Assembly (NCBI GenBank): GCA_029820295.1 | Contig: JALGVA010000002.1 | Span: 1-64,000, forward strand | DNA length: 64,000 nucleotides | DNA from: Candidatus Zipacnadia bacterium | Lineage (GTDB): Bacteria; Armatimonadota; Zipacnadia; Zipacnadales; UBA5352 | Direction of reading: 5' to 3' | Shown here: positions 1 through 64,000 of the stretch, in pieces | How the letters are laid out: each line of letters begins with the position of its first letter | How positions within the stretch are numbered: position 1 is the first letter of the stretch | Position numbers and translations under genes: made by a program | Notes under the pieces: generated by a model | The model's input: only the letters and a program-made list of their open reading frames with translations | Databases searched by the model: none | Told to the model about the DNA's origin: nothing

Positions 1-1053
1 TAGTACATAAAGAACGTGGCATCCGCGGGGTCGAGGCGCACCTGCGGCACGTCCACGATGACCTGGATGCTCGTCCGCGAGCCTCCGCTGCGCAGATCAA
101 CCGCGAGCAGTCTGCGCGGATGCGCGTAGCCGTCGGGCACGCGCACGCGCACCGCGTACTGCAGCGTGTCACCGGCGGCGACATCGACCTCATGCGGCGG
201 CGGCAGCAGCAGCGGGTAGCGCACGTAGGCCTGCGAGTTCAGCGCCTGGTGGCCGTAGCCGATCTGCAGCAGTTCGGCGTCGATCGGCGGCGGCGTGGCG
301 GGCCCGGGGAGTCCTCCCTCGAACATCCTGACCTCTGCCCGCACGCCGGTCAGGTCGCGCAGGGGTCTCGAACTCCCCCGGCGGACACCAGCCCCTGATG
401 GGGGTGTGGCAGTCCCAGCGCGTGGGGGCGTAGCGGGCGGCGACGAAGTCGTTGGCCTTGCGCCCGAAGACCATGAAGCCGCGCTCGCGCTCGACCTCGG
501 TGGGCCGGGTCCGCTCGTTGACCGCGGGCGTCACGTCGCCGATGCGCACGCTGTCGTCCTCCCACATGCGCACGCCGTCCCAGTCGGCCTCCACGCCGTA
601 CGCCAGCAGGCCGACGCTCATGACCGTGTCGGTCTCGCGCGTGCGGAAGTCCAGCGCCAGCTCGACCCAGTCGCCGAGCACCGCCCAGCCCGTGGACTTG
701 CTCGCCAGCGTGTTCATGACCGCGTCGTAGGCGATCAGCGAGTAGTAGCTGGCCGTCGGGGCGCGCAGCCACGCGCGCAACCGGTAGCCGGTGCCGGGCT
801 TCACGGTCAGGCGCTGGTACGCGAGGGTATGGCTCGCGCCTTCGGGCTTGACCATGTGCAGCCAGCGCTCGCCGTCGGGCGCCTCGCCAGTCTGGATGGC
901 GCCGGCGCCCTCGGGCGTGAGCTTCCAGCCTCGCGGCAGCCCGTCATCGGTGATGGCCTCGAAGGAGCCGTTGGTGACCATCTCCGCGGGCTGAGCCCAC
1001 GAACCGAGGCAGCTCACAACGACGGCCATCGCGCACAGTATCACACGCATCAT
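1..1053 (-). pseudogene. Secreted CBM-like (NGSFE-type) protein, frameshifted and truncated by window edge
   Basis: Signal peptide MMRVILCAMAVVVSCLGSWA then MVTNGSFE... in one frame down to about nt 375 (GEFETPA); coding continues in another frame (LRDLTGVRAEVRMFEGGLPGPATPPPIDAELLQIGYGHQALNSQAYVRYPLLLPPPHEVDV...) to the window edge. Confidence 0.7.
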
Positions 1054-1074
1054 GCGCCCTCCCTCAGGCCGGCA

Positions 1075-2133
1075 TCACGTCTTGGTCGCCGCCGCGATCA
1101 GGTCCAGCTCGCGCGCGACGCGGACGCCGTCGGCGAAGTTCGGCGACGCTTCGCCGCCGGTCACGATGGCGTCGATGAAGGCGCCGAAGAGCGTGCGGCC
1201 GTCGCGGTAGCGCTCCGGGATCGCGCGCGTGGTGTAGCGCGACGCCGGGATCTGGTCATCGCGCGGGGCACGCTCGTACATCTCGATACTGTCGCTTGCG
1301 TCGCCGATGACGCGCACCGAGGCGTCCTGGCCGTCGATCTCCCAGCCGGTGTAGCCGGGCGAGAAGCGCGAGAACTGCAGGTCGGCGAGCACGCCGGCCT
1401 CGTAGCGCCCGGCGATGTTGATCGCGTCCCACCCGGTTACCTCGCCGCGCCCGGAGCCATCGACCAGCTCGCGCTCGTGGATGAAGATTGCGGCCAGAGC
1501 GGTCGCCTCCGCGAGATCGCCCGCGGCCGCGCCCATGGTGAAGTGGGCCAGGTCCAGCGCATGGGCGCCGAGGTCGCCGAGCACGCCGTAGCAGCCTCTG
1601 TCGGCCTGCAGCCGCCACTCGAGCCTGACCGCCGGGTCGGAGATGCGATGCACGCACATGCGGCAGCGGAAGTGGCGCAGCTCGCCGAGCGCGCCCTCGG
1701 CGACGAGATCGCTGACGTAGCGCGCGGCCGGGCTGTAACGCCGCTGCATGTGCACCGCATGCACCACGCCCGCGGCCTGCGCGGCGGCGAGCATCTCTCC
1801 AGCCTGCGCCGCGTTCATGGCCAGCGGCTTCTCGCACAGCACGTGCTTGCCCGCCGCGACCGCCTGCAGCACGAAGTCGTGGTGCAGGTGATCGGGCACC
1901 GGCAGACTGACTGCGTCGATGTCCTCGCGCGCGAGCAGCTCGGCGTAGTCATCGGTCAGCAGCGCCTCCGTGAGGCCATGCGTTTCGGCTGCGGTTGCGA
2001 GCCGCTCCTCGTCGATGTCGCACAGCGCCACCACCTCGGCGCGCGCGTCCGCCTGGTAGCCCTTGATGTGCGTGTTGCTGATGCGCCCGAGGCCCACGAC
2101 GCCCACCCGCACGGTCTGATCGCCCACGGTCAA
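1075..2133 (-). CDS. Gfo/Idh/MocA family oxidoreductase
   Basis: VRVGVVGLGRISNTHIKGY Rossmann motif and CEKPLAMN motif; 352 aa. Confidence 0.92.
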   Translation of the reverse strand: MTVGDQTVRVGVVGLGRISNTHIKGYQADARAEVVALCDIDEERLATAAETHGLTEALLTDDYAELLAREDIDAVSLPVPDHLHHDFVLQAVAAGKHVLCEKPLAMNAAQAGEMLAAAQAAGVVHAVHMQRRYSPAARYVSDLVAEGALGELRHFRCRMCVHRISDPAVRLEWRLQADRGCYGVLGDLGAHALDLAHFTMGAAAGDLAEATALAAIFIHERELVDGSGRGEVTGWDAINIAGRYEAGVLADLQFSRFSPGYTGWEIDGQDASVRVIGDASDSIEMYERAPRDDQIPASRYTTRAIPERYRDGRTLFGAFIDAIVTGGEASPNFADGVRVARELDLIAAATKT

Positions 2134-2253
2134 CGCCTCCCGCCTCTGCTGCGTTCACGGCACGCGTATGTTCACGCGCGCGGGGCGAAGACCTGCACGG
2201 ACCAACCGAGAGGCCACACCGCAACGCCGCGGCGGTCACGCCGGCCCCGTCGG

Positions 2254-2283
2254 TTGCGCCGCGTCCGCGCGTGCGTGTATACT
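2254..2283 (+). promoter_or_regulatory. Candidate sigma70-type promoter for the 2351 epimerase
   Basis: TTGCGC-N18-TATACT about 70 nt upstream of the ATG. Confidence 0.5.
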
Positions 2284-2350
2284 GCCGCTGCCGGTGCCGT
2301 GCACTTCCGGTCGCGCACAAGCGGGGTTCAACCTGGTGAGCGGAGCATCC

Positions 2351-3301
2351 ATGCGCAGCATCCTCGTCACGGGGGCGGCGGGCTTCATCGGGTCACACCT
2401 GTCCGAGGCGCTGGTCGCGCGCGGCGAGCGCGTCATCGGCATCGACAACTTCGACCCGTACTACGACCCGGCCATCAAGCGCCGCAATATCGCCGGGCTG
2501 CTCGCGGGCGATGGTTTCACGCTCATCGAGGGCGACATCTGCGACCCGCAGGCGCTGAACGCGGCCTTCGCGGCCGATGGCGTGGCGGGCGTGATCCACC
2601 TGGCGGCCAAGGCAGGCGTCAGGCCGTCCATGGAAGCGCCCGTGGCCTACGCCCGCACGAACGTTGAGGGCACCGCGGCGCTGCTCGAGGCCGCGCGCAT
2701 CCACGGCGTCGAGCGCTTCATCTTCGGCTCATCCTCCTCGGTCTATGGCGCCGCGAACGAGGTGCCCTTCAGCGAGGACCAGCGCATCGACCGGCCGATC
2801 TCGCCGTATGCGGCCACCAAGGTTGCGGGCGAGGCGCTGTGTCACACCTGGCACCACCTCTATGGAATCCCCATGGTGCTGCTGCGCTTCTTCACCGTCT
2901 ACGGTCCGCGCCAGCGCCCCGACCTGGCCATCAGCAAGTTCGTGCGCCTGCTCGAGGCAGGCGAGCCCATCCCGCAGTTCGGCGACGGCTCCAGTTCGCG
3001 CGACTACACCTACATCGCGGACATCGTGCGGGGCATCACCGCGGCGTACGACAGCGACCTGCGCTTCGAGATCATCAACCTGGGCAGCTCCGCCCCCGTG
3101 CGCCTGGATGAGATGATCGCCGCCGTGGGCGCGGCGGTTGGCGTCGAGCCGGCGGTGCGGGTGCTGGACGACCAGCCGGGCGATGTGCCGCGCACCTTCG
3201 CGAGCGTCGAGCATGCGCGTGAGCTGCTGGGCTGGGAGCCGCAGTGGTCGCTGGCCGATGGGCTGCGCGAATTCGTCGCCTGGTATCGCGCGCAGCGGTG
3301 A
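2351..3301 (+). CDS. NAD-dependent epimerase/dehydratase (UDP-glucuronate 4-epimerase-like)
   Basis: MRSILVTGAAGFIGSHLSEAL, DNFDPYYDPAIKRRNI, YAATKVAGE (YxxxK); internal ATG chosen over ORF start 2168. Confidence 0.92.
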   Translation: MRSILVTGAAGFIGSHLSEALVARGERVIGIDNFDPYYDPAIKRRNIAGLLAGDGFTLIEGDICDPQALNAAFAADGVAGVIHLAAKAGVRPSMEAPVAYARTNVEGTAALLEAARIHGVERFIFGSSSSVYGAANEVPFSEDQRIDRPISPYAATKVAGEALCHTWHHLYGIPMVLLRFFTVYGPRQRPDLAISKFVRLLEAGEPIPQFGDGSSSRDYTYIADIVRGITAAYDSDLRFEIINLGSSAPVRLDEMIAAVGAAVGVEPAVRVLDDQPGDVPRTFASVEHARELLGWEPQWSLADGLREFVAWYRAQR

Positions 3302-3430
3302 GCGCGACCGCGCAGCGGCGCTTGCGCGCGTTGCGTTCAGCGCCCCGGTATGTTAGACTTCGCCCGGAGCGACCCGCAGGGAGACCCAGGCCCCTCGCGG
3401 CCATCAGGCGAGGGCAGAGGTGGTCATACG

Positions 3431-4303
3431 ATGACCAGGCGGTGGACGCTGGCGCTGCTCGCGGCGCTGATCGTCGTGCCCGCGGCGGCGCAGGGAGTGA
3501 ACCCCGAAGGTGCATACGGCCAGGCGGAGGCGGACGCCGCCACGCTGTACCAGGACGTGCTGCTGCTCATCTCCATGCGCACGCTGGCCTTGACCGACGA
3601 GCAGCTCGACCGCCTGAGCGACCTCAACGCCGGCGTGCTGGCGCAGGTCACGGCGTTCGATGAGCTGCGCAGCCGACTCTGGGCCGACTACCACGACGAC
3701 TTCGAGGCGGTCATCAGCGCAACACTGAGCGGCGGGCGTGTGGACGGGCGCGCACAGCGCGCCCTGGACAACGCGCTCGGGCAGTTCAACGAGGCGCGCA
3801 GCGACCTGACGCAGGCGCGCGCCGACGCGGCGCGGCGCTTCGTGGCCGCCCTCAGCGAAGACCAGCAGGCGCTGGTGCAGAGCCCGGAGGACGCCGCCGC
3901 GCGCCGGGCGCTGGTGCAGCGTCTGGGGGGCTTCGAGAGCGTGGGCGAGTTCGTCGCCGCCGGGATCGACGCGCTCCGCGACCTGATGCCGGACGAGTAC
4001 CAGATGGTCGTCCAGAGTGAGGCGCAACGCATGGCCGCCGCCATGGTGGGCAGGGACTCCCCGGACCTGCCGGCCATGACCGCCGAGGTGCTGGCCATCC
4101 TGACCGAGGTCAGCACGTGGACACCGCCCCGGTACCAGGAGCAGCGCGAGAGTCTGCCGGCGCAGATCAACGCGCGGCTGGGGTTCGACACCGGCGCCCG
4201 GGCGCCGGTGAGCTGGGAGGACATGCTGCGGCTGGTGGGCAGTGAGCGCACCTCGGCGGCCATCGCGCTGGTGCGCGGCCCCGCGGAAGGTGAGGCGCAA
4301 TGA
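3431..4303 (+). CDS. Secreted hypothetical protein
   Basis: Signal peptide MTRRWTLALLAALIVVPAAAQG; overlaps the next gene by ATGA. Confidence 0.7.
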   Translation: MTRRWTLALLAALIVVPAAAQGVNPEGAYGQAEADAATLYQDVLLLISMRTLALTDEQLDRLSDLNAGVLAQVTAFDELRSRLWADYHDDFEAVISATLSGGRVDGRAQRALDNALGQFNEARSDLTQARADAARRFVAALSEDQQALVQSPEDAAARRALVQRLGGFESVGEFVAAGIDALRDLMPDEYQMVVQSEAQRMAAAMVGRDSPDLPAMTAEVLAILTEVSTWTPPRYQEQRESLPAQINARLGFDTGARAPVSWEDMLRLVGSERTSAAIALVRGPAEGEAQ

Positions 4304-5163
4304 CCGCTCCCCGAATCGCCATGCGAACGCTCACAGTGGCGCTGGCGGTGATGGCCGCCACGATCGTCGTCGCCGATGAGCTGACCGATGCCGTGGCACA
4401 GACCGACGCCCTGAGCCTGTTCACCCGCATCAGCCTCCAGCAGGACCAGGCGCGCGCCATGGTCGCGCCGCTGCAACGCATCCACAGCATCGTCCAGCAG
4501 GCCGCCGACGCGCAGAAGCAGCGCCTCGAGGCACTTGAGCCGACGCTGCGCCAGGCACGCGCGCTGCTGGCCGCCGGTGACGAGTTGCCGGCCGAGGTGC
4601 AGGCGGCTCTCGGCGAGTACCGCCAGCAGCGCGAGCAGGCGCAGCTCGCCCTCTACCGCGGCGTGGACCAGGAGATGCGCATGATCGCGGACCTGATGTA
4701 CCCTGAGCAGAACGCGCTGCTCGACTGGACCCCGCCCGCGGCGGTGCGCACCGAGGACAGCCTGCAGGAGCAGCTCCGGCTACGGCAGATCGCCGAGGCG
4801 CGCATCGAGGAGGCCGGGCGCATGCTCGAGCGCGTGAAGTACCTGGACGCCTTCAACTTCGTGACCGCGCGCACGCCCATCATCAACGACTACCTGGCCC
4901 GCTACTTCGACCCCAACGCGCCCAACTACCAGACCGCGTATCGCGTCTGCATCGACTACACCGACCGCGTGCGCCTGCTCAGCGAGGACGAGTGGCAGGC
5001 CAACGGCTGGGACATCGCCGCGCAGCTCATCGACCGGCTCGGCCTTATGCCCACACTCGAGACTTCGCCCGCGCCGGGCACCATCACCTGGCCTACGCTC
5101 TACCGCGTGTTCACCAACCCGCAGACGCTGCAGGTCGTCCAGCGGCTTGCGCAGGCGCAGTAG
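4300..5163 (+). CDS. Secreted hypothetical protein, translationally coupled to preceding gene
   Basis: ATGA overlap; signal peptide MTAPRIAMRTLTVALAVMAATIVVA. Confidence 0.7.
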   Translation: MTAPRIAMRTLTVALAVMAATIVVADELTDAVAQTDALSLFTRISLQQDQARAMVAPLQRIHSIVQQAADAQKQRLEALEPTLRQARALLAAGDELPAEVQAALGEYRQQREQAQLALYRGVDQEMRMIADLMYPEQNALLDWTPPAAVRTEDSLQEQLRLRQIAEARIEEAGRMLERVKYLDAFNFVTARTPIINDYLARYFDPNAPNYQTAYRVCIDYTDRVRLLSEDEWQANGWDIAAQLIDRLGLMPTLETSPAPGTITWPTLYRVFTNPQTLQVVQRLAQAQ

Positions 5164-5250
5164 CCATCTCGATCGACCATTCGGCGTGAAGCCCGATCGC
5201 CCGCAACGTGCTTGCGGGCCCTCAGTCATACGCCCTGGGAGCTGGTCACG

Positions 5251-5832
5251 ATGGAGACAGTCGGCCCGGCCTCGGACGTGGCGGCGCTGCGCGCGCGCCT
5301 GCGCGATCTGCTTGTCGAGCGTGCCATCCGCTACGGCGAGTTCACTCTCGCCTCCGGGCAGACCAGCCACTACTACGTGGACAAGACCCAGATCACGCTC
5401 ATGGGTGAGGGGCTCTACTGCCTCGCGCGCGTGGTCCTCGATCAGCTCGAGGGCATGAACGTGCATGCGGTCGGCGGCATGACCATCGGCGCCGACCCCA
5501 TCGCCGGCGCGGTCGCCGCGCTCAGCGTCTGCCACGGTCAGCCGCTGGATGCCTTCATCGTGCGCAAGGAGCGCAAGGATCGCGGCACCGCCCAGCGTGT
5601 GGAGGGCCCGGTCAAGCGCGGCGCGCGCGTGGTCGTGCTCGAGGATGTCATCACCACCGGCGGCTCGGCGCTCGGCGCGATCGAGGCGGTCGAGCAGGAG
5701 CTTGACGCCGAGGTCGTGCAGGTGCTGGTGATGGTCGATCGCCTGCAGGGGGGACGCGAGGCCGTCGCTGAGGCCGGCTACGAGTTCACCGCGCTGTTCA
5801 CCGTTGAGGACCTGGGCGTGCAGGTCGAGTAG
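5251..5832 (+). CDS. pyrE: Orotate phosphoribosyltransferase
   Basis: GEFTLASGQTSHYYVDK; PRPP-binding motif VVVLEDVITTGGSALGAI. Confidence 0.93.
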   Translation: METVGPASDVAALRARLRDLLVERAIRYGEFTLASGQTSHYYVDKTQITLMGEGLYCLARVVLDQLEGMNVHAVGGMTIGADPIAGAVAALSVCHGQPLDAFIVRKERKDRGTAQRVEGPVKRGARVVVLEDVITTGGSALGAIEAVEQELDAEVVQVLVMVDRLQGGREAVAEAGYEFTALFTVEDLGVQVE

Positions 5833-5894
5833 GCCCGCTTCGCCTGACACTGTCCCGCCGTCACGCCACCAGAATGCTGCAGGGAGTGTCCACC

Positions 5895-8800
5895 ATGCGT
5901 GTCTGCCTCATGGCGCTGACCGTTCTCGCCATCGCCGGCAGCGCCTGTGCCCAGCCGCTACTTACTGCCTACCGTGCGCCCGCGCCCCCTCAGATCGACG
6001 GCGACCTGGGCGACGCTTGCTGGCAGAGCGCCTGCACCACCTCTCCCTTCATCCTGGCCACCGACGCCGCCCTGCCCGAGGAGCAGACCGTCGTGCGCGT
6101 GTGCTTCGACGATGAACGGCTCTACCTGGGCGTCGAGGCCATGGAGGGGGCGCTCGAGCCCGCCCTCAACATGCTCGAGACGGTGCGCGCCGAGCAAACC
6201 ATGCGCGACTCCAACGTCTTCAGCGACGATTGCGTCGAGATCTTCCTCGAGACCCCCGAGGGTGAGTACTACCATCTGGCGGTCAACTCCATCGGCACCC
6301 TCTACGACGCGCGCGACCAGGGAGATCCGTGGGACGGCGACTGCGTCGTCGCCGCGCGCCGCGGCACGCACAGCTACGCCGTCGAGCTGTCGGTGAGCTT
6401 CGCGAGTCTGGGCGCGGCGCCGGCCGGTGAGTGGCGCGCCAACTTCTGCCGCGAGCGCACCGCGGTGACTGAGCAGTCCACGTGGTCGGGCCTGCAGGGC
6501 GCCTTCCATCAACCCACGGCCTTCGGCGAGCTGCGCTTCGCCGAGGCCGGCCCGGCGATCACCCGCGCGGGTATCGGCATCGGGCCTGACCGGCTGCTGC
6601 TGCGCGCCGTGGTGGGCGGGGCCGCCGATGACGCCACCGAGCTGCGCGGCGTGCTCGCGTCGGGCGACCAGACCACCGCCGCCTCCGCGCAGGGCCCCGG
6701 CGAGCACACGCTGGAGCTGACCTTCCCGCAGGCCGTGCAGGAGACCGGACGGGTCGAAGCCAGCTTCGAGCTGGCCCAGGGGGACGCGATCGTGCAGCGC
6801 TCGCCGACCATCCCGATGACCCTCGCCACGGGCGTCGCCCGCCTGAGCATTGAGGCGGCCGACGCGCAAGTTGAGGTCTTCGTCGGCGGCGACCCGGTGG
6901 CGCTCACCGACGGCACCGCCGACCTGTCACTCGAGCCGGGCCTGAACGTCATCGCCATCCGCGCCGCAGCCGACGGTGACGCCCCCGCGCTGCGCCCGGA
7001 GATCAGCTCGGGCGGGCGCGCGCTCCCCGTTGCGTGGCTCCAGCGCGCCGACGCGCCCGCCGACGGCTGGTTGACCGCGATCGAGCCTGAGGGCTGGGAG
7101 ACGGTCGCCGGCGATGCCGTGGCGTGGCCCGCCGATGCGCGTGAGCAGTTCCTGGCCTGCGGCATCTACGTCGGCCAGCGCGGCCCGCAGATCTTCCCCA
7201 AGCTGACGACCTTCTATGCGCCGCGCGGCAGCAGCCAGCTCTTGCGCTTCTATGTGCACATCGCGCCGGAGGTGCCCGCCGACGGCTACCGTATGATTGT
7301 CGAGGCGCCGGCGGCCCTGCCCTACCGCTCCCTCGAGCCCATCAGCGGCATGCCACCGGCCGTCGACTCGGCCCCGGGGGTGGCCGCCGAGGGGACGCCG
7401 ATGACGCGCCACACCCTGACCTACGACACCATGCCCGGCTCGGGGATGGAACTGTCGATCCGCTGGGGCGATGCCCACGAGGCCAGCCTGGGCTACCAGC
7501 CCGCCCTGACCGCCGGCGGCACGCACGGCTGGCGGCGCCTCTCCCGCACCGTCGTCGCGCCCGAGGGCGCGGCGAACGCGCATCCGCTGATCATCAAATG
7601 GCAGAACCGGGGCATCACTGGCACCTTCTGGGTGGACAACGTGGTCTTCCGCGAAGCGGACAGTGACGAGAACCTGCTGAAGATGGGCACCTTCGACGAG
7701 CCGGGCTGGCCCGAGAACGCCGGCCGGCTGGCCCAGGAGGGCCCGGACGGCTCACGCTGCTGCAAGATCGTGTCCACGCCCGCCAACGCCGACGGCCAGC
7801 AGGCGCTGTGGGTGGACCCCGAGGTCTCCGTGCCGGTGGTGCCGGGGCACGAATACGTGGTCGAGATGGACGTGCGGTGCGACCGGCTCGGCTCGCCCAC
7901 CTCCCGGCCGCTGTGCGGTCTGCTGCTGGAGGCCCCGCAGGACCTGCCCGAGGGCGATCTGCCGCTGTTCACCTGGTTCCAGACGCTCGATGGCGTCATC
8001 ACTGAGCTGCCGCACCCGTCCACGGTAACGGTGCTGCCGCCGCTCAAAGACGTGCGCCCCGAGCGTGCGCGTATCACCCCGTGCTACTACTCGTCGATCT
8101 TCAGCGACCCCGAGGTGGCGCGCGCCTACGCCGACAACTGCTGGGCCTCGGGCATCACCTGGACCTACGGCAAGTTCGGCAACAACGTCGTCGAGCACCT
8201 CGCGCCGCGCGGCCACGAGGTCATCCTGAGCATCGGCTGGGGTGGCTGGAACCCGATCGGGGAGGAAATGCATGAGTTCAGTAAGGCGCACCCCGAGTTC
8301 TGGGCCCGCAACTTCGAGGGCCAGGCCGACGAGAGCCACTTCTGCCCGACCTGGTTCCTCTCCGACGATGCCGCGCCGGTGCGCGACATGTTCGAGCGCT
8401 GGCTGCTCGACGCGGTCAACTCCGCGCCCTACGCCGGCGCCGACTGGGACCTCGAGCAGCCGGTGGTCGATCCGCCCACCTTCTGCACCTGCGACCGCTG
8501 CCTGGCCGCCTTCCGCGAGTTCGCCGGCCTCGCCCCCCAGACCGAGCTGACCCCCGAACTGCTGCTGGGCGAGTATCGCGCGCGCTGGGTAGACTTCCGC
8601 TGCACCCAGAACGCGACCATGGCCGGGCTCATCAAGGTAATGTTGGAGAAGGCGGCGCGGCCGATCGAGTTCTCGATCTACTCGGGCTTCCAGTCGCTGC
8701 GCACCAAGGAGCACTACGGCGTGGACTGGGCCAAGCTCGCACCGCACATCGACATGGGCATCGCGGGCTACGGCGGCACGGCCGAGACCGTGGCGGCGAC

Positions 8801-9239
8801 CGTCGAGGCCCTGGGCGACACGCCGCTGATGGGCGGCGAGATGTGGTACCTCTCGCACAACAACGACGCACGCCCGGCGCCGCGCATGGAGACCTGGCGC
8901 AACCGGCTGCTGCGCAAGTTCGTGGAGAGCGGCTGCGTCGGCGTGCTCATCTGGTGGCTGCCGCCCATGGACGGCGGGGCGTTCTACGCGACCTCAGAGG
9001 CGGCGGCGCTCATCGCCGAATACGAGGACTGGCTGGTGCACGAGCGGCGCTGCGACGAGCGCGTGACCGTCGATGGGCTGGACGCGCGCGACTGGGCGGC
9101 CTTCGAGCGCGACGGCCGGGTGCTGGTGTTGCTGATGAGCTTCGAAGACGAGGCCATCGAGCTGACCGTGACTGTGGACGGCGAGGCGCGTCCGGTCACC
9201 GTGGAGCCCTACGGCACCGAAGTGCTGGTGGTCGAGTAG
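5895..9239 (+). CDS. Large secreted protein with N-terminal CBM9/DOMON-like domain and C-terminal TIM-barrel glycosidase-like region
   Basis: MRVCLMALTVLAIAGSACAQP signal; APAPPQIDGDLGDACWQSA...VRVCFDDERLYLGVEA typical of CBM9-like domains; DWDLEQP...FCTCDRCLAAFREF. Confidence 0.75.
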   Translation: MRVCLMALTVLAIAGSACAQPLLTAYRAPAPPQIDGDLGDACWQSACTTSPFILATDAALPEEQTVVRVCFDDERLYLGVEAMEGALEPALNMLETVRAEQTMRDSNVFSDDCVEIFLETPEGEYYHLAVNSIGTLYDARDQGDPWDGDCVVAARRGTHSYAVELSVSFASLGAAPAGEWRANFCRERTAVTEQSTWSGLQGAFHQPTAFGELRFAEAGPAITRAGIGIGPDRLLLRAVVGGAADDATELRGVLASGDQTTAASAQGPGEHTLELTFPQAVQETGRVEASFELAQGDAIVQRSPTIPMTLATGVARLSIEAADAQVEVFVGGDPVALTDGTADLSLEPGLNVIAIRAAADGDAPALRPEISSGGRALPVAWLQRADAPADGWLTAIEPEGWETVAGDAVAWPADAREQFLACGIYVGQRGPQIFPKLTTFYAPRGSSQLLRFYVHIAPEVPADGYRMIVEAPAALPYRSLEPISGMPPAVDSAPGVAAEGTPMTRHTLTYDTMPGSGMELSIRWGDAHEASLGYQPALTAGGTHGWRRLSRTVVAPEGAANAHPLIIKWQNRGITGTFWVDNVVFREADSDENLLKMGTFDEPGWPENAGRLAQEGPDGSRCCKIVSTPANADGQQALWVDPEVSVPVVPGHEYVVEMDVRCDRLGSPTSRPLCGLLLEAPQDLPEGDLPLFTWFQTLDGVITELPHPSTVTVLPPLKDVRPERARITPCYYSSIFSDPEVARAYADNCWASGITWTYGKFGNNVVEHLAPRGHEVILSIGWGGWNPIGEEMHEFSKAHPEFWARNFEGQADESHFCPTWFLSDDAAPVRDMFERWLLDAVNSAPYAGADWDLEQPVVDPPTFCTCDRCLAAFREFAGLAPQTELTPELLLGEYRARWVDFRCTQNATMAGLIKVMLEKAARPIEFSIYSGFQSLRTKEHYGVDWAKLAPHIDMGIAGYGGTAETVAATVEALGDTPLMGGEMWYLSHNNDARPAPRMETWRNRLLRKFVESGCVGVLIWWLPPMDGGAFYATSEAAALIAEYEDWLVHERRCDERVTVDGLDARDWAAFERDGRVLVLLMSFEDEAIELTVTVDGEARPVTVEPYGTEVLVVE

Positions 9240-9267
9240 CCGGGCGACGGCGAAGGCAACGGCCTGC

Positions 9268-9302
9268 GGGGGAGGGCTTCGTGGAAGAAGCCGCCCTCCC
9301 CC
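9268..9302. terminator. Candidate bidirectional terminator between convergent genes
   Basis: GGGGGAGGGC ... GCCCTCCCCC perfect 10-bp stem; inner TTC/GAA can also pair. Confidence 0.6.
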
Positions 9303-9465
9303 GCGCCCCCTCCCACGAAGAACTTCCGTCTGCGCGCCGAGACTTGAGAGATCGGCCGACGTCTCTTCACGCGCGCGACGGCTCGCGCGCAACCGTGACG
9401 CCGAGGCGCGCCATCGGCGGTCCGCCGGTACGGGGCGACAGCGGCTGCGGCCAATTGCGCGGCGC

Positions 9466-10317
9466 TCACTCGGGGAGCCGCAGGTCGCAGAGATAGACGG
9501 TCGCCGTCTCGTCCCGTCCGGCGATGAAGGCCAGCTTCGTGCCGTCGGGCGAGATGACGGGACTGCGCACGCCGGTAATGCCGAGTTCCGGCCAGGTGAT
9601 CTGTCGGCTGCTCAGGCGCATGAAGCCCACGCGCGCGTCCTCCTCGGTCCAGCCGGCGGCGAAGACGATCCACTCCGCGCGCGGGCCCCACGCCGGGTCG
9701 GCGTGGCGCAGCACGTCGGTGAGCCGCGTCTCCACGACTTCCTCCCAGCGCCGCGCGGTCATCAGCCAGACCTGGTCGTTCTTGATGATGAGCATGCGCG
9801 CTCCGTCAGGGGAGTAGACGGGGCTCCGCTCGTCGCGGTAGGCGAGCCGCTGGGGCTTGGCCTGCCCGGGGCGCAGGAGGAAGATGCCGGTGCGGTTGTT
9901 GGCGGTGTAGGTGCAGGCGATAGTGCGGCCGTCGGCGGCGATCGACGGCTCGGTCAGGTCCTGGCCTTCATGCAGGCGCCGCGCCGCGGCGTCGCTGGCG
10001 AGGTCACGCAGCCAGATGCCCTCCTCGCCCGGCTCGGTGCCGATCCACACCAGCACGCTGCCGCGCACATCCGGCTGGCGGCCGAGGGCCAGCACCTCGG
10101 GCTCACCGCCGACCAGCGGCAGGCGCACAATCTCGCGGACGAAGGCGGTGGCGTTCAGGCGGCCCACTATCAGCCCCGGGCCACCGGGAGCGTCGGCGCC
10201 GAGGAAGCGGCATGACTCGTAGCCACCGTCGTCCGCCAGCACCTGCGGCACGCCGACCTGCGGCTCGTCCGAGCCCCACGCCAGCGCGGCACCCAGCAGC
10301 ATTGCGGCCGCGGTCAT
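9466..10317 (-). CDS. Secreted TolB/WD40-like beta-propeller protein
   Basis: MTAAAMLLGAALAWG signal; repeated SPDG motifs (SPVYSPDGARMLI, SPVISPDGTKLAFIAG). Confidence 0.8.
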   Translation of the reverse strand: MTAAAMLLGAALAWGSDEPQVGVPQVLADDGGYESCRFLGADAPGGPGLIVGRLNATAFVREIVRLPLVGGEPEVLALGRQPDVRGSVLVWIGTEPGEEGIWLRDLASDAAARRLHEGQDLTEPSIAADGRTIACTYTANNRTGIFLLRPGQAKPQRLAYRDERSPVYSPDGARMLIIKNDQVWLMTARRWEEVVETRLTDVLRHADPAWGPRAEWIVFAAGWTEEDARVGFMRLSSRQITWPELGITGVRSPVISPDGTKLAFIAGRDETATVYLCDLRLPE

Positions 10318-10751
10318 CGAGCGTCTGATCAAGGCAATGCCCACCTCCGCAGGGCGACAGTTCCCCGCACACCGATGCCCGCCCTGCGCCGACGGTTCAT
10401 GCGGGCAGGTGTGCCCGCCGGCGAGAAGGGGTAGGATTCCGTTGGCAGGGCGCAAGGGCGGGGGCGGGCAGGGGTGAACGGCGGGAAGAGCGGAGCGCGC
10501 GAGACCCCGCGACGTGCCCGAGAAAGTCGCCTGCCGCGGGAGGTGTGCGGTCGTCCGCGCCGAAAACTGCAGTAGATCGCCCTGCGCGCCGTCTGAGGGC
10601 ACGCCTGAACGTGTGTGAGACGTGCGCAGGCTCAAGGACGGTGGGCGTCTCGCCGGCAGGGGATGCGTGCCGCGCGTGCGGTACGCCCGGTCGCCGGGAT
10701 GATCATATTGTGCCAACGTGCCGAACTACCCTATGGTAAGGAGGAGGCAGC

Positions 10752-11435
10752 ATGACACGCCGTGGCTTCACGCTCATCGAGTTGCTGGTCGTGATCGCGA
10801 TCATCGCCATCCTGGCGGCGATCCTCTTCCCGGTCTTTGCCCGCGCGCGTGAGAAGGCGCGCCAGGCGAGCTGCCAGAGCAATGAGAAGCAGCTCGCCCT
10901 CGGAACTCTGATGTACGCCCAGGACTACGACGAGAGGCTGCCCATGCGCTGGGTGCAGTTCGCTGACGGCTCGCGGTACTACATCCCGGAGATGATCTAC
11001 CCGTACATCAAGAACACCCAGCTCTTCGAGTGCCCGAGCGTCTCCACCGACGTCTCCCTGCTCACGCTCGGCACGATCCCGCTGTCCTACGGCTGGCTGG
11101 GCGGCTCGCCCTCGCACCCCGGCGCCAGCGGCACCGCCCCGTGCAGCATCTGCGGCCGCGTGTGCTCGCAGAATTACCACATCTTCGACGGCTACCGCAG
11201 CGTCAAGATGGCGGTCATCGCGGCGCCGGCCAACAATATCATGATCCACGAGGGCTTCTCGGTACTCTGCCCCGACTACGACAACGGCAATCACACCTTC
11301 TGCGACCGCACCGCCATGGAGCAGTATCAGAACCACAACGGCACCAACAACTACGCGTTCGTGGACGGCCATGTGAAGGCGCTGCAGCAGGTCGATCCCG
11401 GCCAGATTACCCCCAGCTCCGACGACGACCGGTAG
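10752..11435 (+). CDS. Prepilin-type N-terminal cleavage/methylation domain protein (type II secretion/pseudopilin-like)
   Basis: [48 protein letters not shown]-terminal [13 protein letters not shown] ggaggagg. Confidence 0.92.
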
Positions 11436-11458
11436 CGCGCGCCGACGGCAGTCCGCAT

Positions 11459-11486
11459 CGGGCCCGCAGCCTTGGCCGCGGGCCCG
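11459..11486. terminator. Candidate bidirectional terminator between convergent genes
   Basis: CGGGCCCGC agccttggcc GCGGGCCCG, 9-bp perfect stem followed by ttcgttgt. Confidence 0.65.
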
Positions 11487-11517
11487 TTCGTTGTCGCGAC
11501 CGTCCACCAGCACGCGG

Positions 11518-12759
11518 CTACCGGCAGATGACGCGCCGGCCGTCGTGGAGGGCGATGATGGAGGCGTCGGCGCCCAGGCGCTCCTGAGCCATCGCCAGCG
11601 CCCTCTGCAGGTCCGGCGCGGCGTCGGCGAAGGTGCGCTCGATGTCGCGCGCCAGCCGCGAGACCACGATCAGTTGCGCCTGCTTCTCGTGCACCACCGA
11701 CGAGAACAGGAAGCCGGTGGAGCACGGCGCCCAGTGCCACTCGGCCTCGCCCTCGGCGAGCCGCCGCCGCATCTCGGCGATGATCGCCTGCGGGTCTTCG
11801 CTCTCGAGCAGCCGCCGGAAGGGCTCCTCGCCGCCCCAGCCGTCCTCGCACTCGCCCAGCAGGATCACCGCACCGCCCTCGCGCACGCACTCCAGCGCCG
11901 GCACCAGCGTCTTCTTCGCCTGCACCATGTCGATGTCGTACGGCCACCCCCCCGAGGTGCAGATGACGATGTCGGCCTTCTCGCGCACGGCGTGCTCGTA
12001 GATCTCCTGCGAGCGCATCGCGCCCTGCCGGTGGGCGGCGATCATGTCCCCGCACACGATCGCGGCGTAGCTGTCATCGGGGTTGACCACGGCGTCGCAG
12101 ATGAAGTCTACGCCCACAGCCAGTGCGGCCTCGGTCATGTCCTCGTGCACCGGGTTGCCGTCGAGCACGCCCAGCTTGCGTCCTTCGGTCAGGATCAGGA
12201 AGTGGTTGTGGGTGATCGACTCATAGGAGGAGACGCCGGGCAGGATCATCTTGCGCCCGCCGGAGAAGCCGGCGATGTACGAGGGCTCGATGAAGCCGCA
12301 CACCACGCGCTTGCTGAACTCGCGCACCAGCGGCGAGACCTCGATGGGCGTGCCGCGCGAGGTCTGTCCGAGCTGCCACTGGGGGCCGCGCGAGTCGGGC
12401 TGGAGCACGTCGCTGGTGCCGATGAACTCGTCCAGCTCGGCGGCGGTCATGGGCCGGTGGTTGCCCAGGCCGATGACGATCTGCGTGCTGGCTCCGAGGG
12501 ACTCGATGCGCTCGATGAGCGGCCAGAGCATGGGCGAAGGATTGGGGCGGGTGAAATCCACGGTCATCACGGCCACGTGGTCGCCCGGGGCGATGACCTG
12601 CTCGAGCGGCGGGCCGGCGGGGCCGGCGAGGGCGGCGTCGAGCGCGGCGGGGATGTCCTCGATGCCCTCGACGCTGGGCAGGCGGATCTCCTCGATCACG
12701 CGCTCGCCCGCGACCTCGGCGACCTGCTCACCGTGTCCGTACGCGAAGCGCAGCTCCAT
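11518..12759 (-). CDS. LarA-like (nickel-dependent lactate racemase family / DUF2088) protein
   Basis: VAVMTVDFTRPNPSPMLWPLI, GLGNHRPMTAAEL, GFIEPSYIAGFSGGRKMILPGVSSYESI. Confidence 0.87.
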   Translation of the reverse strand: MELRFAYGHGEQVAEVAGERVIEEIRLPSVEGIEDIPAALDAALAGPAGPPLEQVIAPGDHVAVMTVDFTRPNPSPMLWPLIERIESLGASTQIVIGLGNHRPMTAAELDEFIGTSDVLQPDSRGPQWQLGQTSRGTPIEVSPLVREFSKRVVCGFIEPSYIAGFSGGRKMILPGVSSYESITHNHFLILTEGRKLGVLDGNPVHEDMTEAALAVGVDFICDAVVNPDDSYAAIVCGDMIAAHRQGAMRSQEIYEHAVREKADIVICTSGGWPYDIDMVQAKKTLVPALECVREGGAVILLGECEDGWGGEEPFRRLLESEDPQAIIAEMRRRLAEGEAEWHWAPCSTGFLFSSVVHEKQAQLIVVSRLARDIERTFADAAPDLQRALAMAQERLGADASIIALHDGRRVICR

Positions 12760-12845
12760 GGTCGTCGCCTCCGTGACGTGCGTCGGCGGGCGGTCTGACG
12801 GCGCCGGCGGGCGACCCGTCCGCACGATGGTGGTGGGGCTACCCG

Positions 12846-13442
12846 CTACCCGACCCTCTCGGCCAGCGCCTCAACGCTGATCAGCGGCATGCCGTGGTGG
12901 CGCGCGAACTCGCGTACCTCGTCGCCGCTGGCCATCTGCCCGACCTCGTTCATCAGCTCGGCGATGGCGACCACGGGCCGGATGCCCGCGAGGCGCGCCA
13001 ACGCGATGGCGCCCTCAGTGTGCCCGCGCCGCCGGGTCAGGCCGCCGGGCATGGCGGCCAGGGGGAAGACGTGCCCGGGCCGCGAGAAGTCCTCGGGGCG
13101 CGAGTCCGGGTCGGCGAGCATGCGCAGCGTGATGGCGCGGTCGAAGGCCGAGGCGCCGGTGGTGGTGCCGCGCACCGCATCTACCGGTTCGGCGAAGCGC
13201 GGCGCGTTGGCCACGCTGTAGCGCGCCGGCAGCAGCGGGATGTCAAGGCGCTGCAGAATATCCTCAGCCACCGCGACGGTGATCAGCCCGCGCACGTGCG
13301 TGGCCAGGAAGTTGACCCGCTCGCCGGTGGCGTGCTCGGCGGCGAGCAGGATGTCCGCCTCATTCTCGCGCGCGGGGTGGTCCTCGAGCGCGACAAAGCC
13401 CCCGGATGCGAGGGCCTGCACGGCCTCTTCAATGCCGGACAT
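12846..13442 (-). CDS. ribB: 3,4-dihydroxy-2-butanone 4-phosphate synthase (monofunctional)
   Basis: ENEADILLAAEHAT, GTTTGASAFDRAITLRMLAD, RPGHVFPLAAMPGGLTRRRGHTEGAIALARLAG. Confidence 0.92.
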   Translation of the reverse strand: MSGIEEAVQALASGGFVALEDHPARENEADILLAAEHATGERVNFLATHVRGLITVAVAEDILQRLDIPLLPARYSVANAPRFAEPVDAVRGTTTGASAFDRAITLRMLADPDSRPEDFSRPGHVFPLAAMPGGLTRRRGHTEGAIALARLAGIRPVVAIAELMNEVGQMASGDEVREFARHHGMPLISVEALAERVG

Positions 13443-13471
13443 TGCTTGGTCTCGATGCTCCAGTCGGGGGC

Positions 13472-14245
13472 CTACAGCTCCCGCAGATCGGCCTCCATGG
13501 TCTCCAGGTCGACGACGGCGTAGCGGCCGCCGCGCAGCGCGCCCGGGTTCACCACATGGCAGTCCCCGATCCGCTCCTGCCCGGCGGCGTCATGGGCGTG
13601 TCCGCACACCGCCAGCACCGGCCGGAAGGTGTGGATGGCCTCGTTGACGACGTCGCAGCCCTTGTGCGCGCTGCCATCGCGGTCCACGACCTCACCGATG
13701 GGCGGGGTGTGCAGCACCATGATGCGCGGCCCCTGGACATACTCGAACAGGCGGAAGGAGTGCATGACCTCCCACTGCGGATAACGCAGCATGAACAGCT
13801 CCTCGCGGTCCACGCGCGTGATCTCACCGCCCAGCCCGCTGATGACGAAGTCGCCGCAGCGCGCCAGCGAGCGGTGCACGACCTCGAGCGGTGAGTCGGC
13901 GCCCTCCTCGGCGAGACTGCAGGTGAGGTAGCGGCCCTCGGGGGCGTCCATGTTGCCCGGCACGCCCAGAATCGGGAAGGGTGACGGTCGCAGCGTCTGG
14001 TGAAACTCGGCGTAGAGCGCGTAGTCCTCGGCCCGCTCGGCCGCCACGGCCTCTCTGTTCATGTAGGGCGTCCGTCCCTCGCTGCGTGCGGTCATGAACT
14101 CAGTGGCGCGGGCCTTGCCGCGCACGATGTCGCCGCAGAACAGGCCGAAGTCGCAGCCGCAATCGGGCGCGACCCGCATCAGGTCACGCAACGGCTCGAA
14201 CTCGCCATGCACGTCGCTGAACACCAGCGCCTTCATCGCTGTCAC
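13472..14245 (-). CDS. Calcineurin-like metallophosphoesterase
   Basis: MKALVFSDVHGEFEPL, GDIVRGK, GVPGNMD, CGHAHDAAGQE. Confidence 0.9.
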   Translation of the reverse strand: MTAMKALVFSDVHGEFEPLRDLMRVAPDCGCDFGLFCGDIVRGKARATEFMTARSEGRTPYMNREAVAAERAEDYALYAEFHQTLRPSPFPILGVPGNMDAPEGRYLTCSLAEEGADSPLEVVHRSLARCGDFVISGLGGEITRVDREELFMLRYPQWEVMHSFRLFEYVQGPRIMVLHTPPIGEVVDRDGSAHKGCDVVNEAIHTFRPVLAVCGHAHDAAGQERIGDCHVVNPGALRGGRYAVVDLETMEADLREL

Positions 14246-15258
14246 TCCCCGGGCAGGTCGGCCACAGCCCGCCGCCCGCTATGCCGCGGCACGGCAAGCT
14301 GCAGCCCGATCAGCGTCACCGCCATCCCGACCACCTGAACCATCGTCGGCGCCTCATGCAGCAGCAGATAGGCGGCCACGGTCGCCACGATCGGCACGCA
14401 GTACTGGAACAGCACCGTCCGTGAGGAGCCGATGGTCGCCACCCCGCGGTACCATACCACGAAAGCATAGACTCCGGCCAGCAGCGAGAAGTGCAGCAGG
14501 CACACCCAGGTGATCGCGGGCAGGCCCGGCCACTCGACCGCCATGGCCGCGCGCGCGCCGACCGGGATGAGCACCACCGCGCCGATGGTGTGGACCCACG
14601 CGGTGACCTTCAGCGGCGAGTAGTGGCGCAGCAGCGGCCTGCTGAACACCGCGTAGCACGCCCACAGGATGCCCGCAAGCACCATCAGTGCCAGCCCCGG
14701 CGCGTGGTACTCGACCTGCTGGGCCCCCTTGAGCCCGCCCATGATGACCGCCGCGATACCGAGGAAGCCGACGAGCGTGCCCGCCGCCTGGCGCGCCGAC
14801 AGGCGCTCCCAGCCCAGCACATGGTTGATGATGGCCGCCCAGATGGGCGCGGTGGAGATCAGCAGCGCCGACTCGGCGGCGAGGGTGTAGAACACCCCGG
14901 CCGCGAAGCAGCCCTGGTAGACCACCACGGTCACGAAGGCGAAGCCGATCAGGTAGCGCCAGTGCTCGCGGCGGATGGTGATGTCGCGTTCGAGCGCCCA
15001 CAGCGTCAGCAGCAGCGCGGCGACCATCAGCACGTAGCGCACCGAAAGCAGGCCGTAAACCCCGGCCAGCGGCCCGGCGACGGTGAAGCTCTGCTTGAGC
15101 ACCTTCAGCGAAATGAAGTTAAAGCCCCAGTTCAGCGGCACCGTGGCCAGCAGCACATAGGTCCACGGTGACACCGCCGGCTGCGTCGGACGGGCCTCTG
15201 TCTGCTCCATGCCCGCTGAAGACACCGACATCCGTCTCGCACCTTCGAGCCGCATCAC
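14242..15258 (-). CDS. EamA/DMT-family transporter
   Basis: Multiple hydrophobic segments; VPLNWGFNFISLKVLKQSF; duplicated EamA organisation; ATGA-type overlap with downstream gene. Confidence 0.88.
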   Translation of the reverse strand: MMRLEGARRMSVSSAGMEQTEARPTQPAVSPWTYVLLATVPLNWGFNFISLKVLKQSFTVAGPLAGVYGLLSVRYVLMVAALLLTLWALERDITIRREHWRYLIGFAFVTVVVYQGCFAAGVFYTLAAESALLISTAPIWAAIINHVLGWERLSARQAAGTLVGFLGIAAVIMGGLKGAQQVEYHAPGLALMVLAGILWACYAVFSRPLLRHYSPLKVTAWVHTIGAVVLIPVGARAAMAVEWPGLPAITWVCLLHFSLLAGVYAFVVWYRGVATIGSSRTVLFQYCVPIVATVAAYLLLHEAPTMVQVVGMAVTLIGLQLAVPRHSGRRAVADLPGE

Positions 15259-15282
15259 CTGCCAAATCGCCTCGGAAGGGTG

Positions 15283-15311
15283 ATTATACGTGCGCGCGGG
15301 GAGGACGTCAA
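15283..15311 (-). promoter_or_regulatory. Near-consensus sigma70 promoter for the EamA gene
   Basis: On minus strand TTGACG-N17-TATAAT, ending about 25 nt upstream of the 15258 start. Confidence 0.75.
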
Positions 15312-15452
15312 TCGCGTCTCTTGGAGTGTGCGGCAGCCGCGATTCCCGAAGCCCGTCGCTCGTGCCACCGTCGTGACGGCAGGCCCGGAGGCCGGCCGTG
15401 GCGAACCGACGTGGGGCCGTGCGCCGTCACGCCGCCGTCGGAGCCGAGGCCG

Positions 15453-15590
15453 GTGTGCCCCGCGATCGTCGCCCTCATCCTCGCCGCAGTGGCCGCGCAG
15501 TGCGCGCGCGCAGCGCAATCTGCTCGCCAATCCCTCGTTCGAGGAGGTTGCCGCAGACGACCCCGCCATGCCCGCCGGCCGGCAGGCGCA
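15453..15590 (+). pseudogene. Relic 5' end of a secreted NPSFE-type CBM protein
   Basis: GTG-initiated VCPAIVALILAAVAAQCARA signal-like peptide in one frame, AQRNLLANPSFEEVAADDPAMPAG in another; no gene body follows. Confidence 0.4.
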
Positions 15591-15906
15591 TGGTGGCGAC
15601 ACCGAACGGCTTGCCCGCCATCTCACCGACGACGCGCTCGAGGATGAGCGCCGCACGTTCACTCGCGGGCCCGGTGATCATCGCCGCCGGCGAGGACGGT
15701 GAGGTGGTCGGCCTGCTGCCGTAGGCTGAGAGCGCGTGCCGGAAACGGATGGTCGGCCATCCCCGTGCACAGGATGGTCTGCCCCGCCGCATCTCCCACC
15801 GGCGCTGCACCCGCCGGGTTGTTCGAGCCTGCGTGTCCCTTCCACGTCGCTATCCTGCCGCACGCTGTTCCTCTGTAGCAGACATGGCGCGCGCAACCCA
15901 CGCGCA

Positions 15907-15958
15907 TGTCAGTTTCTGTCAAAGGTGACGTTTGCGCCAGGGATGAGATGTCCCCCTG
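15907..15958. mobile_element. Possible solo end of an IS21/IS481-like insertion sequence
   Basis: TGTCAGTTTCTGTCAAAGGTGACGTTTGCGCCAGGGATGAGATGTCCCC resembles multi-site IS termini with TGTCA repeats and a TGTCCCC block; no transposase nearby; from memory of the pattern only. Confidence 0.3.
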
Positions 15959-16137
15959 AGCTGGTACCCGAGGTCGCTGCAGCGTGGCAGACCACTGCTG
16001 CTGAGCATGTCGCCGGTCCCGGAAAAGCGGGTCCGTTCCGGGGCGGCGCTGGGTCTACGGGCACATGCATCCCGAGACCGTTCGGGGCATGCTTGTGGCA
16101 GACGTGAGCGTGCCAGGTCGCGAACCGGAGGTGCATG

Positions 16138-16470
16138 ATGCTGCGCGAGATCGTTGTGGGAGCGGTCGTGCTGGTGCTGATCGCGGGCTGCCAGCCCAAG
16201 GCCGGGGGCCTGGTGGGGAAGTGGCAGGCGCACGGGGGCGCAAACAGCATCGAGTTCAGCGACGACGGACAAATCACCCAGCACAGGCCCGGGCACATGG
16301 TCATGACGTGGTACCGGATCGAGGGGGACCGGATGACTGTCGGCCACGTGGTGAGCGGGATGCCCGACGAGACTGTGAAGTTCCAGGTGTCAGGCGACAC
16401 GCTGACCATCGGCACCTGCCTCGCCCTGGGCACGATGGGTGCGACGACGTTCACACGCATGGAGGATTAG
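16138..16470 (+). CDS. Small lipoprotein
   Basis: MLREIVVGAVVLVLIAGCQPK lipobox; compact beta-rich domain GLVGKWQAHG... Confidence 0.7.
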   Translation: MLREIVVGAVVLVLIAGCQPKAGGLVGKWQAHGGANSIEFSDDGQITQHRPGHMVMTWYRIEGDRMTVGHVVSGMPDETVKFQVSGDTLTIGTCLALGTMGATTFTRMED

Positions 16471-17132
16471 TGCTCACTCGCGCAAGTTCGGGTGCGAAGG
16501 CTCCGACAGGCGAGGGCGACTGTCGTACGGGTCTGGTCTGTCCTCGATGTGGCGGTGGCCTGCGGGCCGAGATGGTCGGCAGGACGCAGGTGGACGGCTG
16601 TGATGCCTGCGGCGGGCTGTGGTTCGACGCCGATGAGGTGTTCCGCGTGGCGCGGGGTGGCCAGGAGGCAGTCGCCGGCGCCGAGGCGGTGGTCGAGCCG
16701 CCCCCGGCGGGCGCGGGCATGGAGCCGGCGGAGATGGTTTACCCGCGCTGCGACAGCCCACTGTTCGACACCGCGGCCGATCCGTCGGACCTGCACCTTG
16801 AGGTCAACCCGCACGTGGACCACTGCTGCGAGTGCGGTGGCATCTGGCTGGAGCTGGCGGCGCTGTCGGTGCTTGTGGACGTGCCGCTGGAATGGCTGCG
16901 GGAGTGGCAGGCGCGGCTCGATGCCGCCGTCGCCGGGAACGCTATGAAGGCAGCGGGCGAGGCCCTGTGCCCGGTCTGCCAGGTCGCCCTGGATGAACGC
17001 AGCTACGCGCACGACGAGAGCATATGCATCGACCGCTGCACGGAGTGCGGGGGCACGTGGCTCGATCACGGCGAACTGATCGCGGTCAAGCAGGTCTCCA
17101 TCCGGCAGGACGTGTGGGGCAACCGACCCTGA
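16470..17132 (+). CDS. TFIIB-type zinc-ribbon repeat protein (three ribbons)
   Basis: CPRCGGGL..CDACGGLWFD; YPRCDSPL..CCECGGIWLE; CPVCQVAL..CTECGGTWLDHGEL; possible GTG start overlaps preceding TAG. Confidence 0.75.
   Translation: MLTRASSGAKAPTGEGDCRTGLVCPRCGGGLRAEMVGRTQVDGCDACGGLWFDADEVFRVARGGQEAVAGAEAVVEPPPAGAGMEPAEMVYPRCDSPLFDTAADPSDLHLEVNPHVDHCCECGGIWLELAALSVLVDVPLEWLREWQARLDAAVAGNAMKAAGEALCPVCQVALDERSYAHDESICIDRCTECGGTWLDHGELIAVKQVSIRQDVWGNRP
16471..16537. repeat. 67-bp dispersed structured repeat, copy 1
   Basis: 59/67 identical to 23151-23217 by manual alignment, no gaps; begins immediately after a stop codon. Confidence 0.85.
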
Positions 17133-17178
17133 GGCACGCAGAGAGCGAGATCGTGACGATGCAGGCGAGGTGACATCG

Positions 17179-17550
17179 ATGAAGCGCGTGACGCCGGTAC
17201 TGACTGCCCTGGCCGGCATGTTGACGCTCATCGGATGTGGCGGCGGCTAACTCTTCGAGGCGGTGAAGGCGAACGACACGGAGGTCGTGCGTGCGCTGCT
17301 GGCGGAGGGTGCGTCGGTCCACGTCAAGGGCCCGGACGGCTACCGCCCGCCGCACATGGCCCGTGAGCAGGGGGATGTCGAGATCGCCCGGCTGCTCCCG
17401 GGGCACGCTGCCGACATCGAGGCGCGCGAGGACCGAGGCCGCGTGCCCGTGCACATGGCCGCAGAGAACGGCCACGTTCAGGTCGCACACCTCCTGCTGG
17501 GGCGCTGGCGGAAGCACTACAACGGAGGAGCCGATGGCTTCTCAGATTAG
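17179..17550 (+). pseudogene. Ankyrin-repeat lipoprotein interrupted by an in-frame TAA
   Basis: MKRVTPVLTALAGMLTLIGCGGG then TAA (17248-17250) then in-frame LFEAVKANDTEVVRALLAEGASVHVKGPDGYRPPHMAREQGDVEIARLLPGHAADIEAREDRGRVPVHMAAENGHVQVAHLLL. Confidence 0.7.
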
Positions 17551-17754
17551 ACCGCACAGTTTGCCCGGCTACCGCCCCCCGCCGCGGAGGCGCGCCGGCC
17601 CTGGGCTCCGGGCTTCGCTCCGCTCAGCACTGCCGGGCACCACTGCCGTTCGCGTCGTGCCCCTGTCGGCTCAACGCGTCCCCCGAACTCCGCTCCCGGC
17701 GAACTTCCTCGCGCACGGAGATCCGCAAGTGCTCTGCCCGCCACAGCGACTGCA

Positions 17755-18885
17755 CTACCGCCCGGAGTGCAGCCTGACCGCCTCCTCCAGCTTCGCCATC
17801 AGCTTGTCATAGGGCTGGTTGAACTTTTCGATGCCCTCGTCCACGAGCCGGGCGGTGACCTGGTCGATGTCGATGCCGACCTCGGGTAGCAGCTCCAGCA
17901 CCTCGCGGGCGTGGTCGAGGCCGTCCTCGATGCGCAGCTTCGGGTCGCCGTGGTCGCGGTAGGCATCGAGCGTCTCCACGGGCAGGGTGTTCACGGTCTC
18001 GGGGCCCATCAGCGGCTCGACGTACTTGACGTCGCTGTACTCGGGGGTCTTGGTGCTGGTGCTCGCCCACAGCAGCCGCTGCACGCGCGCCCCATGGTCG
18101 GCGAGGATGCGCCAGCGCGTGGCGCCGAAGGTCTCCAGGTACATCTGATAGGCCACCTTCGCCGAGGCGACGGCGACCTCCCCGCGCAGCTTCGCGGCGA
18201 TCTCCGCCTCGCGCCCCTCGCCCTGCATCTTCACCTCGAGCATCGAGTCCACGAGCACGTCGATGCGGCTGAGGAAGAAGCTGGCGACCGACGCGATGCG
18301 GCACACCTCCTCACCGCGCGCGACCCGCTGCTCGATGCCGGCGATGTAGGCCTCCGCCACCTCGGCGTAGCGCGGCAGGCCGAAGAGCAGCGTGATGTTG
18401 ACGTTGATGCCCTCGCTGATGAGCTGCTCGATGGCGGGCAGGCCCTCGACCGTGGCCGGGACCTTGATGAGCAGGTTGGGCCGGTCGACTGCGGCCCACA
18501 GTCGGCGGGCCTCAGCCACCGTGCCGGTGGTGTCGCGTGCCAGGTGCGGGTTGACCTCGAGGCTCACGAAACCGTGCTGGCCATCGGTGCGGTCATAGAG
18601 GGGCCGGAGCAGGTCGGTGGCATTCTGCACGTCCTCGACGGTCAGGGTCTCGTAGACCTCCTCCGCCGACTTGCCGGCCCGCGCCATCTCAGCGATCGCC
18701 TCGTCGTAGTCCTCGGTCTGGCCGATGGCCTTCTCAAAGATCGACGGGTTCGAGGTGACCCCGCGCACGCCGTCCTCTTCGATCATCCGCTGCAGGTCCC
18801 CGGACACGATCAGCCCGCGCCCGAGGAAGTCCAGCCAGATGCTCTGCCCGAAGTCCTGCGCCTTAACCAGCGGATTGTCAGTCAT
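17755..18885 (-). CDS. tal: Transaldolase
   Basis: FGQSIWLDFLGRGLI, GVTSNPSIFEKAIG, NLLIKVPATVEGLPAIEQLISEGINVNITLLF. Confidence 0.93.
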   Translation of the reverse strand: MTDNPLVKAQDFGQSIWLDFLGRGLIVSGDLQRMIEEDGVRGVTSNPSIFEKAIGQTEDYDEAIAEMARAGKSAEEVYETLTVEDVQNATDLLRPLYDRTDGQHGFVSLEVNPHLARDTTGTVAEARRLWAAVDRPNLLIKVPATVEGLPAIEQLISEGINVNITLLFGLPRYAEVAEAYIAGIEQRVARGEEVCRIASVASFFLSRIDVLVDSMLEVKMQGEGREAEIAAKLRGEVAVASAKVAYQMYLETFGATRWRILADHGARVQRLLWASTSTKTPEYSDVKYVEPLMGPETVNTLPVETLDAYRDHGDPKLRIEDGLDHAREVLELLPEVGIDIDQVTARLVDEGIEKFNQPYDKLMAKLEEAVRLHSGR

Positions 18886-18952
18886 CGCGTTCGCTCCCCG
18901 TCTCCAGTGTTCTGATCTTCGCCAGACGTCGCTCCCAGCGCGGCAGCGCCTT

Positions 18953-19232
18953 CTACTGCGCCGACAGGAAGGTGCGCACCAGGTCGAGGGCGAGCTGGTT
19001 ACCCCCCAGCCACCCAGCCAGATCACGTTGATGTTGTCGTCCTCGACTCCCTGGTGGGCCGAGTACATGTCGCTGACCAGCGCCGCCCGCACGCCGGCGA
19101 CCTTGTTGGCCGCCACGCACGCCCCCACCCCGCGGCCGCAGAGCACGATGTCGCGATCGATCTCGCCCGCCGCGAGATGAGCCACTGCTTGAGCGCGAAG
19201 CCGCCGTGGTCCGACGCAAGGCCGATGCGCAT
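18953..19232 (-). pseudogene. rpiB: Ribose-5-phosphate isomerase B remnant (internally deleted, multiple frameshifts)
   Basis: MRIGLASDHGGFALKQWLIS (one frame), AAGEIDRDIVLCGRGVGACVAANKVAGVRAALVSDMYSAHQGVEDDNINVIWLGG (second frame), LGGNQLALDLVRTFLSAQ (third frame). Confidence 0.85.
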
Positions 19233-19274
19233 GGGGCCTCTCCTGCCCTCGGTTGACCACCCGCCAATATGCGC

Positions 19275-21134
19275 TCAGATGACCGCGCGCACCTTCTCCG
19301 CGATGGCGTCGGCGGAGATCTCCTCGTAGTCCAGCAGGTCCGCGGGCAGGCCGCTCATCGGGCGCTTGCGCACCGCCAGGATGTGCACGGCGACCGGATC
19401 GGCAGCCAGCGCCGCCGCGACCGCCTCGCCCAGGCCGCCCGCCGGGTAGTGGTCCTCGACGGTGATGATCGGCCCGGCCTGCTCTCCGGCCTGCCGCAAT
19501 GTGTCAACGTCCAGCGGCTGGATGCTGAAGGCGTCGATGACCCGAATCGCCACGCCCTCAGCCGCGAGGGCATCGTGCGCCCTGAGCGCCTCATGTACGG
19601 TCACGCCCGCGCCCACGACGGTCGCGACGTCATCGTCGCTCTGCCGCAGCACCGCGCAGCCGCCGATGGCGATGTCATCGTCCGGGTCGTAGATGATCGG
19701 CGTCTTCATCCGGGTGGTGCGGATGTAGACCATGCCCTCGTGCCGCGCGGCGGCCTCGACCAGCTTCTCGGTGGAGATCGCGTCGCAGGGATAGAGCACC
19801 GCGCAGTCGGGGATGGCGCGGAACATCGCCATGTCCTCCAGGCCCATCTGCGACGGCCCGTCCTGGCCGATGGAGACGCCCGCGTGCGAGCCCACGACCT
19901 TCAGGTTCGCGTCGGAGTACTGGCTCATGCGGAACTGGTCGTGCGCGCGGCTCAGGAAGGCCGAGAAGCTCGACGCGAAGGGGATGCGCCCGCGCCGCGC
20001 CAGCCCCAGCGCGACCCCGGCCATATTCTGCTCGGCGATGTACATCTCGAAGAAGTGATACGGGTGCTCCTCCTTGAAGCGCTCGGCACGCGTGGAGTTG
20101 CCGACCTCGCCGTCCACGCTCACGATCATCGGGAAGGCGTCGAAGATGCGGTTGAGCGCGTTGCCGTAGGCGGTGCGCGTGGCCACGGCGTCCTCGGTGT
20201 ACGCGATCTCGCCCACCGGCCTTACCGACGGCGGGGCGGGGCGCAGGTCCTCGGGCATGAGCACCCGGCCACGCACCGAGGTGTTCACCTCGCCGAGGTC
20301 GGCCAGCGCCTCGGGAAGCTGCTCCTCGCTGACCGCCACGCCGTGCCAGCCGTTCTCGTCCTCGAGGAAGGTGACGCCCTTGCCCTTGATGGTCCTGGCG
20401 ATGATCATGGTCGGCCGCTCGGTATCCTGCGCCGCCTGTACATAGGCGTCGATGATCTCCGGGAAGGAGTGGCCATCGATGACGATGGTGTCCCAGCCGA
20501 AGGCCGCGATGCGTTCCTCGTAGGCGCCCAGGTCGTGGCCGTACATGGTCTCGCCGCGCTGGCCGAGGCGGTTCACGTCGATGATGCCGACCAGGTGGTC
20601 GAGGCGGTAGTGGGCGGCGAGCTGGATGGCCTCCCACTGTGAGCCCTCGGCCATCTCGCTGTCGCCGAGCAGCACGTAGGTGCGGAAGGGCAGCTCGTCG
20701 AGGTACTTGCCGGCGATCGCCATGCCGACGCCGATCGCCAGGCCCTGTCCGAGCGAGCCGGTGGCGGCGTCGCAGTAGCGGAAGCGCGGCGTCGGGTGCC
20801 CCTCGAGTTCGCTGCCGAACTCGCGATAGGTCATCAACTCATCCTCGGTCAGGCGATCCGCCAGCAGCCACAGCGAGTAGAACAGGGGCGTGGCGTGGCC
20901 CTTGGAGAAGATGAGGCGATCGTTGTTCGGGTGGTCGGGGTCGTCCAGATCGTAGCGGAAGATGCCACCGAACAGCAGCCCCACCATGAGATCGGTGGCC
21001 GACATGGCCGACGTCGGGTGGCCCGAGCGGGCCTTCGTGGTCATCTTCAGCGCGTAGTAGCGCGCCAGCCGCGCCATCGCCTCGAGCTGCTCCCGGTCGG
21101 CGCCGTGACTGCTGTCCTCCATCGAGCTGGTCAT
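19275..21134 (-). CDS. tkt: Transketolase
   Basis: KARSGHPTSAMSATDLMVGLLF, FSKGHATPLFYSLW, GSLGQGLAIGVGMA; C-terminal EDHYPAGGLGEAVAAAL. Confidence 0.93.
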   Translation of the reverse strand: MTSSMEDSSHGADREQLEAMARLARYYALKMTTKARSGHPTSAMSATDLMVGLLFGGIFRYDLDDPDHPNNDRLIFSKGHATPLFYSLWLLADRLTEDELMTYREFGSELEGHPTPRFRYCDAATGSLGQGLAIGVGMAIAGKYLDELPFRTYVLLGDSEMAEGSQWEAIQLAAHYRLDHLVGIIDVNRLGQRGETMYGHDLGAYEERIAAFGWDTIVIDGHSFPEIIDAYVQAAQDTERPTMIIARTIKGKGVTFLEDENGWHGVAVSEEQLPEALADLGEVNTSVRGRVLMPEDLRPAPPSVRPVGEIAYTEDAVATRTAYGNALNRIFDAFPMIVSVDGEVGNSTRAERFKEEHPYHFFEMYIAEQNMAGVALGLARRGRIPFASSFSAFLSRAHDQFRMSQYSDANLKVVGSHAGVSIGQDGPSQMGLEDMAMFRAIPDCAVLYPCDAISTEKLVEAAARHEGMVYIRTTRMKTPIIYDPDDDIAIGGCAVLRQSDDDVATVVGAGVTVHEALRAHDALAAEGVAIRVIDAFSIQPLDVDTLRQAGEQAGPIITVEDHYPAGGLGEAVAAALAADPVAVHILAVRKRPMSGLPADLLDYEEISADAIAEKVRAVI

Positions 21135-21398
21135 GGGCCTCTCTCCTTCGCGACCGCAGTGGCGCAGCGCACGCACACGCAGCTTCGCCATCAGTCTACC
21201 AGACGCCCCGGTTCCAGTGGAATGGGGACGGACCCCAGATTGCGCCCCGCGAAGCACTGAACCGGCGGCGCCTGTGTGTGCCTTCGGGCGAGCCGGCATG
21301 ATTCCTGCAGAGCGGGGAGGGAATGACAGGCGACCGGATGAAGCACACAGTCAGTGCCTGGCCCCGATCCAGGAGATTGTGAACCGACTGCCGGTGCG

Positions 21399-23150
21399 AT
21401 GCTGCGTCAGATTGCGAAGGCGACGGCGCTGATCCTGCTCGCCGCGGTCCTGTTCGCGGCGGGCTGGTTCGTGGGCGCCGGCGGTTGGCCCCGGGAGGGC
21501 GCGCCCTGGTTGGGACTGCAGCGGTTCGGCTGGCTGACCGGCTGGCTCGACCGCAGCGAAGACCGGGCGGACACGGCGTCATTCGCGCCGGCTCGCGTTG
21601 CGTCGCCCGGTGAGGCCAGTCTGCTGTTCGTCGGCGACCTGCTGCCTCTGCAGGATCGAGACTACCTGACACACGCGACGGCACTGATTGCCTCGGCGGA
21701 CCTGGCGGTCGGCAACCTCGAGTGCCCGCTCTCCACGCACGGCCGCCGGGCTGCACTGAAGCTCGACGAGCGTGGGCGCGTGCTGCGCAATGAGTACCTG
21801 TTCCGCGCGCCGCCGTCGCAGGCACAGCGCCTGGCCGACGCCGGCTTCGACGCGCTGACGCTGGCGAACAACCACACCATGGACTTCGGCGGCGAGGCGC
21901 TCCTGGAGACGCTCGCGCAGCTCGACGCCGCCGGCATCGCGCACACCGGCGCCGGACCGGACCGGGCGGCGGCGCGCGAGCCCATCGTCCGCGAGGTCGC
22001 CGGTCAGACGGTCGCGCTGCTGGCCTACGTAAGCGCGGGGACGCTTCCCGGCACCGACGGCTTCGCGGCCACCGACGAGTTGGCCGGGACGGTCTTCGTC
22101 GGCGGCAGCCCCGAAGGAGAGCCCACAGCGACCACGCGGGAGATGCTGCGCAACGACCTGCGCGCCGCCGGCAAGCGCGCGGACTTTGTGGTCGTCGCCT
22201 TCCACTGGGGCACCGAGGGCACCGACGCGCCGGATCCGCTACCGCGCCGGCTCGCCCGCCTGTGCATCGATGCCGGGGCGGACCTGGTCGTGGGGCACCA
22301 TCCGCACAAGCTGCAGGGCATCGAGATCTACCAGGGGCGGCCCATCGCCTACAGCCTGGGGAACTTCGCCTTCCCCACCCCCTGGGAATCCAACCACTTC
22401 AGCGCGGCGCTGGAAGTCCGCATCGAGGGGGGGCAGTGGCGGGAGCTGATCGTGCACCCGGTGCGGCTGCGCTTCCGGGCGGGCGATCCGGCGCCGGCCC
22501 AGGGCGCCGATCTGGACGAGATCGTCCGCCGCGTCACGACGCTCTCCGAGCAGCTCGGCACCGCGTGCGTGTACGAAGAATCCGGCACCGACGCGCGCGT
22601 CATCATCGGCAACCCGTCACCCGCCCGGGCGCGGACCGCTCTGCTCAAGGCGGAAGAGCAGCGCTTCTTCGCCCGGCCGCACTCCGAGCTGGAGGGCATG
22701 AGCACGGTGCACTTCCTTGCGTGGGACCTGCAGGGAGGCGGCGAGAAGGTCTCGATGGAGCGCACCGTGGTGGTGCGGACCACGCTGGCGCCCGAGGTGC
22801 TGGAGATCTTCCGGGAGATCTACCTGTCACCCGAGCGCTTCCCGATCCACGAGGTGATCGGCTACGACTACCGCACGGTGGCCGGGGGCGGCGGGCGGCT
22901 GTCGAACCACGCGCTGGGGCGGGCCATCGACATCAATCGGGCGGAGAACCCGATGATCCAGGATGGCGAGAAGATCGTGCACCCCGACGAGCCGCCCTAC
23001 GTCCCGGGTGAGTGGCGGCCCGGCGAGGACCCCTATTCGATCACTCCGGACGGATCGGTGGTCGCGGCCTTCAAGCGCCGGGGCTGGCACTGGGGCGGCG
23101 ACTGGACAAGCTGCAAGGACTACCAGCACTTCGACAAGCCGGGCGGCTAA
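21399..23150 (+). CDS. CapA-family metallophosphatase fused to M15C D-Ala-D-Ala carboxypeptidase-like domain
   Basis: LLFVGDLLP, VGNLECPLS, LANNHTMDFG, VVVAFHWGTEG, VVGHHPHKLQGIE (CapA); SNHALGRAIDINRAENP...GWHWGGDWTSCKDYQHF (M15C). Confidence 0.88.
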   Translation: MLRQIAKATALILLAAVLFAAGWFVGAGGWPREGAPWLGLQRFGWLTGWLDRSEDRADTASFAPARVASPGEASLLFVGDLLPLQDRDYLTHATALIASADLAVGNLECPLSTHGRRAALKLDERGRVLRNEYLFRAPPSQAQRLADAGFDALTLANNHTMDFGGEALLETLAQLDAAGIAHTGAGPDRAAAREPIVREVAGQTVALLAYVSAGTLPGTDGFAATDELAGTVFVGGSPEGEPTATTREMLRNDLRAAGKRADFVVVAFHWGTEGTDAPDPLPRRLARLCIDAGADLVVGHHPHKLQGIEIYQGRPIAYSLGNFAFPTPWESNHFSAALEVRIEGGQWRELIVHPVRLRFRAGDPAPAQGADLDEIVRRVTTLSEQLGTACVYEESGTDARVIIGNPSPARARTALLKAEEQRFFARPHSELEGMSTVHFLAWDLQGGGEKVSMERTVVVRTTLAPEVLEIFREIYLSPERFPIHEVIGYDYRTVAGGGGRLSNHALGRAIDINRAENPMIQDGEKIVHPDEPPYVPGEWRPGEDPYSITPDGSVVAAFKRRGWHWGGDWTSCKDYQHFDKPGG

Positions 23151-23217
23151 TACTCACTCGCGCAAGTTCCGGTGCGAACGCTCGGGCAGGCGAGGGCGCC
23201 GGTCGCACGGGTCTGGT
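23151..23217. repeat. 67-bp dispersed structured repeat, copy 2
   Basis: 59/67 identical to 16471-16537; begins immediately after TAA stop. Confidence 0.85.
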
Positions 23218-23394
23218 ATGCGAGAAGGGGACGAAAGCCCGTGACGTAGTGCAGACGCCCCCGCCTGCACACGCCGTCGGCACCGACCGTGAATACGTGC
23301 ATTTCCGCAAGCAAGCACCAGCGGCAGGCCCGCCGGTGAAAGGCGGGCTGGACGGCCTCCGTGGTCGTCGCGACGCAGGAAGGTGGGCGAGACG

Positions 23395-26241
23395 ATGGGA
23401 CGGGTCGTCATGTGCATCCTGCTGGCGGTGGCGTTGCCGGCAGGCCTCACGCAGGCGCAGGAGGCGCAACGGCTGCAGGTCGGGCCGTGGGTGGCCGAGA
23501 TACGGGCGATGGATCTCGGGACGCTGTCGTGGCAGGGAGAGCCGCTCGTGAAGCTCGCGGGCGTGCGCGGCTACCTGCCCGCCTGGGAGGGGACGCGCTT
23601 CGTGCCCGACGCCGCCGAGATCAGCGTCGAGGACGGCGTTGCCACCTGGCGCCAGGCCGAGCCGGGTAACCAGGAGACCACGACGCGGCTGGAGCTGACC
23701 GCCGAGCGCGCGCGCTTCAGCCTGAAGACAACCATCGAGGCGGCCGGCCCCACGGAGTTCTGGGCACAGATCGTCCCTGAGGCGGTCGCCGCCGGCGGGC
23801 AGTTCTTCGTGTGGACCGACGGTGACGTGCTGCACACGCTCCCGCTCGACGAGCCCTTCGAGCGGATCACCTCGCTGACCGAGCTGCGCTTCGAGCGGCC
23901 CGACCGCACGGTCGTCATCCACTGCGACGGCTTCGAGCTGCAGGACCGGCGCTCATCGGGTGGCGGCCTGTTCCTGGTGGATGTGATCGGCTCGAGCGGC
24001 GACGCGCCGACCGAGGCAGCGCGCTTCATGGAGATCGAGGTGCTGCCCGCGCCCGACGACGAGATCGCGGCGCGCACGCAACTGCTGGCGCAGATGGCAG
24101 TCGAGACCTCGCCGGTGGCGCTGGACAACCCCGGCTTCGAGGACGAGGAGCCGCTAAGCGCGTGGAGCAGCACCCCTCTGGCGTCGGCGGACGCGGAGGT
24201 TGCACACTCCGGCGAGCGATCCGCGCGTCTGGACATCGCGGGCGAGGTCGAGCAGCGCGGGCATGTGTACCTGACGCAGATGGTGCCCGTGCAGGAGCGC
24301 CATCTCTACCGCGCATCGGCGTGGATCCGCGGGCAGGACGTGACCGCCGCCACCCAGGGCGGCATGAGCCCGGTGGGCGCGACCATCATCGTCGAGTTCG
24401 CCGATCGGGAGGGCTCGTGGTTCGCCGGCGGCAGCTACGGGCCGTCGAACTATGAGAGCTTCGACTGGCGGCGGGTGAGCACCGATGCGGTCAAGGCGCC
24501 CGAGGGCGCGGGCTACGCCATCATCTTCCTGGCTCTGCGGGGCGTGGGCACGGCGTGGTTCGACGACGTGGAGCTGGAGGAGGTGCGGCGCAACGTGGTG
24601 CTGCTCGGGCCCATGCCCGGAGCCGCGGTGCACGACAACACGCCGGAGCTGAGCTGGCACTTCGAGCGCGAGACCTGGGCGCAGGTGGAGCTGGCCCCCA
24701 GCCCGGACTTCCCGGAGGGCGAGACCCGCGTGTTGCCGCAGGGGGCCTCGCCGCCGGTGACCATCGGCGAGCCGGTGGAGCCAGGGACCTGGTACTGGCG
24801 TGTGCGCGTGCCCGAGTACGACGTGGTCTCGGCCACCTGGTCGTTCGAGCAGACGGCGTCGCTCGACGAGGACACGACCGCGCCCGAGATCGCCCGCGAC
24901 CACGACTGGCTGCCGACGCCGACAGCGCCGCTGCGCATCAGCTACGCGGACAACGTCGGCGTGGCGCGCGTGCGGCTGGTGGTCGATGGCCGCGACGTGT
25001 CGGAGCAGGTCGAGGCCGGAGAGCGCCAGGCCACCTGGACGCCCGACCAGCCGTGGACGGATGGCCTGCACGTGGCCGAAGTCACCGTTGAGGACGCGGC
25101 GGGCAACAGCGCCGACGAGACGCTGTTCTTCACGCGCAGCGATCCGGTGCCGCGCATCGTCTGGCGGCAGATCGGCGGGCTCACCATCGGCGGCGAGCCG
25201 CACTTCCTGCTGGGGATGTACGGGGTGAACGAGGAGGACATGGCGGAGATCGCGGCCGCGGGCTTCGACTTCGTGCACTCCTACCGCTGGGACGGCCCGG
25301 GTGACACGCAGTCGGCGCTGGCCTACCTCGACGAGGCGCAGCGCCACGGTCTACGCGTGTTCATGGGCCTGTCGCGCGCGCGGCTGATGGCCTTCGACGA
25401 GCGCTTCGTGGCCGAGCGCGTCGCGGCACTGATGGGCCACCCGGCGCTGCTCGCGTGGTATCTCTACGACGAACCCGACCTGGATCATCAGTACGTCTCG
25501 CCCATGTGGCTGGAGCGCTACTACCGGCTGATCCGCGCGCTGGATCCCTTCCATCCGGTGGTGGTGACCTGCGCACATGACGGCGCGGTGCCGCTCTATC
25601 GCGACGCGCTGGACGTGCACTGGACGCAGGTCTACGGCAGCACGGCCTTCGTGGCCTCGCGGCTGGACCGTCATCGGGAGATGCTGCGCCCGGGCACACC
25701 GCTGTCGGCGATCCTGCACTGCTACGACCGCGCGCAGACCGGTGAGCTGCGCGGCGACCTGCCGCCCGATCCGGCGCGCTTCCAGCCCGACGGCCGCACC
25801 ATGCGCGCGAATGCCTTCATGGCGCTGGCGCACAACAGCAGTTGCCTGGAGTGGTGGTGGTGGGGCTACGGCGGCGGCGACCGCTACTTCACCGTGGCGA
25901 ACGCGCCCGCGGCGTGGGCGTCGCTGCGGCAGACGGTCGCGGACATCCACGCGCTCGAGCCGGCGCTGACCTCCGAGGGAGAGATCATCACGTCGGTCAT
26001 CACGCCCGCCGAGGGCGTCGAGGTGCACCTGTGGGAGAAGCGCCTGGCCGATCGCGTGGTGACCATCGCGGTGAATCGCGACGAACAGGCCTGCCGGGCG
26101 CAGTGGACGCTGCGCTGGCCGCCCGCGAACGGGACTGCGCAGGTGCGGTTCGAGGAGCGAAGCGTGGAGTTGGCCGGCGGCGAGATCGCCGACGACTTCG
26201 GGCCGCTCGCGGTGCACGTCTACGAGTGGCCGCTGCGCTGA
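23395..26241 (+). CDS. Large secreted glycosidase-like protein
   Basis: MGRVVMCILLAVALPAGLTQAQ signal; carbohydrate-binding-like middle region (LDNPGFEDEEPLSAW); barrel-like GVNEEDMAEIAAAGFDFVHSYRW...LLAWYLYDEPDLD. Confidence 0.72.
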   Translation: MGRVVMCILLAVALPAGLTQAQEAQRLQVGPWVAEIRAMDLGTLSWQGEPLVKLAGVRGYLPAWEGTRFVPDAAEISVEDGVATWRQAEPGNQETTTRLELTAERARFSLKTTIEAAGPTEFWAQIVPEAVAAGGQFFVWTDGDVLHTLPLDEPFERITSLTELRFERPDRTVVIHCDGFELQDRRSSGGGLFLVDVIGSSGDAPTEAARFMEIEVLPAPDDEIAARTQLLAQMAVETSPVALDNPGFEDEEPLSAWSSTPLASADAEVAHSGERSARLDIAGEVEQRGHVYLTQMVPVQERHLYRASAWIRGQDVTAATQGGMSPVGATIIVEFADREGSWFAGGSYGPSNYESFDWRRVSTDAVKAPEGAGYAIIFLALRGVGTAWFDDVELEEVRRNVVLLGPMPGAAVHDNTPELSWHFERETWAQVELAPSPDFPEGETRVLPQGASPPVTIGEPVEPGTWYWRVRVPEYDVVSATWSFEQTASLDEDTTAPEIARDHDWLPTPTAPLRISYADNVGVARVRLVVDGRDVSEQVEAGERQATWTPDQPWTDGLHVAEVTVEDAAGNSADETLFFTRSDPVPRIVWRQIGGLTIGGEPHFLLGMYGVNEEDMAEIAAAGFDFVHSYRWDGPGDTQSALAYLDEAQRHGLRVFMGLSRARLMAFDERFVAERVAALMGHPALLAWYLYDEPDLDHQYVSPMWLERYYRLIRALDPFHPVVVTCAHDGAVPLYRDALDVHWTQVYGSTAFVASRLDRHREMLRPGTPLSAILHCYDRAQTGELRGDLPPDPARFQPDGRTMRANAFMALAHNSSCLEWWWWGYGGGDRYFTVANAPAAWASLRQTVADIHALEPALTSEGEIITSVITPAEGVEVHLWEKRLADRVVTIAVNRDEQACRAQWTLRWPPANGTAQVRFEERSVELAGGEIADDFGPLAVHVYEWPLR

Positions 26242-26274
26242 GCGCCGGGCGGAGCCTGAGCGCCCGGGGGCCGC

Positions 26275-26303
26275 TTGCGCCGCCCTGGGGCCTCGTGTAT
26301 GCA
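26275..26303 (+). promoter_or_regulatory. Candidate promoter for the 26370 gene
   Basis: TTGCGC-N17-TATGCA, resembling the TTGCGC-N18-TATACT upstream of 2351. Confidence 0.4.
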
Positions 26304-26368
26304 GTACCCGTCAGCCGGTCGGGACGGCCGGCAATCCGGCAGCAGACGCCAGAAAGCGGGGCATCGAC

Positions 26369-27340
26369 ATGACCGTGCGCGAGTTGTACGAGTTCGCGAT
26401 CGATCGGGGCATGGACCTCGATCCGCGAGGCCGCGAGGAGCTTGAGCGGCAGATGCGAGACGTGCGCGCCGAGTACGAGGGTCTCGATGAAGGGGCGCGG
26501 CGCCGGTTCGACGCCGAGCGCCTGACCAACCCCTTCGGCGACACGCGCATCGCCTGCGGTGACGACGGCGCGACCGTCGAGCGGCTGATCTGCGGCATCA
26601 ATATCGACGGCGCCGAGGTGCTGCTCGCCGACCGCCTGCGGGACCACGGGCGGCCGGTGGACCTGGTGCTGGCCCACCACGCCTCGGCGATCGGCGGCGG
26701 CATCGGTTCGCGGCTGGAGACCATCTGGCCGCAGGTGCGGATGCTCACCGACTTCGGCGTCCCGGCGCACCTGGCGCACAAGCTGGTGCGGCCGTCCTCG
26801 GAGGGCGACCAGCGCAGCTACAACCTGAAGATCACCCAGGTGTCCGAGGCGCTGGGCATGCCGCTGATGACCATCCACAGCCCGGCGGACGCCTACCTCT
26901 TCCAGGAGGGCAGGCGGGTGCTGGAGGAGGACCGACCGGAGACGGTGGGCGACCTGGTGGACATCTGCGACGCGTGGCCTGAGGTGAGCTGGCTCATCGA
27001 GCGAGGCAAGGGCACCGAGGTCGCCGTCGGGGACCAGCGCGATCCGCTGGGCAAGGTCTACCATGCCTTCTACGGCGGTTGGAACCCGACGCCGCAGGTG
27101 TTCGAGGCGCTGTGTGACGCCGGCTGCGGGACGCTGTGGGTGCTGGCGACGTCAGAGGAGCTGAACCGCGTGGCGCGCGAGCGCAATGTCAGCGTGGTGG
27201 TGGTCCCGCACTACCCGGCCGACAACCTCGGCCTCAATATGCTCCTGGACGACGCCATGGATCGCTTCGGCGACTTCGACGTGGTGGACACCAGCGACTT
27301 CCATCGCCACGACCGGCGCGCCGGGGGCGAGCAGTCGTAG
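26369..27340 (+). CDS. Nif3-like dinuclear-metal-centre protein (tentative)
   Basis: DGATVERLICGINIDGAEVLLADRL...LVLAHHASAIGGG...MTIHSPADAYLF. Confidence 0.5.
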   Translation: MTVRELYEFAIDRGMDLDPRGREELERQMRDVRAEYEGLDEGARRRFDAERLTNPFGDTRIACGDDGATVERLICGINIDGAEVLLADRLRDHGRPVDLVLAHHASAIGGGIGSRLETIWPQVRMLTDFGVPAHLAHKLVRPSSEGDQRSYNLKITQVSEALGMPLMTIHSPADAYLFQEGRRVLEEDRPETVGDLVDICDAWPEVSWLIERGKGTEVAVGDQRDPLGKVYHAFYGGWNPTPQVFEALCDAGCGTLWVLATSEELNRVARERNVSVVVVPHYPADNLGLNMLLDDAMDRFGDFDVVDTSDFHRHDRRAGGEQS

Positions 27341-27371
27341 TAAGTGCGCCCGGGCGAGCGGCCGCGGGAGG

Positions 27372-27777
27372 TCACAGGTCGGCCGGGAGCATCTCCGCCA
27401 CGCCGACCGGAGCGCCGCCGCGCGCCGCGGAGGCGTAGCCGGCGAGCGAGACCGCCGGCGAGCCCACGCCCTCGTCGTAGGCAATACTGGCCGCGCAGTC
27501 CCCCCTCACCGCGCGGTTGAACTCGCGCAGCACGTGGGACGACCAGCCATCCTCAGCGGCCATCTCGCCGGAGGCGCCGAGGTCTTCCCAGCGCGCGTCG
27601 GGGACGGGCCCGGGGATGGTGGCGCGCAGGCCATCGGCGACCACGACCAGCCCGTTGGTCCAGGTCGCCTGGGGGATCATGCAGCAACTGAGAGCGCCAC
27701 GCGCGCCACGGCCTCGACCTCGATCTCCCCATGCGCGAAGGGTGGCACGCACACCACGGCGGCGTCGGGGCGGCGCG
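27372..27777 (-). pseudogene. Gfo/Idh/MocA oxidoreductase remnant (internal deletion plus frameshift)
   Basis: ARRPDAAVVCVPPFAHGEIEVEAVAR fragment then, in another frame, MIPQATWTNGLVVVADGLRATIPGPVPDARWEDLGASGEMAAEDGWSSHVLREFNRAVRGD. Confidence 0.65.
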
Positions 27778-29082
27778 CTACTCGGCTCGCCCATGCGCGG
27801 CGTCGTCCTGGCGCGGCGTGACCTCGAAGATGTACAGGTCGGTCTTCGCGGTGCCGAAGTTGCTCTTGAAGATGATGCGGTCGCCCTGGCGGTTGATGCA
27901 GAAGTCCGGCTGCGTGGCCTTGGGCATCACGCCCTCGATGTCGTGACTGCGATGTTGCACCAGCCGCCGAATCTGCTGCGAACCGTCCACGGGGATCTCG
28001 AGGATCTCGCCGTAGTAGGGAAACCAGGTCTCCAGGGGGTCGAACCCGCGGTCGCTTAGCGCCATGTAGATGTACTGCGGCGTGGCGAGCGTGTTGCAGG
28101 TGCTGTACATCTGGTGGCACCACTTGGGCATGGTCAGCAGCGTGCTGACGTGGCCGTCGGAGAGCCGGATGGCGATGATGTCACCCGGCCGGACGCCCGC
28201 CGGGCCGGTGAACTGCTCGGCCTGGAAGCCCGCCGCGCACACCATGATCTCCGCGCCCTCGGCGTCGTAGGCGAATTCGAGGTGCGAGCACCAGGGCGCG
28301 AGCTGGCGCTGGAAGTTCCACTCGCGGTCGTAGAGTTCGGTGCCCTGGTAGCGGTCGAAGCCGTTGGCGCGCCACAGTACCACCACGTAGTCGCCGGAGG
28401 AGGTGACGGTGGCGTAGTCGATGGCCTTGAAGTCAACGGGGAACGGTGACACCAGGCCCCTGGCGCGCTCGACGAGGTCGTAGACGAACATCTCGCTGCC
28501 GTCGCCGTCGAGCAGCCAGTAGCGGCAGTCGTCGGAGACGTCGCCCTCGCCGCCGGCGGGGCCGATCGCCGCGTACTCCTCAAAGCGCTGGATCACCTCG
28601 GAGCTGAGGTCGTCGGCGTCCACCAGCCGCAGCTCGTTGCCCGCGTACTGATAGAACTTGCGCGGGTCGGCCGACCAGCGGATCTTCCAGGGGCGGAACT
28701 CGTCGCCCTCAAGCTGCCGGACGACGGCGCCGGTGCGGCCGTCGAAGATGCAGCCCTTACCCCACTCGTCGGCGCCGAAGAACAGGCTGCCGTCGGCGTT
28801 GAAGTAGGAGATCTCGGAGTTGGTGACCTCGGCCATGGTGCGGCGGTCCTCGCGGGCAACGGTCATGCGCGTCACCACCGTGCCGAAGACCGGGTCGCTG
28901 AAGCTGCCGCCCACCTCGGCCGGGGGCTCGAAGCTGCCGAACTCAGGCGGGATGATGCACGCGGTCGAGTGCACGGGGTCCTCGGGGAGCGCGACTGTCC
29001 CGTTCGCCGTGATTCGCGCCACTCCCACGGCCACGAGACCGATCATGACCAGGGCGACGACAACCGCAAGACGCCCCATCAT
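27778..29082 (-). CDS. Secreted beta-propeller protein (WD40/oligogalacturonate-lyase-like)
   Basis: MMGRLAVVVALVMIGLVAVGVA leader; repeated propeller motifs SYFNADGSLFFGADEW, WKIRWSADPRKFYQYAGNELRLVDADD. Confidence 0.75.
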   Translation of the reverse strand: MMGRLAVVVALVMIGLVAVGVARITANGTVALPEDPVHSTACIIPPEFGSFEPPAEVGGSFSDPVFGTVVTRMTVAREDRRTMAEVTNSEISYFNADGSLFFGADEWGKGCIFDGRTGAVVRQLEGDEFRPWKIRWSADPRKFYQYAGNELRLVDADDLSSEVIQRFEEYAAIGPAGGEGDVSDDCRYWLLDGDGSEMFVYDLVERARGLVSPFPVDFKAIDYATVTSSGDYVVVLWRANGFDRYQGTELYDREWNFQRQLAPWCSHLEFAYDAEGAEIMVCAAGFQAEQFTGPAGVRPGDIIAIRLSDGHVSTLLTMPKWCHQMYSTCNTLATPQYIYMALSDRGFDPLETWFPYYGEILEIPVDGSQQIRRLVQHRSHDIEGVMPKATQPDFCINRQGDRIIFKSNFGTAKTDLYIFEVTPRQDDAAHGRAE

Positions 29083-29232
29083 CGCTCTCTCCTCCCGTGC
29101 CACGAGTGCGCCGCAGGACGCGCCATGACCTTCCCGCGCCGCAGACCACGATGCCCGGTCGCCCGGCGTGATCCTGCCGCCACCTGCGGGCAGGCCATCG
29201 GAGCGCGCACGGCGAACCGGAGCTGCGGGACC

Positions 29233-30351
29233 ATGGAGTACCGCACGCTCGGACGAACCGGCCTTGAGGTCAGCGCCATCAGCCTGGGCACCGAGTACCT
29301 GCTCGATGTGCCGCCCGTGCAGGCCGTCGACGTCGTGCGCCGGGCGATCGAGGCGGGCGTCAACTACTTCGACCTGTTCTACGCGCAGCCCGCCTTCCGC
29401 GACACGATGGCCCAGGCCTTCGAGGGACTGCGCGATCGCGTGGTGCTCACGGCGCATCTGGGCGCAGGGGAGCGCGACGGCCAGTACGAGCGCATCCGTG
29501 ACCCCGAGCGCTGTGCGGCGTACATCGAGGACAACCTGCGGCGCTACCGCATCGACTGCATCGACGTGCTCTTCCTGCACAACTGCGACGAGCCCGATGA
29601 CTGCGACGCGATCTTCGCGCCCGGAGGCCTGGCGGAGATGGCCGAGGGCTTCCGCAGCGAGGGCAAGGCGCGCTTCGTCGGCTTCAGCACGCATACGATC
29701 GCCACGGCCCGGCGCGCGATCGCGACCGACCGTGTGGACGTGCTCATGTTCCCGATCAACCTGACCGGCCACGCCACACCGGGCCGGCGGGAGCTGTTCG
29801 AGGCCTGCCTGGACCGCGGCATCGGCCTGGTGGGGATGAAGCCGTATGCGGGCGGCAAGCTCCTGCAGCCGCAGCCCGAGCTGAGCCTCACCCGGGTGGC
29901 CACGGGCGGGCCGTCGCTGGAGATGGACCAGCAGGCCGTGACGCCCGTGCAGTGCCTCGCCTACGCGCTCGCGCAGCCCGGTGTGAGCGCCGTGGTCCCG
30001 GGCTGCAGCGACCTGTCGCAACTCGAGGACGCCCTGTCGTGGCTGAGCGCCGACGATGCCGAGCGTGACTTCTCAGCGGCGCTCGCCGGCTTCGGCCGCT
30101 TTCGCTCCGGGGAGTGCGTCTACTGCAACCACTGCCTGCCCTGCCCCGCGGGGATCGACATCGGCGCGGTCATGCGCCTGCTCGACCGCGCGCGCGTGGG
30201 GGTCACGGCTGCTCTGCGCGATGAGCACGCCGCGCTCCCGGCCAACGCCTTCCACTGCCGGCAGTGCGGCGCGTGCACGCCCCGCTGCCCGTTCGGCGTG
30301 GACCCGGGGGAGCTGATGGCGCAGGCGGCAGAGCTCTTCGCGGTGCCCTGA
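29233..30351 (+). CDS. Aldo/keto reductase with C-terminal 4Fe-4S ferredoxin-type domain
   Basis: MEYRTLGRTGLEVSAISLGTEYL; C-terminal CVYCNHCLPCPAGI and CRQCGACTPRCPFGVDP. Confidence 0.92.
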   Translation: MEYRTLGRTGLEVSAISLGTEYLLDVPPVQAVDVVRRAIEAGVNYFDLFYAQPAFRDTMAQAFEGLRDRVVLTAHLGAGERDGQYERIRDPERCAAYIEDNLRRYRIDCIDVLFLHNCDEPDDCDAIFAPGGLAEMAEGFRSEGKARFVGFSTHTIATARRAIATDRVDVLMFPINLTGHATPGRRELFEACLDRGIGLVGMKPYAGGKLLQPQPELSLTRVATGGPSLEMDQQAVTPVQCLAYALAQPGVSAVVPGCSDLSQLEDALSWLSADDAERDFSAALAGFGRFRSGECVYCNHCLPCPAGIDIGAVMRLLDRARVGVTAALRDEHAALPANAFHCRQCGACTPRCPFGVDPGELMAQAAELFAVP

Positions 30352-30378
30352 GCCGCCCGCACCGGCGTGCGCCAACCA

Positions 30379-30681
30379 TCAGTCCTCCTGTCGCTCGATG
30401 CTGAAGGTCACCGTCCCTCCGCCTGTGAACTCACATGGATCGAGGCACTGCACGTACGCCCTGCCGTCGCGCCGGTCCTTATGCGCGAGCCCCATCTGTT
30501 CGGGCTTGACGCCCTTGGCGAGAGCGATGTGGTAGGGGATGATCGACGCGAACGAGTGCATGCAGCCGGCGGTGGTCTCACTCAGGTTCAGACGGAAGCC
30601 GCTGTCGAGAACGATGACGTCGCCCACCTCGTAGGCCGGGCAGTGGCCCTTGATGTCCTCAACGCGAATGACGAGTCTCAT
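30379..30681 (-). CDS. TIGR04076-like small protein
   Basis: MRLVIRVEDIKGHCPAYEVGDVIVLDSGFRLNLSETTAGCMHSFASIIPY. Confidence 0.75.
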   Translation of the reverse strand: MRLVIRVEDIKGHCPAYEVGDVIVLDSGFRLNLSETTAGCMHSFASIIPYHIALAKGVKPEQMGLAHKDRRDGRAYVQCLDPCEFTGGGTVTFSIERQED

Positions 30682-30865
30682 GCCGACACCTCCTCGCTGC
30701 GCTACCCTCCACTCCTGTCCGCCGCGGAGTTTGGCCGTCCGGGCCACCCGCACCTCTTCTGCGCACGCGGCGCGGGTGCCGGGCAGGAATGCGGTGCCAT
30801 CCCGGCGCACATGCCTTCGGAGGTGTACCACGATGTCCGCCGACACGAACACGAGGGCGAGAGCG

Positions 30866-33800
30866 ATGAGGAACCTGGTGCTGCTGACGGTGCTCGGGCT
30901 GCTGCTGACAGTGGCGACCGCGGGTCACTGCGCGGTCTCCGATGAGGGGCTCGTCGCGCACTGGAGCTTCGACGAAGGCTCCGGTGACAGCGCGCGCGAC
31001 CTCACCGGCCATGGCCATGACGCCACGATCAGCGGGCCGCAGTGGGTGCGTTCACCGCGCGGCTACGCGCTGCGCTTCGATGGCGTGGATGACGTCGTCA
31101 CCTACGCGAACGTGGACTCCATGAACCTGCAGGGCGACCTGACGCTCATGGTCTGGGTGAAGACCCGCGCTTCGGAGGCGCCCGACACCAACCGGCTTAT
31201 CTTCGGTGATTCCGGGGCCGGGGTGCAGCGCAACCTGAACCTGCGCATCAGCGGCTACCGGGTCATCATGTTCGAGTGGGCGGACGGCACGCGCAACGCC
31301 ATCCTGTCCGCGGACGCCGACCTGCTCGATGGCTCGTGGAAGCACCTGGCGGTGGTCGCCGACTCAGGCGCGGGCCGGATCACCATGTTCCTGGACGGAG
31401 AGCCGGTCGCGCAGATGCGCATGCCACTGCCCATCAGCAGGGCCCCGACGCCGGGCCGCTTGTCCGGGCAATGGGCAGGCGGCTGCCTCAAGGGCGACCT
31501 CGATGACGTACGGCTGTATCATCGCGCGCTGAGCGCCGATGAGGTGCGCGAGGCCTTCGAGAGTGAGGCGACGCTGCAGATCGGCCGCGCGCGCACGGTG
31601 ATGGGCACGGCGGACGGCGAGCGGGCGGCGGTGACCACCGCCACGCTGCGCAACCTGGCCGATGAGGCGCTGACGGTGCGCCTGCGGGGGCCGCGTGGTG
31701 AGGAAGAGCTGACGCTGCGGCCGGGGGGCGAGGTGGAGCTGCCCGTGGCGAGCGCCGCCCTGGAGCCGCTTTTCGGGTCGCGCAGCGATCTCTACCTCGT
31801 GAACCGCAGTGCCGAGCCGGCGCACCTAACCGTGACCGTCAGCCATGATGGCTTCGAGGACGTGCAGGAGTCGGACGTTGCCCCCGGGGTCTACCTGGAG
31901 CCGATTCGCCTGAGCGTCGAGGACCCCTGGCGGCGGGAGATGGCGCCGGAGAAGACCGACAGCATCAGCATGCGCGTCGAGCTGCAGGTGGCCCGGGAGC
32001 TGCGCGAAGCCGGCAGGCTCGAGGTGGGCCTCACCTCGCGCGCGAGCGGCGAGGTGGTCGCGCGGCAGACAGTGGAGGGCCCTGAGGCGCAGGTTGAGTT
32101 GACCTTCGACGCGGCCGACCTGCCGTGGGGGGCCTACGACGTGCGCGCCGCGCTGCTGGATGGCGCCGGACGAGAGACCGTCGCGACCGACGGGCCGGCG
32201 ACGGTGCTGCCGGGCGGCAAGCAACGCATCGAGGTGCTCAACAACCTGTGCAGCGAGCTGGTCAACGCCGCGCAGCGGGGCCTGCTGGATGCCCGGCAGA
32301 TCGAGTTCATGAACCCGCGCGACGGCTGGTGCTTCTTCCGCCTCGAGGGACGCGCCACGCTGCGGCTGGACGATGAGCAGCGGACGATCCTGCGCCGGCG
32401 CGCCGACGAGCCGGCGGAGGCCATGCGCCTGCTGCCCGCGGGCAGGCACAGGCTGCGGGTCTCCGGGGAGCCGACGCAGATCATCGTGCGCGCCATCCCG
32501 GCGCTGGTGCACAACGTCTACCCGACTGCGCCGATGATCCGGCCCTTTGGCCCGCACACCTGGGAGCGCATGAGCGCCTGGACGCTGCCCAACTGCAACA
32601 TGATCGAGAGCCACCAGGCCGACCTGCCCGAGGCGGCGGAGTGGGTCGGAATGGGCCGGAGCTGGATCATGAACCGGACTGCGCCCGGCCGCGCCGGCGG
32701 GGAGCCACCCACGGCCGAGGAGATGCTGGCCTACTGGCGCAGCACGCCGGGCTGGGGAACCGAGCGCATCTCGGGGATGCAGGTGGATGAGTACGGGCCG
32801 AGCTTCGGCGACCAGAAGCTGATCGCGACCGCGCGCTCGGCGGCGATGCTCGCCGAGGACCCGGAGTTCGCCGGGCGGCTGTGGATCCCGTTCGTGGTGC
32901 GCATGTACGGGACCGACGTGGCCGAGCTGTTCATGAGAACCACGCTGGCCGCCGGATGGCCGTTCTCGATCGAGCGCTACATCGGCGAGCTGCCCACCGA
33001 GGCGGCGGACCGCGAGCAGATCGAGGCGCTGCTGGTGGGCGACGCGGAGGAGTGGGAGGCGGCGCTGCCGGGCAGCGTCCGCCGGGCGATCATGACGCTC
33101 ATGTACGCCTACCTGCCCTACTGCACGACCAACCGGTGTCCGACGGCCGACTTCCACGTGCACCTGCAGATGCAGATGCAGGTGCTGGCCACCGACCCGG
33201 CGTGGTTCGGGCTGTGGGGCGTGCAGCCCTATCGCGCCAACTACGTCGATGAGGAGACACTCAACTGCATGGGCGCGCTGCTGCGCCACTACTGCATCGA
33301 GGGCGCCACCAAGCCGCTGCTCGATGACCCCTACGAGCTGGCGCATGTCCGGAACCCCGACTTCGCGCGGGGGACCGAGGGCTGGGAGGTGCGACCTGCG
33401 GCGGACGGGAGCATCAGCACCGGCGAATTCGCGGGCTACGGCACGCTGCAGGGGCGCTATCCGTGGGCGAGCATCGGCGAGAGCTTCCTGCTCATGACAC
33501 GCAGCGCCAACGGGCCCAATATCGTCGGCCAGGAGATCACCGGACTGCAGCCGGGGCGGCTCTACTCACTCAAACTCATCACCGCGGACCACCAGGACCT
33601 GCTGGCTGGCGAGTCGCGGGACGCGCCGAGTGCGGTGACCATGCGGGTCGAGGGCGCGGATGTGCAGGAGGGCGACTTCTCCTACCCGTTCACCAGCGCG
33701 CGCGGACCCCAGCCGTTCACCCGCGAGCACCCCTTCCACATGGTTTACCACTACCTGCAGTTCCGCGCCACCGGCCCCACCGCCCGGCTGACGCTGACCG

Positions 33801-33889
33801 ACTGGCAGAGCGACACCGAGCCGGGCGGACCCATCGGCCAGGAGACCATGTTCAGCTTCGTCGAGGTCCAGCCGGTGTTCGAAGGGTGA
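30866..33889 (+). CDS. Secreted LamG/concanavalin-A-like domain protein
   Basis: MRNLVLLTVLGLLLTVATAGHCAV signal; GLVAHWSFDEGSGDSARDLTGHGHDATI...GYALRFDGVDDVVTY (LamG). Confidence 0.85.
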   Translation: MRNLVLLTVLGLLLTVATAGHCAVSDEGLVAHWSFDEGSGDSARDLTGHGHDATISGPQWVRSPRGYALRFDGVDDVVTYANVDSMNLQGDLTLMVWVKTRASEAPDTNRLIFGDSGAGVQRNLNLRISGYRVIMFEWADGTRNAILSADADLLDGSWKHLAVVADSGAGRITMFLDGEPVAQMRMPLPISRAPTPGRLSGQWAGGCLKGDLDDVRLYHRALSADEVREAFESEATLQIGRARTVMGTADGERAAVTTATLRNLADEALTVRLRGPRGEEELTLRPGGEVELPVASAALEPLFGSRSDLYLVNRSAEPAHLTVTVSHDGFEDVQESDVAPGVYLEPIRLSVEDPWRREMAPEKTDSISMRVELQVARELREAGRLEVGLTSRASGEVVARQTVEGPEAQVELTFDAADLPWGAYDVRAALLDGAGRETVATDGPATVLPGGKQRIEVLNNLCSELVNAAQRGLLDARQIEFMNPRDGWCFFRLEGRATLRLDDEQRTILRRRADEPAEAMRLLPAGRHRLRVSGEPTQIIVRAIPALVHNVYPTAPMIRPFGPHTWERMSAWTLPNCNMIESHQADLPEAAEWVGMGRSWIMNRTAPGRAGGEPPTAEEMLAYWRSTPGWGTERISGMQVDEYGPSFGDQKLIATARSAAMLAEDPEFAGRLWIPFVVRMYGTDVAELFMRTTLAAGWPFSIERYIGELPTEAADREQIEALLVGDAEEWEAALPGSVRRAIMTLMYAYLPYCTTNRCPTADFHVHLQMQMQVLATDPAWFGLWGVQPYRANYVDEETLNCMGALLRHYCIEGATKPLLDDPYELAHVRNPDFARGTEGWEVRPAADGSISTGEFAGYGTLQGRYPWASIGESFLLMTRSANGPNIVGQEITGLQPGRLYSLKLITADHQDLLAGESRDAPSAVTMRVEGADVQEGDFSYPFTSARGPQPFTREHPFHMVYHYLQFRATGPTARLTLTDWQSDTEPGGPIGQETMFSFVEVQPVFEG

Positions 33890-33972
33890 CGTAGGGCGGC
33901 GTGCGGGCGGTCGGCGCCGGTCGATGACGAGCCGGGGCTGCTACGCGCCGGGCCATGGCGGGGCCGCCCGGT

Positions 33973-34464
33973 CTACCGGAGGAAGCTCAGCGCCGAGCGT
34001 GGGTCGCCGGCTGAGTACGTCCGGTACTCGATGCCTGCGTCCGCCAGCGCTTCGGCGCTGATGTCGTAGCAGGGGTAGTCCAGGAGGTCGGTCGCGACGA
34101 GGACGCGCGGCGGGGTCTGCTGGCGGGCGGCGACCGTGTCGATGACCTGCCTGATGTTCCTGGTCTGCCACTCGTCGTCGGTGGCTGCGGGCAGATCCTC
34201 CAGCCGCCGCTCGGCCTCCTGATGATGCCAGCCATGCACGACGGAGGCGAAGACGATCAGGTCCACGTCGCCGACCTCGAACTGCTCGAACACCCGCGGC
34301 ACGTCGGTGCAGGTCACAGCGGTGTAGACCGCGTAGCCCGCCGGGGACAGGGCCGAGGCGTGGCCGAGGTTGAGCAGCCTGTAGTCCGAGACCACGAGGA
34401 TGCACCCCTGCGCCTCTCCCTGCGGTAGATGCTCCTCCACCGGTTGGGCACGCTCACTTACCAT
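33973..34464 (-). CDS. Receiver-like (pseudo-receiver) domain protein
   Basis: GCILVVSDYRLLNLGHASALSPAGYAVYTAVTCTDVPRVFEQFEVGDVDLIVFASVVHGW; receiver-like layout without canonical Asp. Confidence 0.5.
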   Translation of the reverse strand: MVSERAQPVEEHLPQGEAQGCILVVSDYRLLNLGHASALSPAGYAVYTAVTCTDVPRVFEQFEVGDVDLIVFASVVHGWHHQEAERRLEDLPAATDDEWQTRNIRQVIDTVAARQQTPPRVLVATDLLDYPCYDISAEALADAGIEYRTYSAGDPRSALSFLR

Positions 34465-34908
34465 GGCCGCGCCTCCGCCATGATCTGCGCCGCTCGCGTG
34501 ACGGCACAGGACGGTGGCCTGTCGCCGTCCGCGGGACTCTTCGGCCTGGACTATCAGTTCACCGGCAGCCCGGCTCCCACCTGCCACGCCGCGCCGTCCA
34601 ACGCCCACTTCGCGCCGACGTGGACGCAGCACCAGGCCCGGGCCAGCGCCGCCTGCGGTCAGCGATGGCCTGCGGCCCTGTGGGAGTTCGGGCCCGCCAT
34701 CACCTGAGCGCGCCGAGTCACTGCTCGTCCTGGACGTACCCGACTTCCACGTCTTCGAGGACCACGGCTTCCTCGGCCGCGAGCAGTTCCGCATCCACGC
34801 GCGCGTCCACCGGCGATAGGCGCCCTCGACCGTGCCCCAGCCGGCGGCATCAGCGGGCGGCGCAAGAGGCACGTCGATGACGCGCTCGTGAACCGCGGGG
34901 AGGGTCGC

Positions 34909-36459
34909 CTACAGGTCCACGCGCCGGCGCTCGCGGAACTGCTCCTCGCTGGCGACCTCGGCCGCCTGCCCGAGCCGCGAGGCCGGCACCGCACGCGTCT
35001 GCGCCCACTTGCGCAGCGCCTCAATACGCTCGGGCATGGTCGCCGACAGCGGCAGCGTCGCCTCGGCCTGGGCGATCAGGTCCTCGTCGCGCACCTCGCG
35101 ACAATCGTCCAGAAAGGCGACTTCCAGCGCCGACTTCACCACCTCCTCGATGTCCGCGCCGGTGAAGCCCTCGGTGGCGCGCGCCACCTGCGCCAGCGCG
35201 AAGCCCTCCGGGTCGCGCCTGCGCTTGGCCAGGTGCACCGCCAGGATCTCCACGCGTTCGGCCTCGCCGGGCAGGTCCACGAAGAAGATCTCGTCGAAGC
35301 GGCCTTTGCGCAGGAACTCGGGTGGCAGGCGCTCGATGTCGTTCGCGGTCGCCATCACGAACACCGGCTCGGTCTTCTCCTGCATCCACGTCAGGAAGTG
35401 GCCGAAGACGCGCTGCGTCGTGCCCGAGTCCGACGACGCCCCGGAGACGCCCGCGAAGCCCTTCTCGATCTCGTCCATCCACAAGATGCACGGCGCCACC
35501 GCCTCGGCGGTCGAGATCGCACGGCGCATGTTCTGCTCGGACTCGCCCACGTAGGAGCCGAAGACGCGGCCGACATCGAAGCGCAGCAGCGGCATGCGCC
35601 ACGCCGAGGAGGCGGCCTTGGCGGTGAGCGACTTGCCGCAGCCGGGGATGCCGATGAGCAGCAGGCCCTTGGGCATGTCCAGTCCGAAGTCCTCGGCCTC
35701 GCGCGCGAAGCACGCGCGCTTGCGCATCAGCCACTGCTTGAGTACGTCCAGCCCGCCGACGTCATCCATCCTCTCGCGCGCCGGATAGAACTCGAGCATG
35801 CCGGACTTGCGGATGATCTGCCGCTTCTCCTGGATGACCTTCTCGATGTCGCCCGGATCGAGCTTGCCGTCCTCGACGATGACCCGGTAGAGCGCGTTCT
35901 CGATCTCGGTCTGCGTGAGCCCCAGCAGGGCCCGCTCCAGCTCCTCGCGCTCCTCGTCATCGACCTCGACCGCGACGCGGTCGCCCAGCGACGACAGCAT
36001 CCCCGCCAGCGTCTCGGCCACGTCCGCGGGGCCCGGCAGCGGGAACTCGACCACCGTGGTCTCCTTCTCGATCTCGTCGGGGATGTGCAGCACCGGCGAG
36101 ACGATCAGCAGCGCCGACTCGGTGGCGGTGATCAGGTGCTGGGCGGTCTCGCGCAGTTGCCGCACCACCGTGGGGTCGGAGAAGTACGGGTGGAAGTCCA
36201 GCAGCACGAACAACGTGGGCTCGTCGGGCTCCGCGCAGGCGCTGAGCGCGGCCTGCGGCGACTCGCCACCGCTGCGCGAGCCGCGCGTGCCGGGCTGGTG
36301 CATCCCGCGGGCGGCGCTCCACATGGTGACCGACTTGCCCAGCTCCCGCCCCACACGCTGCAGGCAGTCGATCACGCGCCCCTCCTCGTGTGAGACGATG
36401 TAGATCAGCGGATAGCGCGAGCGCAGATAGAGCTTGAGTTCCTCCTCGACTTCGCTCAT
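34909..36459 (-). CDS. AAA+ ATPase, Ycf46-like
   Basis: YPLIYIVSHEEGRVID; Walker A GIPGCGKSLTAKA; Walker B CILWMDEIEKGF; second region of homology ATANDIERLPPEFLRKGRFDEIFFVDLP. Confidence 0.92.
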   Translation of the reverse strand: MSEVEEELKLYLRSRYPLIYIVSHEEGRVIDCLQRVGRELGKSVTMWSAARGMHQPGTRGSRSGGESPQAALSACAEPDEPTLFVLLDFHPYFSDPTVVRQLRETAQHLITATESALLIVSPVLHIPDEIEKETTVVEFPLPGPADVAETLAGMLSSLGDRVAVEVDDEEREELERALLGLTQTEIENALYRVIVEDGKLDPGDIEKVIQEKRQIIRKSGMLEFYPARERMDDVGGLDVLKQWLMRKRACFAREAEDFGLDMPKGLLLIGIPGCGKSLTAKAASSAWRMPLLRFDVGRVFGSYVGESEQNMRRAISTAEAVAPCILWMDEIEKGFAGVSGASSDSGTTQRVFGHFLTWMQEKTEPVFVMATANDIERLPPEFLRKGRFDEIFFVDLPGEAERVEILAVHLAKRRRDPEGFALAQVARATEGFTGADIEEVVKSALEVAFLDDCREVRDEDLIAQAEATLPLSATMPERIEALRKWAQTRAVPASRLGQAAEVASEEQFRERRRVDL

Positions 36460-36804
36460 CTTCGGTCCTCCCCGGCGCCTCTGTACCCCGGTCGCCGCTC
36501 ACGTCCACGGGTCACTCGCTGCTTCCCGCACTCCACCGGCATTCCCTCCGTCGGGCCTGTGCGCTACCCACATCTCACGTGGGCATCCGATCAGTCCCAG
36601 ACCGCCCCCCGCCGGTCTGCGGGCTGCGTTCCCCGACGGCCCGTGCGCACGGCCACCCGGCGATTGCGCTCCCGTTGACGAAGGCGTTCCCAGGCACCAG
36701 TTGCGCGGGCAGGATAGGGCGCGCGCCCGGGCGAAACCTCGCGCCGCGGGAGTGCACGGCGTATCGGTCCGGTGTCGTAGCGCCGTCCAGTGGTCCGCGA
36801 AAGG

Positions 36805-38100
36805 ATGAGTTGTGTGGAGAGACTGCGCATCGCGTGCATCGGCGCCGGGTCGGCCATCGGCGCACGCTCCAGTGGCTTCTTCGAGGTCATCAACCAGCTC
36901 CATGACATGTTCGACCAGTTCGCGATCATGGACATCAACGAGGAGCACGCACGCGCCGCGGCCGCGGCCTACGATATCCCGGAGGTCTACACGGACCTTG
37001 ATGACCTCTTCACCCGCGGCAAGCCCGACGCCATCGTGCGCCTCACGCCCACCGACTCGGCCTTCGCGGTGTGCATGGCCGCGGCCGAGGCCGGCTGCCA
37101 CGTCCTCAGCGAGATCCCGATCGCCTTCAGCCTGGCCCGGGCCGACGCGATCATGGGCAGGTGCGCCGAACAGGGCGTCAGGTTCGAGGTCGCCGAGAAC
37201 GTGTGGACCTGGCCGCGCGAGCGCCTCAAGCAGATGATCGTGCAGCAGGGGCTGATCGGCGACATCACGCACTGCCGGCTCAAGTACCCGTGCGGGGCCT
37301 ACCACGGCTTCTCGGCAATCCGCAAGCTCGTGGGCGCGGAGGCCGAACGCGTGCTGGGCTGGGACGGCGCGGTGCCGGTGGTCAACATGCTCAGCTACGG
37401 CGGCGAGCCGATGGCGGAGACCATGTGGGACGGTGGGCTCATCAAGTTCCCGGGGCACGTGCACTGCATCTTCGAGATGCCGCCCAAGCGCCCGGTGTGG
37501 CGCCACGCCTGGGACGTCGAGGGCACCCGGGGCTTCATCGGCGCGGTGGCGGGAGTGGTCGATAGCGCCAAGGGCCACCGCCACGGCGAGGCGTTGGTGC
37601 TCGATGACCCGGAGACGCTGCAGCAGCTCACCGACGACTTCGAGGCCGGCGCCGACAGCCGCGAGCGGCACTTCCCCATCGAGTGGACTTACGGTGAGCG
37701 CGGCGGCCGGCGAGTCCTCGAGTGCGTGCGCGTGAATACCGACCCGCCGGTGGTGTGGGAGAATCCGTACGCGAAGTACGGCATCTGCGAGGACGACGCG
37801 GTCTCCAAGGCCAGCTACCTTGAGAGCCTCTACCGCGCGGTGGTGGAGGGCAAGCCGCTGATCTACGGCGGGGAGAATGCGCGCCGTGACATGGAGCTGT
37901 GGATCGCCATCCGCGAGAGCGCATGGCGGGGCAACGTCTGGGTGGATCTTCCCCTGACGGAGACGACCGGCGTCGAGCAGGCGATGCACGAGGAGTTCGA
38001 GCGCCGCTACGGTTGCGACCCGCTGGGCGATGTTGACAAGCAGCTCCGGGTGGTCTACGACCGCACGCCGGTGATGTGGACCGTGGCGGGCTGGCTGTGA
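36805..38100 (+). CDS. Gfo/Idh/MocA family oxidoreductase
   Basis: LRIACIGAGSAIGARSS; GKPDAIVRLTPTDSAFAVCMAAAEAGCHVLSEIPIAF. Confidence 0.88.
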   Translation: MSCVERLRIACIGAGSAIGARSSGFFEVINQLHDMFDQFAIMDINEEHARAAAAAYDIPEVYTDLDDLFTRGKPDAIVRLTPTDSAFAVCMAAAEAGCHVLSEIPIAFSLARADAIMGRCAEQGVRFEVAENVWTWPRERLKQMIVQQGLIGDITHCRLKYPCGAYHGFSAIRKLVGAEAERVLGWDGAVPVVNMLSYGGEPMAETMWDGGLIKFPGHVHCIFEMPPKRPVWRHAWDVEGTRGFIGAVAGVVDSAKGHRHGEALVLDDPETLQQLTDDFEAGADSRERHFPIEWTYGERGGRRVLECVRVNTDPPVVWENPYAKYGICEDDAVSKASYLESLYRAVVEGKPLIYGGENARRDMELWIAIRESAWRGNVWVDLPLTETTGVEQAMHEEFERRYGCDPLGDVDKQLRVVYDRTPVMWTVAGWL

Positions 38101-38178
38101 GGGCGGGGACCGGGGCGAGGCGCAGCCACCGGTCGCAGTGAACCCTCTGCGTCGAGCACCGCCGGGAGGTGCGCGAGC

Positions 38179-39594
38179 ATGGTTGGTTCGGGGCCGAACA
38201 CGCCGGTGATCTCAGTGCCCGCGGGCGATGAGGCCTTCAATGCGAGCATCTACGAACCGGGCGAGTCGCCCGCGCGCGATGAGCCGCTGCTCCTGGGCGC
38301 GGGGCCACATCTGTTCGTGGACGACTACCTGATCGAGGCCGGTACCGGCCTTACCCGTCGGGTCAACCGCCCCGAGCGCGATCCGGACATCCCCAACCCG
38401 ATCATCACCGGCCCCGAGGACCGGAACTTCCAGCCCTACATCTCCGTCCTACGCGACCCCGAGAGCGGGCGCTTCCGCACATGGTTCGGCACCTGGACCG
38501 ACGCGCAGGACACCGCGGTCGCACACGTGGGGTACATGGAGTCCGAGGACGGCGTGCACTGGATCCGCCCGGTGCGCATCCTGGACGACCCGGCGCCGAT
38601 CCAGTTCGGCAACAGCGTCATCGACGATGGCCCGAACTGCCCGGATCCGTCGCGGCGCTACACGCTCGCGTGGTGGAAGGATGGCGGGCTGAAGCTCGCG
38701 ACCTCCCCCGACGGCCTCACCTGGACGCCGCTGGCGCCCTACCCGGTGCTGCGCCACAACCACGACATCAACAACATCTTCCGGGACACGCTGCGCGACC
38801 GCTACGTCGCCACCATCTCGGTCTACACCACCGGGCCGACCTGGTCGGGCCAGCGCCGCGTGACCATGCAGTCGGTGAGCGATGACCTGCTGCACTGGGA
38901 GCGGCCCTGGTACGTGCTCACCCCGATCGATGGCGAGGATGAGGGCCAGACACAGTTCTACGCCATGGATGGGCACCTGATCCGCGGCGGCCTGTGGGTG
39001 GCGCCGGTCAAGGTGCTGCGCGATGATCTACGGGCGAGCGGCACGCCCGAGGGCTCCTGCGGCATCGGTTACACCGCGCTGGCGTGGACGCGCGACGGCG
39101 TACACTGGGTGCGTGACCGCGCGCCGTTCTTCGAGCCCGATCCGCGCCCGGGGGCGTGGGACCACGCGCACGCCTGGATGGACCGGCAGGTCGTGGTGGG
39201 CGACGAGGTGTTCATCTACTATTGCGGCTACCGCAACGGGCATAAGGTGAACCGCTTCGAGGAGCGCCAGATCGGCCTGGTGCGCATGGCGCGTGACCGC
39301 TATGTCTCGCGAGACGCCGGCGACCTGCCGGGCGTGCTGCGCACCCCGCCCGTGGTCCTCGACGCCGCGCAGCTCACGGTCAACGCCGAGGTCGCGGGCG
39401 AGCTGCGCGTGCGCATACTCGGCGAGCACGGCCGGCCGCTGCCGGGCTTCGACTTCGATGATTGCCGGCCGATACGCGGCGACTCGCCGGGCCACGAGGT
39501 GCGCTGGGTGAACGGCGCCGCTCTCCCCATGGGAGCGCCCGTGCATCTCGAGTTCCGCGTGCAGGACGGCCGGCTCTACGGCTTCGGCCTGTAG
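38179..39594 (+). CDS. Five-bladed-propeller glycoside-hydrolase-like protein (GH32/GH43-like)
   Basis: LFVDDYLIEAGTGLTRRVNRPERDP; NFQPYISVLRDPESGRFRTWFGT; VGYMESEDGVHWIRP. Confidence 0.75.
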   Translation: MVGSGPNTPVISVPAGDEAFNASIYEPGESPARDEPLLLGAGPHLFVDDYLIEAGTGLTRRVNRPERDPDIPNPIITGPEDRNFQPYISVLRDPESGRFRTWFGTWTDAQDTAVAHVGYMESEDGVHWIRPVRILDDPAPIQFGNSVIDDGPNCPDPSRRYTLAWWKDGGLKLATSPDGLTWTPLAPYPVLRHNHDINNIFRDTLRDRYVATISVYTTGPTWSGQRRVTMQSVSDDLLHWERPWYVLTPIDGEDEGQTQFYAMDGHLIRGGLWVAPVKVLRDDLRASGTPEGSCGIGYTALAWTRDGVHWVRDRAPFFEPDPRPGAWDHAHAWMDRQVVVGDEVFIYYCGYRNGHKVNRFEERQIGLVRMARDRYVSRDAGDLPGVLRTPPVVLDAAQLTVNAEVAGELRVRILGEHGRPLPGFDFDDCRPIRGDSPGHEVRWVNGAALPMGAPVHLEFRVQDGRLYGFGL

Positions 39595-39639
39595 CCCGGC
39601 GAGGAGCCGTCGCGGCCCGGACTGCGCCGTGCGCCGGGA

Positions 39640-39669
39640 TTGTCGCGGCGCGTCAGAATCTGGTATAGT
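39640..39669 (+). promoter_or_regulatory. Candidate sigma70 promoter for the response regulator
   Basis: TTGTCG-N18-TATAGT about 40 nt upstream of the ATG. Confidence 0.6.
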
Positions 39670-39708
39670 GTCGGCAGGAGAGGCGTGGAGGAGCTGTGCG
39701 AGGGAGAT

Positions 39709-49600: not shown

Positions 49601-50602
49601 CTACTCGTTCTCGAACCAGCCTTCAGGGATGTGCAACGTCCAGACCTCGCTGCTCAGCTTGTCGGCATAGCCGCCGTAGACCCAGATCCTGTCCTGCCAG
49701 ACCACCGCCGAGAGTTCATGGCGGGCGGTCCAGATCACGTCGGATTTCAGTTCGGTCCAGTTCACACCATCCTGCGTGTACCACACATCGCCGAAGTTAC
49801 CGGTCTCCCGGCACCAGCCACCCAGCACCCACAGGCGGTCGCGATAGACCACGGTCGAGAACCACATGCGCGGCGCCCACGGGGCCGAGTCAGTGACCCG
49901 CGTCCAGCTCACGCCGTCCTCGGAGCACCAGACGTCATTGAGCGGGATGGTCTCGGGGTGCCAGCGCCCCCCGCCCATGAGCCAGATCTTCCCGTCGAAG
50001 ACCACGGCCTGGGCGTGCGTACGCTTCTGCCACGCGGCGTGCTCGGTCTCGAGGCGCCACTGCCGGCCGTCGGCGGTGGACCAGACATCGTTCTTGAGGG
50101 TGTCGTCGTTGTCCTGGTAGAAGTTCTCGGTGCCGCCCATCACCCAGATGCGGTTCTTGAAGACCACGAACGAGGGCGATACCCGCGGGCACCAGCCGGG
50201 ATCATCGGTCTCCAGCGTCCACTCCGCGCCGTTGGTGGACGACCAGACCCTGTTGCTGTTCTCGGCGCCGGGGAGCCTGCGCCCGCCCATAAACCACATG
50301 CGGCCGTCGAACACCGTCGCCACCGACAGGTCGCTGTGCTCCCAGGGCGCGACCTCGACCACCTGCGTCCAGTTGACTCCGTCTGCCGACTTCCACACAT
50401 CGCGCGGGTTGGGAGCGTCCGCCGCAAACCAGCCGCCGAGGATCCACAGATGGTCATCGTACACGAACTCGCCCTGCGAGTCGCGCGGCCGCCAGCCCGC
50501 GTCCTCGGTCACGCGCACCCAGTCCGGCCCCTGCCTCACCTCAGCCATGGCACAGCTCCCTCCGATCACGGTCAGACCCACGGCAACCAGCAGTCGATGC
50601 AT
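49601..50602 (-). CDS. Secreted kelch-repeat beta-propeller protein
   Basis: Repeated ...VFDGRMWFMGG, VVFKNRIWVMGG, VVFDGKIWLMGG, VVYRDRLWVLGG. Confidence 0.88.
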   Translation of the reverse strand: MHRLLVAVGLTVIGGSCAMAEVRQGPDWVRVTEDAGWRPRDSQGEFVYDDHLWILGGWFAADAPNPRDVWKSADGVNWTQVVEVAPWEHSDLSVATVFDGRMWFMGGRRLPGAENSNRVWSSTNGAEWTLETDDPGWCPRVSPSFVVFKNRIWVMGGTENFYQDNDDTLKNDVWSTADGRQWRLETEHAAWQKRTHAQAVVFDGKIWLMGGGRWHPETIPLNDVWCSEDGVSWTRVTDSAPWAPRMWFSTVVYRDRLWVLGGWCRETGNFGDVWYTQDGVNWTELKSDVIWTARHELSAVVWQDRIWVYGGYADKLSSEVWTLHIPEGWFENE

Positions 50603-50639
50603 TGCCCGACCCCCTTGTCGATGGCACTGTCGCCGCGCG

Positions 50640-53078
50640 CTACAGATCGGCCAGGTCCGTCAGCGCGTCGAGAATCTCCATGCGCACCCGGTCCTGCACG
50701 GCCCGGTCCTTGGGCGCGTCCCAGCGGTAGTCGGGCTCGCGGTCCATGGCCATGACGCGATCCATGGCGGTGGCAAGCAGCTCCCGCGCCGCAGCCAGGC
50801 GCTCGTCGGGCACGCCGTCGGCCTCCAGCTCCTCGATGCGCGCGCGCAGCATGGTCAGGTACTCGAAGTCCTCGATGCCCTCGCGGATGGCCTCCATGTA
50901 CTTCGCCCCGGTGACTGAAGTGTCATCGAGGTAGAATGGAGTGTAGGGCCCGTTGCCCTCGGCGGGATACTCGTTCCAGACCGAGACCCTCCCGGTGTCG
51001 GTAAACGACCAGAAGCATGAACCCTCGCCGCCCATGCCGAAGACGTGCCACTCCTGGAGCAGGTAGTAGCTGAACGGGTCGAAGCTGCGCGCGGGCCCGT
51101 CGGCGCTGTAGAGCCACAGCGACTTGCCCTGCCGGCGCATCTGCTCGAGAAGGTCGGTGTACCACTCGCCCCGGGTCAGCACGTGCTTGCGGTAGGGGCA
51201 GATGACGTCGAGCGTCTCGAGCATCTCCACCAGCTCATCGTCGAGGCCCTGGGGCTGCGGGTCCTCCCAGGTGACGATGCCGGGCGCGGCCGCCTCCATG
51301 GCCCGCGCCCAGGCGGTGATGATGCGGTACTGTTCGGCGCTGTGGGGCTCATCGACCAGCAGCACGCCGAACTGCTCGGGGCGCTTGCCCAGCTCGACCA
51401 TGTGGTCGGCCCAGAAGCGCGCCCAGCCGCCCACCCTGGCGGCAAACTGCGGCGTGTTCATCTGCGCGCCGTCGAAGCTATCGCCCACCACCGCGAAGAT
51501 AAGGTACATCCGGCAGTCGGGCCAGCGCTCGATCCACTCGTCGAAGCTCGCGGTGTCCGGCGCCTCGATCACGTTCCCCGCATCGTCAAAGTGGCCGGAC
51601 CTGGTCCACGGCCCGCTCGCCCAGGGCGCGTTGACGTAGTGCTCCTGCAGGTAGGCCTCCAGCGCCTCGTAGTTGTCGAGGGTGAGGCCGTAGCCGCGCT
51701 TGTTGTTGGTGTCGCTCCAACCGCCGACGAGCAGCGTCGTGCGGTCGGGGAAGCGCAGCGGGTAGATACGCAGGTTCAGCGGTACCCGCGCCGAGAAGCC
51801 CGCCGCCGAGGACAACTCGACTGCGCCCTCGTGCAGGCCGGGCTCGATCTCCGGGCGGTTGATGGCGAGCCAGACCTGTCGGGTCATCCCCCGCGGCACG
51901 TCGATGACCCAGGCGTCGCCGCTGCGCTCGGCCTCGGGCAGCGCGGCCGCCACCGAGGTGAACCAGCGCGTGCCCACGTGCTCCACCTGATGGACCGAGA
52001 TCCACTCGGGATTGCCGCCGCCGGGCAGGCCGGTGATGCGCAGGCGCAGGCGCCGGTCGCGATCGGACGCGTTCGTGATGTTGAGCACATCCGCGCGGTA
52101 CTCGTTGCTCATCATCGCGACCGCGAGCGCCGCCGGCTCATCCGTCACCGGCTCCTCGCATGGCGTCAGCGGCTCCCAGCGGTGCTTGTGCCACAGGCGC
52201 AGCTCCGGCTGCCCCTGCGCGCGCCACACCTCCGCCTGCAGCCGGAAGATCGCCTCCTCGAGAGGCGTCATGGGCAGGATCGCGACGAAGCCCTCCATGT
52301 CGATGGGCGCCATCTGGGCGATCGCGGTCTCAAGATCATCGGCGCGCGCCTCGAAGTCGGTGCGCCGGTCGGCGGGCAGCTCGGCGATGTCCTCGCGCAC
52401 CGCGGCCAGGTCGCGCCGGAACTGCGTGGCGATCAGACCGGTGATGCGCACGTCGTCAAGGTAGGTCTGCACGTCGGTCAGGGGCTCGCCCTCGTACGCC
52501 CGGGCCAGCCACGCGTCATCGCCGCGGAAGACCTCGATCTCGTCGCAGACCGTGTAGGGACCCGCCGGCTCGATGGCCAGCATGAGGTAGCGACCGTGCG
52601 TCTGCATCGCGCCGGTGAAGATGGGCAGCACCGCGTACTCGCCGTACCGGGGCAGGGCGCGCTCGGCCAGGTGCATGGCGATGAGGTCGCCGACCGCATG
52701 CCACGATTCGCCGTCGAGGCTCACGTAGAGGAGGATGCGGGCGGGCCAGTGCACATCGGCCACGCCTGCGGCGGTGTTGAACGAGACGCCCCGGATGGGC
52801 AGATCCTGGCCCAGGTTGATAGTGATGTACTTCATGCTCATGCCCGTCCAGCCGACGGTGCTGAGCTGCGTCCAGAAGTAGCCCTCACTGTACTCGCCAT
52901 CGGTGAGCTGGCTCGCATCGCCGTCGTCCGCGGTGTCGCGGTAGCGTGGCGGCGGCTGCATCGTGTAGGGCCTGCCCAGGGCGATGTTGTCGCCCGGGTC
53001 GGGCAGCGCCGGGTCGGCCTCGGCGATGGCGGCCAGGCAGATGCACGCGATGGCGAACTCAATCGGCAGGGAGCGCAT
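50640..53078 (-). CDS. DUF4091/GH123-like secreted protein
   Basis: N-terminal discoidin-like region; RFPDRTTLLVGGWSDTNN; C-terminal GTGAKYMEAIREGIEDFEYLTMLRARIEEL-type DUF4091 signature. Confidence 0.75.
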   Translation of the reverse strand: MRSLPIEFAIACICLAAIAEADPALPDPGDNIALGRPYTMQPPPRYRDTADDGDASQLTDGEYSEGYFWTQLSTVGWTGMSMKYITINLGQDLPIRGVSFNTAAGVADVHWPARILLYVSLDGESWHAVGDLIAMHLAERALPRYGEYAVLPIFTGAMQTHGRYLMLAIEPAGPYTVCDEIEVFRGDDAWLARAYEGEPLTDVQTYLDDVRITGLIATQFRRDLAAVREDIAELPADRRTDFEARADDLETAIAQMAPIDMEGFVAILPMTPLEEAIFRLQAEVWRAQGQPELRLWHKHRWEPLTPCEEPVTDEPAALAVAMMSNEYRADVLNITNASDRDRRLRLRITGLPGGGNPEWISVHQVEHVGTRWFTSVAAALPEAERSGDAWVIDVPRGMTRQVWLAINRPEIEPGLHEGAVELSSAAGFSARVPLNLRIYPLRFPDRTTLLVGGWSDTNNKRGYGLTLDNYEALEAYLQEHYVNAPWASGPWTRSGHFDDAGNVIEAPDTASFDEWIERWPDCRMYLIFAVVGDSFDGAQMNTPQFAARVGGWARFWADHMVELGKRPEQFGVLLVDEPHSAEQYRIITAWARAMEAAAPGIVTWEDPQPQGLDDELVEMLETLDVICPYRKHVLTRGEWYTDLLEQMRRQGKSLWLYSADGPARSFDPFSYYLLQEWHVFGMGGEGSCFWSFTDTGRVSVWNEYPAEGNGPYTPFYLDDTSVTGAKYMEAIREGIEDFEYLTMLRARIEELEADGVPDERLAAARELLATAMDRVMAMDREPDYRWDAPKDRAVQDRVRMEILDALTDLADL

Positions 53079-53109
53079 GGCGTGTCCTCCTCACGGCCAC
53101 GTCGGCCGC

Positions 53110-53126
53110 GCGGACAGATTGTCCGC
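53110..53126. promoter_or_regulatory. Perfect palindrome (candidate operator or hairpin)
   Basis: GCGGACA gat TGTCCGC in a divergent intergenic region. Confidence 0.5.
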
Positions 53127-53172
53127 ACGCAGGCAGATTCCCTCCCGCGCCGCGCCGGAGGACATCGCGCCC

Positions 53173-53194
53173 GCGCCGACGAAGCAGTCGGCGC
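53173..53194. promoter_or_regulatory. Perfect inverted repeat (candidate operator or hairpin)
   Basis: GCGCCGAC gaagca GTCGGCGC in a divergent intergenic region. Confidence 0.5.
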
Positions 53195-53254
53195 AGGCGA
53201 ACTGCTCGGCAGCATGTCGCACCATCCCGAACGTACACACTCCGGAGGTCTGAC

Positions 53255-54535
53255 ATGAGTGAGCTGGCCCTGCTGGGAGGACAGCCGGCCGTCACCAGCC
53301 CGCCGCGCGAGCGGTGGGTGCAGGTGAATGACGAAGTCAAGAGCGCCGTCATGGGTCTGCTCGATCAGGGCATCATCACCATCTCCGGCCCGACCGGCGT
53401 GATCGGCGAGTTCGAGGCGGAGTTCGCGGCCATGACCGGCAGCCGTTACGCGCTGGCGATGAACAGCGGCACGGCCACGCTGCACAGCGCCTACTTCGCG
53501 GTGGGCGTGGGCCCCGGTGACGAGGTGCTGGTGCCCAGCTATACCTGGCACGCCAGTGCCACGCCGGTCATCCACTGCGGCGCGACGCCGGTGTTCTGCG
53601 ACATCCGCCCCGAGTCGCTGACCATCGATCCCGACGATGTCGAGCGACGCATCACCGAGCGCACGAAGGCGCTGTGCGTGGTGCACGTGTTCGGCAATGT
53701 CTGCGACATGGACCGGCTGTGCGAGATCGCGGAGCGGCACGACATCGCGCTCATCGAGGACGCCAGCCACGCCCACGGGGCGCTGTGGCGGGGCCGGCCG
53801 GTGGGCAGCTTCGGCCGCGTCGGCTGCTTCAGCCTGCAGGGCAGCAAGGCGGTCAGCGGCGGGGAGGCGGGCGTCGCGGTCACCGACGACCCGGTGCTGC
53901 TGGACCGCATGATCCTGCTGGGGCACTTCGGCCGCCCGCGCGTCGGGGCGGTGGAGGTGGTGAACGAGATCGGCGACATGAGCCTGGGCATCAAGTACCG
54001 CGCGCACCCGTGGGCCATCGCCATGGCCCTCGTTGGCCTGCGGCGGCTGCCGGAGCTGAACAGGCTGCGCACCGCCAACTACGATTTCCTCAACGACGAG
54101 CTGCGCGACTGCCCCGGCCTGGAGGTCATCGACGCGCTGCCGGGGGCCACGCGCGGGGCGTACCTGGAGTACAAGTTCAAGCTCTCCGCCGACGCCGTGC
54201 GGGTGGCGAACCGCGAGCGTATCGTGGAGGCGATGGCGGCCGAGGGGGCGCCGGTGACCGCCGACCGCTACTCGGACCTCAACTTCACCTACGGGCTGCT
54301 GCACGCCGCGCCGCTGTTCACCAGCGTGAACCGCCGGGAGCTGGGCGGCTGCTTCTACGACCCGGCACGGACCGAGACCCCGCCGCGGCCGTCCCTGCCG
54401 GTCGCGGAGTCGCTCAACCGGCGCCTGATCTCGCTGCCTGGCTTCACCGACGTGGAGCGCGAGTCCCTGGCCGAGGTCGCGGCGGCGATGCGCAAGGTCA
54501 TGACGCACCTCGACGAGCTGGCCCGGGAGGCGTAG
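53255..54535 (+). CDS. DegT/DnrJ/EryC1/StrS family aminotransferase
   Basis: YALAMNSGTATLHSAYFAVGVGPGDEVLVPSYTWHASATPVI; ALIEDASHAHGA; CFSLQGSKAVSGGEAGV. Confidence 0.92.
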   Translation: MSELALLGGQPAVTSPPRERWVQVNDEVKSAVMGLLDQGIITISGPTGVIGEFEAEFAAMTGSRYALAMNSGTATLHSAYFAVGVGPGDEVLVPSYTWHASATPVIHCGATPVFCDIRPESLTIDPDDVERRITERTKALCVVHVFGNVCDMDRLCEIAERHDIALIEDASHAHGALWRGRPVGSFGRVGCFSLQGSKAVSGGEAGVAVTDDPVLLDRMILLGHFGRPRVGAVEVVNEIGDMSLGIKYRAHPWAIAMALVGLRRLPELNRLRTANYDFLNDELRDCPGLEVIDALPGATRGAYLEYKFKLSADAVRVANRERIVEAMAAEGAPVTADRYSDLNFTYGLLHAAPLFTSVNRRELGGCFYDPARTETPPRPSLPVAESLNRRLISLPGFTDVERESLAEVAAAMRKVMTHLDELAREA

Positions 54536-54555
54536 ACGAAGCAGAGGTGACCGTG

Positions 54556-57500
54556 ATGGTCGCGCTGGTCAGTGTGCTGATCGTGCTGGTGTGCACCTCG
54601 GTGGCGGGGGCGGCGCCGTCGATGACCGACGAGATCGCGCCCGGCATCTACATGGCCCATGATGATACCGGCCGGGCCTGGGGCGGCTGGACCATGGGCG
54701 TCACGCACATGAACGAGCCGACCTACCAGGCCAGGAAGGTCCTCGACCTGAGCGACCTGCCTGAGGACGTGTGGGCGCAGGTGCGCGAGGTGCGGCTGTC
54801 CGCGTTCATGATGGTGTACGACTACTCGCCGCATGCCAACCCGCCGGTCAATGGCCTCAACGAGCAGTTCGAGGTCGTGGTCAACGGGACGGTGCACACC
54901 TACCCGACCAGCGGCGGGATGCCTCAGTACCGCGACGGGGCTCTCAACATCCCCGACTGGTACGACTTCGCGCTCCCGAAGGACGAGTTCGTGCGCGGCC
55001 CCAACGAGATCATCTTCCGCAAGGCGCCCAGTGAGGGCAACGATGACTACCTCTACATCGGCATCGACGCCATCGCGCCGCGCGGCAACAGCTCGGTGAC
55101 CTTTGACGGGGAGACCTGGACGCAGGAGAAGCTGACCGTGCCCGGCGGCAACGGCGAGTACATGGTGCGCCTCTACCTGATCACCGCCGACACGAGCTTC
55201 ACCGCAACCTGGAACGCGGTGACCGGCGAGCTGAGCGACCCCGCCGGGCTGATCCTCTACGCCGGGGGGCACGGCGCCGAGGACGGGGCGCTGGCGGCGG
55301 GTCAGAACGCGCGCGTCGAGTGGCGGCCGGGAGCGCTGGACCGGCTCGAGCCCGCCACCGTCACGGTCGAGGCCGAGGGCCCGCTGCAGCTCGCGTGGCT
55401 CGACGAGGATGGCGCGCCCGGTGAGGCAGTGGCCGGGCCGACCACCGAGCTGCCCGCGAACCGCACCGACAGCGTCTCGGGCGTCGTGGTGACGGCCGGC
55501 GAGGGCGGGGCGCGGCTGAGCCGCATCACGGTCGAGGGCGCACTGAGCTACCACCCGCAGCCCGAGCCGATCGACATGGCGCCCGTCGTCGCGACTCCTC
55601 CTCCACCCGCGCCTCGGCGCCCGCCCACCTGCGCGATGACCGACCGTGCCGCCACGCTCAGCAACGGCACCATCCGCGCGCGCTTCGAGTTCGGCGAGCG
55701 CGTGCGCCTGGCCTCGCTCTACCACCGGCTGGCGGGCGTGGAGATGGCCCGCGTGCCAGAGGAGATCGCGCTGTTCGTGGTCGAGATCGGCGATCAGCGA
55801 TACGCGGGCAGCAGCAACTTCACGCTCGCGAGGGTCGAGGCGGTCGAGGGCGGCTTCACCGCGACGCTCGAGCTGGCTGATCCCGGCCTGCGCGCGGAGC
55901 TGACCGCGACCATCGACGAGGAGGGTCTGCGACTGGGGCTCGACGTCGTCAACGGCGGCGATGAGCCGGTCGACTTCAAGCTGGCCTTCCCGCATCTGTC
56001 GGGGCTCGCGGTGTCGGCCGATCCGGCTGATGACTACTACTACTTCCCCTACGGCGGCGGCATCATCGCCGACCGGCCGGCGATCCTTCGAGCGGGCTAT
56101 GGCGATCACCAGGCCCTCTACCAGCTCATCGACCTGTACTCGCCCGCGGCCGGCTGCGGGCTGTCCCTGCGCATCGATGACGATGAGGGCTGGCACAAGA
56201 ACATGGCCCTGCGCAAGCACCTGCCGGGCCGGGCCGAGTCGGCGCCACACCAGCTCATCGCGCGGGTGCGCCCGGAGTACCAGTGGACCGAGGTGTCTCT
56301 GGCGCCCGTCGATGGCACGGGCATGGCCGCCGAGTACCTGCGCCGCACGCGCGCGCCGGGGGCCTCGTTCGCACCCGAGCCCGCGGTGCTGGCGGCCCAC
56401 CCGGGCGACTGGCACGTCGCCATGCAGCGCTATGCCGACTGGGCGCACCGTGTCTGGCAGTGGCGGCCCTACCCGTCCCGCCTTCATGATGTGCGCAACA
56501 TGATGCCCGCCGGCTGGGGGCAGGGGGTCCTGTTCCGCGACGGCGCCTATCGCACCGATTTCGTCACGCCGCGCACCGATTCGCTGGAGCTGATGAGCTG
56601 GTGGGAGTGGTCGGAGCTGGGACCCTTCGGCACACCCATGGACCGGCTCAGCGACGTCATGACCGAGGCGCAGATCGAGCGCTGGAAGCCGTACTTCGTC
56701 GAGGACCCGGTCACCGGCGAGATGATGTGGAACAACCAGCCGGGCGACTACCGCGGCTACAACGAGCGCTTCGGCGGCCTGCCCGCCTTCCGGCAGGCGA
56801 TCCAGACCTATCGCGACATGGGCGTCAAGCTGGTCACGCTCTACACCGACCCCTTCCGGCTCGACCAGAACTGCGAGACCGGCCGGGAGCACGGTGAGGA
56901 GTGGGGCGTGGTGGGCGTGGATGGCGAGAAGCTGAAGAACTACCTGGTCTGGAACCCCTGTCATGATCTGCCGGCGGTGCGCGAGTGGATCGCGCGCGAG
57001 CTGGCGCGAGTGATGCGCGAGACCGGCGCCGATGGCATCCGGCTGGACGAGTACGGCCACGCCGGTTGGGCCTGCTACGATGAGACGCACCGGCACACCT
57101 ACGCGGAGTTCGGTATCACGCAGTGGCAGAAGGCCGTTGCCGAAGCCACGCGCATGATCCACGAGGCCATGGACCAGGTGCGGCCGGACCTGGTCCTCAC
57201 GACCGAGCACCCCGGCTACGACTATCTGATGCAGTACCTCGAGGGCTGCATCACCTACGACCTGACCGTGCTGTCCTCGCCCATGCGGCCGCTGGAGTGC
57301 AACACCCAACGCTTCTACTTCCCGGAGTGCAAGCCCTACGAACTCGACCATCGCAGCGCCGATGTGCGCGATGTGAAGAAGTTCTGGAACGCGGTCGAGT
57401 CGTTCGAGCGCTACTGGCCGCCGAACTTCCGTGCCATCCTGAACGAGAACCAGGAAATGTACTGGCTGGGCGAGGCCTGGCCGCTGCTGGTCACTCCCGG

Positions 57501-57984
57501 CAACGCGCAGTATGTCTACGTCAACCGCTTCTCGGGCGACGGCAAGACGTTCTACCACCTCTACAACGCCACCGGCCATACCTTCGAAGGCGAGGCGCTG
57601 GCGGTCGAGCTGGCGGCGGGTGAGCACCTCTTCGACATGCTCGCATGCACCGAGGTCGAGCCCATCGCGCGCGCGGACGGGCTTGCGGGAGTGCGCCTCT
57701 ACCTGGCGCGCGACGATGTGGGCTGCGTCGCGCAGCTCACGCGGCGGCTGACCGTGACGCATGCCCGCGATGCGCTGCAGGTGCAGGTCGAACTGCCCGA
57801 GGGCGAGTGCGCCCTGGTGGTCGCCAACACCGACGGTGAGGTGCAGGCGTCGCAGGCCGCGCAGGAGGGGGCGAACACCATCGACCTGTCGGGCCTGCCG
57901 GAGGACGCGCGGCCGGCGTGCGTGAAGCTGCTGCGCGACGGCCAGCTCGTGGACATCGCCGCGCTGCCGGGCCAGGGAGGCTGA
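54556..57984 (+). CDS. Secreted DUF6259-like glycoside hydrolase
   Basis: MVALVSVLIVLVCTSVAGA signal; QAIQTYRDMGVKLVTLYTDPFRLDQNC; RETGADGIRLDEYGHAGWACYDETH. Confidence 0.72.
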   Translation: MVALVSVLIVLVCTSVAGAAPSMTDEIAPGIYMAHDDTGRAWGGWTMGVTHMNEPTYQARKVLDLSDLPEDVWAQVREVRLSAFMMVYDYSPHANPPVNGLNEQFEVVVNGTVHTYPTSGGMPQYRDGALNIPDWYDFALPKDEFVRGPNEIIFRKAPSEGNDDYLYIGIDAIAPRGNSSVTFDGETWTQEKLTVPGGNGEYMVRLYLITADTSFTATWNAVTGELSDPAGLILYAGGHGAEDGALAAGQNARVEWRPGALDRLEPATVTVEAEGPLQLAWLDEDGAPGEAVAGPTTELPANRTDSVSGVVVTAGEGGARLSRITVEGALSYHPQPEPIDMAPVVATPPPPAPRRPPTCAMTDRAATLSNGTIRARFEFGERVRLASLYHRLAGVEMARVPEEIALFVVEIGDQRYAGSSNFTLARVEAVEGGFTATLELADPGLRAELTATIDEEGLRLGLDVVNGGDEPVDFKLAFPHLSGLAVSADPADDYYYFPYGGGIIADRPAILRAGYGDHQALYQLIDLYSPAAGCGLSLRIDDDEGWHKNMALRKHLPGRAESAPHQLIARVRPEYQWTEVSLAPVDGTGMAAEYLRRTRAPGASFAPEPAVLAAHPGDWHVAMQRYADWAHRVWQWRPYPSRLHDVRNMMPAGWGQGVLFRDGAYRTDFVTPRTDSLELMSWWEWSELGPFGTPMDRLSDVMTEAQIERWKPYFVEDPVTGEMMWNNQPGDYRGYNERFGGLPAFRQAIQTYRDMGVKLVTLYTDPFRLDQNCETGREHGEEWGVVGVDGEKLKNYLVWNPCHDLPAVREWIARELARVMRETGADGIRLDEYGHAGWACYDETHRHTYAEFGITQWQKAVAEATRMIHEAMDQVRPDLVLTTEHPGYDYLMQYLEGCITYDLTVLSSPMRPLECNTQRFYFPECKPYELDHRSADVRDVKKFWNAVESFERYWPPNFRAILNENQEMYWLGEAWPLLVTPGNAQYVYVNRFSGDGKTFYHLYNATGHTFEGEALAVELAAGEHLFDMLACTEVEPIARADGLAGVRLYLARDDVGCVAQLTRRLTVTHARDALQVQVELPEGECALVVANTDGEVQASQAAQEGANTIDLSGLPEDARPACVKLLRDGQLVDIAALPGQGG

Positions 57985-57988
57985 GACG

Positions 57989-60900
57989 ATGCGCAGGGCC
58001 GTGCCGAGCACCCTCATCACGTGCTCGCTGCTAATCTCCTGGACGTGCGGCGCCGCGGAGATCGACATCTCGGCGGCGCCGCAGCCCACCGCAGACACCA
58101 CCTTCCTGCTCGATTTCGAGCAGCCCGACCTGGCCCCGGTGGTGGCCGCCGGGGAGGGGGGGCCGCCTGCCGGGCAGGTCGAGGTCGCCGAGGGACACCG
58201 GGGCGTCGGCGCCGACTTCACCGGGTCGCGAGCGCTGGAGTACCCCGCGCGCGGCAACATCGACCTCAACCAGGGGACGCTTGAGCTGTGGATCAACACC
58301 CATTGGGGCTCGCGCGGCCGCACGCGGTCGCACTACCTGGTCTCCCACCCGCTCGACTGGGGTATCCCCGGCCACATGCGCCTGTGGTACTGGGCCCCCA
58401 GCGAGACCTGGGGCGTGCTGCGCTTCGACTACCACGCGGTCAGCTCGGCCGGCGACGGCTACATCTTCGCGGCGTGGCCCGGCGATGGCTGGCACCACAT
58501 CGCCGCCCGCTGGCATAGCCGTGATGGCATCGCGCTCTACATCGATGGCGTGAAGGTGGCGGAGAAGCGCGGGACCTGGGAGCCACTGCCGCCCGCCGGG
58601 GGCCTGCTGACCTTCAGCAACGCGGACAACCCGGCCGACGCCGTCATCGACGATGTGCGCATCCGCAGCACGCCCTCGTACGCGCCAGACGAGCCGGCGC
58701 TGGTGCTGGACGTGGGTGACGCCGCGATGCTTCAGGCCGACGCGGGCGCGGTCCCGGTGCGTGTGATGAACCGGCGTGAGGAGCCCGCGACGGGCGCCCT
58801 GACGGTCGCCGTGCGCGACTACTTCGGCGAGCGCGTGGCCGAGACTGTCCAGCGGCTCGAGCTTCCCGGCTTCTCCGAGCGCGTGCTCGACGTCGAGTTC
58901 CCGGTCACGCGCCCGAGCCGCTACTTCGTGGCGCAGGTATCGCTGCGCGACGGCGCCGGGGAGGCGATCGTCGAGCGCGAGGACATCGTGACGGTCAGCG
59001 CGCTCAGCGGGCCGCGCAAGGCCATCTGCCTCGACGGCGAGTGGGAGCAGGCCGACGGCGTGTGGGGCGAGTTCACTCCGCCCGCGGACGGGTGGTCGCC
59101 GGTCGTCCTGCCGCGCAAGGAGCCCAGCTTCCCGACGCACCTGCGCTGGTACCGGCGGAGCTTCGAGGTGCCCGCAGAGATGGGCGAGCGCGTGCGGCTG
59201 GTGCCGCGGCATGTCAAGCAGCGGGCGCGCTGGTGGGTGAACGGCATCGAGGTCGGCGACAGCGAGTACGCCTACGTGCCCTACAGCTTCGATATCACCG
59301 ACGCGATCCGCCCGGGCGAGCGCAACGAGATCCTGGTGGCGGTGATGGACTGGGTCGAGTGCGCCCGTCCCGACCTGCAGGCGCATCTGGCGACCACGCA
59401 CCCGGGCGACCGCGGTGGCGTCGAGGGCTGGCCCTTTATCAAGCCGTGCGGCGGCGAGGTGCTGCCGGCGGGCATCATCGAGAGCGTCTGGGTTTACGGC
59501 CACGGCGGCGTGTGGGCCTCGGACGTGGCGGTGGTAACCTCGACCCGCAACAGGACCATGACCGTGCGCGGGGTCGTGCACAATGACTCCGGCCGGCAGC
59601 GGCAGTGCACCGTCGGTAACGTCGTGTTCGACGGAGCGGAGCAGCCGCTGGCGTTACCCGAGTGGGCCGGCAATCTTCCGGGGGGACAGAGCCGGCGGTT
59701 CGAGGTCACGGCACAGTGGGATCAGCCCCGCCTGTGGTGGCCGGACGATCCGCACCTGTACCGTCTGCAGACGGATGTGCAGGTCGGTGACGCGCTTGAG
59801 GACTCAGTCAGCACGCGCTTCGGCTTCCGCGAGTTCCGGCCCGAGGGCGACGTGTTCATGCTCAACGAGGTGCCCATGCACCTGTTCGCGGCGGCGTCAT
59901 GGCCGAACACGGTGCCCATGGGCTGGCCGGGCCGGGTCAGCGACCGGTGGGACGCCACGCGCGTGCTCTTCGAGTCGCTGCGCGAGGCCGGCCACGATAT
60001 CTTCCGCGCCCACACCGAGCCGTGGAGCGACCTGCTGGCCGACCTGTGCGACGAGACCGGCATGATGCTGGTGACCGAGGGCGTGATGAGCTCGATCCCC
60101 GGCAAGTACAACTGGAGCCACCCGGACCTCATGCCCAACATGGAGGCGTTCTACCGCCTGTGGCCGCGCCGGGAGATGAACCATCCCGCACTGGTGATCC
60201 GCAGCATCGAGAACGAGGTCGGTTACCTGCTGCAGGAGCGCATCATGGGCGACCAGGAGACCATCGCGCGCGTGCGCGACGGCTTCGTCGAGTGCGGCCG
60301 CATCGTGCACGAGGCCGACCCGTCCCGGCCCATCATGTACGAGGGCAGCGGCCCCGTGTTCTACGACGTGGCCGACATCTACAACAACCACTATCCGGGC
60401 GACGAGTACCGCTGGGCCTGGTACCCCAACGCCTCCTGGTGGCCGGGCCGGCAGATGGACATCTACTTCACCAGGGACTGGATGTGGGACCGGCGCAAGC
60501 CGCTCTACATGGGCGAGTGGGGCTGGTTCCCCGGCGGGCAGGACCAGTTCGCGGCCTACATGGGCCCGGCGGTCTACCGCCCGGGCGTGACGCTGGGCCT
60601 CGCCAAGTCGGTGCTGTGGGAGATGGGCATCGCGGGCATGCGCTACTACGGCGTCTCGGCCAACTGCCCCTGGAACGCGCTCGAGGGCACGCGCTTCGAG
60701 CGCTTCACCACCGACCGCCCTCGGCACCGCGTCGTGCGTGAGGGCTTCGCCAAGCTGAAGGTCGCCATCCGCGAGCGCGGCAGCGTCTACTTCGTGGGCG
60801 ACGACGTCACGCGGACGGTGTCGGCGTACAATGACACGCTGCAGGTTCAGGACTTCTCGGTGCGCTGGCGCCTGCTGGTCGATGGCGCTGTGACCGACGC

Positions 60901-64000: not shown

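Follow-up and report, generated by a model that had tools for sequence, protein, structure and literature searches.

A repeat beside stop codons in a Candidatus Zipacnadia genome is very probably the left end of a 173-bp IS630-type MITE

Introduction

Two similar sequences in a 64,000-nucleotide stretch of a Candidatus Zipacnadia genome (contig JALGVA010000002.1, positions 1 to 64,000; hereafter the window) each begin at the first base after a stop codon. The initial annotation described them as copies of a dispersed 67-bp element able to form a nested helix, and regarded a G-C to C-G double change between them as compensatory. Here we ask what kind of element this is and why it should begin where genes end.

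Results

The repeat is longer than 67 bp and includes the stop codon before it

Realignment reproduced the ungapped 59/67 identity between 16471-16537 and 23151-23217, and both 67-mers are indeed directly preceded by a stop codon (TAG at 16468-16470 and TAA at 23148-23150, respectively). This stop codon is part of the element's own terminal repeat. The repeat widens to 73 nt (16468-16540 and 23148-23220, 86% identical), and no other direct repeat reaching 40 nt was detected between positions 10000 and 30000 of the window. In a BLAST search across its own genome the second window copy scored E = 2.6e-18, so the repeat is not a product of chance; the search also gave a third copy on contig C62 (82%) and a partial copy on contig C254. 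The likeness of the second window copy to other genomic copies runs on beyond 23217, as far as 23320. The repeat was therefore correctly recognised, with borders drawn too narrowly: 73 nt are present in both copies, and copy 2 spans 173 bp. Its dispersed, non-coding character also agrees with the earlier preference for a nucleic-acid element over a peptide.

Copy 2 is full-length and decayed, and copy 1 is truncated. The features of the two copies and of the genes beside them are as follows.

16135-16470, + strand: gene (111 aa) with the insertion TA of copy 1 in its TAG stop; weak DUF5640 match, just under the cut-off
16468-16540, + strand: MITE copy 1, left end only, right side lost at about 16537-16540; aligned with 37 other left ends
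16468-16495, + strand: left TIR of copy 1, which takes in TA 16468-16469 from the TAG stop of the host gene; 20/28 to the IS630 left end, rank 1 of 1516 TA-starting 28-mers in the window
16504-16525, + strand: internal hairpin 1 of copy 1 (CGACAGGCG-AGGG-CGACTGTCG), from RNAalifold and pair counts on 38 copies
16470-17132, + strand: Zn_ribbon_TFIIB ORF (Pfam) downstream of copy 1; this frame stays open across the element, back to the GTG that the element carries at 16470
21354-23150, + strand: gene (598 aa) with PGA_cap and Peptidase_M15_4 domains (Pfam) and the insertion TA of copy 2 in its stop
23148-23320, + strand: MITE copy 2, somewhat decayed but complete at 173 bp, a length shared with many G001 elements; aligned over its whole extent with the C62 copy and 18 G001 elements
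23148-23175, + strand: left TIR of copy 2, including target TA 23148-23149 within the host TAA stop; 17/28 to the IS630 left end on contig C248, rank 2 of 1516 TA-starting 28-mers in the window
23184-23205, + strand: internal hairpin 1 of copy 2 (family consensus CGACAGGCG-AGGG-CGCCYGTCG), from the RNAalifold consensus and pair counts on 38 copies
23249-23270, + strand: internal hairpin 2 of copy 2 (GTGCAGACGCCCCCGCCTGCAC), an inverted unit of the type seen in hairpin 1; read directly and kept in the full-length alignment
23293-23320, - strand: right TIR of copy 2 (minus strand TGGTGCTTGCTTGCGG...), its TA decayed to CA; 2 mismatches to TAGTGCTTACTTGCGG and 19/28 to the IS left end

The two TIRs of copy 2 have decayed relative to each other (15/28), and a search downstream in the window for a right end of copy 1 gave none.

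Full-length copies are numerous in a genome of the same genus

The initial annotation had proposed a search for further copies in this genome and in related MAGs, and such copies were present in both. In addition to those on C62 and C254, one full copy used as query matched dozens of places in G001, a genome of the same genus. One of these (L048:1478-1648) has 28-nt inverted arms that are 75% complementary. A scan of 60 G001 regions with the end sequences identified 36 elements in which both ends, left and right, were present, along with single ends; many of the 36 measured exactly 173 bp. Across G001, TAGTGCTTACTTGCGG with at most 3 mismatches occurred 76 times, versus 13 times for a reversed control, and the copies lay in both orientations relative to the gene ending at them. 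The copies in the window's genome (G000) look old, and G001 had a larger burst.

Related arrangements were also seen. A second G001 family of about 250 bp has similar ends (TAGTGCTGAGTTGCAGAAGTGGGCGC... and ...CTTCCGCAAGTAAGCACTA) and a different inside (L209:1207-1462, L233:658-913, L262:1206-1460 and others). In longer variants of the MITE, at L212 (a 237-bp element), L128 and L168, the loop of hairpin 2 holds nested palindromes (GGAGTTTGCTCAGCAAACTCC, AGGTCGCGGAGCGACCT) that look like insertions of further small repeats. In another genome, G002, the hairpin core AGGCGAGGGCGCCTGTCGTAC was found at 64 places, compared with none for the reversed control; MITE ends were absent at these sites (loci L323-L332), and the cores often formed inverted pairs about 25 nt apart, in a REPIN-like manner.

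An intact IS630-family element in the same genome has matching ends

Contig C248 of the window's genome contains two inward-facing ends with the TIR TAGTGCTTACTTGC, which span 1128 bp (CTAGTGCTTACTTGCAT... and ...TTGCAAGTAAGCACTAG) and enclose an intact gene for a 365-aa transposase. This protein was placed in the IS630 family by NCBIfam NF033545 (249.6 bits, cut-off 100) and matched Pfam DDE_3 (81.9 bits, cut-off 28.6) as well as HTH domains; a PDB sequence search with it gave no match. The closest named relative of this IS lies in a Candidatus Zipacnadia MAG. The same perfect ends bound a relative from another family of the order, whose transposase is 84% identical, and IS remnants in further genomes retain similar ones.

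When the 1516 TA-starting 28-mers of the window were compared with the left end of the IS, the left ends of copy 1 and copy 2 were the top two matches (20/28 and 17/28; mean 8.4). The ends of the G001 MITEs averaged 19-20/28 against the same background of 8.4, with a strong likeness over the outer 14 bp that lessens further in. An intact transposase of this type was not found in G001, the genome richest in copies, whose MAG is 86% complete and in 850 contigs. By direct reading, an apparent C-terminal remnant of an IS630 transposase abuts a MITE left end on contig C186 of the window's genome (about 117150-117200, L177), with the TA shared between them.

Insertion occurs at TA, and at gene ends restores the stop codon

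The target of the element was assessed on 21 G001 elements with TA on both sides. CTAG was the target in 15/21, versus 10/815 of the other TA sites in the same regions. Gene calls at the element ends were made by a simple codon score and not by annotation, and on this basis 36/53 gene-facing ends, or 36/89 of all ends, coincided with a gene end at offset 0. Since random placement at TA sites would by itself give a TAG resembling a gene end in 30% of ends, this raw count was dropped as sole evidence in favour of a test of the codon restored once the element is removed. For the 24 cases in which a coding frame ended exactly at the terminal TAG of the element, removal in silico restored TAG or TAA in 21 and gave TAT or TAC in 3, whereas only 19/559 in-frame TA sites (3.4%) belong to a stop codon (Fisher p about 1e-24).

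These data account for the position of the repeat. Because the element starts with G directly after the duplicated TA, a gene interrupted in the TA of its TAG or TAA stop keeps an in-frame TAG, and the element consequently appears to begin after a stop codon. The expectation that copies follow stop codons thus holds, and its cause lies in the TA/CTAG target of a transposon.

Two separate observations concern target sequences. The element at L233:658-913 lies between two convergent coding frames, for both of which its two ends give the stop codon; its empty site would read TTAG, in which the stops TAG and TAA overlap. The tetranucleotide CTAG has zero occurrences in the whole 64-kb window.

Genes at the two window copies

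Orthologues of the gene that ends at copy 2 were present without the element in G001, G003, G004, G007, G030 and G032, where TAG occupies the same position, and in G009, where TGA does. As these orthologues end at the same place in the absence of the element, the stop is a natural one and the sites are empty sites. For copy 1, a search for an empty site via the Zn-ribbon protein gave distant homologues only, with no close orthologue among them. A contig of G005 (C76) was considered as the same insertion in another genus and was rejected, since over kilobases it matches the window at 98.7-99.9% identity and G005 possesses a separate orthologue of the neighbouring gene, 64% identical. Judged from these identities, C76 most likely entered the G005 assembly as contamination from the window's species.

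At copy 1, the GTG of the element stands in the context TA-GTG, with GGAGG just upstream, and is in frame with the Zn_ribbon_TFIIB ORF. The GTG frame is free of stops in 39/39 family-A left ends. Judging by this reading frame, the truncated copy may now supply the 5' end, and hence the N-terminus, of the Zn_ribbon_TFIIB ORF.

Structured RNA, REP-type repeats and random truncation as alternatives

A structured RNA or cis-regulatory element of 3' untranslated regions, kept for its nested helix, would be in keeping with the pairs described in the initial annotation, all of which form in both window copies (24/24 cells). Tests on 38 aligned left ends gave a different picture: the outer pairs were kept in 95.8% of cells, but the inner helix paired in 57.5%, and over the whole nested helix neither pairing (73.5% versus a shuffled mean of 73.4%) nor the covariation score (0.095 versus 0.094) rose above chance. 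Double changes were found at 2 pairs versus 2.1 expected, and the G-C to C-G change, previously read as compensatory, was carried by 1/38 sequences, so the helix can form and yet is not a supported structure. Fold stability of the window 67-mers resembled that of shuffles (z of -0.15 and -0.44, with +0.42 for a third copy), and Rfam returned no match in the window and, for the first copies, no relevant hit at E up to 5. The 38 copies do share a conserved internal hairpin, for which RNAalifold instead proposed hairpin 1 as listed above (90% of cells paired, no double-sided changes), partly overlapping the 3' arm of the outer helix. Together with the occurrence of copies in both orientations to the gene, the TIRs, the TA/CTAG target and the empty orthologous sites, these results make a conserved RNA highly improbable.

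Dispersed hairpins could also be REP/REPIN-type palindromes spread by a RAYT (Y1) transposase, and the 64 hairpin cores of G002, lacking MITE ends and often in inverted pairs about 25 nt apart, fit such a description. By contrast, the elements of G000 and G001 have long TIRs and empty sites, recur at 173 bp and target TA/CTAG, and the G002 units represent a different arrangement; we therefore give this origin very little credence for the window repeat. It is similarly hard to believe that the element truncates genes by random TA insertion, its terminal TAG merely mimicking a natural stop. The 30% of ends that would then look like gene ends is close to the 36/89 seen, but truncation of this kind would yield TAG or TAA upon removal in 3.4% of cases, as opposed to 21/24, and the orthologues of the copy 2 host gene end at the same position.

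Discussion

Taken together, these analyses make it very probable that the repeat is the left end of a 173-bp non-coding MITE of the IS630 / Tc1-mariner type. What is observed corresponds to such an element: a full-length, non-coding repeat of defined length and high copy number, bounded by TIRs that match those of an intact IS, with a TA/CTAG target, TA duplication, restoration of stop codons and, for copy 2, empty sites. According to the proposed mechanism, the TIRs (TAGTGCTTACTTGC...), which resemble the ends of the IS630-family IS in the same genome, would be bound by the C248 transposase or a similar one, which would move the MITE in trans by cut and paste, with TA dinucleotides, and CTAG in particular, as its targets. 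Such mobilisation by an IS630-type transposase is suggested by analogy with ISY100, for which cut and paste in vitro requires the transposase alone (PMC2170065). Copies at gene ends lie overwhelmingly in TAG or TAA stops, where the in-frame TAG is kept and insertion should be harmless; most copies now seen would be those that landed harmlessly, and this harmlessness probably explains their survival. A bolder proposal, which we consider rather unlikely, is that the G-first TIR and CTAG targeting together constitute a stop-codon-preserving transposon on either strand, able to keep both stops of convergent genes as at L233, beyond CTAG preference plus purifying selection, and that dozens of genes then have this shared 173-bp module at work at their 3' ends.

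Identification of the repeat as a MITE replaces a possible RNA motif with a mobile element that has a simple siting rule. With a TA/CTAG target and G as its first base, a transposon can spread through a genome dense in genes and leave them unbroken, and the rule lends itself to counting wherever a genome has IS630-type MITEs. A caution also follows, in that a sequence that always follows a stop codon and is able to pair can mimic an RNA element of 3' untranslated regions. A literature search, of incomplete coverage and hence weak as evidence, found neither a report of MITEs for Armatimonadetes nor one joining IS630, a stop codon and a regenerated target.

Several known systems share parts of this arrangement. 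REP/REPIN elements are likewise dispersed hairpins, and the internal hairpin of the MITE resembles the units in G002. To our knowledge, REPs lack long TIRs, a fixed 173-bp length and a TA/CTAG target. IS630 and ISY100 insert into TA and duplicate it (PMC2170065), as the MITE does, and a preference of IS630 for CTAG is credited to Tenzen and Ohtsubo (1991), as cited in PMC2170065; unlike the MITE, whose inside is unrelated to the transposase gene, they carry that gene themselves. The BOX elements of S. pneumoniae resemble the MITE in supplying stop codons at the 3' ends of genes (36/58 overlapping CDSs; PMC3049150), and differ by their modular boxA-B-C structure and kinship to another IS; no CTAG target is described for them in the account consulted. 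A parallel in kind is RUP of S. pneumoniae, a 107-bp element with 108 copies, TIRs matching those of IS630-Spn1 and insertion at TA, which is thought to be moved in trans (PMC2229807). RUP and IS630-Spn1 form the same kind of arrangement as the present MITE and IS630-type IS; compared by description, RUP differs in host lineage, length and TIR, and it is described as favouring IS elements, whereas the gene-end copies of the MITE lie in stop codons. The arrangement is therefore already known in its RUP-like form, and the stop-codon niche seen here is unusually clear and countable.
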